From Candidatus Caribbeanibacter nitroreducens (lineage in GTDB: Bacteria > Gemmatimonadota > Gemmatimonadetes > Palauibacterales > Palauibacteraceae), in the NCBI GenBank assembly GCA_947581645.1, contig CANPVF010000029.1, positions 1-42,482 on the forward strand: DNA of 42,482 nt, in the 5' to 3' direction. Shown piece by piece: positions 1 to 42,482 of this stretch. Made by a program: the position numbers and the translations under genes. Each line of letters begins with the position of its first letter. Position 1 is the stretch's first letter. The notes below the pieces were generated by a model. That model was not told where the DNA came from. It made no database searches and worked only from the letters and a program-made list of their open reading frames with translations.

Positions 1-1
1 G

Positions 2-349
2 CCCGCCGAACTCTCCGGCGGCGAGCGCCAGCGGGTCGCCCTGGCACGGGCCCTCACGGTCTCCCCCTCCCTCCTGGCCGCCGACGAACCGGTCTCCGCC
101 CTGGACGTCTCGGTCCAGGCCCGGGTCCTGGAGCTGCTGGCGGAGCTGAGGTCGGACCTGGACCTGACGCTCCTCCTGGTGGCCCACGACCTCGCCGTGG
201 TCCGCCAGGTGTGCGACCGCGTCCTCGTGATGCACGACGGACGAATCGTGGAATCCGGCTCCACCGAGAGGGTGCTGCGGCGGCCGGAGGATCCCCGGAC
301 TCGCGAGCTTGTACACGCGGCCGGATCCCGTGCAGGATCTATCCCTTGA
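2..349 (+). CDS. Peptide-type ABC transporter ATP-binding protein, C-terminal part (5' end outside window)
   Basis: The open frame enters from the left edge and stops at TGA 347-349, so only the last 115 residues are present. It begins just before the ABC signature ([15 protein letters not shown]), then shows Walker B with the D-loop ([14 protein letters not shown]) and the H-loop histidine (VAHDLAVV). The [14 protein letters not shown] wording and the short tail with '[11 protein letters not shown]' are typical of the Dpp/Opp/Nik family, which powers import of peptides or nickel at the inner membrane. Walker A lies outside the window. Substrate cannot be told, since the permease and binding-protein genes are not in view. 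The TTGACA of the next gene's promoter overlaps its stop codon. Confidence 0.85.
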
Positions 350-375
350 CAGCCGTTCGGAGGGTCGGGTAGCTT
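346..375 (+). promoter_or_regulatory. Sigma70-type promoter of the exbB-like gene
   Basis: TTGACA at 346-351 is followed after 18 bases by TAGCTT at 370-375. The -35 box is perfect; the -10 box matches TATAAT at three positions but is almost the same element as the one before the sigma factor gene (24427-24455). It lies about 90 bases upstream of the start codon chosen for the exbB-like gene. Confidence 0.6.
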
Positions 376-466
376 CACCGGTCCTCTTGAGAGGCCCGGG
401 GTGTGCGATCGGCGCACGCGCCCCGGCATTCGCGCCGAAATCGACCGAAGACGCATGGAGGTTAGG

Positions 467-1156
467 TTGAGCGGTCTCACGGTAGCAGCACTCTGGGCAC
501 TTCAGCAGGGTCAGGCCACCACCCCCCAGCTGGGAGCCGGGCAGGAGATCAGCCTGGGACAGATCTGGGAGCAGGGCGGCTTCATGATGTGGCCCCTGGG
601 CGCGGCCCTGGCCATCGGGATGCTCATCATCCTGTGGAAGTTCATCGACATGCAGATCAAGTCGTCCAGGACGAAGAGCTTCCTGGACGAGATCGACGAG
701 CTCATCGCGCAGGAGCGGCTCGGCGAGGCCCTCGCCAAGTGCGAGGAGTCGAAGTCGCCCGCCGCCTCCGTCCTCGAGGCCGGCCTGAAGCGCCGGGACG
801 AGGGCACGGAGCGGGTGACGCAGGCCATCGAGAACGCCGGTGCCATCCAGATGGTCAGCCTCGAGAAGGGGCTCGTCTGGCTCGCCACCATCGCCAACGT
901 CGCCCCGCTCATGGGCTTCCTGGGCACCGTGATCGGAATGATCCAGGCCTTCCAGGCCATCGAGATCGCCGGTGAGGTCCAGGCCACGCTCGTCGCCGGG
1001 GGTATCAAGGTGGCGCTGATCACGACGGCCACCGGACTCACGATCGCGATCCCGATGAACATCATGCACAACTACTTCGTCAGTCAGGTGGACCAGCTGG
1101 TCATCGACATGGAGGAGAGCACCCAGAAGATGATCGACGTGGTGCACCAGGGCTGA
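467..1156 (+). CDS. exbB: MotA/TolQ/ExbB proton channel family protein
   Basis: Inner-membrane subunit of the proton-motive-force motor that energises TonB-dependent outer-membrane transport (ExbB) or the Tol system (TolQ). I chose TTG 467 because GGAGG (456-460) sits six bases upstream; the in-frame ATG at 455 overlaps that ribosome site. The product is about 229 residues. It has an N-terminal hydrophobic stretch, a membrane segment after 'QGGFMMWPLG', a cytoplasmic helical loop, and two further membrane segments with the family signatures APLMGFLGTVIGM and TTATGLTIAIP; their threonines line the proton path in known ExbB/TolQ. No exbD or tolR follows: two hairpins and a T-run terminate transcript at once. 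ExbB is preferred over TolQ because a TonB receptor comes next; MotA is unlikely from the short loop. Confidence 0.85.
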   Translation: MSGLTVAALWALQQGQATTPQLGAGQEISLGQIWEQGGFMMWPLGAALAIGMLIILWKFIDMQIKSSRTKSFLDEIDELIAQERLGEALAKCEESKSPAASVLEAGLKRRDEGTERVTQAIENAGAIQMVSLEKGLVWLATIANVAPLMGFLGTVIGMIQAFQAIEIAGEVQATLVAGGIKVALITTATGLTIAIPMNIMHNYFVSQVDQLVIDMEESTQKMIDVVHQG

Positions 1157-1185
1157 CAGGGACCAGCCCGGGACGACAGAGAGCT

Positions 1186-1206
1186 GCCGCCGGACGCTCC
1201 GGCGGC
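1186..1206 (+). terminator. Upstream hairpin of a tandem terminator
   Basis: GCCGCCGGA (1186-1194) and TCCGGCGGC (1198-1206) form a perfect 9-bp stem with a 3-base loop, directly before the T-run terminator. It has no T-run of its own. Confidence 0.5.
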
Positions 1207-1215
1207 GGGAGAGAA

Positions 1216-1242
1216 GGGGCCGGCACTCCGCCGGCCCCTTTT
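1216..1242 (+). terminator. Rho-independent terminator of the exbB-like gene
   Basis: GGGGCCGGC (1216-1224) and GCCGGCCCC (1230-1238) form a perfect 9-bp GC stem with loop ACTCC, followed at once by TTTT (1239-1242) and CTGTT. This makes the exbB-like gene a single-gene transcript and separates it from the receptor downstream. Confidence 0.85.
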
Positions 1243-1273
1243 CTGTTGGGCCTCATGGGGCCGCGTCGCCTTC

Positions 1274-1279
1274 TTGACA
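1274..1279 (+). promoter_or_regulatory. Probable -35 box for the first TonB receptor
   Basis: A perfect TTGACA stands between the upstream terminator and the receptor gene. At the expected spacing the sequence is CATTCC/ATTCCT, a weak -10; TATC-containing stretches follow at 1303 and 1317. The -10 is therefore not fixed. Confidence 0.4.
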
Positions 1280-1377
1280 CGACAGCATCGGGGGCGCATT
1301 CCTATCCCTCCGGGCCTATCTATCGAGACGTGGGCCCGTCTCACCACAGCACCCTCCTCCGGCTCCCGAGGTATTCG

Positions 1378-4185
1378 ATGCGCAGCGTCACCGGGCGGTC
1401 CCTTCGTGCCCTCTTCCTCCTCGTCGGGTTCGCTCTCCTCTCGGCCGGGCCGCTCCTGGCGCAGGAAGGGGCCATCGTGGGATCCGTGAGCGACGCGGAG
1501 TCGGGTGAGCCGCTGGAGGGAGTCCGGGTCGAGGTCCTCTCGGCCGCCGGCACCATGGCCGGGGGCACGCTCAGCGGCTCCGCCGGCCAGTTCCGCGTGA
1601 CGGACCTGGCCCCCGGCACCTACGCGGTCTCCTTCTCGGTGCCCGGCTGGGAGGACCTGCGGGAGACCGGGGTCGAGGTCCGGACCGGGCAGTCGACCCG
1701 GCTGCAGGTGACGCTCGAGCCCCGGGGCTACGAGCTGAACCCGATCACGGTGACCACCTCCCGCGGCGTCCAGCGCCTCCTGGACGCCCCGGCGTCGCTG
1801 TCGGTCGTCAGCACGGAGCAGATCCAGGACGAGCCGGCGCTGACGACCATGGATCACGTCGAGGGGCAGGCCGGCGTCGACGTGATCCGGTCGGGACTGC
1901 AGGGCGGCTACGTGGTGGTCCGCGGCTTCAACAACGTCTTCTCCGGCTCGCTCCTCACCCTGACCGACAACCGGATCGCCCGGGTCCCGTCGCTGCGGGC
2001 GAACATCCAGCACCTGAACCCGTCGACGAACCTGGACGTGGAGCGGGTGGAGATCGTGCGCGGACCGGCCTCGGCCCTGTACGGGCCCAACGCCGCCAAC
2101 GGCGTGATGCACGTGATCACCAGGTCGCCCATCGACGATCCCGGCAGCGCCGTGGCCCTGGGCGGCGGTCTCCGCCAGCAGGACGCCGTCACCGGGTACT
2201 CGTCGTCCACCGAGGGGGCCTTCCACGGCGAGGCCCGCGTGGCGGAGCGCTTCTCGGACCAGTTCGGGGTGAAGGTCTCCGGGCAGTTCTTCACGGCCGA
2301 CGACTACCGGTACCAGGATCCCGCGGAGCAGGAGAACGCGAACCTGGCCGGACAGTGCCTGGCCCAGTACAGCCTCCAGAACGCCGCCTGCCAGGTCTTC
2401 GCGCCCGCCGCCGGCGAGCTGCCGGGCCGGGAGCGGCTCGACCGTATCGGCGAGCGTGACTTCGGCCTGGAGCGGTGGACCGTGGACGCCGAGGCGGAGT
2501 GGCGACCCGACGACGGCGTGGAGGCCACCTTCTCCTACGGCCACACGCAGGCCGTCAGCAGCATCGACCTGACGGGGATCGGCGCGGCCCAGGTCCAGGA
2601 CTGGGCGTACGACTACGGACAGGTCGAGCTCAGCGTCGACGACTTCTACGCCCAGGGCTACCTGAACACCAGCAACTCCAGCGACACCTACATCCTGCAG
2701 ACGGGCCAGCCCATCGACGACGACTCCTACCTGGCGGTGGGCCAGCTCCAGCACAGCCTGTCGCCGGGCGAGAGCCAGGACTTCGTCTACGGCGTGGACC
2801 TCCTGCACACGAACCCCCGGACGAACGGGAGCATCAACGGGGTCTACGAGGACGAGGACAAGTTCACCGAGGTGGGAGGCTATCTGCAGTCCGAGACGGA
2901 CCTGGGCGCCGGGTGGGGCGTCACCCTGGCGGCCCGGGCCGACTACCACTCGATCCTGGACGAGCTGATCTTCTCGCCGCGGGCGGCGCTCACGTACAGC
3001 CCCGCCGAGGGACACACGCTCCGCGCCACCTACAACCGCGCCTTCTCCACGCCGGACAACAACAACCTGTTCCTGGACATCACGGCGCGCCGGATCCCGC
3101 TGGGGGGCCCCTTCAGCTACGGGCTGCAGGCCATGGGCACCTCGGACCGGGGATTCTCGTTTCGGCGGAGCGGCGGGCGTCCGATGATGAAGTCGCCCTT
3201 CGCGGCGGCCATCGGCCAGCAGGGCGTGGACGCCACCACCTACCTGCCCACGACGACGCCGACCCTGTGGCGGATCGCCCGCGGCGTCGTGGCGGCCGAG
3301 CTCCCTCCCTCCGTCGCGCAGGAGCTCCTCCAGGTGCCGATCCCCACCGAGGGCGACGTGGGGGTCGCACTCCGCGCCCTGAACCCGACGACCGGGGAGT
3401 TCGAGTCCTTCCCGGGCTTCTCGGCCGTCCAGGACATCCCGGCCATCCAGGAGGAGATCACCAACACCTGGGAGGCGGGGTACAGGGGGCTGGTGGACCA
3501 GCGGCTGCTGCTCTCGGTGGACGCCTACTACACGCTGATCCAGGACTTCATCGGACCCCTGCGGGTGGAGACCCCGAACGCGTTCCTCAGCGGTCAGCAG
3601 GTGGGGCAGTACCTGGTGCCGCGGCTCGTCGCCGAGGGCGTCCCCCAGGCCACGGCGGAGCAGATCGCCGCCGACATGGCGCGGATCCCGGGCGGCGTGA
3701 TCACCCCCGAGCAGGTCTCCTCCGAGGCGGCCAGCCTCCTGCTCACCTACCGCAACTTCGGGGACGTGGACGTCTACGGCGCCGATCTGCAGGCCGAGTA
3801 CCAGGTGACGGACCGCTGGAACCTCGGCGCCGCGGTCTCGGTGGTGAACGACGACCGGTTCACCGCGGACGGCGTGGAGGTGGCCCTGAACGCGCCGACC
3901 TTCAAGGTGAAGAGCTCCGTGGGCTACCGGAACGAGGACGTCGGCTTCAACTCCGGGGTCGACTACCGGTTCCAGAACTCCTTTCCCGCCAGCTCCGGCG
4001 TCTTCGTGGGCGACGTCGAGGAGCACCACGTCTTCGACCTGAACCTCGGGTACCGGGTTCCGGGAGCCCGCCAGATGCGGTTCCAGCTCGACGTCCGCAA
4101 CCTCTTCGACAACGGCTACCGCAGCTTCCCGGGGGCTCCCGAGCTGGGGCGGTTCGCCATGGCGCGGGTGGTGTACGAGTTCTGA
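1378..4185 (+). CDS. TonB-dependent receptor with N-terminal carboxypeptidase-regulatory-like domain
   Basis: Outer-membrane active transporter of 935 residues. ATG 1378 is chosen because GAGGT lies just upstream and a clean signal peptide follows (RSLRALFLLVGFALLSAG, cleavage probably after LLA near residue 28); the open frame upstream to 1246 looks non-coding. Residues of about 30-120 form the carboxypeptidase-regulatory-like beta domain ('GAIVGSVSDAESGEPLEGV'), about 130-240 the plug (VERVEIVRGPASALYGPNA, then GVMHVITR), and the rest a 22-strand barrel ending in aromatic VVYEF, as expected for Bam-dependent assembly. A long insertion around residues 720-790 is probably an extracellular loop. 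Substrate is unknown; no enzyme or SusD-like lipoprotein flanks it. The nearby exbB-like gene fits with energised uptake. Confidence 0.9.
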   Translation: MRSVTGRSLRALFLLVGFALLSAGPLLAQEGAIVGSVSDAESGEPLEGVRVEVLSAAGTMAGGTLSGSAGQFRVTDLAPGTYAVSFSVPGWEDLRETGVEVRTGQSTRLQVTLEPRGYELNPITVTTSRGVQRLLDAPASLSVVSTEQIQDEPALTTMDHVEGQAGVDVIRSGLQGGYVVVRGFNNVFSGSLLTLTDNRIARVPSLRANIQHLNPSTNLDVERVEIVRGPASALYGPNAANGVMHVITRSPIDDPGSAVALGGGLRQQDAVTGYSSSTEGAFHGEARVAERFSDQFGVKVSGQFFTADDYRYQDPAEQENANLAGQCLAQYSLQNAACQVFAPAAGELPGRERLDRIGERDFGLERWTVDAEAEWRPDDGVEATFSYGHTQAVSSIDLTGIGAAQVQDWAYDYGQVELSVDDFYAQGYLNTSNSSDTYILQTGQPIDDDSYLAVGQLQHSLSPGESQDFVYGVDLLHTNPRTNGSINGVYEDEDKFTEVGGYLQSETDLGAGWGVTLAARADYHSILDELIFSPRAALTYSPAEGHTLRATYNRAFSTPDNNNLFLDITARRIPLGGPFSYGLQAMGTSDRGFSFRRSGGRPMMKSPFAAAIGQQGVDATTYLPTTTPTLWRIARGVVAAELPPSVAQELLQVPIPTEGDVGVALRALNPTTGEFESFPGFSAVQDIPAIQEEITNTWEAGYRGLVDQRLLLSVDAYYTLIQDFIGPLRVETPNAFLSGQQVGQYLVPRLVAEGVPQATAEQIAADMARIPGGVITPEQVSSEAASLLLTYRNFGDVDVYGADLQAEYQVTDRWNLGAAVSVVNDDRFTADGVEVALNAPTFKVKSSVGYRNEDVGFNSGVDYRFQNSFPASSGVFVGDVEEHHVFDLNLGYRVPGARQMRFQLDVRNLFDNGYRSFPGAPELGRFAMARVVYEF

Positions 4186-4232
4186 CCACCCGCGTCGGCT
4201 CTTCCGGCGCGGCTCCTGCAGGGATGTGAAGG

Positions 4233-4255
4233 GCCGGAGGGTCCGTCCCTCCGGC
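4233..4255 (+). terminator. Hairpin after the first TonB receptor
   Basis: GCCGGAGGG (4233-4241) and CCCTCCGGC (4247-4255) form a perfect 9-bp stem with loop TCCGT. Only GTTCCC follows, so it is a weak intrinsic terminator or an mRNA-end stabiliser between the receptor and polA. Confidence 0.5.
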
Positions 4256-4310
4256 GTTCCCGGCAGCGCAGTTCGCCCGCGAGCCACGCCTCCAGCCGAC
4301 CACGAACGCC

Positions 4311-7076
4311 TTGAGCGACGAGCTCCCAGATCCCGAGTTCGACCGGCCCACCCTCTTCCTGGTGGACGGCTACGCCCTCATGTACCGGGCGTTCTACGCC
4401 ATGATCAGCCGGCCGCTGACCACCTCCAGCGGCGAGAACACCTCGGCCCCCTTCGGGCTCACCCGGTTCCTGATCGACCTCCTGGAGGAGCACGACCCGG
4501 ACTACCTGGGCGTGGTCTTCGACGCCGGCCACAGCTTCCGGGAGGAGGTGCATCCGGAGTACAAGGCCACCCGCAGGAAGATGCCCGAGGAGATGGAGGC
4601 GTCGATCCCCCGGTGCCGCGCCCTGGTCGAGGCGTTCAACATCCCGGTGCTCGAGGAGGAGAACTGGGAGGCCGACGACGTCATCGGCACCCTGGCCGAG
4701 CAGGCCGAGGAGGAGGGCCTGCAGACGGTCATCATCTCCGGCGACAAGGACTTCTACCAGCTGGTCGGCCCCCGGACCTGGCTCCTGAACCCGGGCCGCG
4801 GCGGCGCGTCGCCGGTGCCGGAGGAGTGGGTGCGGCCGGAGAACGCCGAGGAGAAGCTGGGCGTGCCCCCGGAGCAGGTGACCGACTACCTGGCGCTCAT
4901 CGGCGACAGCTCGGACAACGTGCCCGGGGTCGCCGGCATCGGCGAGAAGACGGCGCCGAAGCTGCTCCGGAGCTGGGCCTCGCTGGAGGAGATCCTGGAG
5001 CACGAGGACGAGGTGGAGCTCACCCGGGCCCGGAACGCCCTGGAGGACCACGAGGGGGACGCGCGGCTGTCGAAGCAGCTGGTCACCATCCGGCGGGACG
5101 CTCCGGTGGAGCTCGACCTGGAGGAGCTCCGGCGTCAGGAGCCGGACTGGGAGCGGCTGCGGGAGCTCTTCCTGGAGCTCGAGTTCCACAGCCTGGCCCG
5201 CGAGTACGTTCCGGACGACGAGGGGCAGGGGCCGGCGGAGGGCGAGGAGGACTACGAGCTGGTCGAGAGCGCCGGCCGCGTCGACGAGCTGGTGGAGCGA
5301 TGGCGGGAGGCGGAGCTGGTGGCGGTGGACACCGAGACCACCTCCACCGATCCCATGCGGGCCGAGCTGGTGGGCGTCTCGGTCTCCGACGAGGCGGGCC
5401 GGGCCTGGTACCTGCCCTTCGGCCACGTCTCCGGGGCCCAGGACGAGCTCTTCGAGACCGTGGACGTGGAGGAGAACCTCCCGTCGATCACCGGCCCCGA
5501 GATGGAGGCTCTCCGCGACTTCCTGGGCGACCCGGACGTGCCGAAGGTCGGCCACAACATCAAGTACGACCTCCTGGTCCTGGAGCGGGCCGGCGTGGAG
5601 CTGGGGGGCATCGAGTTCGACACCTCGGTGGCCGCCTACTGCGCCGATCCCGGCCGGCGGGAGGTCGGCCTGGACGTCCTGGTAATGGAGAAGCTGAAGC
5701 GGAAGCTCACCCCCTACGACGAGGTGGCGGGCAGCGGCTCCGACGAGATCTCGTTCGCCGAGGTGCCGGTGGAGGAGGCGGTGGACTACGCCTGCGAGGA
5801 CGCCGACTTCACGCTCCGCCTGGCCGGCGTGCTGGCCGAGGAACTGGAGCAGCACGGGCAGGAGGAGATCTTCGAGGAGCTCGAAGTGCCGCTGATCCCG
5901 GTGCTGGCCGCCATGGAGCGGGCCGGGATCCGGCTGGACCGGGAGGTGTTCGGGGACCTGGAAGAGCGCATCACCCGCGAGCTGGAGCTGGTGGAGGAGG
6001 AGATCGCCAAGGTGGCGGGCGAGGAGGTCAACCTCCGGTCGGTGCCCCAGCTGCGGGAGCTGCTCTTCGAGGAGCTGGGGCTCCCGGTGAAGAAGCGGAC
6101 GAAGACGGGCCCGTCCACGGACGAGAGCGTGCTCACGGAGCTGGCGGAGGAGGGACACGAGGTCCCCCGCCTCATCCTCGACTACCGGGAGCTCGACAAG
6201 CTCAACTCCACCTACGTCTCCAAGCTCCCGGGGATGGTGAACCCGGAGACCGGCCGCCTGCACACCAGCTTCAACCAGACCCGCGCCGCCACCGGTCGGC
6301 TCTCCTCCTCCGATCCGAACCTGCAGAATATCCCGATCCGTTCGGCCCTGGGCCGCGAGGTGAGGAAGGGCTTCGTCCCGGAGGAGGGCTGGCGCTTCCT
6401 GGCCGCCGACTACTCGCAGGTGGAGCTCCGGGTGCTGGCGCACCTCTCGGGCGACGAGGCCTTCGTGTCGGCCTTCCGGGAGGGCCGGGACATCCACCGG
6501 GAGACGGCCGCCCGGATCTTCGGCGTGGAGCCGGAGCAGGTGCAGGGCGGGATGCGCGAGCAGGCCAAGACCATCAACTACGCCACCATCTACGGCCAGG
6601 GGCCCGGCGCCCTGGGGCGGCAGCTGGGCATCTCCCGCTCCCGGGCCGAGGAGTTCATCGAGCAGTATTTCGAGCGCTTCTCCGGCGTGGCCGACTACCT
6701 GGAGCGGATGAAGGAGACCGCCCGGGACCGGGGCTACGTGGAGACGCTCTCCGGCCGCCGCCGCTATATTCCGGAGATCAAGTCCCGAAATCCCGGCGTC
6801 CGGGGCTTCGGCGAGCGGACGGCCACGAACTCGCCCATCCAGGGGACGGCGGCGGACATGATCAAGATCGCCATGATCCGTCTCCACCGGCAGCTGCCCG
6901 GGGGCGCCCGGATGCTGCTTCAGGTGCACGACGAGCTGATCTTCGAGGTGCGCCGGGGCGAGGTGGACGAGGCCCGTGACCTCGTCCGGGAGCAGATGGA
7001 GGGGGCCATGGAGCTGGACGTGCCCCTGGAGGTGGAGATCGGCGTCGGCGAGAGCTGGTACGCCGCCAAGCCCTAG
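4311..7076 (+). CDS. polA: DNA polymerase I with both exonuclease domains
   Basis: Replication and repair polymerase, 921 residues from a TTG start, close to the E. coli length. The 5'-3' nuclease domain (about 1-300) shows LFLVDGYALMYRAF, EADDVIGTLA, ISGDKDFYQL and the helix-hairpin-helix GVAGIGEKTA. The 3'-5' proofreading domain is intact: D340/E342 (DTETTS), N416/D420 (GHNIKYDLL) and Y493/D497 (YACED). The polymerase domain has motif A D700 (DYSQVELRVL), motif B R-EQA-K753-TIN-Y757-ATIYG and motif C H873-D874-E875. Y757 occupies the position of E. coli F762, a change known to remove discrimination against dideoxynucleotides. No SD is obvious before TTG 4311, but the alignment of LFLVDGY near the N-terminus supports this start. 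Confidence 0.97.
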   Translation: MSDELPDPEFDRPTLFLVDGYALMYRAFYAMISRPLTTSSGENTSAPFGLTRFLIDLLEEHDPDYLGVVFDAGHSFREEVHPEYKATRRKMPEEMEASIPRCRALVEAFNIPVLEEENWEADDVIGTLAEQAEEEGLQTVIISGDKDFYQLVGPRTWLLNPGRGGASPVPEEWVRPENAEEKLGVPPEQVTDYLALIGDSSDNVPGVAGIGEKTAPKLLRSWASLEEILEHEDEVELTRARNALEDHEGDARLSKQLVTIRRDAPVELDLEELRRQEPDWERLRELFLELEFHSLAREYVPDDEGQGPAEGEEDYELVESAGRVDELVERWREAELVAVDTETTSTDPMRAELVGVSVSDEAGRAWYLPFGHVSGAQDELFETVDVEENLPSITGPEMEALRDFLGDPDVPKVGHNIKYDLLVLERAGVELGGIEFDTSVAAYCADPGRREVGLDVLVMEKLKRKLTPYDEVAGSGSDEISFAEVPVEEAVDYACEDADFTLRLAGVLAEELEQHGQEEIFEELEVPLIPVLAAMERAGIRLDREVFGDLEERITRELELVEEEIAKVAGEEVNLRSVPQLRELLFEELGLPVKKRTKTGPSTDESVLTELAEEGHEVPRLILDYRELDKLNSTYVSKLPGMVNPETGRLHTSFNQTRAATGRLSSSDPNLQNIPIRSALGREVRKGFVPEEGWRFLAADYSQVELRVLAHLSGDEAFVSAFREGRDIHRETAARIFGVEPEQVQGGMREQAKTINYATIYGQGPGALGRQLGISRSRAEEFIEQYFERFSGVADYLERMKETARDRGYVETLSGRRRYIPEIKSRNPGVRGFGERTATNSPIQGTAADMIKIAMIRLHRQLPGGARMLLQVHDELIFEVRRGEVDEARDLVREQMEGAMELDVPLEVEIGVGESWYAAKP

Positions 7077-7157
7077 AATGGCGATCAGAAACCCCGTGTG
7101 GACGCGCTTGGCCGGTGGAACCTCACGGGGCGGTGGGGAGTTTCACTACACCCTGAT

Positions 7158-7174
7158 CGTGGGGATCCCCCACG
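7158..7174. promoter_or_regulatory. Perfect 17-bp dyad upstream of the copper-block small protein
   Basis: CGTGGGG (7158-7164) and CCCCACG (7168-7174) flank a 3-base centre, 37 bases before ATG 7212. A weaker inverted repeat, CCCCGTG (7092-7098) and CACGGGG (7124-7130), lies between it and the polA stop. The size and place suit an operator for a metal-sensing repressor or activator, but it matches no operator consensus I know, and it could be only an RNA hairpin. No clear -35/-10 pair was found here. Confidence 0.35.
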
Positions 7175-7211
7175 GCGGGAACGGGCGCGAGCCACAACCA
7201 TCCGGAGCACG

Positions 7212-7595
7212 ATGCAGCCCCGACCCCTGAGAGCAGCCGTGAGCGTCCTCCTGGGCGCGATCTTCCTGGCCGGTCTCGCCGGCGAGGCGTACGGGGTCCA
7301 CGACTGTCCCCACCATCACCGGGACGGGGCGCCGGACCACGCTTCCGCGGCTGGCGTCGAGATCGCCGTCGGGACCGGCCAGCTCCCCCTCCAGGCTCCC
7401 CCCGACGGACCCTGCACCTGCGTCGGCAACTGCCACGCTGCCGCCGTCGCACTGGACGCCGCGGCGGCGCCGTCGCTGCCGACGGCGCTGGAGACCGATC
7501 TGACGGCGACGTCACGCGTCGACCGGGGACGGGTCCCCCGGACGGCCGCCTATCTCCTTCCCTTCGCCAACGCACCTCCCGCGATCCCGGCCTGA
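7212..7595 (+). CDS. Small exported His/Cys-rich protein, putative copper-binding
   Basis: A 127-residue protein of no recognised family, started at ATG 7212; an in-frame upstream extension to 7098 reads as non-coding. It has a signal peptide (RAAVSVLLGAIFLAGLAG, cleavage probably near EAYG), then a His/Cys cluster HDCPHHHRDGAPDHA, and in mid-protein CTCVGNCH. The rest is Ala/Pro-rich and low complexity. Such His and Cys clusters commonly bind copper or zinc. It comes directly before an OprC-like receptor, SCO and CtaG, all linked to copper, which supports a periplasmic copper chaperone or sensor role. That role is inference. It is reminiscent of short DUF2946-type proteins found beside copper receptors, but I cannot confirm homology. 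Confidence 0.6.
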   Translation: MQPRPLRAAVSVLLGAIFLAGLAGEAYGVHDCPHHHRDGAPDHASAAGVEIAVGTGQLPLQAPPDGPCTCVGNCHAAAVALDAAAAPSLPTALETDLTATSRVDRGRVPRTAAYLLPFANAPPAIPA

Positions 7596-7598
7596 CGA

Positions 7599-7637
7599 CC
7601 CGGGTCCTTCCCGGGACGGGCGCCCCGACCGGGGTGC
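7599..7637 (+). repeat. Two hairpins between the small protein and the OprC-like receptor
   Basis: CCCGGG (7599-7604)/CCCGGG (7610-7615) with loop TCCTT, then GCGCCCC (7620-7626)/GGGGTGC (7631-7637) with loop GACC and one G-U pair. They start four bases after the stop codon. There is no T-run, so they may slow or partly stop transcription, or protect the upstream mRNA. Confidence 0.45.
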
Positions 7638-7698
7638 CGCAGCCGAACTCGCCACAGGACCACCCATCGCACCGCCGCGTCCCCCGCGGGCCGGGCGG

Positions 7699-7717
7699 CG
7701 CCTCCCCGACGGAGGCG
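7699..7717 (+). repeat. Third hairpin in the receptor leader
   Basis: CGCCTCC (7699-7705) and GGAGGCG (7711-7717) form a 7-bp stem with loop CCGAC, 69 bases before the receptor start at 7787. The ribosome site GGAGGGAAGG (7771-7780) is free. A role in setting the ratio of receptor to small protein is possible but untested. Confidence 0.4.
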
Positions 7718-7786
7718 TCTCACCCGGACCGGCGCATCGAACCGGGGACCCCGGCGGTGGGGAGAACGCCGGAGGGAAGGAACAGG

Positions 7787-10174
7787 ATGACGAAGTACAC
7801 CGATGCATCGGACGACGGGATCGCTGGAGACACACGAGACACCGGGGGCCGCATGCTCGGGGTCGTCGGTCGGGCGCTCATGGCAGTGGCCGCCGCGATC
7901 CTGGTGGCCGGCGTCGGCTCCGCCGCGGCCCAGCAGGCCGTCGTCACCGGCCAGGTGGTGGCCGGCGATTCCGGGGAGCCGATTCCCGGCGCCACGCTGC
8001 GCGTGGAGGACGCGGAGCTGGGAGCCGTGGCCCGGGAGGAGGGGAGGTTCCGGATCGGAGCCGTGCCGGCCGGGGAGTACCGGGTGACGGCCTCGGCGGT
8101 GGGCTACCGGACCGCCTCGCGGGACGTCGACGTGGAGAGGGGATCCCGCGTCGAGCTCCGGTTCGAGCTGGAGCCACGCCCGGTGGAGATGCAGGGCATC
8201 CAGGTCTCGGTGCTCCGCCCGGATCTGGAGCCGCAGGCCCGGCTCGAGGCCGAGCAGATCCAGCTCGAGAACCCGAAGGACTCCGGCGAGCTGCTCCGGA
8301 GCCTCCCCGGCGTGAGCGGCGTGCGACGCGGCCCGCTGGGCGTCGACCCCTCCGTCCGCGGTCTGCGCGAGACCGAGGTGGGCACCTATCTGGACGGAAC
8401 GAGGATGTTCCCCGCCGGCCCGGCCCGGATGGACTCCCCCCTCACCCACCTGGACCCGAGCGCCATCAGCGACATCGAGGTGGTGAAGGGGCCGTACGCC
8501 CTGACGCTGGGAGCGGGCAACCTGAGCGCCGTCCGGGTCACCACCCGGAACCTGCCCTCGCGGGGAAGCGAGGGCCTCCGCGGTCAGGTCTCCTCCGGCT
8601 ACGACGCCAACCTGAACGCCGCCGAGACCACGGGTCACCTGTCGGGTCGCAGGGGATCCGTCTCCTACTGGGCGCTCGGCGCCTGGCGGCAGGGCAACGA
8701 CTACGAGTCCGGCGACGGCACCGTGATCCCCGGCGACTACGAGTCCGCCGAGGGCCGCGGCAAGATCGGGGTGGACGTGAGCGAGAACTCGAAGGTGGTC
8801 CTGGGCGGCGGCTACCAGGACCAGGGGGCCATCGACTACCCGGGACGGCTGCTGAACGCCGAGCTCTTCCACACGCTGAACCTCAACGGCCGCTGGGAGC
8901 TGGACCGGAGCGAGGGCGCCCTCCGCCACCTGGAGGTCATGGGCTACGTGAACGACGTGGAGCACGCCATGAACAACGAGGGCAAGCCCACCTCCCGGCC
9001 CATGGAGGGGCGGATGCCCCCCTTCGCCCTGGACGTCCGGGTGGACGCCGGGGTGAACGTCTGGGGCGGCCGCCTCAACTCGAAGTGGGCCGCCGGCGAC
9101 GCCTGGAGGTTCGAGACCGGCGGCGACGTCTACAGCGCCACGCGCAACGCCGTTCGCACGATCCGACGGGACAGCGACGACACCCTCCTCTTCGAGGATC
9201 TGATGTGGCCCGACGCCACGATCACCGACGCCGGCGGCTACGGACGCATCACCCGGCGGTTCGGCGACGACGTCCGCCTGTCGGGGACGGCGCGCCTGGA
9301 CCGGGTGCGCGCGGAGGCGGACACGGCCAGTGCCTTCTTCCGCCAGAACGCCACGGGCTCGCTGGAGCAGGACGAGACCAACGTGAGCGGGGCCCTGACC
9401 CTGGGGTACGACCTCGGCCGCCACTGGACGGTGAGCCTGGGGGCGGGATCCGCGGTGCGCACGGCCGACGCCACCGAGCGCTACTCCGACAGGATCCCGG
9501 CGACCAAGGCCCAGACCAGCGCCGAGTTCATGGGGAATCCCGACCTGGCCCCGGAGCGCAGCAACCAGGCCGACCTGTGGCTCGAGGCCAGCTACCCGCG
9601 GCTGGCCCTGCAGCTCAACGTCTTCGCGCGGCACATGGACGACTACATCACCATCGAGGCGACGGATCTGCCGAAGCGGCTGCCCCTGAGCCCGGAGACC
9701 GTGTTCCGCTACGTGAACGGCGAGGCGGAGTTCTGGGGCTTCGAGGCGTCGGCCGACGTGGGGGTCACCGAGAGCCTCACGCTGAGCGCCTCCACGAACT
9801 ACCTGCGGGGCCGGAATCTGACCCGTGACCGGCCGGTCATCGGGCTCGCCCCGATGCGCGGCAGCCTGGGGGCCCGGTTCGAGCCCCGGCAGGGTCGCTT
9901 CTTCGTGCAGGCCGGCGTGACGGGCGTCGCCGACCAGGAGCGCGTCGCCCGGGAGCTGGGAGAGGGGGTCACCGACGGATACGTCACCGCCGACCTCAAG
10001 GGCGGTGTCCGGGTGTACAGGGGCCTGCGCCTGCGGCTCGGCGTGGAGAACCTGGCGGACGAGCAGTACGTGAATCACCTGAACGCGAAGAACCCCTTCA
10101 CGGGGACCCAGATCCCGGAGCCGGGCCGCGTCTTCTTCGCGGACCTCAGCTGGGCGTTCGGGCCCATCCGATGA
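7787..10174 (+). CDS. TonB-dependent receptor, OprC/NosA-like (putative copper receptor)
   Basis: Outer-membrane receptor of 795 residues. ATG 7787 follows GGAGGGAAGG (7771-7780), so the longer open frame upstream is not used. After a long N-terminus comes a signal peptide (LMAVAAAILVAGVGSAAAQ), a carboxypeptidase-regulatory-like domain (VVTGQVVAGDSGEPIPGA), a plug with LLRSLPGVSGVRRGP and IEVVKGPYALTLGAG, and the barrel. The stretch LDGTRMFPAGPARMDSP resembles the plug loop of OprC-type copper receptors, where a CxxxM pair binds copper. Here the Met is kept (M215) but the Cys position is Gly (G211). Copper is the best substrate guess from that motif and from the neighbours SCO and CtaG; another transition metal or a chelate cannot be excluded. 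Confidence 0.8.
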   Translation: MTKYTDASDDGIAGDTRDTGGRMLGVVGRALMAVAAAILVAGVGSAAAQQAVVTGQVVAGDSGEPIPGATLRVEDAELGAVAREEGRFRIGAVPAGEYRVTASAVGYRTASRDVDVERGSRVELRFELEPRPVEMQGIQVSVLRPDLEPQARLEAEQIQLENPKDSGELLRSLPGVSGVRRGPLGVDPSVRGLRETEVGTYLDGTRMFPAGPARMDSPLTHLDPSAISDIEVVKGPYALTLGAGNLSAVRVTTRNLPSRGSEGLRGQVSSGYDANLNAAETTGHLSGRRGSVSYWALGAWRQGNDYESGDGTVIPGDYESAEGRGKIGVDVSENSKVVLGGGYQDQGAIDYPGRLLNAELFHTLNLNGRWELDRSEGALRHLEVMGYVNDVEHAMNNEGKPTSRPMEGRMPPFALDVRVDAGVNVWGGRLNSKWAAGDAWRFETGGDVYSATRNAVRTIRRDSDDTLLFEDLMWPDATITDAGGYGRITRRFGDDVRLSGTARLDRVRAEADTASAFFRQNATGSLEQDETNVSGALTLGYDLGRHWTVSLGAGSAVRTADATERYSDRIPATKAQTSAEFMGNPDLAPERSNQADLWLEASYPRLALQLNVFARHMDDYITIEATDLPKRLPLSPETVFRYVNGEAEFWGFEASADVGVTESLTLSASTNYLRGRNLTRDRPVIGLAPMRGSLGARFEPRQGRFFVQAGVTGVADQERVARELGEGVTDGYVTADLKGGVRVYRGLRLRLGVENLADEQYVNHLNAKNPFTGTQIPEPGRVFFADLSWAFGPIR

Positions 10175-10198
10175 CGGCAGGCGACACCCTGGCGGGGT

Positions 10199-10214
10199 CT
10201 CCCGTGTACGGGAG
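10199..10214. repeat. Palindrome between receptor and SCO gene
   Basis: CTCCCGT (10199-10205) and ACGGGAG (10208-10214) form a near-continuous palindrome, with stem CTCCCG and loop TGTA in RNA. It lies in the 82-base gap before the SCO start. It could be a processing hairpin or an operator; nothing decides. Confidence 0.4.
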
Positions 10215-10256
10215 GCCGCCGGACGTCCGAACCACCAGACCCCCGGGGCATCCACG

Positions 10257-11006
10257 ATGAGAGCATCCGACGAGAGTCCGATCGCCATCCGGCGCGGCGC
10301 GGGCGTGCGGTCGGTCCTTCCCCTGCTGGCGGCGGCGCTGCTGGCGTCCGGCGTGGCGGCCTGCGGCGACGACGGCGGTCGGGGCCGGCCCTCGGCCTCG
10401 CTGGACAGCGGGCTCCACGGAGCCGTGCTCCCGGAAGCCAGGCTCAAGGGAGACTTCACCCTGACGGCCACCGACGGCGAGCCCTACGACTTCCGCCGGG
10501 AGACGGAGGGGGAGGTGGCGCTCCTCTTCTTCGGATACACCCACTGCCCCAACGCCTGCCCGGTGCAGATGGCCACCCTGGGCGCGGCGTACGAGAAGCT
10601 CCCCATGGAGCTGCAGCAGCGGGTCGAGGTGGTCTTCGTCTCCACCGACCCCGCCCGCGACACCCTTCCCCGGCTCCGGAGCTGGCTGGACAACTTCAGC
10701 GAATCCTTCGTCGGGCTCCGGGGGAGCCGCGACCAGGTGAACCGGATCATGCAGGGCTACGGCCTCCCCCCGGCGCAGATCGACACCACGGCCTCGGGTC
10801 CCGGGGAGCCCGGGGACGGATACACGGTGGGGCACGCCGCCCACGTGCTGGTCTTCACTCCCGACGGCCGGCTCCGGCTCATGTATCCCACCGGGACGCG
10901 GCAGAGGGCGTGGGTCGAGGACCTCCGGGCGCTGGCCCGCGAGGGCACGGCCGCCGTCACCGGGGCGGCGAACGCGCCGTCGGGCTCCGCTCCGGGAGGA
11001 GGCTGA
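10257..11006 (+). CDS. sco1: SCO1/SenC/PrrC family copper chaperone lipoprotein
   Basis: A 249-residue membrane-anchored thioredoxin-fold protein that delivers copper to, or reduces cysteines in, the CuA site of cytochrome c oxidase. The N-terminus has a hydrophobic signal ending in a lipobox (LLASGVAAC, lipid-bearing C36). The copper motif is C97-PNA-C101 within FFGYTHCPNACP, and the third ligand is H193 (YTVGH, where most relatives have DH). FVSTDPARDT is the usual SCO signature. A Gly/Ala-rich tail follows. Its stop is three bases before the ctaG GTG, so the two are co-translated. The SD before ATG 10257 is weak. Confidence 0.93.
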   Translation: MRASDESPIAIRRGAGVRSVLPLLAAALLASGVAACGDDGGRGRPSASLDSGLHGAVLPEARLKGDFTLTATDGEPYDFRRETEGEVALLFFGYTHCPNACPVQMATLGAAYEKLPMELQQRVEVVFVSTDPARDTLPRLRSWLDNFSESFVGLRGSRDQVNRIMQGYGLPPAQIDTTASGPGEPGDGYTVGHAAHVLVFTPDGRLRLMYPTGTRQRAWVEDLRALAREGTAAVTGAANAPSGSAPGGG

Positions 11007-11009
11007 GCC

Positions 11010-11840
11010 GTGCAGTGGTGGTGCTCGGCCCAGTCGGGCTACTGGAGCTGGGCCTGGCAGCCCTACGTGGGCGTCTGGCTCCTGGTGGGCGGCCTGGCCC
11101 TGGCCTACTGGCTCCTGTGGCGCGGTTCGGAGCCGGGCGAGCGGGACGGCGGGGAGCCCGGCTCCTTCGCCCTGGGGCTCCTCCTGCTCTGGGCGGCGCT
11201 GGACTGGCCGCTGGCGGCCCTCGGCGCCACCTACCTGGCCACCGCCCACATGGTGCAGTACACGCTGATCTCCATGGCGGCCGCGCCCCTGATGCTCCGG
11301 GGGCTCCCGGACGGAACCCTGCGACGGGCCCTGGACGCCGGGACCGCCGGCCGGATCCTGGAGGCGGCGACGCGGCCGATGGTGGCGTTCGTCCTCTTCA
11401 ACGTGGTGCTGGTGGGCACGCACTGGCCGGTGGTCCTGGACACGCTCATGGCCACGCAGGTCGGGTCCTTCGCCCTGGACGCCCTGTCGCTCGTCGCCGG
11501 CGCGCTCTTCTGGTGGCCCATCGTCTCGCCGGTCCCCGAGCGGCCCGGATTCCGTGAGGTCTGGAAGCTGGCCTACCTCTTCCTGAACACGATCCCCGGC
11601 ACCATCGTGGGCCTGATGCTGGTCTACGCCGAGTACCCGGCGTACGCCACCTACGAGCTGGCGCCGCCGGTCTTCGGGGTCTCGGCCCTGGCCGACCAGC
11701 AGGTGGCGGGTCTGGTCATGAAGTTCGGCGGGGGGCTCGTCCTGTGGTCCGTCATGGGCGTGATCTTCTTCCGCTGGTACCTGCGGGAGTCGGAGGAGGC
11801 GGGACCCGCCGTGCCCGCCGACGCCGGGGCCGGGAGCTGA
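11010..11840 (+). CDS. ctaG: Cytochrome c oxidase assembly factor CtaG (caa3 type)
   Basis: Integral inner-membrane protein of 276 residues from GTG 11010, with about seven hydrophobic segments. The family stretch LATAHMVQYTLISMAAAPL followed by LMLRGLPDG identifies the Caa3_CtaG family, required for assembly of the copper centres of aa3/caa3 oxidases. The N-terminus begins MQWWCSAQ with no signal peptide, as is common in the family. It follows the SCO gene after three bases, in what is probably one transcript with the upstream receptor. No oxidase structural genes are in the window, so this accessory block must act on an oxidase encoded elsewhere. Confidence 0.92.
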   Translation: MQWWCSAQSGYWSWAWQPYVGVWLLVGGLALAYWLLWRGSEPGERDGGEPGSFALGLLLLWAALDWPLAALGATYLATAHMVQYTLISMAAAPLMLRGLPDGTLRRALDAGTAGRILEAATRPMVAFVLFNVVLVGTHWPVVLDTLMATQVGSFALDALSLVAGALFWWPIVSPVPERPGFREVWKLAYLFLNTIPGTIVGLMLVYAEYPAYATYELAPPVFGVSALADQQVAGLVMKFGGGLVLWSVMGVIFFRWYLRESEEAGPAVPADAGAGS

Positions 11841-11854
11841 GACGAGAGGGAAAT

Positions 11855-11883
11855 CCCCCCGTGGGGAGCGGAATCCCGGGGGG
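11855..11883. terminator. Hairpin between convergent ctaG and Omp85-like genes
   Basis: CCCCCCG (11855-11861) pairs with CGGGGGG (11877-11883) across a 15-base loop. It fills the 43-base gap between the two stop codons and could serve both strands. No T-run is present. Confidence 0.4.
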
Positions 11884-14043
11884 TCAGAGGACCGGCCAGA
11901 ACTCCGGGTCGACGGAGACGTTGAGGCTCCACCGGCCGTTCCGGAGTCCCCGGTCCACGTTCACCCGGAGCAGGTCCCAGAAGAGCCCCACGCCGGCGCC
12001 CACCGAGGGCCGCACGCCGCCGCTCTCGCCGACGCCCAGGCGTCCGGCGGCACGCTCGCCCGCGCCGCCGATCCCGGTCCAGCCGGCGGAGGCGCGAGCC
12101 CGGGCCCGGATCCACGGGGGCGCCACGTCGACGGCGGCCCCGAGCTGGCCCAGCAGCACCCGGTCGCCTCCCCAGGGACGGAAGCGGTAGCCGGGCACCG
12201 TGCCCCGGCCGCCGAGCAGGAAGAGGCGCTGGGCGGGCACGTCGCCGCCGGCCGCGCCGGCGGCCAGGCGGAGGCTCCACGACACGGGCTGCTCCGCCGG
12301 TGGGGGACTCCGCCCCTCCACCCGCAGCAGGGCCCGGCTGTAGCCGAAGTCGCCGGCCTCCTCCGCGGCGCCCTCCCCCGAGAGCTCCGCCCGCCACCCG
12401 GCGCCCAGGAAGCGACCCAGGGGCGCCTCCACTCCGGCGCTGAGCCGGGCGGTCTCCCCCTCCCTTATCGGCCGTATCGGACGGGCGTCCGGCCCCGACT
12501 GGGGCCCGGGCACCGCCGCCGCGGCCACGTGCTCCTCCCAGGCGGCGGCGAGCCGCAGGCCGCCTCCACCGAGGGGAAAGCGCCAGGCCGCCTCGGCGCC
12601 CGAGCGGAACCAGGGATCGCGGAAGTCGCCGCTCCCGGCCAGGGCCGACAGGGAGCCCCCCACACCGGAGGAGGCGGCGAAGGGCCCGATGTCGGAGAGA
12701 CACCGGAGACACCCCTGCACGACCGGCCCGCTCCGGCCCTCGCTCCCCACCGCCACCCGGGCCTCCGGCCGTTCCGCACCGAACGGGTAGCCGGCCCAGG
12801 CCGAGGCCTCCCAGCCGGCACCCCGGTGCCGGACGCCGGCGCCGACCAGCACGCCCTCGCCGCGGCGGACCCGGAGGGCGTGCGACGCGTCGGGCAGGTA
12901 CAGCCTGGAGGGGGCGAGCCCGGACAGGGTGCGCCTCCCCACCAGCCGGCGGGCGCGCTCCCGCACCTCCCGGAGGTCCGCGTCCCCGGTGCCCGGCTGC
13001 CGGGTCCCTCCGGCCGGCCCCTGGAAGAGTCCGCGCTCCCAGCCCCCGTACCGGGCCAGGACGGAGTCGGGCCGGCTCACCAGCCGCTCCCCCGGCGAGA
13101 CCCGCACCGGGTCCCCGGGGTTGAGCTCGTAGTCGGTGACGCGGAAGCGGGTCCGGATCGTCCCGCCGGCGGGCACGTCCAGCCAGGTGGACTGCCGGTG
13201 GACCTCGGTGGTCTGCCGCACGGGGAGCCAGTACTCGCCGTCGATGAGGCCCGACTCCAGGTCCACGGAGACGTGCTGGAGCTGCGGGTCACGGTAGGAA
13301 GGGGGGGTGAAGGTCACCGACAGACGGGCCACGGCCGGCTCGTCTCCGTCCACGAACATCTCTCCGACCACCGCCGGGCGCGTCCGATCCCGGGGGCGGA
13401 CCTGAAGACGGTAGAGCCGGCGCCGCTCGCCGGCGAGCCGCACCTCCAGCGAGTCCGCCAGCCGGTACTCGTAGGCCGAGAGGGCCCCCGGCGCGGCCGG
13501 GTGCGGGACGTTCCTCACCTCCGTGCCGCGTCCCATGGAGATGGTGCTGTCGAAGTTCTCGAGCAGCACCCGCAGGTGGTCGGCGTGGTACTGGATCCGG
13601 GTGGGGAGCAGGCTCTCCGAGCGGCGCCCCACGATGGTCTGCCGCGAGTAACCGGGCCGCCTCCATGCGATCCGGAGCGCCACCTGGTCGGCGCGGACGA
13701 GCCGCGTGCCGCCCGGGGCTCCCAGGAGGGAGGCCGCCGGCCCCGGGTCGAAGAGGAAGTAGGTGTGGCCCTCGGCACGGGCCCGAAAGGAGTGGAGGGT
13801 GGTGTCGCCGTAGGGGTGCCGACGGCGCGCCTCCGCCACCGTCCGGACGATCTCCAGGGCACGGGGGGCGTTCCAGTCGCCGGGAGCCGGGGGCTCCGGA
13901 AGGGTGTCGGCCGTGGCCTGCAGCGGCGCCGACGCCCGCGTGCCGGACGGCTCGGCGCCGACGCCCGGTGCGCCGATCAGCGCCGCCAGCGTCGCGGTCA
14001 GGAGCGCGCGCACGGGAGGCGGCACCGGCGCCGGGGTGCTCAC
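11884..14043 (-). CDS. Omp85/BamA-like outer-membrane barrel protein with large N-terminal domain
   Basis: A 719-residue protein from a GTG start at 14043, with an N-terminal signal peptide (RALLTATLAALIGAPGVGA). The first half (about 50-370) is a soluble domain with many beta-type stretches that I do not recognise. The second half has the alternating pattern of a barrel and, near the C-terminus, GGRGTVPGYRFRPWGGD, which matches the (V)RGY/F loop of Omp85/D15 surface-antigen barrels. The end (NVSVDPEFWPVL) lacks a clean terminal Phe. It lies 19 bases after the histidine kinase stop, so the two are probably co-transcribed. A secretion or lipid-export role is possible; function is unknown. Confidence 0.7.
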   Translation of the reverse strand: MSTPAPVPPPVRALLTATLAALIGAPGVGAEPSGTRASAPLQATADTLPEPPAPGDWNAPRALEIVRTVAEARRRHPYGDTTLHSFRARAEGHTYFLFDPGPAASLLGAPGGTRLVRADQVALRIAWRRPGYSRQTIVGRRSESLLPTRIQYHADHLRVLLENFDSTISMGRGTEVRNVPHPAAPGALSAYEYRLADSLEVRLAGERRRLYRLQVRPRDRTRPAVVGEMFVDGDEPAVARLSVTFTPPSYRDPQLQHVSVDLESGLIDGEYWLPVRQTTEVHRQSTWLDVPAGGTIRTRFRVTDYELNPGDPVRVSPGERLVSRPDSVLARYGGWERGLFQGPAGGTRQPGTGDADLREVRERARRLVGRRTLSGLAPSRLYLPDASHALRVRRGEGVLVGAGVRHRGAGWEASAWAGYPFGAERPEARVAVGSEGRSGPVVQGCLRCLSDIGPFAASSGVGGSLSALAGSGDFRDPWFRSGAEAAWRFPLGGGGLRLAAAWEEHVAAAAVPGPQSGPDARPIRPIREGETARLSAGVEAPLGRFLGAGWRAELSGEGAAEEAGDFGYSRALLRVEGRSPPPAEQPVSWSLRLAAGAAGGDVPAQRLFLLGGRGTVPGYRFRPWGGDRVLLGQLGAAVDVAPPWIRARARASAGWTGIGGAGERAAGRLGVGESGGVRPSVGAGVGLFWDLLRVNVDRGLRNGRWSLNVSVDPEFWPVL

Positions 14044-14062
14044 GGGCGGGTCCGGTTCGCGG

Positions 14063-15424
14063 TCAGCCGGCCTCCGGCAGGTAGAGCCGGAAGACGGACC
14101 CCTCGGAGGAGGCGCGGTGGACCAGCAGGTCGCCGCCCTGCAGCTGGGCCAGGCGGCGCGCGATGGCCAGCCCCAGGCCCGTGCCGCCGGCGGTCCGGCT
14201 CAGCACGTCCGTCGCCTGCTCGAAGGGCTCGAACACCCGGTCCACGTCCTGGAGAGCCAGCCCCGCACCGGTGTCGCTCACGTCGAACCCGACGTAGCCG
14301 TGCTCCGCCCGCCCGGCCCCGTAGGCCCCCGGCGGCTCCGCGCGCTGGACCGTGACGCCGATCGTGCCGCCGTCGCTGTACTTGACCGCGTTGGAGAGCA
14401 GCTTGAGCAGGATCTGGCGGGTACGGGCGAAGTCGGCCTCCACCTCCAGCTCCTCCGGCACGGACACGGCCAGCTCCAGCTCGGTGTCCTCGGCCACCGC
14501 CGCGGAGATCGTCTCCACCGCTTCCTCCACCAGGTCGGCGGGCCGGAACCGCTGGATCTCCAGGTCGGGGTCGCCGTTCTCCAGCTTCGCGAAGTCGATC
14601 ATGTCGTTGATGAGCGACAGCAGACCCCGGCCCGCCTCCAGGGAGCGGGACACGCAGCCCATCTGCTCGTCGGTGAGGGGCCCGCGCAGCTCGGCCTCGA
14701 GCAGGGAGAGCTGGCTGAGGATCACGTTGAGCGGCGTCCGGAGCTCGTGGCTGACCAGCGCCAGCACCCGGGACTTGGTCTCCAGCTCGGAGCGAAGGAA
14801 GCGGTTCGCCTGTTCCACGGTGCGGACGCGGCTCAGCGGGGTGACGAACCACACGTAGCGCCGCTGGTCCGGCGACAGCGAGACGCTCACCCCGCGGAGG
14901 AGCACCGATCGCTCCTCGCCCTCCCGGTCCACGAGCTCCGCCTCCATGCGGGCGCTGCTCACGGTGGACAGCATGGTCCGGAGCTCCGCGAAGCTCGGGA
15001 GCTCCATGAGGCCCAGGGCGCGGTCCGCCGGCTCTCCCACGAGCCCGGCGGGCTCCGAGCCGGCGGCGGCGGCGAGCCCCCGGCTGATGAAGCGGATCGT
15101 TCCGGCATCGTCGGCGATCAGGGCGTCGTCCCGGGTACCCTCCAGGAGGGCCCGGCACAGCGCGGCCTCCTCCGGCTCCTCCAGGCCCGGCGGACAGCGC
15201 GGGGGCGACCCGCCGCCCCCGTCGGTCGAGGTCGGTGCGTCCACCTCCCACCCGTGCTCCTGGGCCCGCGCGAGCAGGCGCTCCCGCTCCTCCTCGTCCG
15301 AGGGGCGGATCACGACGGGGGCGGGCTCGGGGCTCGAACCGGTGTCTGGGGTCAACGGGAAGCGGGTGGATGCGAGGAGATGGGCCGGCGGGGCCGAACG
15401 CCTGTCGGGACCCAATGGTGGCAA
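14063..15424 (-). CDS. Soluble PAS-containing histidine kinase
   Basis: A sensor kinase of up to 453 residues without membrane segments, so it senses a cytoplasmic signal. About 90-210 form a PAS-like domain, 225-290 the HisKA dimerisation domain with the phospho-accepting His in ALVSHELRTPLN, and 330-450 the HATPase domain with N-box LLKLLSNAVKYS, G1 DTGAGL, F-box EPFEQ and G2 GGTGLGLAIARR. All catalytic boxes are present. The start is unsure: TTG 15424 gives the longest form, but the first 50 residues are Pro-rich and no good SD is seen; GTG codons further in are alternatives. No response regulator is adjacent. Neighbours are a RemA-like protein upstream and an Omp85-like protein downstream on the same strand. 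Confidence 0.9.
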   Translation of the reverse strand: MPPLGPDRRSAPPAHLLASTRFPLTPDTGSSPEPAPVVIRPSDEEERERLLARAQEHGWEVDAPTSTDGGGGSPPRCPPGLEEPEEAALCRALLEGTRDDALIADDAGTIRFISRGLAAAAGSEPAGLVGEPADRALGLMELPSFAELRTMLSTVSSARMEAELVDREGEERSVLLRGVSVSLSPDQRRYVWFVTPLSRVRTVEQANRFLRSELETKSRVLALVSHELRTPLNVILSQLSLLEAELRGPLTDEQMGCVSRSLEAGRGLLSLINDMIDFAKLENGDPDLEIQRFRPADLVEEAVETISAAVAEDTELELAVSVPEELEVEADFARTRQILLKLLSNAVKYSDGGTIGVTVQRAEPPGAYGAGRAEHGYVGFDVSDTGAGLALQDVDRVFEPFEQATDVLSRTAGGTGLGLAIARRLAQLQGGDLLVHRASSEGSVFRLYLPEAG

Positions 15425-15463
15425 GAGGCGGGCCAGACCCGGCCCGGGCAGGGGCGCCCGGCC

Positions 15464-15485
15464 GTCAGACGCCGGTCAGACGCCG
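15464..15485. repeat. 11-bp tandem duplication across a stop codon
   Basis: GTCAGACGCCG occurs twice in direct tandem (15464-15474 and 15475-15485). The second copy contains the stop codon of the RemA-like gene, so the duplication lies at its 3' end and leaves the protein end unchanged. Confidence 0.7.
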
Positions 15486-15892
15486 GGGAAGAGGTCCTCC
15501 TGGGAGTCGTCGGTGGCCTCGCCGGGCGCCCCCTCGCGGTCGCCGGTCACCGACTCCAGCCGCCGGATCCAGTGCTCCAGGTCGAGCCCGCCCTCGCTGC
15601 GCAGCATCCGGCGCAGGACCGGGGAGAGTCCCCGCAGGCGCTCCAGGAGGTCGGAGGCCGCCTCGCGCGCTTCCAGGGCACGGGAGCTCTGCTCGACCTC
15701 GGACTGCATGTCCTCCAGGATCGCCTCCTCCGTGCGGGAGGCGACGATCGGCTCCGCCTGCCCCTCCACGAAGACCTTCGTCCGGCGGCCGGGTCCGCGG
15801 TCCTCCTCGACGGGGACGAGCCCCGTGATGCCGTCGGCCCGCCAGTACTTCCCGTATCCGAGGTGGACCATGCGTCCGGACCTGATCTCCAC
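15476..15892 (-). CDS. RemA/RemB-like (DUF370) small protein with C-terminal extension
   Basis: A 138-residue protein from GTG 15892 (GGAGGT nine bases upstream). Residues 8-62 (MVHLGYGKYWRADGITGLV, GPGRRTKVFVEG, then PIVASRTEEAIL) resemble the RemA/RemB (YlzA/YaaB) fold: an opening (I/V)xxG.G strand, a central I.G(I/L)V, a GRRT stretch and a final S/T-rich strand. RemA is a DNA-binding activator of biofilm genes in Bacillus. This similarity is from memory and partial: some 20 residues of the RemA middle are missing, so RemB may be the closer match. The last 75 residues are acidic and helical and have no counterpart in RemA. It is divergent from the malic enzyme gene and upstream of the histidine kinase. 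Confidence 0.5.
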   Translation of the reverse strand: MEIRSGRMVHLGYGKYWRADGITGLVPVEEDRGPGRRTKVFVEGQAEPIVASRTEEAILEDMQSEVEQSSRALEAREAASDLLERLRGLSPVLRRMLRSEGGLDLEHWIRRLESVTGDREGAPGEATDDSQEDLFPGV

Positions 15893-15953
15893 GGGAACGA
15901 CACCTCCGGTGGGAGCGGGCTCTTCGGCGACCTGTCCGCGGTGAGCGACGCCG

Positions 15954-15968
15954 GTGAATGTGGTTCAC
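15954..15968. promoter_or_regulatory. Dyad GTGAA-N5-TTCAC in the divergent promoter region
   Basis: GTGAA (15954-15958) and TTCAC (15964-15968) are perfect arms about the centre TGTGG, between the divergent RemA-like and malic enzyme genes. It looks like a CRP/FNR-type half-site pair but with one base too many between the GTGA and TCAC cores. Confidence 0.3.
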
Positions 15969-16004
15969 GCTGTCGAGGGGTGTCAAGAACGGCCCCGCTT
16001 CGCC

Positions 16005-16010
16005 TATCAT
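16005..16010 (+). promoter_or_regulatory. Possible -10 box for the malic enzyme gene
   Basis: TATCAT at 16005-16010 is the best -10-like hexamer in the gap; the -35 position (GTCAAG, 15982-15987) is poor, which would suit a promoter needing an activator. About 115 bases remain to the start codon at 16125. Confidence 0.3.
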
Positions 16011-16124
16011 TGCAGTTCGCTCCGGGCTCGCCCGGGGAGAACGCGGCCGGCAGGCCGGGGTTCGCGCCGCAGCAGCGCCCGGCGCGCGGCCGCCGCACTC
16101 GAAGCAGAGCGGACGGGAAGATCC

Positions 16125-18416
<2,292 letters not shown>

Positions 18417-18626
18417 GGAAATCCTCGACGCCGGGCGAAGACCGACACGCCCGCCGACTCTCCCCCGCCGTTCCCGCAGGCGATCCGTCGCGGGACGGGT
18501 CCGGTCGCGCTCCGCGGTCCGGGCCGAACGGACGACCGTCTCGTCGGGCGGGGAGGAGCGTCGCCCGGACCGCACGATGAACGGACGGACACGACACGAG
18601 CGCCACACTTCGAGGAGCTGACACAG

Positions 18627-20144
18627 GTGAAGATCGCCGCCGACCCGAACCCCCCGAACGCCAGCGTCATCGAGAACCCGAGCCGCGAGGAGCTGCGGGA
18701 GCTCGCCTCGCACCACGAGACGACCACCGAGTACGGCAGCGCGGCCTTCGTGACGGAGGCCCGCTCCCGCACGGCCGAGGCCACCCGGACCACGGTGGAC
18801 GGAGAGGTGACCGAGGAGGACCTGGCCACGGTCGACCGGGTTCACGACTACCTGGAGGACGCCGACCTCATCCGTCTCGACCGGAAGATCGGGACGGAGA
18901 ACCGCTACGGTTCGTACCACTGCCGGCTCTTCGTGACGAAGGAGTTCGCCCGGCTGGCGCTCATGTTCCACGGGAGCCTGGAGCCGGCGGAGGATCCGGA
19001 CGCCGAGCCGGACTTCGTGACCATCGACATCCCGGAGTGGCCCGGCGACCGCGCCATCCTCGTCGACACGGAGACGGGCGCCACCTACGTGCTCAACTCC
19101 GACTACTTCGGCGAGATCAAGAAGTCCTTCCTCCGGCAGACCATGTACCGGGCGAAGCAGGACGGCCACCTGGGCCTGCACGCCGGGAGCAAGGTGGTCC
19201 GTGCGCGGAGCGAGGAGACCGGGAGGCTCCGGGACCGGGGCTACCTGTTCTTCGGCCTCAGCGGCACCGGGAAGACGAGCCTCACCTGCCACGACTACGA
19301 CATGGACACCGACGAGGGCGAGCTCGTCCGGGTCCGGCAGGACGACGTCGTGGTGCTCACCGAGGACGCCTTCTGCAAGGGCACCGAGGGCGGCGGCTTC
19401 TACATCAAGACCGACGGGCTGAGCCCCGACGACCAGGAGGCCCTCTACCAGGCGGCCATCAGCTCCCGGGCGCTGATGGAGAACGTGTGGGTGGAGGACG
19501 ACGGCACGGTGGACTTCTTCAACTCGAAGCTCACCAAGAACGGTCGGGCCATCGTCCCCATCGACGAGGTCAAGAACACCGACGACACCATCGACGTCCC
19601 CGAGATCACCGACATCTTCTTCATCACCCGGAATCCGCTGGTCCCGGCCGTCGGCCGGCTGACGCCGGAGCAGGCGGCGGTGGCCTTCATGCTCGGGGAG
19701 TCGATCAAGACCTCGGCGGCGGACCCGGACGCCAAGGGCGAGCAGGTCCGCGTCGTGGGCACCAACCCCTTCATCGTCGGCCCCGCCGGCGAGGAGGGCG
19801 ACATCTTCCACGACCTCCTCACCGAGAACCCGGACCTCCACTGCTACATCCTCAACACCGGGCGCATCGGCGAGGGGGACCAGGCCGCCGACATCCGGAT
19901 CCAGGACACCGTGGCCATCCTCCGTGCCATCGCCCGGGAGGCCGTGGAGTGGACCGAGGACGAGACCGTGGGCTTCGAGGTGCCGGAGTCGGTGCCGCAC
20001 GTGGCGCCGTCGAAGTTCCGCCTCCGCGCCCACTACGAGCAGGAGGAGCTGGAGCGGAAGCTCGGCGAGCTCCGGAGCCAGCGCGGCGAGTGGCTGGACC
20101 GGTTCCCGAAGTTCCCGGAGCACCTGGCGGAGGCGCTGTACTGA
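18627..20144 (+). CDS. pckA: ATP-type phosphoenolpyruvate carboxykinase, divergent
   Basis: Converts oxaloacetate and ATP to PEP. GTG 18627 has GAGGAG nine bases upstream; 505 residues, shorter than E. coli's 540 and acidic. The P-loop is GLSGTGKT (210-217). Also present are the metal-site EIKKSF and LHAGSK stretches, RQDDVVVL, EGGGFYIKT, NGRAIVPID (the catalytic Arg) and RLTPEQAAVAFMLG. The substrate-binding TGRSPKDK motif near the N-terminus of canonical enzymes is absent; the matching stretch reads TEARSRTAEATRTT. From memory, this wording resembles the carboxykinases of haloarchaea more than E. coli PckA. The 210-base gap before it holds a small dyad (GAGGA-AA-TCCTC, 18415-18426) and no clear promoter, so it may be read through from maeB. 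Confidence 0.88.
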   Translation: MKIAADPNPPNASVIENPSREELRELASHHETTTEYGSAAFVTEARSRTAEATRTTVDGEVTEEDLATVDRVHDYLEDADLIRLDRKIGTENRYGSYHCRLFVTKEFARLALMFHGSLEPAEDPDAEPDFVTIDIPEWPGDRAILVDTETGATYVLNSDYFGEIKKSFLRQTMYRAKQDGHLGLHAGSKVVRARSEETGRLRDRGYLFFGLSGTGKTSLTCHDYDMDTDEGELVRVRQDDVVVLTEDAFCKGTEGGGFYIKTDGLSPDDQEALYQAAISSRALMENVWVEDDGTVDFFNSKLTKNGRAIVPIDEVKNTDDTIDVPEITDIFFITRNPLVPAVGRLTPEQAAVAFMLGESIKTSAADPDAKGEQVRVVGTNPFIVGPAGEEGDIFHDLLTENPDLHCYILNTGRIGEGDQAADIRIQDTVAILRAIAREAVEWTEDETVGFEVPESVPHVAPSKFRLRAHYEQEELERKLGELRSQRGEWLDRFPKFPEHLAEALY

Positions 20145-20166
20145 CGACCGCCCCGTCGGCGGCCCG

Positions 20167-21504
20167 GTGAGCCGGGAGGGGGGACTGCGGGCCCGGACGG
20201 TCCGGGACCCGCTGTGGCAGAACATCCGCCTGGCTCCCGAGGCCGCGGCGGTGGTGGACACGCCGGAGTTCCAGAGGCTCCGGAGGGTGAAGCAGCTCGG
20301 CTTCGCCCACCTGGTCTATCCCGGCGCCGTCCACACCCGCTTCCTGCACGCGCTGGGGGTGTATCACCTGACCCGGCGCGCCCTGTCGCGCCTGGACGAG
20401 AACGGCGAGCTGAACCTGCTCACGCCGGACGAGCGCGAGGCCCTCCCGGTGATCGCCCTGGCGGCGCTGCTCCACGACGTGGGCCACTACGCCTTCTCCC
20501 ACGCCATGGAGGAGCTGGAGACCGGGTGGATCCCGGGCCACCACGAGGAGGTGGCCGAGCGCTTCCTCACCGCCCCGTCCATCCAGCGGGCCCTGAAGAG
20601 GGTCCACCCCGACGCGCCGGCCCGCATCGCCGAGCTGATCCGCGGCGAGTCCTCCCATCCGCTGCAGGGGCTGGTGGCGGGCTCCCTGGACCTGGACAAG
20701 ATCGACTACCTCCGCCGGGACTCCCTCTTCTGCGGGGTGCCCTACGGCAACGTGGACGTGGACCGCCTGCTGGACGCGCTCACCGTGGCACGGCACCCCG
20801 ACGGCGACGGGCCCGAGGTGGCCGTCACGGAGAAGGGGATCTCGGCCCTGGAGTCGCTGCTCTTCTCCAAGTACCAGATGTTCCGGAACGTCTACTGGCA
20901 CCACGCCGTGCGCGCCGCCACCGCCGCCTTCCGCCGGCTGGTGGAGACGGCGCTGGAGGCCGGTCTCCTCTCCCGGGACGAGCTGCCGGGCCGCACCGAC
21001 GATCAGCTGATGAACGCCCTGGGACAGCGGGCGTCGGAGGAGGAGTCGGACGTGGTGGGCCGCCTGCGGGAGTCGCTGGTGGACCGGAGGCTGCCGAAGC
21101 GACTGATCGAGCTCTTCGGCGACGAGCTCCCGGACGGCATCGCCCCGTGGGTGGAGAGCCGCCCGTCGCTGGTGCGGAAGCTGGAGCGGCGGCTGGAGAA
21201 GGACTGGGGGCGCGAGCCCGGCACCGTGTTCATCGACTACCCGTGGTACCCCGGGATGCTGGACCTCCGCATCCTGCTGGTCCGTCGGAGCGGCGAGGTC
21301 CAGCGCCTGACCTCGTCCGGGGAGAAGGGGCTCATCGACCTCCCCCGGCTCGGGCGCTCGCTGCATCACGCCGCCCGCGTCTTCCGCGTCTTCTCCCTGG
21401 AGCCGGCGCCGGAGCGGAAGGATCCGGGGCCGCTGCTGGAGCTGCTCGAGGCCTCGGCCGAGGAAGTGGAGGAGAGGCTGGAGACGGGCCGGGCGCTGTA
21501 CTGA
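20167..21504 (+). CDS. HD-domain phosphohydrolase (COG1078/YwfO-like)
   Basis: A 445-residue cytoplasmic metal-dependent hydrolase. GTG 20167 is 22 bases after the pckA stop; the open frame before it overlaps pckA and is rejected. Family signatures: VRDPLWQNI, FQRLRRVKQLG, VYPGAVHTRFLHALGVYH, the HD pair H103-D104 in LLHDVGHYAFSH, and LDLDKIDYLRRD. This is the dGTPase/SAMHD1-related group whose Bacillus member YwfO hydrolyses dNTPs. Substrate here is not known. All metal ligands visible in the family appear kept. It is probably co-transcribed with pckA, without a clear pathway link. Confidence 0.9.
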   Translation: MSREGGLRARTVRDPLWQNIRLAPEAAAVVDTPEFQRLRRVKQLGFAHLVYPGAVHTRFLHALGVYHLTRRALSRLDENGELNLLTPDEREALPVIALAALLHDVGHYAFSHAMEELETGWIPGHHEEVAERFLTAPSIQRALKRVHPDAPARIAELIRGESSHPLQGLVAGSLDLDKIDYLRRDSLFCGVPYGNVDVDRLLDALTVARHPDGDGPEVAVTEKGISALESLLFSKYQMFRNVYWHHAVRAATAAFRRLVETALEAGLLSRDELPGRTDDQLMNALGQRASEEESDVVGRLRESLVDRRLPKRLIELFGDELPDGIAPWVESRPSLVRKLERRLEKDWGREPGTVFIDYPWYPGMLDLRILLVRRSGEVQRLTSSGEKGLIDLPRLGRSLHHAARVFRVFSLEPAPERKDPGPLLELLEASAEEVEERLETGRALY

Positions 21505-21507
21505 GGA

Positions 21508-21534
21508 CCGGCTTCCCGACGCTTCGTCGCCCGG
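21508..21534. terminator. Hairpin between convergent HD and PP2C genes
   Basis: CGACG (21517-21521) and CGTCG (21525-21529) pair about CTT, extended after an asymmetric bulge by CCGG (21508-21511) and CCGG (21531-21534). It fills the 33-base gap between two stop codons; no T-run. Confidence 0.35.
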
Positions 21535-21537
21535 CTC

Positions 21538-22287
21538 CTACCCGGAGAGTCGCACCAGCACCACGGTGATGTTGTCCCCGCCGCCGGCCCGGTTCGCGGC
21601 GCTGACCAGGCGGTCAGCGAGGTCCTGCGGGCCGCCGTCCGTCCCCGCCCCGGCGTGCTCTCCGAGCAGCGACTCCAGCTCGGCGTGCGGGAGCATGTCG
21701 CTGAGCCCGTCGGAGCAGAGCAGGAAGAGGTCGCCGGCCCCGGCCCGGCCCTCTTCCACGTCGACCTCCACGTCCCGGGACGTGCCCAGGGCGCGCTCCA
21801 GGACGCTGGACATCGGGTGCCGGCGCGCCTCCTCCCTGGTGAGCTCCCCGGCGGCGACCCGCTTCCCGACCCAGGAGTGGTCGGTGGTGAGCTGTCTGAG
21901 CTCGCCGTCGCGATAGAGGTAGGCCCGGCTGTCGCCCACGTGCCCGATGCGCCAGCGCCCGTCCGCCTCCAGCGCCAGGGCCGTCAGCGTGGTGCCCATC
22001 CCGGAGCGCCCGGGGTTCTCGTCCGCGTCCCGGAGGATGGACCGGTTGGCGTCCCGGACGGCCTCCGCCATCCGCCCGGCGGAGGGGAGCGAGGGGTCGC
22101 CGGCGAGGCGATCCTCGAGCGTCTCCACGGCCAGCCGGGAGGCCACCTCGCCGGCGGCGTGTCCTCCCATCCCGTCCGCCACGGCGAAGAGGCCGTCCCC
22201 GGGGAGCTCGAGGACGGAGTCCTCGTTGCTGTCCCGCACGCGGCCCCGGTCGGAGACGGCTGCCGAGCTCCAGCTCCGGTCGTCCAT
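21538..22287 (-). CDS. PP2C-family Ser/Thr protein phosphatase (Stp1/PrpC type)
   Basis: A compact 249-residue phosphatase with no membrane segment. ATG 22287 puts the family N-terminus (SDRGRVRDSNEDS) at residue 12; the open frame further upstream overlaps the divergent gene and is rejected. Conserved motifs: DSNED (metal), FAVADGMGGHAAGE with D38, GMGTTL, HVGDSRAYLYRDG, TTDHSWV, LCSDGLSD and GGGDNITVVLV. These cover the metal-binding Asp residues for the two-Mn centre. Such phosphatases usually oppose Hanks-type kinases, but no kinase lies in the window. Confidence 0.93.
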   Translation of the reverse strand: MDDRSWSSAAVSDRGRVRDSNEDSVLELPGDGLFAVADGMGGHAAGEVASRLAVETLEDRLAGDPSLPSAGRMAEAVRDANRSILRDADENPGRSGMGTTLTALALEADGRWRIGHVGDSRAYLYRDGELRQLTTDHSWVGKRVAAGELTREEARRHPMSSVLERALGTSRDVEVDVEEGRAGAGDLFLLCSDGLSDMLPHAELESLLGEHAGAGTDGGPQDLADRLVSAANRAGGGDNITVVLVRLSG

Positions 22288-22374
22288 GCTCGGGGGGTGG
22301 GGGTCGGAGGAACGATCGACGGGCCTGCCGGGTTCACTTTGTCGAGCAGAGACCGGGCCACCCGGGCGGGTGTA

Positions 22375-22386
22375 TGCAGGCCTGCA
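22375..22386. repeat. 12-bp perfect palindrome TGCAGGCCTGCA
   Basis: It lies in the 160-base divergent gap between the PP2C and radical SAM genes, about 60 bases before ATG 22448. It could be an operator for either gene; no matching promoter boxes were found. Confidence 0.3.
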
Positions 22387-22447
22387 CGAGGCCGGCACGA
22401 CCGGTCTCCGCGCCCTGGAATCCAGCACCCTCAGCGTCCGGAGCAGG

Positions 22448-23389
22448 ATGGCTTCTGGTGGTCTTCCCGTCGTGGACGAGCAGGACGCCCGCCCGGAGGG
22501 GGCGGGCGCACCGGAGGTGGAGCTCGAGCACCTGGACACCCTCTGGTTCCAGGTCACCGGCACGATCTGCAACCTGGAGTGCTCGCACTGCTTCATCTCC
22601 TGCTCGCCGGACAACCACACCCTGGAGTTCCTGGACCTGGAGACGGTCCTGGACTGGGTGGAGCGCTCGGGCGAGTGGGGCGTGAAGGAGTTCTACGTCA
22701 CCGGCGGCGAGCCCTTCATGCACCGGGACCTGGCGGCCATGCTCGAGGCCATGCTCCAGCGCGGCCCGGCCTCGGTGCTCACCAACGGCACGCTGATGCG
22801 GGAGAAGACCCTCCGCCGCCTGGCCACGGCCCACGAGGAGTCGCGGTACTCGCTCGAGATCCGGGTGAGCATCGACGGCCCGAACCCCGAGATGAACGAT
22901 CCGATCCGCGGGGAGGGCACCTTCGAGCGGGCCATGGAGGGCGTCCGCAAGCTGCTGGACCACGGCTTCCTCCCCATCGTCACCGCCACCCAGGTCTGGG
23001 ACCAGGAGGAGGACGAGGCCGTGCGCCGGGAGTTCATGGAGAACCTCCGGGCGCAGGGCTACGAGAACCCCCGCCTCAAGATCCTCCCCTCCATCAAGAC
23101 CGGCCGTGAGGCCGCCCGGAGCCGTGGCTACGGAGAGGGCGAGCGGGTGACGGCGGCCATGATGGAGGGCTACGAGGAGGAGCAGCTCATCTGCTCCAGC
23201 GCGCGGATCGTCACCAGCGAGGGCGTCCACGTGTGTCCGATCCTGGTGGACGAGCCCGATTCGCTCATGGGACAGACCATGGAGGAGGCCGACGAGCCCT
23301 TCGAGCTGAAGCACCAGGCCTGCTACACCTGCTGGCTGCACGGCGCCATCTGCTCCAACTACGGCGGCATCGGCGAGGAGGTGACCTGA
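22448..23389 (+). CDS. Radical SAM protein with SPASM-like C-terminal cysteines
   Basis: A 313-residue radical SAM enzyme. ATG 22448 has a weak GGAG four bases upstream; the longer frame overlaps the PP2C gene on the other strand. The cluster motif C41-NLE-C45-SH-C48 follows WFQVTGTI, with a second cysteine pair-like stretch CFISCSPDNHT; the SAM-binding YVTGGEPF is at 83-90 and IRVSIDGPN follows. The C-terminal region has C249, C263, C292, C295 and C302, spaced like a SPASM/twitch auxiliary-cluster domain. SPASM proteins often modify peptides or other macromolecules, but no precursor peptide is seen. The downstream metallophosphoesterase starts after one base, so the two are translationally coupled and should act together. 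Function unknown. Confidence 0.85.
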   Translation: MASGGLPVVDEQDARPEGAGAPEVELEHLDTLWFQVTGTICNLECSHCFISCSPDNHTLEFLDLETVLDWVERSGEWGVKEFYVTGGEPFMHRDLAAMLEAMLQRGPASVLTNGTLMREKTLRRLATAHEESRYSLEIRVSIDGPNPEMNDPIRGEGTFERAMEGVRKLLDHGFLPIVTATQVWDQEEDEAVRREFMENLRAQGYENPRLKILPSIKTGREAARSRGYGEGERVTAAMMEGYEEEQLICSSARIVTSEGVHVCPILVDEPDSLMGQTMEEADEPFELKHQACYTCWLHGAICSNYGGIGEEVT

Positions 23390-23390
23390 G

Positions 23391-24374
23391 GTGACGCCCG
23401 GCGAAGAGGGGGGAGGCGCGGGAGCCGTGGCCGCGACGGATCGGCCGCAGGCCGCGGAGGAGCGGGACCCGGAGGTCCGCGCCACCGACGCCCGCCGGAT
23501 CGCCGTCTTCGGCGGCGTCTACAGCAACTGGAGGGCGCTGGAGGCCGTGGTGGAGGACGCCCGGCGCCGGGGCGCCGACGAGCTGTACTGCCTGGGCGAC
23601 CTGGGGGCGTTCGGTCCCAACCCGGACAGGATCCCGCCCCGTCTGATCGACGCCGACGTGAGGACCATCCGGGGCAACTACGACGACTCCATCAGCCGCG
23701 GTCTGGACGACTGTCAGTGCGGCTACACCGATCCGCGCGACAACCACTTCGCCCGCCTCTCCTACCGCTACACCTTCCGGAACACCTCGGAGCGGTGGCG
23801 GGAATGGATGGGGACGCTGCCCGAGCAGCGCCGGATCGAGATGGCCGGCCGCGAGGTGCTCATGTGCCACGGGAGCCCGCGGCGGATGAACGAGTTCCTG
23901 TGGGAGTCCACGAGCTCCACGCAGTTCCTGGACTGGATGGCGCGCGAGCACGGCGCCGACGTGGTGCTGTGCACGCACACGGGCATCCACTGGAAGCGCC
24001 GGCTCTCGGGCGGCGGCTGGTTCGCCAACGTCGGGTGTATCGGCCGGCCGCCCAACGACGGGCGCACGGACGTGTGGTACACCCTCCTGTCGACGGAAGG
24101 CGACGGGGGGGAGGAGCCGACGTCCGCATCGAGCCCCGGGGAGAGGGAGGCGCCGGCCGGCGGGAACGGCGGCCGCGATCGGTCGACGGGGGACGGTGGC
24201 GATGCCGCGCTGGAGGTGGAGTTCGTGCCCGTCTCCTACGACCACGAGGCCCTGGCCGAGGAGATGCGCCGGGAGGAGCTCCCGGAGGAGTTCGTCGAGA
24301 CGATCCTCACGGGCTGGTGGACCACCTGCCTTGAGGTGCTCCCGGCCAAGGAGCGGCGCCGGGGCCGTCACTAG
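23391..24374 (+). CDS. Metallophosphoesterase-fold protein lacking one metal site
   Basis: A 327-residue protein from GTG 23391, one base after the radical SAM stop. The fold is that of YfcE-like calcineurin phosphoesterases: motif 1 FGGVYSNWRAL, motif 2 LGDLGAFGPNP (D70), motif 3 RGNYDD (N96), motif 4 CHGSP (H160), motif 5 CTHTGIH (H196), then NVGCIGRP. Motif 1 normally reads (G/S)DxH; here the positions are G42 and Y44. Motif 3's catalytic His is Y97, and the second His of GHTH is G198. So the ligands of metal 2 remain and the private ligands of metal 1 are gone. Residues of about 235-275 are a Gly/Glu-rich linker, and the tail ends in GWWTTCLEVLPAKER, beyond the usual family length. Role unknown; tied to the radical SAM partner. 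Confidence 0.8.
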   Translation: MTPGEEGGGAGAVAATDRPQAAEERDPEVRATDARRIAVFGGVYSNWRALEAVVEDARRRGADELYCLGDLGAFGPNPDRIPPRLIDADVRTIRGNYDDSISRGLDDCQCGYTDPRDNHFARLSYRYTFRNTSERWREWMGTLPEQRRIEMAGREVLMCHGSPRRMNEFLWESTSSTQFLDWMAREHGADVVLCTHTGIHWKRRLSGGGWFANVGCIGRPPNDGRTDVWYTLLSTEGDGGEEPTSASSPGEREAPAGGNGGRDRSTGDGGDAALEVEFVPVSYDHEALAEEMRREELPEEFVETILTGWWTTCLEVLPAKERRRGRH

Positions 24375-24426
24375 GGAGTCGCCCCCGCCGGCTCGCCTTC
24401 CGGTCGGGACGGGCCGGGACGACTCG

Positions 24427-24455
24427 TTGACGGCCCCCGACCCCCGGCCTAGCTT
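24427..24455 (+). promoter_or_regulatory. Sigma70-type promoter of the sigma factor gene
   Basis: TTGACG (24427-24432), 17-base spacer, TAGCTT (24450-24455). The -10 is identical to that of the exbB-like gene. Transcription would start near 24462, leaving a 5' leader of about 65 bases. Confidence 0.7.
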
Positions 24456-24527
24456 GGTCGCCCCGGTGCCGCGAACCGGGCGGCCGCGGCGCCACGAATC
24501 TCGGCCCGACAGCACGTCAACCCTGAC

Positions 24528-25397
24528 ATGTCTTCCGACACCGCCGGCTCCCGCGCCTCCTCCGGCACCATCGGCGCCGACGTGCTCGACCTGTACCTGG
24601 ACGACGTCAGCCGCCACGACCTCCTCGATCCCGAGGAGGAGGAGCGAATCGCCCGCCGGGCCCGGGCCGGCGACGAGCAGGCCCTCGAGCGCCTGGTCCG
24701 CGCCAACCTGCGCTTCGTGATCTCGGTCGCCAAGAAATACAAGAACCGGGGCGTCTCCTTCGAGGACCTCATCCAGGAGGGGAACGTCGGCCTGGTGAAG
24801 GCGGCGAAGAAGTTCGATCCGGACCAGGGCGTGAAGTTCATCAGCTACGCCGTGTGGTGGATCCGGCAGTCGATACTCTCGGCCCTGGCCCGCCACAGCC
24901 GCTCGGTCCGCCTCCCGCTGAACCGCGCCACCGAGATGTCCCGGATGCTCCGCACCCGTGGCGAGCTCCGGCAGGAGCTGGGGCGGGATCCGAAGCCGGA
25001 GGAGATCGCCGACGAGGCGGACCTGGACGTCGACACGGTGGAGATGCTGCAGCGGCTGAACACGGCCGAGGTCCGCCTGGACGCCCCGGTGGGGGAGGAG
25101 GACGACAGCCACCTGATCGAGCGCTTCTTCGTGGAGGGACCCTCCGTGGAGGACGACCTGGAGGAGAAGCTGCTCCAGGAGCACGTGATCCGGGCCCTCT
25201 CCACGATCCGGTCGCGGGACGCCCGCGTGATCCGGCTCTACTACGGGCTGCAGGGATCGGAGGAGCACACCCTGGAGGAGATCGGGGAGATCCTGGGCGT
25301 CACCCGAGAGCGGGTGCGGCAACTGCGCGATCGCGGCCTGGAGGAGATCCGCTCCGGCGAGCTGGGGCGGATCCTGGCCAGCTACGCCGCGGCCTGA
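24528..25397 (+). CDS. RpoD/SigA-family RNA polymerase sigma factor without region 1.1
   Basis: A 289-residue sigma factor. Region 1.2 starts at VLDLYLDDVSRHDLL; region 2 shows NLRFVISVAKKYKNRG, the DLIQEGNVGLVKAAKKFD stretch and the -10 recognising FISYAVWWIRQSI; region 3 follows RLPLN; region 4 has the helix-turn-helix LEEIGEILGVTRERVRQ. Region 1.1 and the non-conserved insertion are missing, as in the primary sigma of Bacteroidota, so this may be the primary sigma or a group 2 relative. No SD-like purine run precedes ATG 24528 (the bases read CAACCCTGAC), which is unusual beside most genes here. It has its own promoter. Confidence 0.93.
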   Translation: MSSDTAGSRASSGTIGADVLDLYLDDVSRHDLLDPEEEERIARRARAGDEQALERLVRANLRFVISVAKKYKNRGVSFEDLIQEGNVGLVKAAKKFDPDQGVKFISYAVWWIRQSILSALARHSRSVRLPLNRATEMSRMLRTRGELRQELGRDPKPEEIADEADLDVDTVEMLQRLNTAEVRLDAPVGEEDDSHLIERFFVEGPSVEDDLEEKLLQEHVIRALSTIRSRDARVIRLYYGLQGSEEHTLEEIGEILGVTRERVRQLRDRGLEEIRSGELGRILASYAAA

Positions 25398-25412
25398 GAC
25401 CCCGCCGGGGCG

Positions 25413-26528
25413 TCAGCTCCCGCCGGCCTCTCCCGCACCCGGGCCGCCGTTCCCCGCGCCGTCCCCGCCCCCTCCGGCCGCCGCCCGCTCGGCCAGGTCC
25501 AGGGGGGAGCAGCGCTCCCGCGCGGTCCAGGAGATCTCGCCCGGGGCGCCGGCGCTGTCCGGCCACAGGGCCGCCAGATGGACGGATTCGGCGCTGTACA
25601 GCCGGAGGAAGTGGACGCGTCCGCCGGGTCCGTCGGCGGCCGCGACGTAGCCGTAGGCCCGCTTCCCGCCCGACGCGTCGTACCGGTGCAGGCGCACCCA
25701 CTGCGGCGTGTAGCCCTGGTCGGCGCTGTAGCTGGCCAGGTAGAAGAGGGAGACCGCCGAGTCCGCGGGGGGCACCGGGGCCAGGCTGTCGCCGATCAGG
25801 TAGCTGGCGGCCATGCCCGCCCGCTCGCTCCCCGGGAACGGTACGGCCGCCAGGTCGGCCAGCTGGGCCAGGAAGGCCCGCTCGATGCCCTCCTCGCCCA
25901 GGAGCCGCTCGGCGAGAATCGGCGCGAAGAGCCGGATCCGGTCGTCGGGCTCGGCGCGGACGCCGGGACCGGGGTCAGCGGCCCACGTGCCGCCGGGCAT
26001 CGCCAGCGCCTCGTCCGGGACGGGCGCGCCGGGGGCCACGAACACCTGCCCCTCGGCCACCGGCGGACAGGAGGCGTCCGGCGATCGGCTCCCGGAGAGC
26101 ACCAGGGAGCCGGCGCGTCGGGAGGCGGAGTGCAGGGCCAGCTCGCGGCCGGACGGATAGAAGGCGGAGTCGAACCGGGCCCGCCACGCCTCGGGCATGG
26201 TGTCCGGGAGGGCCAGGTCGCGGAGGGTCCCGTCGGGACCGACTCGTGCCGCCGGTGCCGCCAGTGCCCCTCCCGAGGGGTCGACCCGGACGTAGTAGAG
26301 GAGTGGCCCCCGCGGGAGCGGCGGAAGCGGCTCGCGCTCGACCGCCGCGCTGTCCTCGTCGGCGGAGGGGCCGCCCTCGGGCTCCTCGATGCCGATCCGA
26401 GCCCCGGACCACTCCACGTCGCAGCCCCCGGCCCAGGCCGGCGCCAGAAGGGCCAGGACGAGGAGGCAGAGGCGCGCGGAAGGGGCGAACGCTCGGGGCG
26501 CGTGGCGGGTCGACTCGGGATGACTCAC
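25413..26528 (-). CDS. Lipoprotein of unknown function
   Basis: A secreted lipoprotein of about 371 residues from GTG 26528, or 375 from TTG 26540. The N-terminus has a signal segment (RLCLLVLALLAPAWAGGC) ending in a lipobox cysteine, then an acidic Pro-rich linker. The mature part has recognisable order (SLFYLASYSADQGYTPQW, HFLRLYSAESVHLAALW) but matches no family I know; a Gly-rich tail ends it. GTG is preferred because a -10-like TACCTT on this strand (26544-26539) overlaps the TTG; this would make the message nearly leaderless. It is convergent with the sigma factor gene (15-base gap) and divergent from the amidohydrolase gene. Confidence 0.7.
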   Translation of the reverse strand: MSHPESTRHAPRAFAPSARLCLLVLALLAPAWAGGCDVEWSGARIGIEEPEGGPSADEDSAAVEREPLPPLPRGPLLYYVRVDPSGGALAAPAARVGPDGTLRDLALPDTMPEAWRARFDSAFYPSGRELALHSASRRAGSLVLSGSRSPDASCPPVAEGQVFVAPGAPVPDEALAMPGGTWAADPGPGVRAEPDDRIRLFAPILAERLLGEEGIERAFLAQLADLAAVPFPGSERAGMAASYLIGDSLAPVPPADSAVSLFYLASYSADQGYTPQWVRLHRYDASGGKRAYGYVAAADGPGGRVHFLRLYSAESVHLAALWPDSAGAPGEISWTARERCSPLDLAERAAAGGGGDGAGNGGPGAGEAGGS

Positions 26529-26619
26529 GGGCGGCGCCAAGGTAGGATGACGGAGCGAATCAGGAAAGCTCGTCGACCCGCCGGAAGCAGAAGAGAGAGG
26601 AAGGGGAGAGAGGGTCCCG

Positions 26620-27579
26620 TTGGCGGATCTCGGCTTCTATCATCACGACGCGTGCTCCGGCCACGACACGGGCTGGCGGCATCCCGAGCATCAGGGACGC
26701 CTGCGGGGGCTGATGAAGGCGCTGGAGGGCGCGATGCTGGACCTCCAGGGACACTTCACGCCCGTGGAGGGACGCCCGGCCCCGCGCCAGCTGCTGGAGC
26801 GGGTGCACGACGCCGCCCACCTGGACGCCGTCCGGGATGCGGCGGAGCGGGCGGAGGAGGCCGGCTCCCCGGTGAACCTGGACCCGGACACGGTCGTCAG
26901 CGGAGGGTCGTGGGACGCGGCCCGGGCCGCCGCGGGGTGCGCCGTCGACGCCGTGGAGGCGGTGGCCGGGGGGGCGCACGGGACGGCCTTCTGCGGCGTC
27001 CGTCCTCCCGGCCACCACGCCACGCCGGACCGGGCCATGGGGTTCTGTCTGCTCAACCACGTGGCCGTGGCGGCGCGGCACGCGGTGGAGGAGGGGCTGG
27101 CCGAGCGGGTGCTGGTCGCGGACTGGGACGTCCACCACGGGAACGGCACGCAGGAGATCTTCTGGCGCGATCCGGCGGTCTTCTACTTCTCCCTCCATCA
27201 GAGCCCCTTCTATCCCGGCACCGGCGCCGAGGACGAGCGGGGCGAGGGGCCGGGCGAGGGCACGACGCTGAATCGCCCCATGTCCGCCGGGCTGGAGCCG
27301 GAGCGGTACGTGGAGGTCTTCGCCGAGGGCCTGGGTCGCATCGCGGAGCTGGGCTTCGAGCCGGAGCTGGTGCTGGTGTCGGCCGGGTTCGACGGGTGTG
27401 CGGACGACCCCCTCGGTGGGTTCACGCTGGAGGAGGAGCACTACCGGGAGATGACGCGGGCGGTGATGGAGATGGCGGACGGAGCCGTGGTGTCGGTGAT
27501 GGAGGGCGGATACGACCCGGACGCGCTGGGCCGCTGCGCGGTGGCCCACATGAAGGAGCTGGCCGGGTCCCGCCCCTGA
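26620..27579 (+). CDS. Histone-deacetylase-family amidohydrolase
   Basis: A 319-residue Zn-dependent deacetylase of the arginase/deacetylase fold, from TTG 26620 with a purine-rich leader (GAGAGAGGAAGGGG). Catalytic residues are all present: H132-H133 in RPPGHHATP, metal ligands D170 and H172 in DWDVHHGNG, D258 in SAGFDG, and the transition-state Tyr Y298 in EGGYDP. Bacterial members deacetylate acetylpolyamines, small acetylamides or acetyl-lysine proteins; the sequence does not tell which. It is followed after 43 bases by the M24 peptidase, so a shared role in breaking down acetylated peptides or amino compounds is possible. Confidence 0.92.
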   Translation: MADLGFYHHDACSGHDTGWRHPEHQGRLRGLMKALEGAMLDLQGHFTPVEGRPAPRQLLERVHDAAHLDAVRDAAERAEEAGSPVNLDPDTVVSGGSWDAARAAAGCAVDAVEAVAGGAHGTAFCGVRPPGHHATPDRAMGFCLLNHVAVAARHAVEEGLAERVLVADWDVHHGNGTQEIFWRDPAVFYFSLHQSPFYPGTGAEDERGEGPGEGTTLNRPMSAGLEPERYVEVFAEGLGRIAELGFEPELVLVSAGFDGCADDPLGGFTLEEEHYREMTRAVMEMADGAVVSVMEGGYDPDALGRCAVAHMKELAGSRP

Positions 27580-27622
27580 GCGCGGCGGACGAGAGCGAGC
27601 GGATCAGCCGGGAGGCCACGAG

Positions 27623-28852
27623 GTGAGGGCGACACTGGACGACGAGTTTCGGCGCCGGGCCGAGGAGGCCCTGCGGGAGAGGGGCATCGACGGCTGGCTC
27701 CTCTACGGGCTGGAGGAGCGCAATCCCGTGATACAGGACGTGCTGGGCGTGGCGGCGGACCCGCCGTCCCGGCGGTACTTCCTCTTCCTCCGGCCGGACC
27801 GGGACCCGGCGGTCCTCTGCCACCGCATCGAGATGCAGCCCTTCGAGGAGTGGCCCGGGACGGTCCGGAGCTACGTGGGCTGGCGGGAGATGGAGGACGC
27901 GCTGGCCGGGATGCTCGAGGGCTGCGGCCGGGTGGCGATGGAGGTCTCGGAGCGGGACGCGGTTCCCTTCGTCGACCACGTCCCGGCCGGCGTCCGTGAC
28001 CTGGTGGCCTCCCTGGGGCCGGAGGTCACGGGCTCGGCGGAGCTCATCGCCCGGACCAGCGCCCGGTGGGGCGAGGAGGGGCGCCGCCACCACGATCGCT
28101 CCAGCCGGATCCTGGCGGAGGTCGCGCAGGCGGCCTTTCGCCGCTGCGCCGACTCGCTCCCCGGGATGGGTACGTCCTCCTCTCCCGTCACGGAGGCCGG
28201 GCTGTCGGACTGGATCCGCGGCCGCCTGCGGGAGCGGGGCCTGGAGGAGGTGGACACCATCGTGGCCTTCGGCCCCAACGCCGCCAACCCGCACTACGCG
28301 CCGCCGGCGGAGGGCTCGCGGAAGGCCGGCGCCGGCGAGGTGTTCCTGGTGGACCTGTGGGGACGCGAGGCCGGCGAGCCCCGGGCCGTCTTCGCCGACC
28401 AGACGTGGATGGGCGTCCTCGGGCCCGAGCCCGGGCGGGCCTTCCGGGAGGCGTGGGAGGCCGTCCGGGACGCCCGGGACGAGACGGTGCGCTTCGTGTC
28501 GGAGCGCTGGGAGGAGGGCCGCCCTCCCACCGGCGCCGAGGCCGACCGCGCCGCCCGGCGGGTGCTCGTGGAGCGGGGATACGAGGACGCCATCTTCCAC
28601 CGGACCGGCCACGGGATGGACCGGGCGCTGCACGGCTTCGGTCCGAACCTGGACAGCGTGGAGACCCGGGACGAACGCCCCCTGACGGAGGGCGTCGGGT
28701 TCAGCGTGGAGCCCGGCGTCTACCTGGAGGGTGAGTTCGGCGTCCGCTCCGAGATCAACGTCCACATGACAGCCGACGGCCCCGAAGTGACGACGCCGCA
28801 CGTGCAGGAGGAGCCCTGGACGGCCGGGTCCCGGGAGGAGGCGGGACCGTGA
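27623..28852 (+). CDS. M24-family (Xaa-Pro type) metallopeptidase
   Basis: A 409-residue dinuclear peptidase of the aminopeptidase P/prolidase group, from GTG 27623 preceded by GGGAGG. The N-terminal creatinase-like domain (1-150) opens with GIDGWLLYG; the catalytic pita-bread domain has all five metal ligands: D244 (VDLWG), D259 (FADQT), H330 (TGHGMD), E363 (VEPGVY) and E377 (RSEINV). No signal peptide, so cytoplasmic. Its TGA overlaps the GTG of the dipeptide epimerase by four bases (GTGA), indicating coupled translation and a joint role in dipeptide breakdown. Confidence 0.92.
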   Translation: MRATLDDEFRRRAEEALRERGIDGWLLYGLEERNPVIQDVLGVAADPPSRRYFLFLRPDRDPAVLCHRIEMQPFEEWPGTVRSYVGWREMEDALAGMLEGCGRVAMEVSERDAVPFVDHVPAGVRDLVASLGPEVTGSAELIARTSARWGEEGRRHHDRSSRILAEVAQAAFRRCADSLPGMGTSSSPVTEAGLSDWIRGRLRERGLEEVDTIVAFGPNAANPHYAPPAEGSRKAGAGEVFLVDLWGREAGEPRAVFADQTWMGVLGPEPGRAFREAWEAVRDARDETVRFVSERWEEGRPPTGAEADRAARRVLVERGYEDAIFHRTGHGMDRALHGFGPNLDSVETRDERPLTEGVGFSVEPGVYLEGEFGVRSEINVHMTADGPEVTTPHVQEEPWTAGSREEAGP

Positions 28853-29871
28853 GGATCGAGTGGGAGAGAATCCGGGCCGAGACGGCCGATCCGTTCACCA
28901 CGAGCCGCTCCACGAACACGGAGATCGAGCGTGTGTGGGTCCGGATCGTACACGGCGACGTCGAGGGATGGGGGGAGGCGGATCCCTCCCGCTACTACGG
29001 GGAGTCGGCCGGAACCGTGGAGGCGGCCCTGGCGGAGATGCGTCCCGCCGTGGAGGAGGCCGACGGCCCGGAGCCGATGCAGGCTCTCGAGCGGGAGCTG
29101 GACCGGAGGATCGGGGCGAACCGGGCGGCGAAGGCCGCCGTGGTCGCCGCCCTGCTGGACCTCCGGGGCAAGAGCCTCGGTGAGCCCCTGTGGCGCCTCT
29201 GGGGGCTCGATCCGGAGGAGGCGCCCCTCAGCTCCTTCACGGTGGGTATGGACGACCCGGAGGCCGTGGCCGAGAAGATCGACCGGGCCCCGGACTACCC
29301 CGTCCTCAAGGTGAAGCTGGGGGGCGACCGGGACGAGGAGATCCTGGCCGCCGTCCGCCACGCCGCCCCGGATCGCCGGATCCGGGTCGACGCCAACGCG
29401 GCCTGGTCGGCGAAGGAGGCGCTGTGGAAGATCCGCACCCTGGCGGACCACGGCGTGGAGTTCGTGGAACAGCCGCTGCCGCCGGAGGATCGCGAGGGGC
29501 TGCGGCTGGTCCGCGAGCGGTCGCCGCTCCCGGTGATCCTGGACGAGTCCTGCCGGACCGCCGCGGACGTTCCGGAGCTGGTGGGCCTGGCGGACGGGGT
29601 GAACATCAAGCTGGCGAAGTGCGGCGGACCCCTGGAGGCGCTCCGGGCCATCCACGCCGCCCGCGCCTGCGGCCTGCAGGTCATGATGGGGTGCATGCTG
29701 GAGACCAGCCTGGGCATCGCTCCGGCAGCGCACCTGGCGCCGCTCCTGGACCACGCCGACCTGGACGGGGCGGCCCTCCTGGGCGACGACCCCTTCCGCG
29801 GGCCCGGCATCGGCGACGACGGCCGGATCCGCGTCTCCGAGGAGCCGGGGCTGGGGATCGAGCGGGCCTGA
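28849..29871 (+). CDS. Dipeptide epimerase (enolase superfamily, L-Ala-D/L-Glu epimerase type)
   Basis: A 340-residue enolase-superfamily enzyme of the muconate-lactonizing subgroup. GTG 28849 overlaps the previous stop. Signatures: FTVGMDDPE, the catalytic KVK (K154/K156), metal ligands D181 (VDANAAW), E207 (EQPLPPED) and D232 (LDESCR), and the second catalytic Lys in NIKLAKCGG (K257). This order is that of L-Ala-D/L-Glu epimerases (YcjG/YkfB) and their relatives that racemise other dipeptides. Together with the M24 peptidase it suggests use of murein peptides or of unusual dipeptides; true specificity lies in loops I cannot judge. The 62-base gap to priA holds no hairpin with a T-run. Confidence 0.9.
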   Translation: MRIEWERIRAETADPFTTSRSTNTEIERVWVRIVHGDVEGWGEADPSRYYGESAGTVEAALAEMRPAVEEADGPEPMQALERELDRRIGANRAAKAAVVAALLDLRGKSLGEPLWRLWGLDPEEAPLSSFTVGMDDPEAVAEKIDRAPDYPVLKVKLGGDRDEEILAAVRHAAPDRRIRVDANAAWSAKEALWKIRTLADHGVEFVEQPLPPEDREGLRLVRERSPLPVILDESCRTAADVPELVGLADGVNIKLAKCGGPLEALRAIHAARACGLQVMMGCMLETSLGIAPAAHLAPLLDHADLDGAALLGDDPFRGPGIGDDGRIRVSEEPGLGIERA

Positions 29872-29933
29872 CCGGCGAGTCAGCCGGGCAGACGGGGCGT
29901 ACGCGAACCCCCGCTGGCTGACCGGGTTCCCCG

Positions 29934-32450
29934 CTACAGCAGCGCTTCCGGGTCCCGGTCGATCTCCAGACGCCGGTCGCCGGACGGCTGGCCGTGTCGG
30001 GCGTCCAGGTAGCGGAGCACCGCCCCGATCGGCCCCGGCGCGTCGGACTTGAGCAGGAAGTGCCATCGCCAGCGGCCCCGCAGCCGCTCGATGGGGCAGG
30101 GAGCCGGCCCCACCACGTCCACGCCCTCCAGCCCCTGCTCCTCCACCAGGCTCCGGGTCCACCGCGTCAGCTCGTCCACCAGGGCCTCCACCGGCGCCGG
30201 CTCGGGCCCGCTCACCACCAGGTTGGCGAGCCTCCTGTGGGGCGGATAGCCCGGCAGCTCCCGGTCCTCGAGCTCCCGATCGGCGAAGCCCTCGTAGTCG
30301 TGCTCCACGGCGGCCTCCAGGGCGAAGTGCTCCGGGCGAGCGGTCTGCACCAGCACTTCGCCCGGCGTCTCCCCCCGCCCGGCGCGCCCGGCCACCTGCG
30401 AGAGGAGCTGGAAGGTGCGCTCGGAGGCCCGGAAGTCCGGCAGGTTCAGGCCCACGTCGGCGTTCACCACTCCCACCAGGGTGACGCCGGGCAGGTCCAG
30501 GCCCTTGGCGATCATCTGCGTGCCGAGCAGGACGTCCGCCTCGCCCTGCTTCACGCGCTCCAGGATCTTCTGGTGCGCCCACTTCGTGCTCGTGGTGTCC
30601 ACGTCCATCCGGGCCACCCGCACCTCGGGGAAGATCTCACCCAGCCGGCGCTCCACCTGCTCCGTGCCGGCCCCGACGAAGCGGGGCTCCGGCTCGCCGC
30701 ACTCGTCGCAGACCTCCGGCGCCGGCGCCTCGAAGGCGCAGTGGTGGCACGTCATCCGGTCTCGGCCCCGGTGGTAGGTGAGCGAGACGCTGCACCGGTC
30801 GCATTCCCACACCTTCCCGCATCCGGGGCACTGGACGAAGTTGCTGTAGCCGCGCCGGTTCAGGAGGAGGATGGACTGCTCGCCCCGCTCCAGCCGGTCC
30901 TCCAGGGCCGAGAGGAGCCGGGACGTGAAGAGCGTGGGCCCCGGCGGGGAGCCCTCCCGCGCGCCGGATCCCGCGTCGCCCTCGCCGGCACCGGCCCCGT
31001 CGTCCGCGGCCGACTCGTCGGTCAGGTCCACGAGCTCCACCTCCGGCAGGGGGTTGGGCGTCACCCGCTCCGGCAGCTCGAAGCCCCGGTATCGGCCGCG
31101 GCCGGCCAGGGCCCAGCTCTCCAGGGACGGCGTGGCCGATCCCAGGAGGCAGAGGGCGCCCTCCAGCCGGCAGCGCATCGTCGCCACGGCCCGGGCGTGG
31201 TAGCGGGGCGTGTCCGACTGCTTGTAGCTCCCCTCGTGCTCCTCGTCCACGACCACGGCCCCCAGGTCGCGGACCGGGGCGAACACCGCCGATCGTGCGC
31301 CCACGGCCACCGCCTTCCGCCCCTCCCGCAGGGCCTGCCACTCGTCGAACCGCTCCCCGGCGGACAGGCCGGAGTGCAGGACCGCCACCCGGTCGCCGAA
31401 CCGGGCCCGGAAGCGGCGGACCGTCTGCGGGGTGAGCGAGATCTCGGGCACCAGGACCACGGCCCCCCGCCCCCGCTCGTTGACCAGCTCCTCCAGCACC
31501 TCCAGGTAGACCAGCGTCTTCCCGGAGCCGGTGACCCCCCGGAGGAGGGCCACGCCGGGGTCGTCGGCCGCCGCCTGCTCCCTCAGCCCGTCGATTACCT
31601 CCTGCTGGGCGTCCGTGGGCGTCAGAACCGGCCGATCCGGGGTCTCCCGGCCGCCGTAGGGGTCCCGCTCCACCCGCTCCTCCACGATCTCCGCCACGTC
31701 GCGCTCCGCCAGCCCGCGGACCACGGATCGGCTGAACCCCAGGTGACTCTCCAGGTGCGCCACGGTGGCCTCGCCTCCCAGGGCCTCCAGCACCTCGTAG
31801 GCCTCCTGCTGCCGGTCGGCGCGGCCGAAGGCCTCCTCCCGCGCCTGCAGCGTCGGAAGCTCCCGGGTGAGGCGCACCACCTGCCGGGTCTGCTCGGGAT
31901 CGGTGGTCTCCGGCGACTCCTCCTCGACGGTGACCAGGCCCCGGTCCCGGAGTCCACGGACCACGGGCCAGATGGCCGACACGCCGGTGTCGCTCCTCAG
32001 CGTCGTGACGAGGAGCCCGTCGCGGGCGCGGTCCAGGCGCTCCAGGACGCGGGTCTGCCCCTCCGGGAGCTCCGATCCGGCGTCCAGGTCGGCGTCCGAC
32101 GCGACCCGCACCCGGAAGGAGGACTCCGAGAACAGGCCCGGCGGCAGGGCCGCGCGGAGCACGAGACCCGGGGGAGCCACGTAGTAGCGGGCCACCCACC
32201 TGCAGAGCTCCAGCAGGGATCCGGGGAGGAGGGGCTCCGGGTCCAGCGCGTCGATGACGGCGCGCACGTCCGACAGCTCCGTCTCCTGTTCCAGGGAGTC
32301 CACCATCCCCACCAGCTTCCGGGGACCGAAGGGCACCAGCACCCGGGAGCCGGGGCGGACCCGGTCGCGGAGGCCGGCCGGAATGCGGTACACGAAGGTC
32401 TGCCGCAGCGGCTTGGGCAGGGCGACCTGGCAGTACGTCGGCTCGTCCAT
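29934..32450 (-). CDS. priA: Primosomal replication restart helicase PriA
   Basis: A 3'-5' DNA helicase that reloads the replisome at stalled forks; 838 residues from ATG 32450. The N-terminal DNA-binding domain starts at CQVALPKPL with a typical YRIPAGL; helicase motif I is GVTGSGKT (305-312), motif II DEEH (402-405), and ARSAVFAP and GSATPS follow. Eight zinc-binding cysteines are present (541, 544, 550, 553, 568, 571, 581, 584), so both zinc sites are intact. An acidic Gly-rich insertion lies near 480-505, before the zinc region. The open frame upstream of ATG 32450 overlaps the HNH promoter and is rejected. Confidence 0.97.
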   Translation of the reverse strand: MDEPTYCQVALPKPLRQTFVYRIPAGLRDRVRPGSRVLVPFGPRKLVGMVDSLEQETELSDVRAVIDALDPEPLLPGSLLELCRWVARYYVAPPGLVLRAALPPGLFSESSFRVRVASDADLDAGSELPEGQTRVLERLDRARDGLLVTTLRSDTGVSAIWPVVRGLRDRGLVTVEEESPETTDPEQTRQVVRLTRELPTLQAREEAFGRADRQQEAYEVLEALGGEATVAHLESHLGFSRSVVRGLAERDVAEIVEERVERDPYGGRETPDRPVLTPTDAQQEVIDGLREQAAADDPGVALLRGVTGSGKTLVYLEVLEELVNERGRGAVVLVPEISLTPQTVRRFRARFGDRVAVLHSGLSAGERFDEWQALREGRKAVAVGARSAVFAPVRDLGAVVVDEEHEGSYKQSDTPRYHARAVATMRCRLEGALCLLGSATPSLESWALAGRGRYRGFELPERVTPNPLPEVELVDLTDESAADDGAGAGEGDAGSGAREGSPPGPTLFTSRLLSALEDRLERGEQSILLLNRRGYSNFVQCPGCGKVWECDRCSVSLTYHRGRDRMTCHHCAFEAPAPEVCDECGEPEPRFVGAGTEQVERRLGEIFPEVRVARMDVDTTSTKWAHQKILERVKQGEADVLLGTQMIAKGLDLPGVTLVGVVNADVGLNLPDFRASERTFQLLSQVAGRAGRGETPGEVLVQTARPEHFALEAAVEHDYEGFADRELEDRELPGYPPHRRLANLVVSGPEPAPVEALVDELTRWTRSLVEEQGLEGVDVVGPAPCPIERLRGRWRWHFLLKSDAPGPIGAVLRYLDARHGQPSGDRRLEIDRDPEALL

Positions 32451-32593
32451 CGTGGCGACCCGGTCGTGCGGGGCTGGCGGGGAGGGGAAGGAGGGCGGAG
32501 CGGCAGCCTCCATTCTACCGGGCCGCCTCACCCGGGTGCCAGCCTCGGGGAGGCGCGCTCCAGGCGAGCGCTGCCGGAGAGGTCGGACACTTC

Positions 32594-32622
32594 TTGATCG
32601 CCCGGAGTATGAGAGGTAGAAT
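32594..32622 (+). promoter_or_regulatory. Sigma70-type promoter of the HNH gene
   Basis: TTGATC (32594-32599), 17-base spacer, TAGAAT (32617-32622). Transcription would start near 32629, only about 24 bases before ATG 32653. GAGGAGG (32633-32639) is the ribosome site, with a long 13-base spacing. Confidence 0.75.
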
Positions 32623-32652
32623 CGGCCAAACCGAGGAGGTTGTCCCCCGAGC

Positions 32653-33201
32653 ATGAATTGTCTGACGCTCAACGCCTCGTACGAGCCGCTGACGCTCGTG
32701 CCGGTCGAGCGAGCGATCCGTCTCGTGATCGACGAGAAGGCGGTTCCGCTGGAGGTGGACGAGGACCGGCCGTACCGGTCCGAGGACCTGGAGATGTCGG
32801 CGCCGGTGGTCATCCGGCTCGTCCGGTACGTCCACGTGCCGCGCCGCTTCCGCCGCCAGGTGACGAACACCTTCCTGTTCGCCCGGGACGAGTATCGCTG
32901 CCAGTACTGCGGCCGCCACAAGAGCGATCTCGGCTACCGGGAGTCGCTCACCCGCGACCACGTCGTGCCCAGGTCCCGCGGGGGAGGGAACGACTGGGAG
33001 AACGTGGTGGCGGCGTGCAGCCGCTGTAACCGGACCAAGGGCGACCGGCTTCCCCGGGAGTGCGGCATGGAGCTGCGCACGGACCCCCGGGAGCCGAACC
33101 ACGTCCAGCTGGAGTGGAAGGTCCGGAAGGTGACCCCGACACAGGCCAAGTACATCGCCATGTTCTACGGCGAGGAGGTCCTCTCGGCGCTCACGCGCTG
33201 A
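32653..33201 (+). CDS. HNH endonuclease domain protein
   Basis: A 182-residue HNH-nuclease-fold protein of a widely conserved housekeeping type. The N-terminus (NCLTLNASYEPLTLVPVERA) is the usual fixed opening of the family; the HNH core has the zinc cysteines CQYCG and CSRC, the catalytic DHVVPRSRGG and NRTKGDR. Single-copy relatives occur in many phyla without a restriction system nearby, and none is seen here, so a DNA repair or recombination role is more likely than restriction. Exact role is unknown. It has its own promoter. Confidence 0.88.
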   Translation: MNCLTLNASYEPLTLVPVERAIRLVIDEKAVPLEVDEDRPYRSEDLEMSAPVVIRLVRYVHVPRRFRRQVTNTFLFARDEYRCQYCGRHKSDLGYRESLTRDHVVPRSRGGGNDWENVVAACSRCNRTKGDRLPRECGMELRTDPREPNHVQLEWKVRKVTPTQAKYIAMFYGEEVLSALTR

Positions 33202-33271
33202 GCGGCCCCCTGACGGCGCGGTCGGTCCGCCCCGTCCGTGCGGTCAGGACCCTGCCCGGGGCGCGTGACAT

Positions 33272-33295
33272 CCGGGAAACCTGGTGTTTCTCCGG
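33272..33295 (+). repeat. Hairpin in the tatA leader
   Basis: CCGG-GAAAC (33272-33280) pairs with GTTTC-t-CCGG (33286-33295) about loop CTGGT, with one bulged base. It lies 45 bases before tatA ATG 33341 and could end the HNH transcript or act in the leader. Confidence 0.35.
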
Positions 33296-33340
33296 GCCCG
33301 GCCTCCGGGCGCACCTCCCACCCGTCAACCCCTCGAATCC

Positions 33341-33883
33341 ATGGGCATCGGCAACCTCGGCCTCACCGAGATCCTGGTCCTCGCCGTCCTGGTGCTGGTG
33401 TTCTTCGGCCCCCAGCGGCTGCCGGAGATCGCACGGGGGCTGGGAAAGGCCATGCGCGAGTTCAAGAAGGGGATGAACGAGGTCCAGCGGGAATTCGAGG
33501 AGCTGGAGCGGCAGCAGCGCGAGAGCCGGAGCGAGGAGGAGCGGGCCCGGTCGCGGAAGTCGCGCCCGCAGGCCGGCGAGAAGGTCCGGCCGCCCGGTCA
33601 GGCCGGCGAGGAGGCCGATGACGGAATCCCCACGTTCGGCGGTGGACGGCAGGGCGAGGAGGCCGGCCAGGGGACGGCGGGGCAGGCTCCCGAGCCGGTG
33701 GATCGGCCGGAGGCCCGGGAAGCCGACGCTGCCGGGACCGCGGGGGACGACGGGGGAGCGGAGCCCGCGCAGGAGGAGGGCGAGTCCGCCCCCCCCGGGG
33801 AGGTCGGATCCGACCCGGACGCCGGAGCCACGACCGGAGCAGACGACGAGGACGACGTCGAGGAGGAGAAGCGTGACGGATAG
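33341..33883 (+). CDS. tatA: TatA-family twin-arginine translocase subunit with long acidic tail
   Basis: Forms the pore of the Tat pathway, which exports folded proteins. ATG 33341; a membrane helix (TEILVLAVLVLVFFG) is followed by the conserved hinge FGPQRLPEIARGLGKAMREFKKG and an amphipathic helix. TatA proteins are usually below 100 residues; this one has 180, with some 120 residues of acidic, Gly/Ala/Glu-rich low-complexity tail. TatB is the alternative by length, but the FGPQRLPEI hinge fits TatA/E. No tatC is nearby. Its last 11 bases overlap the aminotransferase start (GTG 33873). Confidence 0.85.
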   Translation: MGIGNLGLTEILVLAVLVLVFFGPQRLPEIARGLGKAMREFKKGMNEVQREFEELERQQRESRSEEERARSRKSRPQAGEKVRPPGQAGEEADDGIPTFGGGRQGEEAGQGTAGQAPEPVDRPEAREADAAGTAGDDGGAEPAQEEGESAPPGEVGSDPDAGATTGADDEDDVEEEKRDG

Positions 33884-35051
33884 CGAGGCGCCCGCCGGCG
33901 CCGGCGCGACGCGGAGGGCGGCGGCCGGACGCGGCGAGCTGCCGGACTTCGAGATGGAGCGCTGGCAGTCGCGGCACGAGCATCACGTCGACTACAACCT
34001 CTCGGACAGCGGCGCGCACCCCTTCACCCTGGACGAGCTCCTGCGGGAGACGGGCGCCGGCGTGGGCGACCAGCTCCTGGGCTACGTCCAGACGAACGGG
34101 ACCGTCCCCCTCCGGGAGCGCATCGCCCGCCTCTACGACGATGCGGGGCCGGAGAACGTGCTCGTCACCACCGGCGGGGCCGAGGCCAACTTCCTGGCGC
34201 TCTGGGAGCTGGTCTCCGCCGGCGACCGCGTGGTCTTCCAGCTCCCCACCTACGGACAGACGCCGGGCCTCGCGCGGTGGCTCGGCGCCGAGGTGGACAG
34301 CTTCCGCCTGGAGGAGGGCCGCGGATGGCAGGTGGCGCCCGGCGCCGCCCGGGAGGCCATCACGTCGGACACCCGCCTGGTGGTGGTCACGAACCCCAAC
34401 AACCCGACGGGGGCGCGCCTCTCGGCGGAGACGCGGGAGGAGATCGTCGACGCGGCCGCCGACGCCGGCGCCTGGATCCTCTCCGACGAGGTCTACCGGG
34501 GCGCGGAGCTGGACGGGCGGGAGACCGCGAGCCTGTGGGGCGAGTACGGTCGCGTGATCGTGACCCACTCGCTGTCGAAGGCCTACGGCCTGCCGGGCCT
34601 CCGACTGGGCTGGCTCGCCGGCCCCGAGGAGGCCATCGAGCGGCTGTGGGGGCGAAAGGACTACACGAGCATCGCCCCGGCGGCGCTCTCGGATCGGCTG
34701 GCCGCCGCCGCTCTCGACCCGGAGCACCGGCCGGCGGTCCTGGAGCGGACGCGGGAGCTCCTGCAGGAGAACCTCGACCGCCTCACGGGATGGCTCGACC
34801 GGCGACCGGAGCTCTTCGCGTACCGGGAACCCGAGGCCGGCGCCATCTGCTTCGTCCGCTATCGCATGGACGTGAACTCCACCGAGCTGGCCGACCGCCT
34901 CCGCCGCGAGAAGAGCGTCCTCCTGGTCCCGGGCGACCAGTTCGGGATGGACGGCTACCTGCGGATCGGGTTCGGAAACCCGTCCTCGGAGCTGGAGTCG
35001 GCCCTGGACCGGGTCGGCGCGCTGGTGGAGGAGATCGCCGGTCGCGGGTAG
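33873..35051 (+). CDS. PLP-dependent aminotransferase, class I/II
   Basis: A 392-residue fold-type I aminotransferase. GTG 33873 lies inside the tatA end and has GAGGAGGAG (33860-33868) at good distance; earlier starts are in the tatA reading region and rejected. The PLP site is complete: NPNNPTG (174-180), D205 and Y208 in LSDEVYRG, and Schiff-base Lys K236 in SLSKAYGLPG; a carboxylate-binding Arg is near the C-terminus in LRIGFGNP. A near relative in databases would be capreomycidine-synthase or aspartate-aminotransferase type; substrate is not clear from the sequence. The overlap with tatA suggests translational coupling of two unrelated functions. Confidence 0.9.
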   Translation: MTDSEAPAGAGATRRAAAGRGELPDFEMERWQSRHEHHVDYNLSDSGAHPFTLDELLRETGAGVGDQLLGYVQTNGTVPLRERIARLYDDAGPENVLVTTGGAEANFLALWELVSAGDRVVFQLPTYGQTPGLARWLGAEVDSFRLEEGRGWQVAPGAAREAITSDTRLVVVTNPNNPTGARLSAETREEIVDAAADAGAWILSDEVYRGAELDGRETASLWGEYGRVIVTHSLSKAYGLPGLRLGWLAGPEEAIERLWGRKDYTSIAPAALSDRLAAAALDPEHRPAVLERTRELLQENLDRLTGWLDRRPELFAYREPEAGAICFVRYRMDVNSTELADRLRREKSVLLVPGDQFGMDGYLRIGFGNPSSELESALDRVGALVEEIAGRG

Positions 35052-35131
35052 ACGACCGATCGACGCCGTCGTACGGCCGCCCCCGGCGCCGCGAGGCGCG
35101 GACTCCGGGGCCTCCGTCTGGTCCGAATGAT

Positions 35132-35175
35132 GCGTCCTTGAACGGTCCCCTCGAGGGACCGACGGACGCCCTTTT
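35132..35175 (+). terminator. Terminator-like hairpin after the aminotransferase gene
   Basis: GGTCCC (35144-35149)/GGGACC (35155-35160) with loop CTCGA, extended by GCGTCC (35132-35137)/GGACGC (35164-35169) across unequal internal loops, followed by CC and TTTT (35172-35175). It lies 34 bases before the SOD start, so it may also act as a leader structure. Confidence 0.55.
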
Positions 35176-35208
35176 CCTCAGCTCAGACACCGCAACGGGA
35201 GGCGGACG

Positions 35209-35811
35209 ATGGCACGCTATTCCCTGCCCGATCTTCCCTACGACTACGACGCGCTGGAGCCCCACATCGACGAGCAGACGATGCGGCTCCATCACGACAA
35301 GCATCACCAGGGCTACGTGGACGGCGCCAACGCCGCTCTCGACGCCCTGGAGAGCGCCCGCGATAGCGGCGACTACGGCACCGTGAAGAAGCTCTCCCGG
35401 GACCTGGCGTTCAACGCGTCGGGCCACCTCCTGCACTCCGTGTTCTGGCCGAACATGGCGCCGGAGAGCGAGACCGGTGAGCCGGGTCGCCGCCTGGCCT
35501 CCCAGCTCGAGGACGACTTCGGCGGCGTCGAGAAGTTCAAGGACCACTTCAGCGCCGCGGCCAAGGGCGTCGAGGGCAGCGGCTGGGGCATCCTGGCCTG
35601 GGAGCCGGAGGGCGAGCAGCTGCTCGTGCTCCAGGCCGAGAAGCACCAGAACCTCACCGCCCAGGGCGTGACGCCGATCCTGGTGCTGGACGTGTGGGAG
35701 CACGCCTACTACCTGAACTACCAGAACAACCGCGGCCAGTACGTGGACAACTGGTGGAACGTCGTGAACTGGAACGACGTCTCCGAGCGTCTCCGGAAGG
35801 CCCGCGGCTGA
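35209..35811 (+). CDS. sodA: Superoxide dismutase (Fe/Mn family, Mn-type)
   Basis: Converts superoxide to hydrogen peroxide and oxygen in the cytoplasm; 200 residues from ATG 35209, with GGGAGG upstream. All four metal ligands are present: H28 (LHHDKHH), H76 (LLHSVFW), D161 and H165 (DVWEHAYYLNY). Gly at 72 and Gln at 147 are the second-sphere pattern of Mn enzymes, and DVWEH also fits Mn-type. The N-terminus LPYDYDALEPHI recalls haloarchaeal dismutases (from memory). A strong terminator follows. Confidence 0.96.
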   Translation: MARYSLPDLPYDYDALEPHIDEQTMRLHHDKHHQGYVDGANAALDALESARDSGDYGTVKKLSRDLAFNASGHLLHSVFWPNMAPESETGEPGRRLASQLEDDFGGVEKFKDHFSAAAKGVEGSGWGILAWEPEGEQLLVLQAEKHQNLTAQGVTPILVLDVWEHAYYLNYQNNRGQYVDNWWNVVNWNDVSERLRKARG

Positions 35812-35882
35812 CGCGCGGCGCCTGATCGATCCGGTTCCCGGTGGCCCGGAGGCGGGCCCGCCGGGACCGTGAGGTGAGAGTC

Positions 35883-35920
35883 AGCGGCCGGTCCCCCCAC
35901 CGGGGATCGGCCGCTTTCTT
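35883..35920 (+). terminator. Strong rho-independent terminator of sodA
   Basis: A 14-bp stem (35883-35896 with 35902-35915, one G-U pair) and loop CCACC is followed by TTCTT. It is the longest stem in the window. It lies 68 bases before the convergent phosphofructokinase stop and may serve both strands. Confidence 0.85.
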
Positions 35921-35990
35921 CGTAGACCGGGGACGCTGCGGACGGTGAGATGAGGGGTCGTTGACCGCCGCACCCGGGAGCCGAACGCGG

Positions 35991-37109
35991 TCAGACCTCC
36001 TCGTCGCCGAGGGCGATCCCCAGCTCCCGGGCCGTCTGCACCACGTCGCCGTCCGGGGAGACGTACTTCTTCTGCTGGATGGCTTCTTCCATCGGCATGT
36101 GGGTGATGCCGTCGTCCCGGAGTCCGACCATACAGCCGATGTGGTCCTCGGCGATGCAGCGGACCGCGGCGGTTCCGAAGCGGAGGGCGATGAGCCGGTC
36201 GTAGGGGCTGGGCGTGCCGCCGCGCTGGAGGTGCCCGAGAACCAGCGATCGGGTCTCCTTGCCGGTGTGTTCGGCGATCTCCTCGGCCACCACCTGGCCG
36301 ATGCCCCCCAGGCGGGTCTGGGTGACCTCGCCGGACGGCACCTCCTTGGTCACGGCCTCCTCGCGGCCCTCGTGCCGGGCCCCCTCGGCTACGCACACCA
36401 CGGCGAAGTCCCGCCCCCGGCGCTGGCGCTCCCGGATCTTCTCGCACACCGCCTCGATGCGGAAGGGGATCTCGGGGATGAGGACCACGTCGGCGGTCCC
36501 GGCCACCCCGCTGTACAGGGCGATCCACCCGGCGTCCCGGCCCATGACCTCCACGACCATCACCCGTTCGTGCGCCTCCGCCGTGGTGTGGACCTTGTCG
36601 ATGGCCTCGGTGGCGGTCTCGACGGCGGTGTGGAACCCGAAGGTGAAGTCGGTGCCCGCCACGTCGTTGTCGATGGTCTTGGGCACGCCCACCACGGGCA
36701 TGCCCTTCTCGGCGAGCCGCTGCGCGAGCCGCAGGCTGCCGTCGCCGCCGATGGCCACGAGGCAGTCGAAGCCGCGGTCGTGAAAGGCCTCCACGACCTC
36801 GTCGGAGCGGTCGCGGCGGTCCACGACCTCGCCTTCGCTGAGGACGGGCCACTCGAAGGGATTGCCCCGGCTCGTGGTGCCCAGGATCGTGCCGCCCAGG
36901 AAGGTGATGCCCCGCACGCGGTCGCGGGTGAGGGCCACCACCTCCCCCTCCTCCCCGCGCAGGAGGCCGGCGTACCCGTCCTCGATGCCGTAGACCTCCC
37001 AGCCGCGCTGGATCGCGGCCAGGACGACGGCCCGGATCACGGCGTTCAGGCCGGGGGCGTCCCCGCCTCCGGTGTTGACGGCGATCCTCTTCGTCGTCTG
37101 ATCTGCCAT
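35991..37109 (-). CDS. pfkA: 6-phosphofructokinase, probably ATP-dependent (group III type)
   Basis: Phosphorylates fructose 6-phosphate in glycolysis. 372 residues from ATG 37109 with GAGGAG upstream. GGDGS (121-125) carries Gly at the position that favours ATP (Asp in PPi enzymes); PKTIDND (143-149) carries Lys K144 where E. coli PfkA has Gly. This Gly/Lys pair is found in ATP-using group III enzymes of actinobacteria. Other signatures: GGDAPGLNAVIR, MGRDAGWIAL, EGAR and LGHLQRGG. ATP use is therefore likely but PPi use should not be excluded. It is divergent from the coiled-coil protein gene and convergent with sodA. Confidence 0.93.
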   Translation of the reverse strand: MADQTTKRIAVNTGGGDAPGLNAVIRAVVLAAIQRGWEVYGIEDGYAGLLRGEEGEVVALTRDRVRGITFLGGTILGTTSRGNPFEWPVLSEGEVVDRRDRSDEVVEAFHDRGFDCLVAIGGDGSLRLAQRLAEKGMPVVGVPKTIDNDVAGTDFTFGFHTAVETATEAIDKVHTTAEAHERVMVVEVMGRDAGWIALYSGVAGTADVVLIPEIPFRIEAVCEKIRERQRRGRDFAVVCVAEGARHEGREEAVTKEVPSGEVTQTRLGGIGQVVAEEIAEHTGKETRSLVLGHLQRGGTPSPYDRLIALRFGTAAVRCIAEDHIGCMVGLRDDGITHMPMEEAIQQKKYVSPDGDVVQTARELGIALGDEEV

Positions 37110-37328
37110 GGCTGGCTCCTCGGGTCCGCTTCGGCAGGGTCCGCCCGGCTAACTTCGCGCCGCGAGGGCCGTGCGCCAACGGCCGGGCGGGGCGCGCATC
37201 CACGGAGCGGCAGGACCGGAACACTTTTCGCACGATCGAGGTACCGATCGGCCGCGGCCCCACCAGGCACGGGAGCTCCGGATCGACGGCGCGGGGCCGG
37301 CAACCCGAAATCAGCGCACGGTGTCACG

Positions 37329-37805
37329 ATGTCGAACGGCGGCAGCATTCTGGACTCGATTCAGGGCCTGTTCTCGTCCTCCGGTGGGGGCGGGAGCCGC
37401 GAGGCCAGGGGACGTGAGAGCGATCCCCTGCGCCAGCGGCTGGAGCGGGTCGAGCAGATCCACTCCGGCGTCGAGATGGCGTCCAACGCCCTGGCCGACG
37501 GGATGAAGGAGCTCCGCCGTGAGTCGAAGGAGGTCGCCGACGCGGTCCTGAGCTCGGCGCGGGCTCGCGTTCCGGAGGAGAGGGCCGAGGACACCCGGGA
37601 GGGCACCGCGAACCGGGAGATCCTCGAGGACCTCTCGCGCTGCGTCGACGCACTGGAGGATCTCCACTACCGGCTCCTCCAGGTCGAGGTGCACCCGGAG
37701 GTCCAGTCGGACGAGGAGCGGCAGCAGGCCGCCGACCGCGCCCGCGAGGCCGTGGGGCACGCCCGCGAGGTGGCCGACGCCCTCACCGAGGCCCCGGCGG
37801 CCTGA
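37329..37805 (+). CDS. Small coiled-coil protein of unknown function
   Basis: A 158-residue soluble protein started at ATG 37329; the open frame upstream overlaps pfkA on the other strand and is rejected. The N-terminus is Gly/Ser-rich (SIQGLFSSSGGGGS), then almost entirely helical and charged, with heptad-like runs (RQRLERVEQIHSGVEMASNA, and DLSRCVDALEDLHYRLLQVE) that predict coiled coil. No domain recognised. It is 52 bases upstream of the HAD gene and probably co-transcribed with it. Acidic composition matches its neighbours. Confidence 0.65.
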   Translation: MSNGGSILDSIQGLFSSSGGGGSREARGRESDPLRQRLERVEQIHSGVEMASNALADGMKELRRESKEVADAVLSSARARVPEERAEDTREGTANREILEDLSRCVDALEDLHYRLLQVEVHPEVQSDEERQQAADRAREAVGHAREVADALTEAPAA

Positions 37806-37857
37806 GTCGACTCCCCGCGGCACCGATCCCCGCAGCCTCCGTCCCACCGTCATCACC

Positions 37858-38556
37858 GTGAGCATCGCGAGCGACGCCTCCCCGAACGAACCGTCCGCCG
37901 GGGTCCTCCTCCTGGACCTGGACGGGACCCTCATCGACTCCTCCGAGCTCATCCTGGCTTCCTACCGCCACACGATGCGCGAGCACCTGGGCGAGGTGCC
38001 GCCGGACTCGGAGTGGCTGGAGGGCATGGGCAAGACCCTGCGGGTGCAGCTCCGCCGCTTCGCCTCCTCCGAGGAGGAGGCCGAGGCCATGGTCGAGACC
38101 TACCGGGAGCACAACCACCGGGTCCACGACCGCCTGGTGCGGACCTTCGGGGAGGTGAGCGAGACCCTGGACGGCCTGCATCGCCGCGGGGTGCCCATGG
38201 GAATCGTCACGAGCAAGGCCCGTCGGGGCGTGGAGATGGGAATGGAGGCCTGCGGTCTGGATCCGGGGTGGTTCCGGACCGTGGTCACCGCCGACGACGT
38301 GGAGCGGCCGAAGCCCCACCCGGAGCCGGTGCTCCTGGCCCTCCGAAACATGGAGTCCGGTGCCGGCGGCCGGCCGGACCCGGCCGCGACGACGTTCGTC
38401 GGCGACAGCATCCACGACCTGAGGGCGGGCCGGGCGGCGGGCGTGAAGACCGCCGCTGCACTGTGGGGGCCGTACGGACGGGAGGAGCTGGGCCCGGGCG
38501 AGCCGGACCACTGGCTGGAGAGCGTCCGGGAGCTGGAGGCGCTGGTCCACCCCTGA
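37858..38556 (+). CDS. HAD-superfamily phosphatase (phosphoglycolate phosphatase-like)
   Basis: A 232-residue haloacid-dehalogenase hydrolase from GTG 37858. All four motifs are present: I LDLDGTLID (nucleophile Asp and acid/base Asp), II GIVTSKARR, III KPHPEP (Lys) and IV FVGDSIHDL. A helical cap after motif I (about 30-95) fits subclass IA (Gph, PpaX). Substrate cannot be fixed; phosphoglycolate or pyrophosphate are the usual ones. It is convergent with lon; a strong GC hairpin lies in the gap. Confidence 0.9.
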   Translation: MSIASDASPNEPSAGVLLLDLDGTLIDSSELILASYRHTMREHLGEVPPDSEWLEGMGKTLRVQLRRFASSEEEAEAMVETYREHNHRVHDRLVRTFGEVSETLDGLHRRGVPMGIVTSKARRGVEMGMEACGLDPGWFRTVVTADDVERPKPHPEPVLLALRNMESGAGGRPDPAATTFVGDSIHDLRAGRAAGVKTAAALWGPYGREELGPGEPDHWLESVRELEALVHP

Positions 38557-38560
38557 TCCC

Positions 38561-38583
38561 CCGGGCCGGCGCTCCCGGCCCGG
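38561..38583. terminator. Bidirectional hairpin between HAD and lon genes
   Basis: CCGGGCCGG (38561-38569) and CCGGCCCGG (38575-38583) form a perfect 9-bp stem with a 5-base loop between the two convergent stop codons. No T-run on either side. Confidence 0.6.
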
Positions 38584-38599
38584 CCTCGCCCGGCCAGGG

Positions 38600-41203
38600 C
38601 TAGACGCCGGCCGTGACCTCGTCGGCGTCCTCGGCCCGCTCGGCCCGGTCCACCTCCGACGCCGCGGCGAAGCGGAGCCTCCCACCGTCGAGCTCGGCTT
38701 CGCGGAAGGCCAGGGCCATGACCTCGTCCAGGGACTCCACCAGCTGGAAGGTGACCTCCTCGCGCACCTGGTCGGGCAGCTCCTCCAGGTCGCCCTCGTT
38801 CTCCGCCGGGAGGATCATCTCGCGGATCCCGGCGCGGACGGCCCCCAGCACCTTCTCCTTCACCCCGCCGATGGGCAGGACGCGTCCGGTGAGGGTGATC
38901 TCGCCGGTCATGGCGATGTCGTGACGCACCGGGTGGCCGCCCAGGGCGCTCACCAGCGCCACCGTCATGGCCAGGCCCGCGGAGGGACCCTCCTTGGGGA
39001 CGGCGCCGGCCGGCACGTGGACGTGGATCTCCCGCTTGTCCAGGTCCTCTTCGTCGATGTCCAGCTCGTCGGAGTGCGTGCGGGCGTAGGTGAGGGCGGC
39101 GCGGGCGCTCTCCTTCATGATATCGCCCATCTGGCCCGTGAGGACCAGGTCGTCCTTGCCCTCCATGATGCTGGCCTCCACCAGCATGATGTCGCCGCCG
39201 GCCGGCGTGTAGTAGACGCCGGTGGCGACGCCGACGGTGTCCCGCTCGAGCTTCTCCTCGGGGTGCACCTTGGGCTGGCCCAGGAGGTCCCGCAGGTCGT
39301 CGGGACCGACGTCGAGCCGCTCGGCCTCGCCCGCCGCGATGCGGCGCGCGGTCTTGCGGGCCAGGCTCCCGAGCTCCCGCTCCAGGTTCCGGACCCCGGC
39401 CTCCCGGGTGTGCTCGGTGACGATCTTCAGGATGGTCTCGTCCGGCACCTCGAGCTCGTCCTCCGAGAGCCCGGCGCTCCGGAGCTGGCGGGGCAGCAGG
39501 TAGCGGCGGGCGATCTGCAGCTTCTCGCGCTCGGTGTAGCCGCGGAACTCGATGTCCTCCATGCGGTCCAGGAGCGGCCCGGGGATCTGCCCCTTCACGT
39601 TGGCCGTGGCGATGAAGAGCACCTCGGAGAGGTCGAAGGGCACGCTCAGGTAGTGGTCCACGAAGGAGTCGTTCTGGGCCGGGTCCAGCACTTCCATCAG
39701 GGCCGCCGCCGGGTCGCCCTGGAAGGAGACGCCGAGCTTGTCGATCTCGTCCAGGAGGAAGACCGGATTGCGGGTCCCCGCGCGCTTCAGCCCCTCCACG
39801 ATGCGGCCGGGCATGGCGCCCACGTAGGTGCGCCGGTGGCCGCGGATGTCGGCCTCGTCCCGGGCGCCGCCCAGGGAGACGCGCACGTACTCCCGGTCCA
39901 TGGCCTCGGCGACGGACCGGGCGATGGACGTCTTGCCCACGCCGGGAGGTCCGACGAAGAGCAGGGTGGATCCGGATCCCTCCTCCTCGTCCTCGAAGCT
40001 CCGCTCCGGCGTGCCGTCGGCCTCCGGTCCGCCGTTCTCCCGCTCCTTCAGCTTCCGGACGGCCAGGAACTCCAGCACCCGGTCCTTCACGTCCTGCAGG
40101 CCGTAGTGGTCCCGGTCCAGGATCTCGGCGGCGTGCTCCAGGTCCAGGCGGTCGTCGGTGCTCTCGTTCCACGGCAGGTCGGCCATGGTCTCCAGGTACG
40201 TGCGGATGACCTGGGCCTCGGAGGACTCCCGCTGGACGCGCTCCAGGCGCCGGAGCTCCCGCTCGACCTCCTCGCGGGCCTCCTCCGGGAGGTCCTTCTC
40301 CTGCAGGCGCTCGCGCAGCTCCTCGATCTCCTGGCTCTCGGCGTCCTCGCCGAGCTCCTTCTGGATCGCCTTGAGCTGCTCGCGGAGGTAGACCTCACGC
40401 TGCCGCTCGCCCAGCTCCTCCTGCACCTGGCTGCGGATCTGCTCCTGCGCCTCGGCGCGGGAGATCTGCTTCTGCAGGTGGACCAGCAGCTTCCGGAGGC
40501 GATCCTCCACGGAGAGCGTCTCCAGGAGCTCCTGCTTGTCGGCCACCTCGAGCTCCGTGTAGAAGGCCACCACGTCGGCCAGCTCGCCGGGCCGGGACAC
40601 GCCGCCCAGCAGGTGGTCGATGACCTCCTTCGGGACGCCCCGCATGCGGCTCAGCTCGGTGGCCCGGTCGCGGACCTCCTGGAACAGGGCGGGGAGGGGC
40701 GAGTCCTCCTCGTCCTCGTCCAGGGGCTCCATGTCCTGCATGGGCCGGCAGACGGCCTCCAGGTACCCGTCGCGCTCGGCGAACTCCAGAACGGCGCCGC
40801 GGCTCTCGCCCTGGACGACCATCTGCGTGCCTCCCGGCACCCGCTGCATCTGCGAGATGCTGCAGATGGTGCCGACCTCGAAGAGGATCTCCGGGTCCGC
40901 CTCCTCGATGTCCGCGTCGTGCTGGGAGACGGCCAGGACCATCTCGTCGCCGTCCATGGCGGCCTCGATGGCGCGCAGCGTCTTGTCGCGGCCGGCCGCG
41001 ATGGGAGCGGCCACCGACGGGAAGACCACGGTGCCCCGGAGGGGGATCACCGGCAGGCGGAGTCGCCGCTCCTCGCTCAGGTCCGGCGTCTCCTCCCCCG
41101 GCTCGTCCGTGGCCTCCAGGTCCGGGAGTCCGTCCCCCGGCTCCTGGATCTCGAACTCGTCCGGAGACGGGAGGTCCGTCTCGTCGTGCTGGTCGTCAGT
41201 CAT
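38600..41203 (-). CDS. lon: ATP-dependent Lon protease
   Basis: Cytoplasmic AAA+ protease for misfolded and regulatory proteins; 867 residues from ATG 41203. An acidic N-terminal leader (about 1-45) precedes the substrate-binding LON domain (LRLPVIPLRGTVVFP); then a helical region, Walker A GPPGVGKTS, Walker B LLDEIDKLG, and the protease domain with S741 (PKEGPSAGLAM) and K784 (GGVKEK), 43 residues apart as in E. coli. An acidic insertion (GPEADGTPERSFEDEEEGSG) sits just before Walker A, where other Lons have a short linker. The 239-base gap upstream shows no clear heat-shock promoter or CIRCE element. TTGACG on the minus strand at 41371-41366 lacks a -10 at normal spacing. Confidence 0.97.
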   Translation of the reverse strand: MTDDQHDETDLPSPDEFEIQEPGDGLPDLEATDEPGEETPDLSEERRLRLPVIPLRGTVVFPSVAAPIAAGRDKTLRAIEAAMDGDEMVLAVSQHDADIEEADPEILFEVGTICSISQMQRVPGGTQMVVQGESRGAVLEFAERDGYLEAVCRPMQDMEPLDEDEEDSPLPALFQEVRDRATELSRMRGVPKEVIDHLLGGVSRPGELADVVAFYTELEVADKQELLETLSVEDRLRKLLVHLQKQISRAEAQEQIRSQVQEELGERQREVYLREQLKAIQKELGEDAESQEIEELRERLQEKDLPEEAREEVERELRRLERVQRESSEAQVIRTYLETMADLPWNESTDDRLDLEHAAEILDRDHYGLQDVKDRVLEFLAVRKLKERENGGPEADGTPERSFEDEEEGSGSTLLFVGPPGVGKTSIARSVAEAMDREYVRVSLGGARDEADIRGHRRTYVGAMPGRIVEGLKRAGTRNPVFLLDEIDKLGVSFQGDPAAALMEVLDPAQNDSFVDHYLSVPFDLSEVLFIATANVKGQIPGPLLDRMEDIEFRGYTEREKLQIARRYLLPRQLRSAGLSEDELEVPDETILKIVTEHTREAGVRNLERELGSLARKTARRIAAGEAERLDVGPDDLRDLLGQPKVHPEEKLERDTVGVATGVYYTPAGGDIMLVEASIMEGKDDLVLTGQMGDIMKESARAALTYARTHSDELDIDEEDLDKREIHVHVPAGAVPKEGPSAGLAMTVALVSALGGHPVRHDIAMTGEITLTGRVLPIGGVKEKVLGAVRAGIREMILPAENEGDLEELPDQVREEVTFQLVESLDEVMALAFREAELDGGRLRFAAASEVDRAERAEDADEVTAGV

Positions 41204-41442
41204 CTATCCCGTGGGTCGCGTGGCGGCGGGCCGAGTCTCGGGGCCGAACCCCGTCGCCGAGCTCCGTCGGCCCGCCCGATAGCGTCCGTCTGCGAGTGTC
41301 CGAGCGGGGACTAGAGGTGCACGATTCGCGCCGCACGTGAGGGCCCTCAGGCGACCGGGGGCGCGTCAATGTGGCAGGGTGGAGCGGGGTCCCCCGGGCC
41401 GGAGGTCCGCCGGCCGCGCGGGTCCCGGGGATCGGCCCGTCA

Positions 41443-42482
41443 CTACGGCATCGCTGCCAGGGCGGCCCGGTTGTCCTCCACGGTGTTGTAGAAGTGTGGC
41501 GAGAAGCGGACGCATCCCGGCCGGGCGTCGACGATGATGTCCTCCTCCGCCAGGGCTGCCACGGCCTCGTCCGGGGCGGGATGGCGCGCCAGCACCAGGG
41601 CGGAGCGCTCCTCCGGGTCCGGGGCCGTCCGCAGCTCGTAGCCGGCGGAGCGGAGGCGGTCGGCCAGGTCGGCGGCCAGGAACCGGTTTCTCCTGCGGAT
41701 TCGGGGGATCCCGGCCTCGCGCACGATCTCCAGACCCCCGGCGGCGGTGAACGCGGCGCCCACGGCCGGCGTGCCCATCTCGAAGCGGCGTGCCCCGGCC
41801 CGGGGCTTCGCCCGGCGGGGGTCGAAGTCGAACTGGTCCCGGACGCCGAACCAGCTCAACGTCGTGGGCTCCAGGCGCTCGGACAGGCCGGGGCGCACCC
41901 AGAGGTAGGCGAGACCGGGACCGCCCAGGAGCCACTTGAGGGCCCCGGAGACCAGCAGGTCCACGCCCCATCCCGGTGCGTCGACGGGGAGCTGGCCGTT
42001 GGACTGGTAGGCGTCCACCAGGAGCAGGGCGCCGTGGTCGTGGCACAGCCCGGCCAGCGCCTCCACGTCCTGGATCGCGCCGGTGGTGAAGAAGACGTGG
42101 GACGTGGCCACCAGGGCGGTGCGCCCGTCCACGGCCTCCGCGAACCGATCCAGGGGAACGCGGATCCCGTCCGGGCTCTCCACGATCTCGACCTCGACCC
42201 CCTGGCTCCGCCGGCTCAGGAACTGGTACGGGACCGTGGGGAAGTCCAGCTCGGTCGTCACCACCCGCGGCCGCTCGCCGAAGTCCAGGGCACCGGCCAC
42301 GGCCGTCAGGGCCCCCGACACGCTGGGCATGAGGGCCACCTGGCCGCGGTCCCCGCCGACGGTGGCGGCGAACCCCGCGCGGACCTCGTCGAGCCGTTCG
42401 AGCCACCGGTCGTACCACGCCGCGGCGCCGAGCTCGTGCCAGTCGCGCTCGAAGCGCCTCCTGAGCTCCACCGAGCGCCGGG
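41443..42482 (-). CDS. Class V PLP aminotransferase (kynureninase/cysteine desulfurase-like), 5' end outside window
   Basis: At least 345 residues; the frame stays open to the right edge. The GTG at 42471 looks internal, since RRSVELRRRF reads as the region after the family N-terminus. PLP features: LMPSVSGALTAV (phosphate cup), SHVFFTTGAIQD, D in LLVDAYQS (about 153 counted from that GTG), and Schiff-base Lys in VSGALKWLLGGPG (about 179). The GALKWLLGGPGLAYLW stretch, and absence of a conserved Cys loop, favour a kynureninase-like or small-molecule lyase over a Fe-S cysteine desulfurase. Substrate unknown. Downstream neighbour is lon on the same strand. Confidence 0.85.
   Translation of the reverse strand, partial: RRSVELRRRFERDWHELGAAAWYDRWLERLDEVRAGFAATVGGDRGQVALMPSVSGALTAVAGALDFGERPRVVTTELDFPTVPYQFLSRRSQGVEVEIVESPDGIRVPLDRFAEAVDGRTALVATSHVFFTTGAIQDVEALAGLCHDHGALLLVDAYQSNGQLPVDAPGWGVDLLVSGALKWLLGGPGLAYLWVRPGLSERLEPTTLSWFGVRDQFDFDPRRAKPRAGARRFEMGTPAVGAAFTAAGGLEIVREAGIPRIRRRNRFLAADLADRLRSAGYELRTAPDPEERSALVLARHPAPDEAVAALAEEDIIVDARPGCVRFSPHFYNTVEDNRAALAAMP

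Follow-up and report, generated by a model that had tools for sequence, protein, structure and literature searches.

The analysed DNA (the window, 42,482 nucleotides) carries a gene for a radical SAM protein (rSAM) followed on the same strand by a gene for a variant metallophosphoesterase (MPE), separated from it by one base (23390), as the initial annotation had stated (Table 1). The ribosome-binding-like stretch GAGGAGGTGA lies at 23375-23384, just 5' of the rSAM stop codon. The placement of the pair between a divergent phosphatase gene and a sigma factor gene was also confirmed, as the flanks are a PP2C phosphatase of the Stp1 family (235 bits against a cut-off of 230) and, downstream, a sigma-70 factor. 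The additional claim that the sigma gene has its own promoter found no support, as a scan of 22200-24700 for the sigma-70-type consensus revealed no promoter. The same sigma-70 factor adjoins the pair in loci L033, L038 and L042, and lies about 3 kb from it, behind ABC genes, in L065 and L111. This synteny is kept within the lineage, probably with no functional tie. Elsewhere in the window, an ATP-type PEP carboxykinase (18627-20144), a histone-deacetylase-family protein (26620-27579) and an enolase-superfamily protein (28933-29871) are ordinary by family match.

Table 1. Coordinates of the rSAM-MPE pair and its features in the window.
Feature	Position	Strand	Remarks
rSAM (radical SAM) gene	22448..23389	+	ATG at 22448, stop at 23387-23389, 313 aa
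MPE (variant metallophosphoesterase) gene	23391..24374	+	GTG at 23391, stop ends at 24374, 327 aa
C108-Q-C110 codons of MPE (tgtcagtgc)	23712..23720	+	invariant in pair MPEs and ars-operon MPEs; missing from PDB relatives 3qfm, 3rqz and 1nnw
rSAM-MPE coupling region	23375..23390	+	GAGGAGGTGA, ribosome-binding-like, and a single base before the MPE GTG; read directly from the sequence

The rSAM protein belongs to the radical SAM superfamily (Pfam Radical_SAM PF04055, 1.9e-23). It contains the cluster motif CxxxCxxC (C41-x3-C45-x2-C48), a GGE motif in the core and five C-terminal cysteines (C249, C263, C292, C295 and C302). All eight cysteines had been recognized in the initial annotation, and an alignment of 50 homologues revealed that each of them is invariant. 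The C-terminal five-cysteine region appears SPASM/Twitch-like, but with no match to a SPASM domain in Pfam. The AlphaFold2 model has a pLDDT of 91, and its best PDB folds are SkfB, followed by BlsE. Neither the rSAM nor the MPE reached any family cut-off in the NCBIfam search. Compared with ArsS, the rSAM is not a family member (60 bits for TIGR04167 against a cut-off of 300) and possesses the five-cysteine region instead of the C-terminal domain DUF3641, which is present in the true ArsS of L171 and was not found in the rSAM by Pfam. No ArsL-type model appeared among the best 25 rSAM matches listed. Assignment of the rSAM to ArsS or to any other named radical SAM family was thus rejected, the curated cut-offs all being missed by wide margins.

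The best-scoring named model for the rSAM was NF049973, the Rv1681 (MoeX) family, at 121 bits against a cut-off of 380. A member of this family (535 bits), related to the rSAM of the window, is encoded on a plasmid of Mycolicibacterium vanbaalenii (L139:4946-10804) beside a PhnD-like binding protein, with a TrsS-like rSAM and a methyltransferase nearby and no MPE seen beside it. The arrangement recalls the Roseomonas cluster described below (L137), and it may help to understand the role of Rv1681 in M. tuberculosis.

The MPE matches the calcineurin-like phosphoesterases in Pfam (PF12850, 2.3e-12), and its AlphaFold2 model (pLDDT 83) has SapH, 3rqz and 1nnw as the best PDB folds (Foldseek E ~1e-15). 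Alignment of 55 members revealed a remodelled metal site. The D-x-H of motif I is replaced by G42-x-Y44 and the histidine of motif VI by G198, whereas D70, N96, H160 and H196 are retained, all of these positions being invariant. We take the replaced D, H and H to be the private ligands of one metal and the four retained residues to be the ligands of the other. One metal half-site is thus lost and the other retained, which confirms the remodelled site proposed in the initial annotation. The unusual tail noticed there is likewise a conserved feature: in this GWWTTC tail, nine residues (G308, W309, W310, C313, E315, L317, P318, E321 and R322) are invariant in the 55 members. Among the cysteines, C67, C108, C110 and C313 are invariant in the 55 homologues, and the C108-x-C110 motif among them had been overlooked. 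It is found without exception in MPEs of the pair and of ars operons. The solved relatives SapH/Spr1479 (3qfm), 3rqz and 1nnw share the fold with the pair MPE; however, they have no C-x-C, and in SapH the D-x-H motif, missing from the pair MPE, is intact.

A scan of 84,980 GTDB species genomes for the MPE confirmed 286 relatives, and the best 80 of these 286 were analysed. They come from Gemmatimonadota, Planctomycetota, Acidobacteriota, Calditrichota, KSB1, Zixibacteria, Bacteroidota and Balneolota. An rSAM gene was found upstream on the same strand at 64 of these 80 loci. For 12 of the remaining 16 it was found elsewhere in the genome; therefore the partners belong together even when their genes are separated. 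The recurrence of the pair is far beyond chance, and the earlier impression that similar pairs occur in other genomes holds across at least eight phyla. In the reverse direction, 27 of the 29 rSAM homologue loci first retrieved are closely followed by an MPE gene on the same strand, often with an overlapping or very short junction; most Gemmatimonadota homologues have junctions of this kind. Among 298 Gemmatimonadota genomes, the rSAM (E<=1e-40) was detected in 60 and a close MPE in 40. The initial annotation had proposed to examine whether the tail of the phosphoesterase is found only where the rSAM is present; the outcome was positive, as all 40 of these MPE-bearing genomes have the rSAM and, across phyla, both partners are present in 76 of the best 80 loci or genomes. 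No MPE was detected in the other 20 rSAM-positive Gemmatimonadota genomes, which must either do without it or have a replacement. The dependence thus seems stronger on the side of the MPE than on that of the rSAM. Our literature search found no description of the rSAM-MPE pair, and as far as the literature searched shows, it is right to regard the pair as an undescribed two-gene system.

One link to arsenic is provided by the MPE. Two further Gemmatimonadota matches are distant (34-37% identity) and adjoin ars genes: one lies beside ACR3 and ArsR (L117), and the other ends the order ArsM, ArsN-like acetyltransferase, MPE (L118). In both, the metal site is intact and the C-x-C of the pair MPE is present. 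Plasmid-borne relatives in Paraclostridium, Adhaeribacter and Rubrobacter have ArsR, arsM, arsN2, ACR3 and ArsC as annotated neighbours. According to PMC12124457, such an MPE of an ars operon resembles Car1, the As(V) reductase of Rufibacter tibetensis, in which Cys74 and Cys76 are essential. The C-x-C in L117 and L118 corresponds exactly to residues 74 and 76, and C108 and C110 of the window MPE align there. Car1 is reported to be a binuclear metallophosphoesterase with a redox function coupled to thioredoxin, in which Cys74 attacks arsenate and Cys76 resolves the intermediate. The pair MPE is like Car1, a redox-catalysing metallophosphoesterase (Shen et al. 2024, doi 10.1111/mmi.15289), in its superfamily and in the homologous position of its C-x-C (74/76), and relatives with the same C-x-C reside in ars operons. 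However, its two-metal site is incomplete, with D, H and H lost as ligands of one metal, it has gained the conserved GWWTTC tail, and it is coupled to an rSAM gene rather than located in a classical ars operon. The window MPE does not lie in an ars operon, whereas in other lineages ArsM lies within the operon of the pair. The tree groups the pair MPEs with the Roseomonas MPE (support 97/96) but does not resolve the ars-operon MPEs as their sister. By its C-x-C, the pair MPE is related to the Car1-like arsenate-reducing metallophosphoesterases, and we propose that it may act as a thiol-based arsenical reductase or carrier.

Comparison of the gene context in other lineages revealed further connections. 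In KSB1 and Calditrichota, ArsM is found inside the pair operon (L047, L061, L067, L089 and L104), lying between the rSAM and the MPE in L061, L067 and L089 and after the MPE in L104; a PiT-type permease accompanies the pair and ArsM in L047 and L104. The Gemmatimonadota genome G116 (L130) has the order ArsM-rSAM-MPE, and the operon ArsMs occur in several arrangements and belong to two ArsM subtypes. TIGR04282 and/or TIGR04283, named by NCBI as arsenosugar biosynthesis glycosyltransferases through genomic association, accompany the pair in L047, L104, L106, L102 and L137. Their role in arsenosugars is putative. In the Gemmatimonadota loci L189 and L201, TIGR04283 and a MerA-like FAD oxidoreductase are encoded close to the pair or its rSAM; L189 has a TIGR04282-like gene as well. 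The plasmid p546-1 of Roseomonas haemaphysalidis, a cultured bearer, carries a cluster (L137:4986-11946) of TIGR04282, DUF547, TrsS-like rSAM, rSAM, PhnD, PhnE, ABC ATPase and MPE; it includes a 35%-identical rSAM and an MPE in which the C-x-C occurs together with the degenerate motif I. Upstream of the pair in Planctomycetota are a ThiO-like oxidase and a member of an FAD/NAD oxidoreductase family of ~420 aa (L066:4632-6995, similarly in L071, L090, L091, L093 and L102). The FAD protein is found upstream at 23 of the 80 loci in several phyla and reaches no NCBIfam cut-off.

A membrane protein gene lies upstream of the pair in three Bacteroidota/Balneolota loci. Members of this family beside the rSAM are located at L069:1155-2552, L087:5722-7095, L106:153-1529 and L138:9277-10638. 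The Bacteroidota protein of L069 (1155-2549) has no Pfam match, and the homologue in Marinobacter, which adjoins a degraded rSAM, carries the annotation of a sodium:solute symporter; the family is possibly a dedicated transporter. The degraded gene, on pHP-187 of Marinobacter adhaerens HP15 (L138:8001-8841), is an unannotated rSAM homologue in two pieces by the symporter gene and is apparently decayed. The initial annotation had found no transporter adjacent to the pair, which is correct for the window but not elsewhere, where PiT-, PhnD/E- and symporter-like genes are found in the operon. In the window lineage no arsenic gene adjoins the pair, and TIGR04283 is mostly unlinked to it, having mostly thioredoxin, VOC and rRNA methyltransferase-like genes as neighbours. 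A conserved arsenic neighbourhood in this lineage was rejected. ArsS of pair-negative genomes keeps similar company, in the orders TIGR04282-TIGR04283-ArsS (L203) and ArsM-ArsS-AhpD-TIGR04283 (L171).

The phyletic pattern in Gemmatimonadota connects the rSAM with TIGR04283, which was tested in all 60 rSAM-positive genomes, all 25 ArsS-positive genomes and 76 sampled genomes with neither. It was present in 58 of the 60 rSAM-positive and 21 of the 25 ArsS-positive genomes, against 7 of the 76 with neither (Fisher p ~7e-28 and ~4e-12, respectively, both values ignoring shared ancestry). ArsS was found in 25 of the 298 genomes and overlapped with the rSAM in 0, against 5.0 expected (hypergeometric p 0.003, which likewise takes no account of shared ancestry). 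The same pattern is seen inside families: in family f6, G118 and G136, the pair-less genus-mates of pair-positive genomes, are also without TIGR04283. The window's own genome has the pair, an ArsM match (3.2e-101) and TIGR04283 (195 bits against a cut-off of 182), and ArsS was not found in it. In other phyla, ArsS is present in 3 of 44 genomes with the pair or the MPE, and ArsM occurs with the pair in 31 of 36 genomes, mostly as sub-cut-off matches. The culturable, pair-bearing Adhaeretor mobilis likewise has ArsS. No ArsM match was found in any of the 12 pair-positive genomes of the Palauibacter-type genus; therefore methylation is done otherwise there or the product is unmethylated. Arsinothricin-type ArsM is present in only 4 of the 298 Gemmatimonadota genomes, two of them pair-negative. 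In view of these two results, a strict dependence of the pair on ArsM was rejected.

With moderate confidence, we place the pair in organoarsenical metabolism. To our knowledge, arsenosugar biosynthesis is known enzymatically through ArsM and ArsS only. ArsS requires a trivalent arsenical and a carbon radical. A C-x-C protein of the Car1 kind would be a good candidate for reducing or presenting the arsenical, and an rSAM enzyme for supplying the carbon. The rSAM and ArsS have in common the radical SAM core and the genomic company of TIGR04283, TIGR04282 and, in several lineages, ArsM, and their phyletic patterns in Gemmatimonadota are complementary. Most simply, the pair would take the part in an arsenosugar-type pathway that ArsS has elsewhere, the rSAM being proposed as the enzyme forming the C-As bond. 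On balance, the pair is probably the core of a second, ArsS-independent route to arsenosugar-type organoarsenicals. The initial annotation had assigned the pair to no pathway; the C-x-C that its MPE shares with Car1, together with the gene context and the phyletic pattern, points instead to arsenosugar-type metabolism.

From the observed pair, its conservation, motifs, linkage and phyletic pattern, we infer every chemical step of the following route. Inorganic arsenic, usually methylated by ArsM, would reach the MPE, in which the second metal that an ordinary phosphatase requires would be missing. Using the redox-capable C108-x-C110, perhaps with C313, and the single remaining metal, the MPE would reduce the arsenical or present it in the trivalent state. 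The rSAM would then join a SAM-derived carbon radical to the trivalent arsenic, by analogy a 5'-deoxyadenosyl radical as for ArsS, which adenosylates arsenic by a radical SAM reaction (PMC12159101). The TIGR04282/TIGR04283 enzymes might complete an arsenosugar-like product, with FAD oxidoreductases and transporters taking part in some lineages. In its fullest form, this would be a non-orthologous, phylum-spanning arsenosugar/arsenolipid pathway of heterotrophic bacteria, in which an MPE turned thiol redox carrier, with only half a metal site, holds and reduces the arsenical on which a new rSAM family makes the C-As bond; we put this forward only tentatively, as somewhat short of an even chance.

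The pair might also act on arsenic without substituting for ArsS. The MPE would then be an arsenate or methylarsenate reductase or a sink for As(III), and the rSAM would make a different C-As bond, for example by 3-amino-3-carboxypropyl transfer as ArsL does in arsinothricin biosynthesis, or would remove an organic group. The ArsM of the KSB1/Calditrichota operons indeed matches best the arsinothricin-type ArsM model NF040538 (376 bits against a cut-off of 500), neither the C-x-C of the MPE nor its relation to ars-operon MPEs depends on a sugar step, and the Palauibacter-type genomes are without ArsM. Arsinothricin biosynthesis (ArsQML) further resembles the proposed system in combining a radical SAM enzyme with ArsM to make a C-As bond, but the matches listed for the rSAM include no ArsL-type model among the best 25, and we know of no report of a pair-type MPE in arsinothricin clusters. 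Moreover, the rSAM is almost completely coupled to the arsenosugar-named TIGR04283 and mutually exclusive with ArsS in Gemmatimonadota, and the same ArsM subtype stands beside ArsS and TIGR04283 in the pair-negative L171. We consider such a role rather unlikely.

Unlikely as well is a pathway free of arsenic, either a glycosyltransfer or a nucleoside pathway (e.g. of another metalloid such as selenium, or of an ordinary sugar nucleoside), with a BlsE-like rSAM acting on a sugar nucleotide and the arsenic links incidental. The nucleoside decarboxylase BlsE ranks second among the folds matching the rSAM, TIGR04283 is named through association only, the pair is accompanied in Planctomycetota by a ThiO-like oxidase and an FAD oxidoreductase, and the PhnD-type binding protein of Roseomonas has some selenate-type similarity. 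However, the C-x-C is identical to the Car1-type motif, the linkage to ArsM is repeated in three phyla, and the lost metal half-site argues against ordinary phosphoester hydrolysis. That the rSAM is a RiPP peptide maturase with the MPE as an accessory is suggested by its five-cysteine C-terminal region and by its best fold, SkfB, a RiPP maturase, but is highly improbable, as the DNA within 1.3 kb of the pair revealed no conserved small ORF, in line with the missing precursor peptide noted in the initial annotation; the recurring small frames are the N terminus of the rSAM itself or frames in or opposite larger genes, and no leader-peptide-binding or peptidase partner recurs. Equally improbable is an ordinary or Ap4A hydrolase-like phosphatase that removes phosphate from the rSAM product: the fold and sequence neighbours of the MPE do include SapH, an Ap4A hydrolase, but in the 55 members invariant non-ligands stand in place of all three private ligands of one metal while the C-x-C is invariant, and with the metal half-site lost an ordinary phosphoesterase was rejected.

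The predictions of the proposed arsenosugar-type pathway are concrete and can be checked by arsenic speciation in cultures. If the proposal is true, there would be a second radical SAM route to the arsenosugar-type C-As bond, and the MPE would represent a further evolutionary step from a hydrolase fold to a thiol redox or carrier protein. Organoarsenical synthesis would then reach Gemmatimonadota, including Palauibacter, as well as Planctomycetota and other soil and marine groups that are mostly without ArsS.
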